From Solirubrobacterales bacterium (lineage in GTDB: Bacteria; Actinomycetota; Thermoleophilia; Solirubrobacterales; Solirubrobacteraceae), in assembly GCA_009781575.1 (NCBI GenBank), contig WQXW01000008.1:1-17874 (forward strand): DNA of 17,874 bases. Direction: 5' to 3'. The first letter of the stretch is position 1. Each line of letters starts with the position of its first letter. Shown here piece by piece: positions 1 to 17,874 of the stretch. The notes beneath the pieces were generated by a model. The model did no database searches. It was given only the letters and a program-made list of their open reading frames with translations, and was not told the origin of the DNA. Made by a program: the position numbers and the translations under genes.

Positions 1-2783
1 CCGTCTTCGCTCACGCTCACATTGCCCAACACTTCCGCACCTGTGGGCGTCAGGCTCGTGCGATTGCATTGCACTTTTCCCGCTGCTTCCGCGATTTCGC
101 ACTCGTACAGCTGATTATTTTCTGTAAGAAACGCCTTCGACGCGCGGGTCGACCCCGTGATTTCACCGGTGGCGAACTGAAATATTCCTCCGAGCGCGAT
201 CGTTTCGCCCTTTCCGCCGGCGACCGTGTCACGCATGAACGTCTGACCCGCACTCTCCGGCCAGAAAACGCGCGTACCGTCGTCAGAGACAGCATGTAGG
301 CCGTCTGCGTTGCCGAGTTCTTCGAGCGGCAGCTCGCTGATCAGTTGCAGGCGTTCCGCCGGCGGCGCGTCGGCCGACCACTCGTACAGCTCCTGCTGAC
401 CGGGAGGCGTATGGGTCTTGGTCAACTGCACCGTCGAGATCAAGATCACGTGATCGAGATTCGGGCTCGCGGTCACAAGCTTCACAGCCGGCACGGTCGC
501 TTCGCCGCCAAAGGGAAGTCCGGACGTGACGTCGGCGAACGGTTCCTTGGCGGTCGCAAGCGGGGTGAAACGCGGCTCGGCTTCGCACGCGCCCAGCGCC
601 TCGACGTAGGGTGTGCGTTCTGACGCTTCTTCAGAGAGCCGCGTGGAGTTGAAGGTTTCCTGCTGGACGATCGCACCCGAGAGGTCGTTCGAGAAGAGCG
701 GGTACATGGGATCATCGCTGGCGACACCTTCCGGCGTCGCCTGCACCGTCCCCAGATCGCACGAGCGCCAGCCGTCCGCACCGCGGAGCGAGAGCACCTG
801 TTCACGCGTCGAGTAGCCCTGGAGTCCCTGCACTTCGGTCGGCGCCCTTGTCGTGTACGTGATCGCACCTCCCTGCGACGATGCCTGCACGTCTCCCTCG
901 CCTCGGCCCAAGCCGACGACCAGCGCGCCGTTCTTGAGCGCCGGCGAGACCAGTTCCCACGCACGGCCGTCGATCAGGCCGGCCGCTTCGCTGGTGCCCT
1001 GCGTCGTGAAGGTCGCTTCGGGGCCGTAGAAGGCCGCCTGTTCTTCGGGCGGCAGTTTGAGATCGCTGACGACGACCACCCGGTAGTGGTACAGCGTCTC
1101 CGGTTTCAGACCCTGGAGATGCCGCGCAACCTGCACGTCGCCTTCGCCGGATCCGGCCCCTTCGGGCGCCGATGGAGAAGCGGCACATGACGAGCCACTG
1201 GCCGCACAGCTTTCGGTCCCATACTGAAAGTAATAGCTCGTAGAGGACCCGTGCGGATCGAACGCGGCTTCCAGTGTCGCGCTGCTGGAGGTCACTTTCG
1301 AGACCGATTCGCCGCGCAGTCCAGGCCCGGGCGTGGTGAATTTGTGCGGAGGTTCGAGCTTGTGGTCTTCTTCTTCTTCGCCGAGGTTCGTACCCTTCGC
1401 GTTCGCCGCAGTCAGGCGGTAGAAGTACGTCGTGTCAGGCTGCAATTCGTCCACCGCCGCCTGCACCGGCGCGGGCGAGCTGCCTTTGATGGTTTCCGAG
1501 CGGCACTTCGCGGGCTGCGAAAGCGCAGATTCACTCGTGCCCCACACGAAGTCGCAGGCAGCGCCTTCGTGGGTTTCGCCTTCCAGCGGATTGACCAGTC
1601 CATTCAAGCTCTCCGTGATCTTTCCTTTTTCGACGTCGAGCGGTGACGCCGCGCTGGTCGTCACATCGGGCAGCACGATGCCTTCCCCGAACCTGGCCAC
1701 GTACGATCCTTCCAGCTCGTTGCGATCGACGCCCACGAACACGTCGCGCGTCGAAGGGTCGACAGCGACACCGGATAGACTGGCCGCATGACCGAAGGAG
1801 CTGCCCGCGACTTCCGCACCGGTTATCCTCCCTAGGAGCTCATCCGAGGACAGGGAGAACTGGTCCACCGTGTTCTCGTCTTCCTCGGCGACGTATGCTT
1901 CTCCGGCTCCGGGTTCGACTGCGAGCGACAGGTACTCGATGTCCTCGAAGGTGCCGTTTGGCGTTCCCGTTATTTCACCACTAGGTTCCACGAGCTTGTA
2001 GCCGCCAAGCGCCGTGGGTTCGAATATGTCCACGAGATGTCGTTCCGAGGCGCCTTCGGTCACGTTCTCGACAAACACCTCTCCGTTGGCCTGATCCACG
2101 GTGATGTCCCAATGGTTGAATGGGGAGTGAAATGCTTCGCCTCTGGGACCCGAGATGTCGGTGACGTATTCCTCTTCGCCGTGGGGCTTGGGCTTGAACA
2201 CGTCGATCACGCCCTCACCGTAATCGGCTACGTACACTCGACCCGCAGCCGGGTCGGTGATGGCGTTGGAGTTGTTGTCCACCGCGACACCGCCGACGAG
2301 CCCGCCGAACGTTTTGGCGGGAGTGTCAGACCCATTCCAGCGCCCAAGGAACGCCCCCGATCCGCTGAACACCCCCACTTCCTGTGTCGCCGTGAAGCTG
2401 TACGACACATACACCTGTGTTTCGCCCGTGCTGTGGCCCACTGCCACTCCGTCCACACTGCCGTCAAGGGCCGGCGACGGCTGTTTGACTTCGGCGATTT
2501 CCGCGCCGGTGACGGCATTGAAGTCGTGCACGCCTGCATTGTGCTCGGCGACCCAGAGGCGACTGGGTTCACCGCCCGCGCCGGGGTCAAGCGCCATCGC
2601 TGCAATGTTTGCGTTAGTGGGAGACTTGACCACCGGGCCGAGATACTTGTGGAGGATAAACGCCCGCGCCGGCGTCGGAGCCCCAAAGAGCACGAAGCCG
2701 AACGCGCACAACAACACCACGCTGGTCGGTGGCACGACGCGTCTGGTCACACCCTTGGCCATCCTGTCACTCTGTATCACCAT
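1..2783 (-). CDS. Large secreted NHL-type beta-propeller / fibronectin III-like protein, 3'-truncated by window edge
   Basis: An uninterrupted minus-strand frame starts at ATG 2783 and continues past position 1 without a stop, so 927 codons and two bases are visible and the C-terminus is missing. A second in-frame ATG lies at 2762; I prefer 2783 because AGGCGG sits just upstream. Residues 1-41 form a signal peptide ending in PARA before F42. Residues about 42-365 contain NHL-like strands (such as GGVAVDNNSN, RVYVADYGEGVIDVF, GVAVDPSTRDVFVG), suggesting a beta-propeller. About 368-600 hold two fibronectin III-like modules (LQPDTTYFYRLTAANAKG; LKPETLYHYRVVVVSD). From about 601 a further region opens with DGRAWELVSP (W609), a motif I associate with large surface proteins of Thermoleophilia. 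No catalytic motif was seen, so an extracellular adhesive or structural role is inferred. It lies 16 nt after the collagen-like gene, probably in one transcript. Codon use is less GC-biased than downstream genes. Confidence 0.82.
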   Translation of the reverse strand, partial: MVIQSDRMAKGVTRRVVPPTSVVLLCAFGFVLFGAPTPARAFILHKYLGPVVKSPTNANIAAMALDPGAGGEPSRLWVAEHNAGVHDFNAVTGAEIAEVKQPSPALDGSVDGVAVGHSTGETQVYVSYSFTATQEVGVFSGSGAFLGRWNGSDTPAKTFGGLVGGVAVDNNSNAITDPAAGRVYVADYGEGVIDVFKPKPHGEEEYVTDISGPRGEAFHSPFNHWDITVDQANGEVFVENVTEGASERHLVDIFEPTALGGYKLVEPSGEITGTPNGTFEDIEYLSLAVEPGAGEAYVAEEDENTVDQFSLSSDELLGRITGAEVAGSSFGHAASLSGVAVDPSTRDVFVGVDRNELEGSYVARFGEGIVLPDVTTSAASPLDVEKGKITESLNGLVNPLEGETHEGAACDFVWGTSESALSQPAKCRSETIKGSSPAPVQAAVDELQPDTTYFYRLTAANAKGTNLGEEEEDHKLEPPHKFTTPGPGLRGESVSKVTSSSATLEAAFDPHGSSTSYYFQYGTESCAASGSSCAASPSAPEGAGSGEGDVQVARHLQGLKPETLYHYRVVVVSDLKLPPEEQAAFYGPEATFTTQGTSEAAGLIDGRAWELVSPALKNGALVVGLGRGEGDVQASSQGGAITYTTRAPTEVQGLQGYSTREQVLSLRGADGWRSCDLGTVQATPEGVASDDPMYPLFSNDLSGAIVQQETFNSTRLSEEASERTPYVEALGACEAEPRFTPLATAKEPFADVTSGLPFGGEATVPAVKLVTASPNLDHVILISTVQLTKTHTPPGQQELYEWSADAPPAERLQLISELPLEELGNADGLHAVSDDGTRVFWPESAGQTFMRDTVAGGKGETIALGGIFQFATGEITGSTRASKAFLTENNQLYECEIAEAAGKVQCNRTSLTPTGAEVLGNVSVSED

Positions 2784-2799
2784 CGCTGCCGCCTGTCGC

Positions 2800-3708
2800 T
2801 TATTCGGCTTCCTTCACGGCCCATGTCCCACCAGCAGCCGCCGTTTCACCTACTGGCTTGGCAATGAGGAGCGTCAATCCCGTCCTGCCGGCCGCTCTGC
2901 TGAAGCCGGTTTCTTCCATGTCGATAGGAAGATATAGATATTTGACAGTGCCCAGGGTTTGTTCTTCCACACCCGCTTCGGTATGCACGAAGACGCAGAG
3001 GTTTCCCGGTTCGGCTTCCGGTTTCGTCGCTTCGGCTGCTTCCGGACATCCGGTGGTGAGTCCGTCTTTGCCGCTCACACCTGCTTTGTATTCACCTTCG
3101 CCTTTCTCACCACTCAGGACAACGTGCACGCGGTTCTTTTCTGGTTCTGTTTCGTTGAACGGAAGGCTCGCGGTGAGCGGTACCGGGAACGAGATGGACG
3201 TCATGACCCCTGGAAAGAACCCAAGCCTTATGCTCGTACCGCTCGCCCCCCACGTGCCCACCTCCATCTTGCCGGGAGGCAGCACTTCGGCGAAGCCCGT
3301 CTTGCCACTGCAGGCGTAGGTGGCCTTGGTGCCGACCTTGAATTCCGAGCCGCCTTCTTCACAGTGAGTGTTTTCTTTGGGGTTCAGCGCCTTGCTGGTC
3401 ACGCTCTGGCCATCGGCGCCATTTGTCCCGTTCGTGCCGTTGGCGCCGTTTTCCCCTCTGGCGCCGGCGGGACCGGCTGGTCCTGTGGCTCCGGCGGCGC
3501 CCGCGGGACCGGCCGCGCCGGTGGCGCCTCTGGGGCCCGCCGGTCCCCGGGGGCCGCGCACACCCTTGCTGGAGGCTTTCGTGTTGGCCTTCGCCCCATT
3601 TGCGTGAAGGCCGCCACCGGCGGCATACGCGCCGCCGGTGATCGCGAACACCAGAGCCACGAAGGCGAGGATGCTCGCGGGGTTTATCTGTCTACCAATT
3701 CGCTGCAT
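2800..3708 (-). CDS. Exported collagen-like (Gly-X-Y) protein
   Basis: This 302-residue protein starts at ATG 3708 behind AGGAGGGGAGAG. The frame stays open to 3834, but the extra N-terminus is arginine-rich and would bury the signal peptide. Residues 1-30 (MQRIGRQINPASILAFVALV then FAITGGAYAA) form an export signal typical of many Thermoleophilia proteins. Residues 49-100 carry about 18 consecutive Gly-X-Y triplets, first GPA/GAT types and then Asn-rich GAN/GTN/GAD, matching a short bacterial collagen-like stalk. The remaining ~200 residues form a globular domain with four cysteines (in NTHCEEGG, TYACSG, TTGCPE, GNLCVF), enough for two disulfides, and a VLPPGKMEVGTWG segment that I recall from related actinobacterial proteins. 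Trimerisation and surface display are inferred from family knowledge. The next gene follows after 16 nt and is also secreted, so the two may form a surface module. Confidence 0.85.
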   Translation of the reverse strand: MQRIGRQINPASILAFVALVFAITGGAYAAGGGLHANGAKANTKASSKGVRGPRGPAGPRGATGAAGPAGAAGATGPAGPAGARGENGANGTNGTNGADGQSVTSKALNPKENTHCEEGGSEFKVGTKATYACSGKTGFAEVLPPGKMEVGTWGASGTSIRLGFFPGVMTSISFPVPLTASLPFNETEPEKNRVHVVLSGEKGEGEYKAGVSGKDGLTTGCPEAAEATKPEAEPGNLCVFVHTEAGVEEQTLGTVKYLYLPIDMEETGFSRAAGRTGLTLLIAKPVGETAAAGGTWAVKEAE

Positions 3709-4017
3709 GACTGTGCTCTCCCCTCCTGAGGGATCGATTCCTCTTCGCCGCACCCCCCGACGGGGCCTGACAGGCCGGTGTGGAGAGGTCGATGAGCGGT
3801 GCGCACGTCGGTTGACCCGCGCCGGGCCACGCACATGCGCTCGCCGGGTGCTCGCGCCGAGCGATCCGCGACCCCGCGTGCATGGCGACTGACCTCTCCC
3901 CTGGTCTCATCGCGGCGATCATGCACCGCCGCCGCGGCGCTGGCAAGAAGCGTCGCGGTCGAATGTTCTTTCGTGACGCTACTCGCTTGTTGGGCCGCCC
4001 CCAGTTACGGTTGGCGT
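3709..4017. promoter_or_regulatory. Divergent intergenic region between collagen-like gene and PadR gene
   Basis: This 309-nt gap separates two divergent genes and should hold both promoters. Visible elements are two adjacent small palindromes, CCCCGACGGGG at 3755-3765 and GGCCTGACAGGCC at 3764-3776, 47-68 nt upstream of the collagen-like start. There is also a 9-bp inverted repeat, GGAGAGGTC at 3782-3790 and GACCTCTCC at 3891-3899, about 100 bp apart. Any of these could be operators, possibly for the neighbouring PadR protein, but none matches a PadR site I can name. I saw no convincing -35/-10 pair for the collagen-like gene. Confidence 0.4.
4006..4011 (+). promoter_or_regulatory. Putative -10 box (TACGGT) for PadR gene, leaderless arrangement
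   Basis: TACGGT fits the TAnnnT -10 pattern and ends 6 nt before the GTG start at 4018. Transcription would begin at or next to the start codon. No Shine-Dalgarno sequence is visible and no good -35 was found. Confidence 0.4.
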
Positions 4018-4629
4018 GTGAGTGACAGCCGGCGCAGCACGAGGGAGAGCCAGGCGGAAACACCGCTCGCGAGGTCGTTGCTGGGTCTGGTGATCGAACG
4101 CCCCTCCCACGGCTACCAGCTCGCGCAGCGCTTCGGCGATGTGTACGGCGACACGCTGGCGCTGAGTGACCGCCGCAACGTGTACAGGATGTTGCGCGCG
4201 CTGCACGCCGAGGGGCTGATCCAGGAGACCGCGCCCAGCGCCAAGGAGAAGCCCGCCCCCAATCGGCAGCCCAAGCCTCACTTCCGCGCCACCGCCAAGG
4301 GCGTGCGCGCCTATCAGCAGTGGTTGGTGTCCCAGATGGAGGAGCAACGCGCCCGCCAGCGCCTGTTCGCGCTCCAGCTCTCGATGCTCGATCCCGGCAT
4401 GGCGCTGTCGGTGATCGAGCGCTACGAGCAGGAGTGTCTGCAGGAGGCCGGCGAGGCGGCCGAGGCCGAGCAGATCGCGCCCAGCGAGCGCGGCGCCGCC
4501 GGTGTGGCCCACCGGCTGGCCGACGCCGACGAGCGCCTCGCGCTGGAGGTGCGCCTGACGTGGATCGCCTACGCCAGGTCGGAGCTCCAGGCGCTGCTCA
4601 AGGAGCGCACCGGGAGCCGCGATGAGTAG
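4018..4629 (+). CDS. PadR-family transcriptional regulator
   Basis: The 203-residue product starts at GTG 4018 (reading VSDSRRSTRES). The frame is open upstream to 3799, but that extension has no domain, and a TAnnnT box sits just before this GTG. Residues about 16-95 match the PadR winged helix: TPLARSLLGLVIERPSHGYQ, then NVYRMLRALHAEGLIQE for the recognition helix and wing entry, and HFRATAKGVRAYQQWL. Residues about 100-203 are charged and helical, as in the PadR dimerisation arm. PadR proteins usually repress nearby efflux or stress genes in response to small molecules. Its stop overlaps the ATG of the ABC-like gene by 8 nt, so the two are co-transcribed and probably translationally coupled. 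The ligand cannot be inferred. Confidence 0.85.
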   Translation: MSDSRRSTRESQAETPLARSLLGLVIERPSHGYQLAQRFGDVYGDTLALSDRRNVYRMLRALHAEGLIQETAPSAKEKPAPNRQPKPHFRATAKGVRAYQQWLVSQMEEQRARQRLFALQLSMLDPGMALSVIERYEQECLQEAGEAAEAEQIAPSERGAAGVAHRLADADERLALEVRLTWIAYARSELQALLKERTGSRDE

Positions 4630-5329
4630 CCTGCTCGAGCTCGATCGCGTCAGCAAGTGCTACCGCCACGGCTCACTTCGCCGGGAAACGCTGCGCGAGG
4701 TGAGCCTCGAGCTGCACGCCGGGGAACTGGTCGTGATCTGGGGGCTGCGCCGCTCCGGGCGAAGCACGCTGCTGCGCATCGCCGCCGGCGTGCAAACGCC
4801 CGACCGCGGTGAGGTGCGCTTCCAGGGACGCAAGGTGTCGGGATCCGGCGCGCTCACGGAGGGCATCGCCTACTGCGTGCCCGGCTTCCACGGCTCCGCC
4901 AGCCAGCCGGTTCTGGAGGAGCTGATCTTCTCCCAGCTCGCGCTGGGCGCGTCTCCCGCGCACGCCCGGCACACGGCCTGGGCGGTGCTCGAGCGCGTGG
5001 GCGCCGCCAGGTTTGCCGAGCTTCGCCCGTATGAGCTCGACAGCGCCGAAGCGATCAAGGCCTCGATCGCGCGGGCGCTGGTACGCGAGCCCGCGTTGCT
5101 CCTGATCGATGAGCCCACCAGCGGGGTCGAGCTGCTGCAGCGCACCGCGATCTTCGCGCTGTTGCGCTCGCTGGCCGCCGAGGGCACGGCAGTGCTGGCC
5201 TCCGTCGGCGACAGCACCGGCCTGTACGGCGCCGACCGCGTGCTGGCGCTCTCGGGCGGAGACCTGCGCGGCCACGTCACGCCGGAGCTCGCACCGGTGC
5301 TCGAGCTGCCACTGCGCTCGAGCGGATAG
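4622..5329 (+). CDS. Degenerate ABC-type ATPase domain protein
   Basis: The 235-residue protein has the overall layout of one ABC nucleotide-binding domain, but its motifs are altered. The A-loop tyrosine is present (KCYRHG, Y14). Walker A reads GLRRSGRST (41-49) with Arg47 where the invariant Lys should be. The Q-loop position is Gly88 (YCVPGF). The LSGGQ signature is LDSAE (139-143). Walker B with its Glu is intact (LLLIDEP, D163 and E164). The D-loop is SGVE, and the switch-loop His is Gly196 (SVGDS). Family knowledge says these substitutions generally abolish or strongly reduce ATP hydrolysis. No permease gene is adjacent. It overlaps the PadR gene by 8 nt, so a regulatory or nucleotide-sensing role alongside PadR is my inference. 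A decaying remnant of a DrrA-like exporter is the alternative. Confidence 0.8.
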   Translation: MSSLLELDRVSKCYRHGSLRRETLREVSLELHAGELVVIWGLRRSGRSTLLRIAAGVQTPDRGEVRFQGRKVSGSGALTEGIAYCVPGFHGSASQPVLEELIFSQLALGASPAHARHTAWAVLERVGAARFAELRPYELDSAEAIKASIARALVREPALLLIDEPTSGVELLQRTAIFALLRSLAAEGTAVLASVGDSTGLYGADRVLALSGGDLRGHVTPELAPVLELPLRSSG

Positions 5330-5429
5330 CCCCCTCGGTGGAGGTCGCGTCGCGGGCCGGGCGCTCGGCGGCGAGCGTGCCGCCCCCGGTTGCCCTCATC
5401 TCGCTTCCGGGTAAACAGCCCCCAGGATC

Positions 5430-5467
5430 GGCAGCGCCGACCGCGGCACAGACGGCAGCGCCGACCG
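5430..5467 (+). repeat. 14-bp direct repeat (2 copies) upstream of Usp-like gene, candidate operator
   Basis: GGCAGCGCCGACCG occurs perfectly at 5430-5443 and 5454-5467. Each copy contains the small dyad CGGC-AGC-GCCG, and the outer ends form an inverted GATCGG/CCGATC pair. The repeat starts are 24 bp apart, and the array ends 30 bp before the next start codon. Confidence 0.5.
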
Positions 5468-5497
5468 ATCTCCAAGCGGAACGAGAAGGGAGCTGTC

Positions 5498-5953
5498 ATG
5501 GAGTTTTCCTCCGCACCCACGCGGGTGCTGGTGGTGGCGCACAAGACCGCCGCCACCCCGGCGCTGCTGGAGGCGGTCCACGAGCGCGCCGCGCGCGGCC
5601 CGTGCACATTCACGCTGCTGGTGCCCAGCGCGGCCCACGGGTTGCACAGGGTGGTCGATCCCCAGGACCAGGGCGCCGGCGAGGCGCAGGAGGTGCTCGC
5701 GCGCGCGGTGCCCCAGCTCGAAAAGGCGTGCGGCGCCAGGGTGGAGGGGCTCGTCGGCGACGCCGACCCGGTGGCCGCGGTGCACGACGCGATCAACCTC
5801 CACGGCCCGTTCGACGAGGCGATCGTGTCCACGCTGAGCGCGCGCCTGTCGCGCTGGCTGCGGCTGGACCTCCCCAGCAAGGTGGCCGGCATGGGCCTCG
5901 AGGTCGCCACGGTCACCCCCAGCGAGGCGCCCAGCGGGGCGCACGCCGCCTGA
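5498..5953 (+). CDS. Universal-stress-protein-like small protein
   Basis: The 151-residue protein begins at ATG 5498, preceded by GAAGGGAG at a good ribosome-binding distance. The frame is open upstream to 5390 but the extra residues are basic and featureless. The fold looks like one Usp/Rossmann-type alpha/beta domain: an opening strand RVLVVAHKTAATPALLEAV, a second strand CTFTLLVPSAAH, a helix EAQEVLARAVPQLEKA, a VEGLVGDADPVAAVHDAI segment, and a later strand DEAIVSTLSARLSRWL. Similar stand-alone domains occur in other actinobacteria, usually as hypothetical or Usp-like proteins, sometimes named as permease C-terminal domains. I see no membrane segment and no clear ATP-binding GxxGxxxxG(S/T) motif. 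It follows the ABC-like gene after 168 nt, with its own direct-repeat element upstream, so it may be a separate transcript. Confidence 0.6.
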   Translation: MEFSSAPTRVLVVAHKTAATPALLEAVHERAARGPCTFTLLVPSAAHGLHRVVDPQDQGAGEAQEVLARAVPQLEKACGARVEGLVGDADPVAAVHDAINLHGPFDEAIVSTLSARLSRWLRLDLPSKVAGMGLEVATVTPSEAPSGAHAA

Positions 5954-5976
5954 GCAGCGCGCCGGCGCCGGTCGGC

Positions 5977-5982
5977 TACGAT
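5977..5982 (+). promoter_or_regulatory. Putative -10 box (TACGAT) for tRNA-Thr
   Basis: TACGAT matches TAnnnT and ends 14 nt before the mature 5' end of the tRNA, a normal spacing for a tRNA promoter with a short 5' leader. No clear -35 is visible in the GC-rich upstream sequence. Confidence 0.45.
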
Positions 5983-5996
5983 CCGAGGGCCCCACC

Positions 5997-6069
5997 GCCG
6001 ACGTAGCTCAGCCGGTAGAGCACCTCCATGGTAAGGAGGGGGTCAGGAGTTCGAGTCTCCTCGTCGGCT
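5997..6069 (+). tRNA. tRNA-Thr (anticodon GGT)
   Basis: A full cloverleaf can be drawn by eye. The acceptor stem is GCCGACG paired with CGTCGGC (6062-6068), with discriminator T6069. The D arm is GCTC-AGCCGGTA-GAGC. The anticodon stem is CCTCC/GGAGG around loop ATGGTAA, giving anticodon GGT for ACC/ACU threonine codons. The T arm is AGGAG-TTCGAGT-CTCCT. The 3' CCA is not encoded. Confidence 0.95.
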
Positions 6070-6119
6070 TCGCTTCGCGTTACTTCGCTCGCTTCGCGCG
6101 GTGGTCCGGCGCAGGGCTT

Positions 6120-6251
6120 CGAACACACCTGTCGGAGGAGGCGTTGGGGGATTCAAAAAGAGGATTCGTTCCGCGCGGAACCAATCCGAAAAACAAAACA
6201 CGCAACGGCCGGAGCTCGGATCCCGGCGCCACCGCCGCAGCGGGGCGCCGG
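6120..6251 (+). repeat. Extragenic palindromic repeat element, copy 1
   Basis: The 88-nt core at 6120-6207 matches copy 2 at 84 of 88 positions. It opens with CGAACA, contains GCGTTGGGGGATTC, and centres on the perfect palindrome GTTCCGCGCGGAAC (6168-6181) flanked by pairing GGATT/AATCC. It then carries an A-rich tail ending in CGCAACG. A second hairpin follows, CCGGCGCC (6223-6230) with GGCGCCGG (6244-6251). The element lies downstream of tRNA-Thr and just ahead of the antitoxin gene's -10 box. No open reading frame of its own is credible. Confidence 0.85.
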
Positions 6252-6254
6252 CGC

Positions 6255-6260
6255 TATGGT
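6255..6260 (+). promoter_or_regulatory. Putative -10 box (TATGGT) for the toxin-antitoxin operon
   Basis: TATGGT fits TAnnnT and ends 8 nt before the antitoxin ATG at 6269, implying a leaderless or nearly leaderless transcript. It abuts the end of repeat copy 1. Confidence 0.4.
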
Positions 6261-6268
6261 GTGGCGAC

Positions 6269-6505
6269 ATGGCAGGCGACACGGCGACGATACGCGTGAC
6301 CCGCACCACACGCGACCTGCTGGCGCACCAGGCACACGAGCGGGGCGTGTCGCTCGCGGCGCTCGTCGGCGAGCTCGCTCGCGGGCTCGAGGTCGAGGCG
6401 ATCTTCGAGTCCGAGCGACGGGCACGTCGAGCCGAAGCTGCCGATCCTGCGGCCGAAGCGGAGCGGGGTCTCTGGGAGGCGACCCTGGAAGATGGAATCG
6501 ACTGA
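6269..6505 (+). CDS. Ribbon-helix-helix antitoxin (MazE/PemI-like role)
   Basis: This 78-residue protein starts at ATG 6269; longer starts read through repeat copy 1 and are rejected. The N-terminus fits a ribbon-helix-helix DNA-binding domain: strand TATIRVT (5-11), helix TRDLLAHQAHERG (14-26), turn, then helix SLAALVGELARGLE (28-41). The C-terminal half is acidic and Glu/Ala-rich, as expected of an extended toxin-binding tail. It overlaps the MazF-like gene by 14 nt, the usual coupled arrangement of type II toxin-antitoxin pairs. In such systems the antitoxin binds and inhibits the toxin, and the complex represses its own promoter. Assignment rests on fold pattern and neighbour. Confidence 0.8.
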   Translation: MAGDTATIRVTRTTRDLLAHQAHERGVSLAALVGELARGLEVEAIFESERRARRAEAADPAAEAERGLWEATLEDGID

Positions 6506-6839
6506 GCCCCGCCGGGGCGAGGTGTGGCTGACATCGCTCGGCGCAGCGCGGGCCGGCGAGCCGGGCAAGAACCGTCCGGCAATCGTGGTCTCAGCCGATC
6601 GCTTGATGGCCGGCTCCGCGCACGAGCCGGTCGTTGTCGTGCCGGTGTCCAGCACCCTCCCAGCATCCGCGCTGCGCCCCGGGCTCTCGGATATCCAGGG
6701 GGTGGACCGGTCGAGTCGCGCAATCTGTGGAGCGATTCGCGGTGTGGCGCGCTCGCGACTTCTCCGGCGGTTGGGAGCGCTCACCCCCGCGACGCTCGCC
6801 GAGGTCGAGCGCGCGCTTGCACTGATGCTCGATCTGTGA
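6492..6839 (+). CDS. MazF/PemK-family toxin (mRNA endoribonuclease)
   Basis: The 115-residue product has the normal length of MazF/PemK toxins and their landmarks. RRGEVWLTSLG (7-17) is the first strand. GKNRPAIVVSADR (25-37) contains the conserved Arg28-Pro. VVVVPVSSTLP (47-57) holds the Ser/Thr cluster near the active site. LLRRLGALTPATLAEVERAL is the C-terminal helix. MazF enzymes cut single-stranded RNA at short sequences and halt translation. The sequence recognised here cannot be predicted. The ATG lies inside the antitoxin frame (14-nt overlap), so the toxin is translationally coupled to it. The usual acidic/Gln-Ile-Arg strand is replaced by RAICGAIRGVARSRL, a modest deviation that does not look inactivating. 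Confidence 0.87.
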   Translation: MESTEPRRGEVWLTSLGAARAGEPGKNRPAIVVSADRLMAGSAHEPVVVVPVSSTLPASALRPGLSDIQGVDRSSRAICGAIRGVARSRLLRRLGALTPATLAEVERALALMLDL

Positions 6840-6849
6840 CGCGTCAGTA

Positions 6850-6867
6850 CCATGGAATACTCCATGG
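6850..6867. promoter_or_regulatory. Inverted repeat overlapping the DUF1707 gene start
   Basis: CCATGGA-ATAC-TCCATGG is a perfect 7-bp inverted repeat with a 4-bp spacer. It contains both candidate start codons (6852 and 6864) and overlaps a -10-like TACCAT at 6848-6853. It could be an operator, or a hairpin that would occlude the start. Confidence 0.45.
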
Positions 6868-7295
6868 TCGCCCACCGCGCGCGAATCGACACCGCCGGCC
6901 TGCGCCTCTCCGACGCCGAGCGCGAGCGCGCGGTCGGCGCGCTGAAGGCCCACTATGCCGAGGGCCGGCTGAGCACCGCGGAGCTGGAGGCACGTGTGGA
7001 AGATGTCTACCGCGCTCGCACCCACCGCGAGGCGGCCGTCGGTCTTCGCAATCTGGCGCTGCGGGGTTTGCGCGGGTTGATTGCCCCCCGCGTGCAACGC
7101 TGGCAGCGCGCGATATTGAGGATGCATCTCCTCACCTACGCCGCCGCCAACGCCTCGATGATCGGCATCTGGGAGCTCACCGGCCAGGGTCTCTTCTGGC
7201 CGGCGTGGCTCTTGCTGCCGAGCAGCGCCCTGCTCGTGGGACACGCCTGGGCCTCACGGAAACTCACCCGTGCCCTGAGCCGGCTGCGCTGGTGA
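6852..7295 (+). CDS. DUF1707 / 2TM domain membrane protein
   Basis: The 147-residue protein starts at ATG 6852; ATG 6864 is an alternative only four codons on, and neither has a Shine-Dalgarno. Residues about 11-70 match the DUF1707 pattern (RLSDAERERAVGALKAHYAE, RLSTAELEARVEDVYRARTH), a small cytoplasmic helical domain found N-terminally on many actinobacterial membrane proteins. Residues about 92-140 form a two-helix membrane module (ILRMHLLTYAAANASMIGIW; then LFWPAWLLLPSSALLVGHAW), close to the 2TM domain of bacterial sensor kinases. The same FWPxW signature recurs twice in the histidine kinase encoded downstream. Function is unknown; an envelope-stress accessory role is inferred from the neighbours. 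It begins 12 nt after the toxin stop. Confidence 0.78.
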   Translation: MEYSMVAHRARIDTAGLRLSDAERERAVGALKAHYAEGRLSTAELEARVEDVYRARTHREAAVGLRNLALRGLRGLIAPRVQRWQRAILRMHLLTYAAANASMIGIWELTGQGLFWPAWLLLPSSALLVGHAWASRKLTRALSRLRW

Positions 7296-7397
7296 TGATC
7301 GCCGCGGCCGTGCGAGCGCACGCGCCGAGCCGCTTCTGAGGGCCGCCGCGACCGCGCGACCGGCCGCCCGCGCCCCGCGGGGGTGCCTCCCCCCCAC

Positions 7398-7433
7398 CCC
7401 AGACACCGGCTGGCCCCACGCCCAGACACCGGC
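7398..7433 (+). repeat. 13-bp direct repeat upstream of the MMPL gene
   Basis: CCCAGACACCGGC occurs at 7398-7410 and again at 7421-7433, 23 bp start to start, about 75-110 bp ahead of the MMPL start. It is a candidate binding site for the response regulator encoded two genes downstream. A weak promoter-like pair (TTGGCA 7442-7447, GACGCT 7465-7470) lies after it. Confidence 0.4.
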
Positions 7434-7507
7434 GCACGCCATTGGCACGCGAACCTCGCTCTGGGACGCTCACCGCCTGATGCAAGCGAGCGAAACGGAG
7501 GCACCCG

Positions 7508-9793
7508 ATGGGACGCAATCTCGCCGAGCGGGCCGGCAGGTGGAGCGCGGCGCACTGGAAGACCGCCACCTTCGCGTGGCTGGCGTTCGTGGCGATCGCG
7601 GTGGTGCTCGGCCAGGTGGCGGGCACCGTCAAACTGCGTGACTCAGAACAGGCGACCGGTGAAAGCGCCCGCGCGGAGACCGCGCTTGAAGCATCCGGGT
7701 TTCACCGCACCGCGAGCGAGAGCGTGCTCGTGCAGAGCCCGCGCCTCACCGTGGCCGACCCGTCTTTCCGCGACACGCTCGACCGCGTGGTGAGCACCCT
7801 GCGCGCGATGCCCCAGACGCGCGAGCTGCGCTCGCCGCTCGGCGGCGGTGAGCGGGGACTGATCTCGCGCGACCGCCACTCGGCGCTGGTGCAGTTCGAC
7901 ATGCGCGGCGCCGCGGACACCGCGGGCGAACGGGTGCAGCCGATACTCGACAGGGTCGCCGCCCTGCAGCGCTCGGCGCCGGGCTTTGTGGTGGCGGAGT
8001 TCGGCGACGCCAGCGCGCGGCACGAACTCGACAAAACCATGAACCACGACTTCTCGCATGCGGAGGGCCTCTCGCTGCCGGTCACGTTCCTGGTGCTGCT
8101 GCTGGCGTTCGGCGCATTCGTGGCGGCGGGCGTGCCGGTGCTGCTGGCGTTCTCCGCGGTGCTGGGCTCGCTGGGAGTGGCCGCGGGGCTCAGCCATCTC
8201 GTACACGCCGCGGAAGCGACGAGCTCGGTGATGCTGCTGATGGGCATGGCGGTGGGCGTGGACTACTCCCTCTTTTATCTCAAGCGCGAGCGCGAAGAGC
8301 GGCGCCACGCGGAGCCCCGCCAGGCGCTGGTGCGCGCGGCGGCCACCTCGGGGCGCGCCGTGCTCGTGTCGGGCACCACCGTGCTGATCGCGATGGCGGG
8401 CATGCTGTTTGCCGGCAGCGCGATCTTCAGCTCGATCGGCCTGGGCGCGATGGCAGTGGTGCTGGTGTCGATGGTGGGCTCGCTCACGGTCCTGCCGGCG
8501 CTGCTGAGCAAGCTTGGCGACAGGGTCGATCGGGGTGTGCTGGCGGTGCTCGCGGCCGCCGCGCTGCGGGTGGTGCGCCCGCTCGGGCAGCCACGAGCGC
8601 TGCTCTGGCTGCGCGACCGGCCCACGCTCATTCACCAACTGAAGGGCAGCCGCGGAAGCTCGCGGTTGTGGTCACTCGTACTGCGCCCCGTGCTCCGCCA
8701 CCCGGCGATCGCGGTGGCGCTGGCGGCGGGCGGCCTGATCGTGATGGCGACGCCGGTGCTGAACATCCACACCAAGTTGCCGAGCTTCTCGGATCTGCCG
8801 CGCAGCGTGGCGATCGTGCGCAGCTATGAGAAGATCCAACGCGCGTTCCCCGGCGCCCAGGCCCCGGCGGTGATAATCGCAAGAGCGAGCGATGTGACGA
8901 GCGGCCCCTCGCGAGAAGCGATCGGCGCGCTGGAGCGCGAGGCCCTCGCGACCGGTCGCATGAGCGGCCCGATCCACATCGCACTCAACAGCGCTCACAC
9001 AGCGGCGCAGATCGAAATCCCGCTGGCGGGCAACGGCACCGACAACACCTCCGTGGCGGCGCTTGACACACTGCGCGACCAGGTGCTGCCGGCCACGCTC
9101 GGCCGCGCGGGCATGAGCTACGCGGTCACCGGTGAAACCGCGGGCACGCACGACTTCAACCAGACCATGCGCCAACACTGGCCGCTGGTGTTCGCGTTCG
9201 TGCTCGGGCTGGCGTTTTTGCTGCTGCTGATCACGTTCCGCTCGCTGGTGATCCCGTTGACCGCGATCGCGCTGAACCTGCTGTCGGTCGGCGCCGCCTA
9301 CGGCGCGCTGGTGTGGGTCTTCCAGGACGGCAATCTCGAAGGTGTGCTGAAATTCCACTCCAACGGAGCGGTCGTGACCTGGCTGCCGTTGTTCCTGTTT
9401 GCGGTGCTGTTCGGTCTGTCGATGGATTACCACGTGTTCATCGTGAGCCGCATCAAGGAGCTGGTCGATCGCGGCACCCCCACCGAGGAGGCGGTGTCGA
9501 GAGGCATCGCCGCGACCGCGGGCACGGTCAGCGCGGCGGCCGCGGTCATGGTGGCGGTGTTCGCGATATTCGCCACGCTCAGCACGCTGGAAATAAAGCA
9601 GATGGGCGTGGGCCTCGCGGTGGCGGTGCTGATCGATGCCACCGTGATTCGCGGCGTGCTGCTGCCGGCGAGCATGAAGCTGCTGGGTCGCTGGAACTGG
9701 TATCTGCCGCGCTGGCTTCAGTGGCTGCCGCGACTGCGGACCCATCGCGCGGAGCCCCCGGCGCAGGCGCAGACGATCGCCGAGCTCGGCTGA
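7508..9793 (+). CDS. MMPL-family (RND superfamily) membrane transporter
   Basis: This 761-residue protein starts at ATG 7508 with GGAGG eight bases upstream. The architecture is the duplicated RND type. There is one helix near 20-40, a large extracytoplasmic loop to about 187, and a helix bundle about 188-340. After a cytoplasmic stretch comes a helix near 398-418, a second loop to about 555, and a second bundle to about 735. The two proton-relay motifs are present: GVDYSLFYLKRERE (D252, Y253) and GLSMDYHVFIVSRIKE (D640, Y641), equivalent to the paired Asp-Tyr dyads of MmpL3. It is therefore predicted to be a proton-driven exporter of lipids or other hydrophobic molecules in the cytoplasmic membrane. 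The substrate is not inferable. Twelve bases separate it from the histidine kinase, so the three genes probably form one operon. Confidence 0.92.
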   Translation: MGRNLAERAGRWSAAHWKTATFAWLAFVAIAVVLGQVAGTVKLRDSEQATGESARAETALEASGFHRTASESVLVQSPRLTVADPSFRDTLDRVVSTLRAMPQTRELRSPLGGGERGLISRDRHSALVQFDMRGAADTAGERVQPILDRVAALQRSAPGFVVAEFGDASARHELDKTMNHDFSHAEGLSLPVTFLVLLLAFGAFVAAGVPVLLAFSAVLGSLGVAAGLSHLVHAAEATSSVMLLMGMAVGVDYSLFYLKREREERRHAEPRQALVRAAATSGRAVLVSGTTVLIAMAGMLFAGSAIFSSIGLGAMAVVLVSMVGSLTVLPALLSKLGDRVDRGVLAVLAAAALRVVRPLGQPRALLWLRDRPTLIHQLKGSRGSSRLWSLVLRPVLRHPAIAVALAAGGLIVMATPVLNIHTKLPSFSDLPRSVAIVRSYEKIQRAFPGAQAPAVIIARASDVTSGPSREAIGALEREALATGRMSGPIHIALNSAHTAAQIEIPLAGNGTDNTSVAALDTLRDQVLPATLGRAGMSYAVTGETAGTHDFNQTMRQHWPLVFAFVLGLAFLLLLITFRSLVIPLTAIALNLLSVGAAYGALVWVFQDGNLEGVLKFHSNGAVVTWLPLFLFAVLFGLSMDYHVFIVSRIKELVDRGTPTEEAVSRGIAATAGTVSAAAAVMVAVFAIFATLSTLEIKQMGVGLAVAVLIDATVIRGVLLPASMKLLGRWNWYLPRWLQWLPRLRTHRAEPPAQAQTIAELG

Positions 9794-9805
9794 GCGGGAG
9801 CGCAC

Positions 9806-10963
9806 GTGGCGGGCGGCACTCGAGCGGGCGTGGCACGCGCCGCGCGGCTTGCCCCGGGGGCGGCGTGGCGTAGGCTGTCGGGTACGCTGACCCCCCAGCA
9901 CACCGCCTCGAGATCCGCCTCGCCACAGACCACACCGGGAGCGCGCACCAACACGGGGCCGCCACTGGGACGGGGGGTGGCGGTCCAGGCGATGGTGAGC
10001 GGCGGCGTGGTGTTCGGCCTGATCGTCATCTGGGCGCTCACCTCACGCGGGTACTTCTGGCCGGTGTGGCCGGCGCTCGCGCTGGCCCTGCCGCTGGCGA
10101 TCCGCGCGTGGGTGGCCTGGGTGAACCGACGCCCCGCGGGTTGGCTGGTGGCGGAGCGCCTGGACCGGGGCTGGGCGATCCGCGCGGGCGCGTGGGCGGC
10201 GGTGCTGCTGTTCCTGATAGGTGTGTGGGGCGCGGGCGGCGGCGGCTACTTCTGGCCGATGTGGCCGGCGTTCGTGGGGGCGGGCGTGGTGGGCGCGCAC
10301 GCGGCGGCGCAGTGGATGCGCGGCCCGCTGACCGAGCGGATCACCGCGCTGGAGACCAGCCGCGCGGGCGCGGTGGACGTGCAGGAGTCGGAGCTGCGGC
10401 GGATCGAGCGAGATCTGCACGACGGCGCGCAGGCGCGCTTGGTGGCGCTGGGCATGAGCCTGGGCATGGCCGAGCAGAAGCTGGCGAGCGACACCGACGC
10501 CGCGCGCGAGCTGCTGGAGGAGGCGCGCGTGGGCGCCGGCGAGGCGCTGCGCGAGCTGCGCGACCTGGCGCGGGGCATCCACCCGCCTGTGCTGGCCGAT
10601 CGCGGCTTGGACGCGGCGGTGCGGGCGCTGGCCGCGGGGTCGCCGATTTCGGTGACCGTGTCGGTGGTGATGCCGGAGCGGCCCAAGCCGCCGGTGGAGA
10701 GCGCGGCGTACTTCGTGGTGGCCGAGGCGCTGGCCAACGCGGGCAAGCACGGTCACGCCACGCGCGTGGACGTGCGCATCGTGCGCGCGGGCGAGGAGCT
10801 GCGGGTCGAGATCCACGACGACGGACGCGGCGGCGCGGACCCGGAGGGAGGAGGCCTCATGGGCCTGCGCCGACGCGTGGAGGCGCTGGACGGGACCTTC
10901 GAGGTGATCAGCCCGCGGGGCGGGCCCACGCTGATTCGCGCACAGCTGCCGGCGGGACGGTGA
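9806..10963 (+). CDS. NarL-type sensor histidine kinase with two 2TM modules
   Basis: The 385-residue frame starts at GTG 9806 behind GGGAG. The first ~60 residues are low-complexity, so a later start is possible. Two membrane modules follow, each with a YFWPxWPA signature: about 61-110 (RGYFWPVWPALALAL) and about 130-172 (GGYFWPMWPAFVGAG). A linker leads to a HisKA_3 dimerisation helix, ELRRIERDLHDGAQARLVAL, with phospho-accepting His205. The ATPase domain has an N-box (VVAEALANAGKHGHATRVDV) and G-boxes (HDDGRGG, GGGLMGLRRRVEAL). Sensing is probably within or near the membrane, as there is no sizeable extracellular domain. It would phosphorylate the regulator encoded 4 nt downstream and likely tunes the MMPL operon. 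Confidence 0.92.
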   Translation: MAGGTRAGVARAARLAPGAAWRRLSGTLTPQHTASRSASPQTTPGARTNTGPPLGRGVAVQAMVSGGVVFGLIVIWALTSRGYFWPVWPALALALPLAIRAWVAWVNRRPAGWLVAERLDRGWAIRAGAWAAVLLFLIGVWGAGGGGYFWPMWPAFVGAGVVGAHAAAQWMRGPLTERITALETSRAGAVDVQESELRRIERDLHDGAQARLVALGMSLGMAEQKLASDTDAARELLEEARVGAGEALRELRDLARGIHPPVLADRGLDAAVRALAAGSPISVTVSVVMPERPKPPVESAAYFVVAEALANAGKHGHATRVDVRIVRAGEELRVEIHDDGRGGADPEGGGLMGLRRRVEALDGTFEVISPRGGPTLIRAQLPAGR

Positions 10964-10967
10964 TCGC

Positions 10968-11624
10968 ATGCGGGTGGTGATCGCCGAGGACCTCGCGCTG
11001 CTGCGCGACGGATTGGAACGACTGCTGCGCGACAACGGCTTCGACGTGGTGGCGGCGGTGGAAGACGCGCAGTCGCTGCTCGCGGCGGTGGAGCGCCAGC
11101 GCCCGGAGGTGGCCGTGGTGGACGTGCGCCTGCCGCCGGACTTCCACGACGAGGGCCTGCGCGCCGCGCTGCACCTGCGCACCGCGGCGCCGGGCATGGG
11201 TGTGGTGATGGTGTCGCAGTACGTGGAGCCGACCTATGCGGCCGAGCTGCTGGCGGACGGCCGCGGCGGTGTCGGCTACCTGCTGAAGGATCGGATCATG
11301 GACGTCAGCGACTTCCTCGACGCGGTCACGAGGGTCGCGCACGGCGGCACCGCGCTGGACCCCGAGGTGGTGGCACAGCTGGTGGGGCGCGGCGGCCGCG
11401 ACGGCCCGCTCGCGGAGCTGACCCCGCGCGAGCGCGAGGTGCTGGCGCTGATGGCGGAGGGCCGCTCGAACGGGGGCATCGCACAGACGCTGGTGCTGAG
11501 CACCGGCGCGGTGGAGAAGCACATCGCGAGCATCTTCGGCAAGCTCGGGCTGGCGCCGTCGGACAGCGATCACCGCAGGGTGCTGGCGGTGCTGACCCAC
11601 CTGCAGGGCGAGCGAGCCGGCTGA
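10968..11624 (+). CDS. NarL/FixJ-family response regulator
   Basis: The 218-residue protein starts at ATG 10968, four bases after the kinase stop. The receiver domain (about 1-125) has the acidic pair E7/D8, phospho-acceptor D52 in VAVVDVRLPP, the Ser of VMVSQY, and the conserved Lys in YLLKDR. The C-terminal LuxR-type helix-turn-helix (about 148-205) reads LTPREREVLALMAEGRSNGG then IAQTLVLSTGAVEKHIASIF. It is slightly atypical in that the usual asparagine- or glutamate-rich NxEIA segment is NGGIA. It should bind DNA as a dimer when phosphorylated. The direct repeats at 7398-7433 ahead of the MMPL gene are candidate targets, but nothing proves this. Confidence 0.94.
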   Translation: MRVVIAEDLALLRDGLERLLRDNGFDVVAAVEDAQSLLAAVERQRPEVAVVDVRLPPDFHDEGLRAALHLRTAAPGMGVVMVSQYVEPTYAAELLADGRGGVGYLLKDRIMDVSDFLDAVTRVAHGGTALDPEVVAQLVGRGGRDGPLAELTPREREVLALMAEGRSNGGIAQTLVLSTGAVEKHIASIFGKLGLAPSDSDHRRVLAVLTHLQGERAG

Positions 11625-11640
11625 GCGCACACGCGCCGCC

Positions 11641-11663
11641 GGCCGCGCCGGGCTGGCGCGGCC
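11641..11663 (+). terminator. GC-rich hairpin after the response regulator gene
   Basis: GGCCGCGCC pairs perfectly with GGCGCGGCC across loop GGGCT, 17 nt after the stop codon. There is no T-tract, as is common in very GC-rich actinobacteria, so termination here is inferred. Repeat copy 2 starts 9 nt later. Confidence 0.5.
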
Positions 11664-11672
11664 TCGAACACT

Positions 11673-11794
11673 CGAACACACCTGTCGGAGGAGCCGTTGG
11701 GGGATTCAAAAAGAGGATTCGTTCCGCGCGGAAGCAATCCGCAAAACAAAAAACGCAACGCCCGCTCCTTCGACCGGCACCGGCGGAGCGGGCG
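11673..11794 (+). repeat. Extragenic palindromic repeat element, copy 2
   Basis: The 88-nt core at 11673-11760 differs from copy 1 at only four positions. One change breaks the last base of the central palindrome (GTTCCGCGCGGAAG, 11721-11734). The following hairpin has CGCCCGCTCC (11759-11768) paired with GGAGCGGGCG (11785-11794). Its sequence is unlike copy 1's hairpin but its position is the same. The left edge shows a tandem CTCGAACA duplication at 11663-11678. It lies downstream of the response regulator in the same orientation. Confidence 0.85.
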
Positions 11795-11810
11795 GCCGGA
11801 TCCGCGGCAC

Positions 11811-11816
11811 TACAAT
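11811..11816 (+). promoter_or_regulatory. Canonical-looking -10 box (TACAAT) in convergent intergenic region
   Basis: TACAAT is the best -10 match in the window, yet it points rightward into a region with no convincing gene. A transcript from here would cover a tiny ORF at 11834 and then run antisense into the end of the first arylsulfotransferase-like gene. Confidence 0.35.
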
Positions 11817-11833
11817 GAACCCCTGGATCACTC

Positions 11834-11902
11834 ATGAGGGCTCTGTGGAGGCGATTTCTCGAGGTCATGCGCCAGCGTCGGCGGATGAGGCGCCGCGGCT
11901 GA
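11834..11902 (+). CDS. Possible 22-residue basic peptide (speculative small ORF)
   Basis: ATG at 11834 to TGA at 11900-11902 encodes MRALWRRFLEVM followed by QRRRMRRRG, 22 residues. The peptide is very arginine-rich and could form an amphipathic helix. It begins 17 nt after a TACAAT box. No strong Shine-Dalgarno is present, and such ORFs arise by chance, so this is listed only because of the promoter-like box and the otherwise empty gap. Confidence 0.15.
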   Translation: MRALWRRFLEVMRQRRRMRRRG

Positions 11903-12000
11903 GACGCATCCCGCAGCCAGAGATCGAGCCCCACCCGCCGCTACACGTCGAGTCCCAACGCCAGCACGAGCGCCGCGTTGAGGTGTCGGAGCCGCCCGCG

Positions 12001-12048
12001 GTGCGAGCGCGGCGTGCGAGCGCGGCGGGCGAGCGCGGCGGGCGAGCG
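12001..12048. repeat. 13-bp tandem repeat, about 3.7 units
   Basis: The unit GTGCGAGCGCGGC is present twice exactly (12001-12013, 12014-12026). A third copy follows with one change (GGGCGAGCGCGGC, 12027-12039), then a partial fourth. It abuts the stop codon of the first arylsulfotransferase-like gene on the opposite strand, in a convergent intergenic region. Confidence 0.7.
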
Positions 12049-12050
12049 GA

Positions 12051-13937
12051 TCAGCGCTTGACCGCGCGGGAGCTGCCCAGCACCGCGCCCGCGCCGTCGA
12101 GCGCCTGCACCTCTACGTAGGGCGGCACGAGCTTTGTGGCGATCGCGGTCTCAAAGCCTGTGGGGCGCGCGCGGGTGAGCGGCGCCAGCTGCGTCGCGCT
12201 CGGGCCGGCCAGCAGCTTCCAGGCGGCCACATTCGTGGCGCCGTTCCAGCTGGCGTACACGGTCAGCCCGTGCCTGCCGGCGACCGTGGCGATCGCCGGC
12301 GGTTCGCTCGGCGTGGCTTCCCACTGGAAGCGGTACGCGCGATAGGACGCGGTCAGATAGGGCATGCGCGCGTCGAACACCAGCTTGCCCGCGGAGGTGA
12401 ATTCGGAGTAGAACGGCGCCGAGCCCCAGCCGACGAACACGTTGCCGCCGTGCAACAGTTGCACGCTGCCCTGGCTGACCGAGCGCAGGGGCGAGGGATG
12501 CACGAACTGGGCCACCAGGGTGTCGGTCCCGCGCTTGCGGTTGATCGCCACGATCACCGCGCGGGATTGCGGATGCACCATCGGCGAGCCGCCGTTGTCG
12601 AAGATCGCAAAGTCGCCGTTGGCGAGTTCTTTCACATCGTGCTGGTAGGCCGTGGCGGCGCCGGGCCCCAACTTGACACTCGAGCGCTTGCCGCCGATCT
12701 CCAACGCCACCTCGCCGGTGCTGTGGTTCACCAGGTACATCGCCGAGGTGTTGCGGGAGGAGATGAGGAAGTCGCCTTCGTGGGTCAATTTGACCGTGTT
12801 GATGTGGAAATAGTCGAATGGCCAAATGGTGCTGGCCCCGTGCGGCGAGGTGTACGATTCCGAGAGCGCTATGTGATCGACGCTGTGCCACTCGCGCCGC
12901 ACCAGCCCGGTGCGCAGGTCGAGTTCCTCAAACACGCCGTCGGTGACCGCCGCGTCGCGGGGGCCGCCCACGTAGGAGAGGTTGCAACGCATCGGGTTGA
13001 ACACCGTGATCAGCGCCCCGCCGTTGGCGGTGAGGTGGAAGTCGTGCAGGTCCGCCTGGTATCCGTTGCCCGCCCGCACGTGCGCCAGTGTGCGGTAGGA
13101 GGAGTCGGCGATCACCTCTTCGCCCTCGCCAAAGCCCTGTGGCGGGATGTAGCCCTGCCACCAGGTGAGCACCGGCCGGCCTTCCCAGTCCTGCACGCGG
13201 AAGTTGGTCGCCTCGATCCCCGTGGGCAGCGGGCGAAACCACACCAGCTTCCCGGCGCTGTTGAAGATCATCGGGCCGCTCTGCCCGGGCCCGGAGTAGG
13301 GCGCGGCAAACACGTCCCCCGCTTCCTCCCGCGCGGGCGAGGCGCCGGTCAGCCACACCATCGGGGGATGGAGGTCCGGCTGTGAGTGGAAGCTCTGCAC
13401 ATCGCCCCGTTTGCCCGCCGGTTTGGCGCCCGGCTTCACATGCGGCAGCGGATCCGGCTGGGACACGGTGAAGCTGAACTGAAAGCGCGCCAGCGCTCTC
13501 CCTCTGCTCTGCGCGCCGCGCACCGTGACGGTCTCGCCCGGGCGGAAGGGCTTCTCCGGCAGAAAGCTCGCGCCGTCGCCCTGCGAGTAGGCCGCCAGGC
13601 GCCCGCTGTGGGCGCCGGTCGCGGAGCCGCGCACGCTCAGCCCCACGATCGAGCTCGCCGGCGCGCCCAGCAGGCTGATCTGGGTGGACGGCGAGGCGTC
13701 GTAGGAGCCCGGCAGCGGCGAGACGCTCAGCGTGGTGCCGTGCACCACCGATGAGCGGTTGAGAGCGCTCGGCGCGCAGCGCGGATAGCCGGGCGCGGGC
13801 GGCGCGCGCCGCGCACCCGCCCGCGCGGCGAACACCCCCAGCGCGAGCACCGCGATCGAGGCCCCCGCGATCCGGGCCGCTCTGCGCCGATGCGATCGCC
13901 GAGCGCCACCGTTCTCCCCGTGCTCCCCCATCTCCAT
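12051..13937 (-). CDS. Arylsulfotransferase (ASST)-family secreted protein, paralogue 1
   Basis: A 628-residue protein starts at ATG 13937 (13931 is an equally plausible in-frame ATG with AGGG at better spacing). The frame stays open to 14426 only by reading through a repeat element. An Arg-rich N-terminus then a hydrophobic segment (ARIAGASIAVLALGVFAARA) suggests an export signal or anchor. Residues about 45-160 form an Ig-like segment, and about 190-520 the ASST beta-propeller: PMIFNSAGKLVWFRPLP, WWQGYIPPQGFG, DLHDFHLT (H298, H301), DYFHINTV (H378), SSRNTS (R395), YQHDV (H433). These His/Arg positions resemble the E. coli AssT catalytic set (H252, H356, R374, H436), which moves sulfate from phenolic donors to phenols without PAPS; the correspondence is inferred. 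The C-terminus is fibronectin-like. Paralogue 2 lies directly upstream. Confidence 0.85.
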   Translation of the reverse strand: MEMGEHGENGGARRSHRRRAARIAGASIAVLALGVFAARAGARRAPPAPGYPRCAPSALNRSSVVHGTTLSVSPLPGSYDASPSTQISLLGAPASSIVGLSVRGSATGAHSGRLAAYSQGDGASFLPEKPFRPGETVTVRGAQSRGRALARFQFSFTVSQPDPLPHVKPGAKPAGKRGDVQSFHSQPDLHPPMVWLTGASPAREEAGDVFAAPYSGPGQSGPMIFNSAGKLVWFRPLPTGIEATNFRVQDWEGRPVLTWWQGYIPPQGFGEGEEVIADSSYRTLAHVRAGNGYQADLHDFHLTANGGALITVFNPMRCNLSYVGGPRDAAVTDGVFEELDLRTGLVRREWHSVDHIALSESYTSPHGASTIWPFDYFHINTVKLTHEGDFLISSRNTSAMYLVNHSTGEVALEIGGKRSSVKLGPGAATAYQHDVKELANGDFAIFDNGGSPMVHPQSRAVIVAINRKRGTDTLVAQFVHPSPLRSVSQGSVQLLHGGNVFVGWGSAPFYSEFTSAGKLVFDARMPYLTASYRAYRFQWEATPSEPPAIATVAGRHGLTVYASWNGATNVAAWKLLAGPSATQLAPLTRARPTGFETAIATKLVPPYVEVQALDGAGAVLGSSRAVKR

Positions 13938-14078
13938 CCCTAAAGATCCTCTCACGTTGGCCGGCTGCGCGAGCCGGATCGTAGACGCGCGGCGAGCGGC
14001 GCGGCCCGTGCCCGCCACGCGGTCGGCGCGCGGGCGGCGGGGGTGCTCGTTGTTCGGCTTGTCTCCGCCGGGAAACAA

Positions 14079-14267
14079 GCGCCAGATTTCCGCAAAATGC
14101 GCGTGCGCCCGCTCGGCGGTGCCGGCGGGCGCCGGTCGAGCAGCGTCCGTTTCGTGTTTTGTTTTGAGGATTGGTTCCGCGCGGAACGGATCCTCAAAAC
14201 AAATCCCCCAACGGCGCCTCAGACAGATATGTTCGGGGCTGTCGCGCCAGATTCCCGCAAAATGCGC
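14079..14267 (-). repeat. Pair of 24-bp direct repeats bracketing repeat copy 3
   Basis: Two 24-bp sequences at 14079-14102 and 14244-14267 differ at one base. Read on the plus strand they begin GCGCCAGATT and end CGCAAAATGCGC. Each is preceded on that strand by GTTCGG within about 30 bases, so the similarity is longer than the 24 bp. They flank palindromic copy 3 in the same orientation, 165 bp apart. The left one also carries a hairpin, GCTTGT/ACAAGC around the TCTCCGCCGG area (14057-14080). Confidence 0.7.
14111..14235 (-). repeat. Extragenic palindromic repeat element, copy 3 (inverted)
   Basis: Reading the minus strand from 14235, an 88-nt core (14235 to 14148) aligns without gaps to copies 1 and 2, with about 73 of 88 identical to copy 1. 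It keeps CGAACA, GTTGGGGGATT, GTTCCGCGCGGAAC (14174-14187) and AAAACAAAACACG. The left arm differs in a run of six bases and now pairs with the right arm (TTTGTTTTGAGGAT with ATCCTCAAAACAAA), making a longer stem. The 3' hairpin is nested: GCTCG/CGAGC (14111-14115, 14137-14141) around CCGGCG/CGCCGG (14122-14135). It sits between the two arylsulfotransferase-like genes, downstream of paralogue 2 in the same orientation. Confidence 0.85.
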
Positions 14268-14307
14268 ATTTCCGCATTTCCGCGCCGCCGCCGGGCCGGC
14301 GAAGAGG

Positions 14308-16149
14308 CTAACGCGAGATCGTGCGCGAGGTGCCCAGCACGGCGCCCGCGCTGTCCAGCGCCTGGACCGCCACGTAGGCCGGCGCGCCCGGCGTGGCGAT
14401 CGCGGTCTCGAAACCGCGGCGCGCATCGCTCCCCAGGGGTGAGAGCGCGGTGGTGTTGGCTCCGCCGAGCAGCCGCCACGCGGCGACGCCCGTGGCGCCG
14501 TTCCAGCTGGCGTAGACGTTGACGCCGCCCCGCTTTCGCGGGGTCACGGCCACCGACGGCGGTTGGCTGGGGGTGGCTTTCCACTGGAAGCGGTAGCCGC
14601 GATAGGAGGCGGTGGGAGTGGGGAAGTGCGCGTCGAATACAAGCTTGCCCCGGGGGGTGAATTCGGAGAAGTCGGGCACCGTGCCCCACCCGATGAACGC
14701 GTTGCGGTTGGGCAGCAGTTGCATGTTGCCCTGGCTGGGCGACTGCAACGGTGTGGGGTGCACGAATTCGTCCAGCAGTTCGTCGCGCCCGGTGTCGGGG
14801 TCGATCGACACGATGATGCCGCGCGATTGGCGATGCACCATCGGCACGCCGCCGTTGTCGAAGATCGAGAAGTCGCCGTCGGGCAGTTCCTGGGCGTCGT
14901 GCTGGTATGCGGTGGCCGCATTGGCGGCGAGCGCGACGCTCGAGTGCTTGCCACCCACACGCAGCGCGATCTGCTCGGTCGCGGGATTCACCAGGTACAG
15001 CGCGGAGGTGTTGCGCGACGACACCAGCAGATCGCCATTGCGAGCCGGTTCGATCGTGTTGATGTGGAAGTAGTCGAAGGGCCATTCAAGGCTCGAGGAG
15101 CGCGCCGACGCGTAGGAATCCGACAGCGGCACGTGATCGACGCTGTGCCACTCGCGGCGCACCAGACCGGTGCGCAGGTCGAGTTCCTGAAACACACCGT
15201 CGGTGACGGCCGCCCTGCTCGATCCGCCAACGCTCGAGAGGTCGCAGCGGATCGGGTTGAACACCGTGACGAGCGCGGTGCCGTTGCCGGTGAGGTGGAA
15301 GTCGTGCAGGTCCGCGCGAAAGCCGTTGCCCGCCCGCACGCGCAACAGTGTGTGATAGGAGGAGTTGGCCACAACGTCTTCGCCCTGGCCGAACCCCTGC
15401 GGCGGGATGTAACCCTGCCACCAGGTCAGCACGTGATGGCCTTCGTAGCTCTGCACGGCCAGGTTGGTCGCCTCCGTGCCCAGGGGCAGGGGGCGAAACC
15501 ACACCAGCTGGCCCTCGCTGTTGAAGATCATCGGGCCGTTCTGTCCCGGCCCGGAGTAGGGCGCGGCGAACACGTACCCCGGCTGCTGGCGCGCGCGCGC
15601 GGAGGTGCTCACCGTGGGGGTCGGCGGGTGCAGGCCCGGCTGGGAGTGGAACGCCTGCACTTCGCCCCGCTTGCCAGCGGGTTTGGGGGTGGGCTGGGCG
15701 TAGGGCAACACATCGGGCTGGGAGACCGTGAAGCTGAACGCGAAGCTCCGCAGCGCGGGCCCCTCGCGCACGCGCCCGCGCACGGTCACCAACTCCCCCG
15801 GCTGGAAGGCCCGCGAGGGCAGAAAGCTCGCGCCGTCGCCCTGCGAGTAGGCCGCCAGCCGGCCGGCGTGGGTACCGCTCGTCGAGCCCCTCGCGCTCAC
15901 GCCCTCCAGCGCGTCCGGCGCGACCCCGAGCAGGCTGATCTGGGTCCGCGGGGAGGCGTCGCGCGAGCCCGGCAGCGGTGACACGCTCAGCGTGGTGCCC
16001 GGCAGCTGGGCGGAGCCGTTCAGCGAGGGGGGCGCGCACTGCGGCTTGGGAGGGCCCGAGGCGCCTCGGCGCGCCGCCACCTGCTGACCCCCAAAGGCCG
16101 CGAGCGCGAGCAGGACCGCGGCGAGGCCACCTGCTCTTCGTCTGCTCAT
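14308..16149 (-). CDS. Arylsulfotransferase (ASST)-family secreted protein, paralogue 2
   Basis: The 613-residue protein starts at ATG 16149 with a clear signal peptide (MSRRRAGGLAAVLLALAAFG then GQQVAA). Domain order matches paralogue 1: an Ig-like N-terminal part with SVSPLPGSRDASPRTQISLL, the ASST propeller (about 185-510), and a fibronectin-like C-terminus (NVYASWNGATGVAAWRLLGG). Candidate catalytic residues are H282 and H285 (DLHDFHLT), H362 (DYFHINTI), R379 (SSRNTS) and H417 (YQHDAQ), followed by FSIFDNGG. Residues are extensively identical to paralogue 1 along the whole length, so the genes arose by tandem duplication. The gap between them is 370 nt and holds repeat copy 3, so co-transcription is uncertain. 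PAPS-independent sulfate transfer outside the cytoplasm is the family function; many actinobacterial members are uncharacterised and may have other roles. Confidence 0.87.
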   Translation of the reverse strand: MSRRRAGGLAAVLLALAAFGGQQVAARRGASGPPKPQCAPPSLNGSAQLPGTTLSVSPLPGSRDASPRTQISLLGVAPDALEGVSARGSTSGTHAGRLAAYSQGDGASFLPSRAFQPGELVTVRGRVREGPALRSFAFSFTVSQPDVLPYAQPTPKPAGKRGEVQAFHSQPGLHPPTPTVSTSARARQQPGYVFAAPYSGPGQNGPMIFNSEGQLVWFRPLPLGTEATNLAVQSYEGHHVLTWWQGYIPPQGFGQGEDVVANSSYHTLLRVRAGNGFRADLHDFHLTGNGTALVTVFNPIRCDLSSVGGSSRAAVTDGVFQELDLRTGLVRREWHSVDHVPLSDSYASARSSSLEWPFDYFHINTIEPARNGDLLVSSRNTSALYLVNPATEQIALRVGGKHSSVALAANAATAYQHDAQELPDGDFSIFDNGGVPMVHRQSRGIIVSIDPDTGRDELLDEFVHPTPLQSPSQGNMQLLPNRNAFIGWGTVPDFSEFTPRGKLVFDAHFPTPTASYRGYRFQWKATPSQPPSVAVTPRKRGGVNVYASWNGATGVAAWRLLGGANTTALSPLGSDARRGFETAIATPGAPAYVAVQALDSAGAVLGTSRTISR

Positions 16150-16300
16150 CTGCGCTCGGCTGCTCTCGGCTCGGGTGCTGCGATCGTGATCGGCTGGGGT
16201 GGCGGCGTTTGGGTCAGTCCGCTAACACAATCTCAACGTTCCGGCACGGCGAGAGTTGCGGGCCGCACCGTGGGGCCCGCCGCGCCGCCGCGCCGCCGAG
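16150..16300. promoter_or_regulatory. Divergent promoter region between ASST paralogue 2 and GNAT gene
   Basis: The gap between these divergent genes includes the only AT-richer patch nearby, about 16206-16242 (TTTGGGTCAGTCC, GCTAACACAATCTCAACGTT). It is the likely site of one or both promoters. I could not assign a convincing -35/-10 pair on either strand. Confidence 0.35.
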
Positions 16301-16348
16301 CTGTCGAACTGTCGAGCTGTCGGGCTGTCGAGCTGTCGGGCTGTCGAG
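16301..16348 (+). repeat. Octanucleotide tandem repeat, six units
   Basis: Six consecutive copies of CTGTCGRR run without interruption. The last two bases go AA, AG, GG, AG, GG, AG, giving a partial 16-bp higher-order period. The array ends 19 nt before the preferred GTG start of the acetyltransferase gene. Because the unit is 8 bp, copy-number change would alter leader length and spacing. Confidence 0.85.
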
Positions 16349-16367
16349 CGGCGACACTGCGGTGGTG

Positions 16368-16862
16368 GTGCTCATCGAAACCGACCGACTCCTCCTGCGG
16401 CCCCTCGTGGCGAGCGACCTAGAGGAGCTGGTGCGCCTCCACGAGGATCGCGAGGTCACGCGGTTCATCCGCCCCATGGGCAGCGAGGAGGCGCAGGCGC
16501 GTCTGCTGCTGGCCGAGCGCGAATGGCGGGAGCGCGGCCACGGCATTCTGGCGGTGCTCGACCGCGGGGACGGCCGCTTTCTGGGCCGCACCGGGCTGAA
16601 GTACTGGCCACAGTTCGAGGAGACAGAGATCGGATGGGTGCTGCGCCGCGAGGAGTGGGGCCACGGGTATGCCACCGAGGCCGCGCACGCCTGCCTCGAT
16701 TGCGCGTTCGAGTCGCTCGAGCTGCCCTACATCACGGCGATGATCCACGCCGACAACGAGCGATCGAATGCCGTGGCCCGTCGCTTGGGCATGTCGCCGC
16801 TGCGCACCGACATCCTCATGGGCGATGAGGTGGTGGTGCACTCGCTGAATCGCCGCCGATGA
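16368..16862 (+). CDS. GNAT-family N-acetyltransferase (RimJ/RimL type)
   Basis: Three GTG codons in a row (16362, 16365, 16368) could start the gene. The third gives a 164-residue protein opening MLIETDRLLLRPL, the typical beginning of RimJ/RimL-type acetyltransferases. Further landmarks are LEELVRLHEDREVTRFI, FLGRTGLKYW, then the acetyl-CoA motif ending in RREEWGHGYATEAAHACLDC (the RxxxxGxG/A region), and VARRLGM near the C-terminus. The family transfers acetyl from acetyl-CoA to protein N-termini, amino sugars or antibiotics; the substrate here is unknown. No Shine-Dalgarno is evident. An octamer tandem repeat lies immediately upstream and could affect expression. The gene is separated from the IclR-type gene by 75 nt. 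Confidence 0.85.
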   Translation: MLIETDRLLLRPLVASDLEELVRLHEDREVTRFIRPMGSEEAQARLLLAEREWRERGHGILAVLDRGDGRFLGRTGLKYWPQFEETEIGWVLRREEWGHGYATEAAHACLDCAFESLELPYITAMIHADNERSNAVARRLGMSPLRTDILMGDEVVVHSLNRRR

Positions 16863-16924
16863 GCGGCCCAGCGCGGAGCGACACCCACCGCCGCTACTCG
16901 GCGCGCGGCGCGGCTCCAAGCCGT

Positions 16925-16930
16925 TAGGGT
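16925..16930 (+). promoter_or_regulatory. Putative -10 box (TAGGGT) for IclR gene, leaderless arrangement
   Basis: TAGGGT fits TAnnnT and ends 7 nt before ATG 16938. No Shine-Dalgarno lies between, so a leaderless mRNA is likely. No good -35 was seen. Confidence 0.42.
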
Positions 16931-16937
16931 CCGTCCC

Positions 16938-17768
16938 ATGGATCGGGATCCGCGTGGTGAGGGTGGGAGCACAGCGGCGGGCCCGACGGAAGCGGCGAGC
17001 CACATGGAGGGAGCGAACCGCTCGGTCGATCGCGCCTGCCGGCTGATGTCGGCCTTCACCCAGCAGGAGCCTGCGCTGACACTGAGCGAGCTGTCGCGTC
17101 GGACGGCGCTGCCAAAGGCCACGGTGCACAGGATGGCCGCGACGCTGCTTGCGCGCGGCATGCTCACGCAGCGGCTGGACGGCCGCTACGAGCTGGGCGT
17201 GAAGCTGCTCGAGCTGGGCGCGATCGTGCGGGAGAACCTCGACGTGGTGAAGCTGTGCCGCCCGGTGATCGACGCGCTGGCCTCCAGCACCGGCGAGACC
17301 GTGGTGGTCGCCGCCGCCGACTGGTCCACGCGCGAGATGCTGTTGGTCGCGCGGCGCGACAGCCCTCATCCCCTCGCGGTCGGCTCGCCGGTGGGGCGGC
17401 GCATGCCGATTCCCCCTGGCGGGGTGCTCGGCAAGGCGCTGCTCGTCGGGCTCGAGCCGCGCGAGGCCGAGGTGGTGGTGGGCGCGCTGGAGCTGGTCCC
17501 CACGACCGCCAACACGCTCACCGAGCGGGGCGCGCTGCTGCGCAACCTCTCGTCCGCGCGCGCGCGGGGATACGTGTCGGAGCAGGACGAGTACATCGAG
17601 GGGGCCTCCGGCGTGGCGGTGCCGGTGATCTTCGAGGGCAACCACCCGTTGGCGGCGATCGGCGTGGTGGGACCCACCTCACGCCTGGCCAGTCAGGTCC
17701 ACGCGGTGGGGCCGCTCCTGCGCAACCTCACCGCCACCCTGCGCCCCGCCGGCTCGGCGGGGGAGTGA
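16938..17768 (+). CDS. IclR-family transcriptional regulator
   Basis: The 276-residue protein is of normal family length plus a ~25-residue disordered N-terminus. The winged helix spans about 27-88: NRSVDRACRLMSAFTQQE, then LTLSELSRRTALPKATVHRM as the helix-turn-helix and GRYELGVKLLELG as the wing. Residues about 100-270 form the IclR effector-binding domain (CRPVIDALASSTGETVVVAA, GGVLGKALLVGLEP, ARARGYVSEQDEYIEGASGV then AVPVIFEGNHPLAAIGVVGP). Family members usually regulate catabolic operons in response to aromatic or small organic acids. The target would be expected nearby, but the window ends about 100 nt downstream, so the ligand and regulon are open. ATG 16938 was chosen; an internal ATG at residue 23 would remove only the disordered part. 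Confidence 0.92.
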   Translation: MDRDPRGEGGSTAAGPTEAASHMEGANRSVDRACRLMSAFTQQEPALTLSELSRRTALPKATVHRMAATLLARGMLTQRLDGRYELGVKLLELGAIVRENLDVVKLCRPVIDALASSTGETVVVAAADWSTREMLLVARRDSPHPLAVGSPVGRRMPIPPGGVLGKALLVGLEPREAEVVVGALELVPTTANTLTERGALLRNLSSARARGYVSEQDEYIEGASGVAVPVIFEGNHPLAAIGVVGPTSRLASQVHAVGPLLRNLTATLRPAGSAGE

Positions 17769-17813
17769 GGGGTTTCATTTGCGGGCCGCTCTCCTGGGGG
17801 GGGACAAGGATTC

Positions 17814-17850
17814 CGCTTGCTGAAGCGATTTGCGCGCAGGGCAGCTGCGC
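17814..17850 (+). terminator. Two small hairpins downstream of the IclR gene
   Basis: CGCTT/AAGCG (17814-17818, 17823-17827, loop GCTG) is followed by GCGCAG/CTGCGC (17834-17839, 17845-17850, loop GGCAG). They lie about 45-80 nt after the stop. There is no T-tract, so a terminator role is tentative. Confidence 0.3.
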
Positions 17851-17874
17851 TCTCCTCGAGCCCTGTGCCGGTGC

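Follow-up and report, generated by a model that had tools for sequence, protein, structure and literature searches.

A dense family of palindromic intergenic repeats in a Solirubrobacterales genome bin

Three copies of element A in the window

The window, the whole stretch of 17,874 nucleotides that was analysed, carries three copies of a short repeat, element A, each with a conserved 88-nt core, a central hairpin and a variable GC-rich tail (Table 1). The core identities counted in the initial annotation, 84/88 between copies 1 and 2 and 73/88 between copies 1 and 3, were confirmed, so that the three copies are real; copies 2 and 3 likewise agree at 73/88 positions. The motif GTTCCGCGCGGAA is found, as had been noted, in all three copies, at 6168, 11721 and 14174 (plus-strand letters). 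Units of a second repeat, B, form a direct repeat on either side of copy 3, and toward the contig end lie the end of an element of a third repeat, C, and an outer module termed type II. Element A comes next after this module in 8 of its 10 matches, and a fourth copy would be expected past the contig end.

Table 1. Parts of element A and neighbouring repeats in the window
Feature	Positions	Strand	Folding z
Copy 1, conserved 88-nt core, CAAAAA type	6120..6207	+	
Copy 1, central hairpin GGATTCGTTCCGCGCGGAACCAATCC	6162..6187	+	-3.28 (family core)
Copy 1, variable GC-rich tail (second hairpin of the initial annotation)	6208..6251	+	-0.67 (tail)
Copy 2, conserved core, CAAAAA type	11673..11760	+	
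Copy 2, central hairpin	11715..11740	+	
Copy 2, variable GC-rich tail	11761..11794	+	-2.7 (tail)
Repeat B unit, one mismatch, right of copy 3	14079..14100	-	
Copy 3, variable GC-rich tail	14111..14147	-	-1.8 (tail)
Copy 3, arms extended into one imperfect palindrome	14147-14214	-	
Copy 3, conserved core, TGTTTT type	14148..14235	-	
Copy 3, central hairpin	14168..14193	-	
Repeat B unit GCATTTTGCGGGAATCTGGCGC, left of copy 3	14244..14265	-	
End of repeat-C type element, terminal sequence related to GGGTGCGGCTCTCC..., near contig end	17779..17831	-	
Left outer module, type II, running into contig end	17839..17874	+	

Abundance, placement and nesting

A search of the host and related genomes with the core, proposed in the initial annotation, found hundreds of copies in the host bin and not just three. 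The bin to which the window belongs measures 2.25 Mb at 73% completeness, and 343 places in it match the core pattern with at most 3 mismatches, a density of about one per 6.6 kb; they lie on both strands and, among the matches listed, on many contigs. The reversed core pattern has no match in the same bin, so that the repeat is far above chance. In 894 kb, 294 raw matches, a number raised because the palindrome matches either strand, reduce to 150 non-redundant copies making up 2.0% of bases. Eight of the 150 score below 60 bits. Four of these (L184, L192 twice, L231) are found on or beside a contig edge or a C element; the other four are pieces (L176:116, L182:12304, L185:6841 and L229:8005), among them a partial duplication adjoining a full copy (L182:12304) and the second half of a copy split by C (L185:6841).

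With the palindrome core as search handle, no match was found in 454 other genomes of the class, 23 congeners among them. At the DNA level, 40 relatives yielded nothing beyond short tail matches in two of them, and the plasmids, phages and viral contigs searched held no relatives of element A. Among the matches listed in a wider scan, those in Pluralibacter and Victivallaceae cover just the palindrome stretch; this listing may omit the window's own genome and sets no bound on other named species. The best matches in congeners are 65-73% identical, a level at which empty sites are not resolvable. Element A is a dense palindromic repeat family that is probably new; the initial annotation had allowed that the core might lie within an already named family, and none was found in Rfam or in the literature searched.

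Placement is overwhelmingly intergenic: of 142 scored copies, 131 have a called gene on each side and 10 lie at the end of a contig; the repeats may explain part of the fragmentation of the bin. The lone 'coding' copy turned out to sit in a spacer that the gene caller had bridged, between genes whose products we take, from their sequence, to be DnaC-like and PurA-like proteins. This undercuts the candidate of a coding element, which was also rejected because none of the six frames is free of stops throughout the family (stops in 12 to 138 of 177 copies, depending on the frame). Convergent spacers are enriched for element A (33 observed vs 17.6 expected, p=2.7e-4) and divergent spacers depleted (21 vs 36.8, p=0.0017), as loss of copies inserted into promoters would predict. 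Orientation relative to the genes shows no significant strand preference in tandem spacers (34 same and 43 opposite, p=0.36; p>0.39 at all distance cut-offs) or in convergent ones (13/20, p=0.30); the raw counts are 14/7 in divergent spacers and 6/13 for the TGTTTT type.

Element A is intertwined with repeats B and C. Repeat B adjoins 48 of the 138 copies with usable flanks and none of 150 random places. A 399-bp repeat-C element lies inside an A copy at L185:6446-6844, with AAAAACAAA directly outside both ends. At L165:785-1080 a 296-bp unit runs C-end, A, C-end, and GATCAAAC and GATCAAAA directly outside it are 7/8 alike; a second unit with C ends on both sides of A, L202:3797-4103, has no flanking duplication by eye. 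The 894 kb that hold the 150 A copies contain 22 C ends, 19 of them at most 400 nt from an A copy, and C occurs in two places with no A nearby (L209:5011 and L227).

Signatures of insertion were also sought around element A itself. No general target-site duplication was evident, the longest common substring of the flanks following the shuffled expectation in 122 copies, and the few long flank matches are B contexts, one tandem pair included. Conservation fades at both ends, which are not sharp, and no terminal inverted repeats are recognisable by eye at the limits of the element. The TGTTTT type forms one imperfect palindrome, and clear inverted ends are seen solely in neighbouring repeat C.

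Folding, conservation and relics

The central hairpin, with arms GGATTsGTTCC/GGAACsAATCC, is real: the core folds with a mean z of about -3.3 over family copies. The GC-rich tail, roughly GGCCGSWGCTCGACCGGCACCGCYGGAGCGGGCG and in some cases with expanded GGCACC units, is present in most copies. The second hairpin with conserved pairing that had been proposed there did not withstand comparison across the family, as the tail folds like shuffled sequence (170 copies, mean z -0.12, 4% below -2; two flanking controls, mean z -0.03 and +0.01, 5% below -2 each). A 75-nt version of the tail gave z -0.41 with 8.7% below -2, and its control -0.25 with 7% (n=172). Hairpin-like arms in tails are expected from composition, since the window is 69.5% GC. 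The broader claim of conserved pairing with changed sequence likewise fails in the core, where covariation does not rise above shuffles: 85.4% of cells are paired vs 85.2% in shuffles, pairs changed on both sides number 3 vs 3.9 expected, and RNAalifold found a compensatory change in none of the 13 core pairs. A slid-partner control favours the structure (slid versions 15-47% paired, covariation score 0.011-0.021 vs 0.026), because the structure was itself drawn from the same sequences.

Conservation is sharply position-specific, with a dispersion index of 31.6 over 96 sites in 177 copies. The samples understate variation, because two of them (168 and 161 copies) required the exact 12-base palindrome and the 177 copies had to fit a pattern allowing 7 substitutions. 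In a split-half test 6.0% of near-neighbour differences fall in 40.6% of sites, and with kin left out constrained sites take 5 of 98 differences vs 38.5 expected (pairs with at most 3 differences); without linkage between sites, copies may be nearest neighbours by chance, so that these pair tests are no clean measure of selection after insertion. Change at the 'constrained' sites is 1.1%, low partly because of how the sites were defined. Among variable sites linkage is mostly to near neighbours: z>4 was reached by 34 of 253 site pairs, most strongly within a six-base block or between adjacent sites and more weakly up to 27 nt apart. Several variable sites have just two common states, which look like reshuffled old variants more than free drift.

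No decayed relics of element A were detectable. A relic search with the core only, run without a substitution filter and blind to tail-only pieces, gave one match at 10-40 bits, at a contig edge, vs 137 at 70 bits or more. The copies may all descend from mobile lineages under constraint; alternatively, each may be retained individually. The idea of relaxed constraint in the interrupted copy at L185 was unsupported. Because some of its positions vary greatly, others hardly change and relics went undetected, the family lends itself well to asking whether mobility or a use at the individual site keeps bacterial intergenic repeats in place.

Origin and maintenance of the family

Element A is probably a non-autonomous mobile palindromic repeat of the ERIC/MITE kind, some 90-125 bp long, lineage-specific and present in several hundred copies. 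The earlier suggestion of a REP/MITE-type mobile element is thus borne out in kind, by hundreds of intergenic, palindromic, species-specific and intertwined copies, and falls short in strict REP membership. In the mechanism envisaged, the central arms would fold into a hairpin in single-stranded DNA, for example at the replication fork. An enzyme whose gene lies elsewhere would act in trans, recognising that hairpin together with the conserved, asymmetric sequences beside it, GTTGGGGG... and AAAACAAAACACG. This enzyme would have copied the A unit into spacers, copies would have survived where promoters were undisturbed, and the enzyme gene may have been lost or not assembled. The lack of detectable relics counts against mobility, because a long-lived mobile family should leave decayed copies; so do the blurred ends and the lack of a general target-site duplication. 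No mobilising enzyme was found either: the 73% complete bin has no match to the Y1 (PF01797) or ISL3 (PF01610) transposase family, and a comparison of the 838 proteins called in the 894 kb yielded just 3 pairs at 60% or more, two of which are neighbouring genes.

The lack of relics is in keeping with a tentative alternative, possible though rather unlikely, wherein the core is now a DNA element used by the host (protein-binding, or nucleoid or recombination) and the copies are individually maintained under purifying selection, whatever their mobile origin. The position-specific conservation, the avoidance of constrained sites in the split-half and kin-excluded tests, the linkage chiefly between close neighbours and the lack of a significant strand preference, which a double-stranded site would share, all point the same way. 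However, absence from 23 congeners argues against an old housekeeping site, the two-state sites look like reshuffled variants, and the pair tests and the low change at constrained sites carry the limits given above. An unlikely, more specific proposal is that a network of such sites, derived from a palindromic mobile repeat, with about 40 fixed positions each, freer ones between them and no dead copies, would serve a lineage-unique genome-wide protein of nucleoid, replication, recombination or termination.

The remaining readings are less probable. Spread as a passenger, with element A forming the interior of repeat C (ends GGGTGCGGCTCTCC...) and moved by the transposase of C, is very unlikely: the unit at L165 and the proximity of most C ends to A would fit, but C ends are far fewer than A copies, C also lies inside A and away from it, and the unit at L202 shows no duplication. 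REP/REPIN sequences are described as extragenic, palindromic, species-specific and present in hundreds of copies (summarised in PMC2817692 and PMC3116915), all of which holds for element A, yet movement by a RAYT (Y1) transposase is highly improbable. The GT(A/G)G head that precedes the short palindrome in the REP definition given in PMC2817692 is absent directly before the hairpin (by eye, in a 64-row alignment of 61 of the 117 full-length copies and the three window copies), and the A unit, at 90+ nt with asymmetric flanks, is not a pair of inverted REPs. The bin has no match to PF01797, vs 5 of 14 control genomes, although the gene could be absent from the data because the bin is 73% complete. 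A structured 3' RNA, offered in the initial annotation, or a terminator is very unlikely: copies in tandem spacers do lie nearer the upstream stop (50/77, p=0.012), and on the minus strand the common-type hairpin is followed by TCTTTTT, but orientation is not significantly biased in tandem or convergent spacers, covariation is lacking, Rfam has no match at the three window elements, and a terminator scan of 5900-14600 called none at them.

Correia elements and other bacterial MITEs are not known to carry a transposase of their own, and BOX elements are modular. Element A, being short, non-coding and present in many dispersed, mostly intergenic copies, resembles MITEs, which are described as intergenic and able to insert into each other (in the account of PMC10969869), but differs in showing no general target-site duplication and, by eye, no recognisable terminal inverted repeats, both of which repeat C shows. 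By description it is also like BOX, bcr1 and other stem-loop families, which form stem-loops and are scattered between genes (outlined in PMC2267715); unlike these, it occurs together with B, II and C as outer types, a combination that does not figure in the relevant parts of the published descriptions. ERIC comes closest to the mobile repeat favoured here, being portrayed as an intergenic sequence of about 127 bp with one long stem-loop and 30 to 711 copies per genome that is treated as a MITE (passages in PMC10969869 and PMC2267715). Set against that description, element A is likewise short, intergenic, hairpin-forming and present in hundreds of copies, whereas ERIC occurs in two bacterial families and element A in one genome here, and the palindrome of element A, which takes up some 70 nt of the 90-125, is interrupted in the common CAAAAA type.

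Distribution and genomic setting of element A

The three copies of element A, a dispersed intergenic palindromic repeat, that the initial annotation had described in the window (GC content 69.5%) are present as reported, with identities of 84/88 (copies 1 and 2) and 73/88 (copies 1 and 3). In the genome bin holding the window (401 contigs totalling 2,254,892 bases; completeness 73%, contamination 1.4%) a 45-base pattern locates A at 343 places with at most three mismatches, 200 forward and 143 reverse, and the same pattern read backwards, as a control, locates none. The 20-letter palindrome core occurs 319 times in the bin with at most one mismatch, and a profile search over 81 stretches including the window (894,052 bases, of which A takes up 17,548, or 2.0%) yields 150 non-redundant matches, 87 on the plus and 63 on the minus strand. 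The core, again at up to one mismatch, is absent from all 23 congeners, from 231 further genomes belonging to the order and from 398 further genomes in a class sample; counted by handle over all samples, 454 distinct genomes lack it. A 123-nt A query against the DNA of 40 relatives returned two short tail matches and nothing more, the plasmids, phages and viral contigs searched gave no match, and for named genomes at least two matches are listed, these two to the palindrome only.

Gene context was scored with a simple in-house gene caller (838 genes) for the 142 A copies of at least 60 bits. Tandem spacers hold 77 of these, convergent spacers 33, divergent spacers 21 and contig ends 10, and the single copy called coding in fact lies in a spacer; 128 of the 465 spacers of at least 30 nt contain A. 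Relative to expectation by net spacer length, A is enriched in convergent spacers (33 vs 17.6, p=2.7e-4), depleted in divergent ones (21 vs 36.8, p=0.0017) and neither in tandem ones (77 vs 76.6, p=1.0). Within tandem spacers the orientation is the same as that of the genes in 34 copies and opposite in 43 (p=0.36), and A is nearer the upstream stop in 50 of 77 (p=0.012). Two further counts are small: A lies on the strand of the nearest gene in 14 of 21 divergent spacers, and copies with a TGTTTT block are oriented 6 same, 13 opposite.

In the window, copy 1 is followed by a small gene that matches no Pfam family and then a PemK/MazF-like gene; by their layout the two would form a type II toxin-antitoxin pair. 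A gene for a LuxR-type response regulator lies upstream of copy 2. Copy 3 is flanked by two arylsulfotransferase-like genes, one called by Pfam match (14308-16080) and its neighbour assigned by 66% protein identity to it.

Features of the window and loci of repeat C elsewhere in the bin
Feature	Position	Strand	Remark
tRNA-Thr	5997-6069		ends 50 nt before copy 1
A copy 1	6120-6207	+	
Small gene and PemK/MazF-like gene	6269-6839	+	directly after copy 1
A copy 2	11673-11760	+	
Arylsulfotransferase-like gene	12051-14078	-	in tandem with the next
Repeat B	14079-14100		one side of copy 3
A copy 3	14148-14235	-	
Repeat B	14244-14265		other side of copy 3
Arylsulfotransferase-like gene	14308-16080	-	
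C end and left type-II module	17779-17874		right end of the window, cut by contig end
Repeat C	L185:6446-6844		
Repeat C	L227:5623-6020		
Repeat C	L209:4776-5042		
Repeat C	L165:785-1080		

Folding, variation and constraint

The conserved stretch of A runs from about CCTCGAACACACCTGTC to CACGCAACGG, and its central hairpin is GGATTsGTTCCGCGCGGAACsAATCC. The six-base block 5' of this hairpin reads CAAAAA in 120 of 168 copies and TGTTTT in 28, and in the latter type the arms are lengthened into an imperfect palindrome of ~70 nt. The dimorphism, seen at 14196-14201 (-) of the window and in other TGTTTT copies, resembles the opposite arm copied in inverted orientation, a change that template switching within a hairpin could produce. 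Folding of the core is pronounced (mean z -3.28, 74% of 170 copies below -2). The second hairpin proposed in the initial annotation did not hold: the tail, 64-114 nt from GTTGGGGG, has a mean z of -0.12 with 4% below -2, and two flanking controls have -0.03 and +0.01 with 5% each. Covariation in the core base pairs did not rise above shuffles (64 rows). The GC-rich tail contains expanded GGCACC-like units in several copies (bin stretches L011, L035, L209:8009 and L232:6694).

Across 177 copies, 42 of the 96 aligned positions show 5 exceptions or fewer and 25 show over 20; the sites have a dispersion index of 31.6. Among variable positions, linkage exceeds z=4 in 34 of 253 pairs, most strongly in the six-base block or adjacent, and a small number of the links reach as far as 27 nt. 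A split-half test places 6.0% of near-neighbour differences in 40.6% of sites; with kin left out, pairs with at most 3 differences have 5 of 98 in constrained sites vs 38.5 expected. Relics were sought with a core profile free of letter filters, on which six decoys all scored below 10 bits. It matched 137 times at 70 bits or more, 8 times at 40-70, once at 10-40 (at a contig edge) and 7 times below 10, so that nearly all copies are intact, bar a few pieces. Two explanations of this constraint remain: the copies may represent lineages constrained for movement, which the two-state variation at several positions favours, or the sites may be kept one by one, which the fuzzy ends and absent relics favour.

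Known repeat kinds and the presumed mobiliser

MITEs, ERIC among them, lie mostly between genes; ERIC forms one long stem-loop and is present in up to 711 copies, and REPs have a GT(A/G)G head and are associated with RAYTs (PMC10969869, PMC2817692, PMC2267715, PMC3116915). A is most like ERIC in how it works; under a strict definition of MITEs it falls out on target duplication. As to the other MITE traits, the TGTTTT type forms an imperfect palindrome and the ends of A are fuzzy, and a parent enzyme was looked for with two transposase families in the 73% complete bin, with no match. A also lacks both tested features of REP/RAYT elements, the GT(A/G)G head and, in that bin, a match to the RAYT (PF01797) gene. 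A literature search using presumed host terms turned up no described family that could be matched to A.

The 73% complete bin gave 0 matches to PF01797 and 0 to PF01610, two profiles that do find matches in 5 and 4, respectively, of 14 control genomes. Only three pairs among the 838 called proteins are at least 60% identical, two of these being neighbouring genes. An enzyme mobilising A may be of a kind other than these two families, may have been lost, or may lie within the missing quarter of the genome.

Repeats intertwined with A

Repeat B (GCATTTTGCGGGAATCTGGCGC), likewise dispersed between genes, lies mostly next to A in the bin, where it is found at 63 places with at most two mismatches. 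Of 138 usable A copies, 25 have B to their left alone, 14 to their right alone and 9 on both sides, vs 0 of 150 random places. In two congeners B occurs at one place each (L106 and L108), without A, within a hairpin-bearing unit of ~80 nt.

Repeat C has inverted ends (GGGTGCGGCTCTCC...) and measures ~400 bp if complete; no transposase was found for it. In stretch L185 it lies inside an A copy, with AAAAACAAA on either side as a 9-bp duplication. In L165 an A copy is bracketed by a pair of C ends, outside which stand GATCAAAC and GATCAAAA, a 7-of-8 duplication, and in L202 A lies between two C ends with no visible duplication. A third outer type (II) is situated 5' or 3' of A in other copies.
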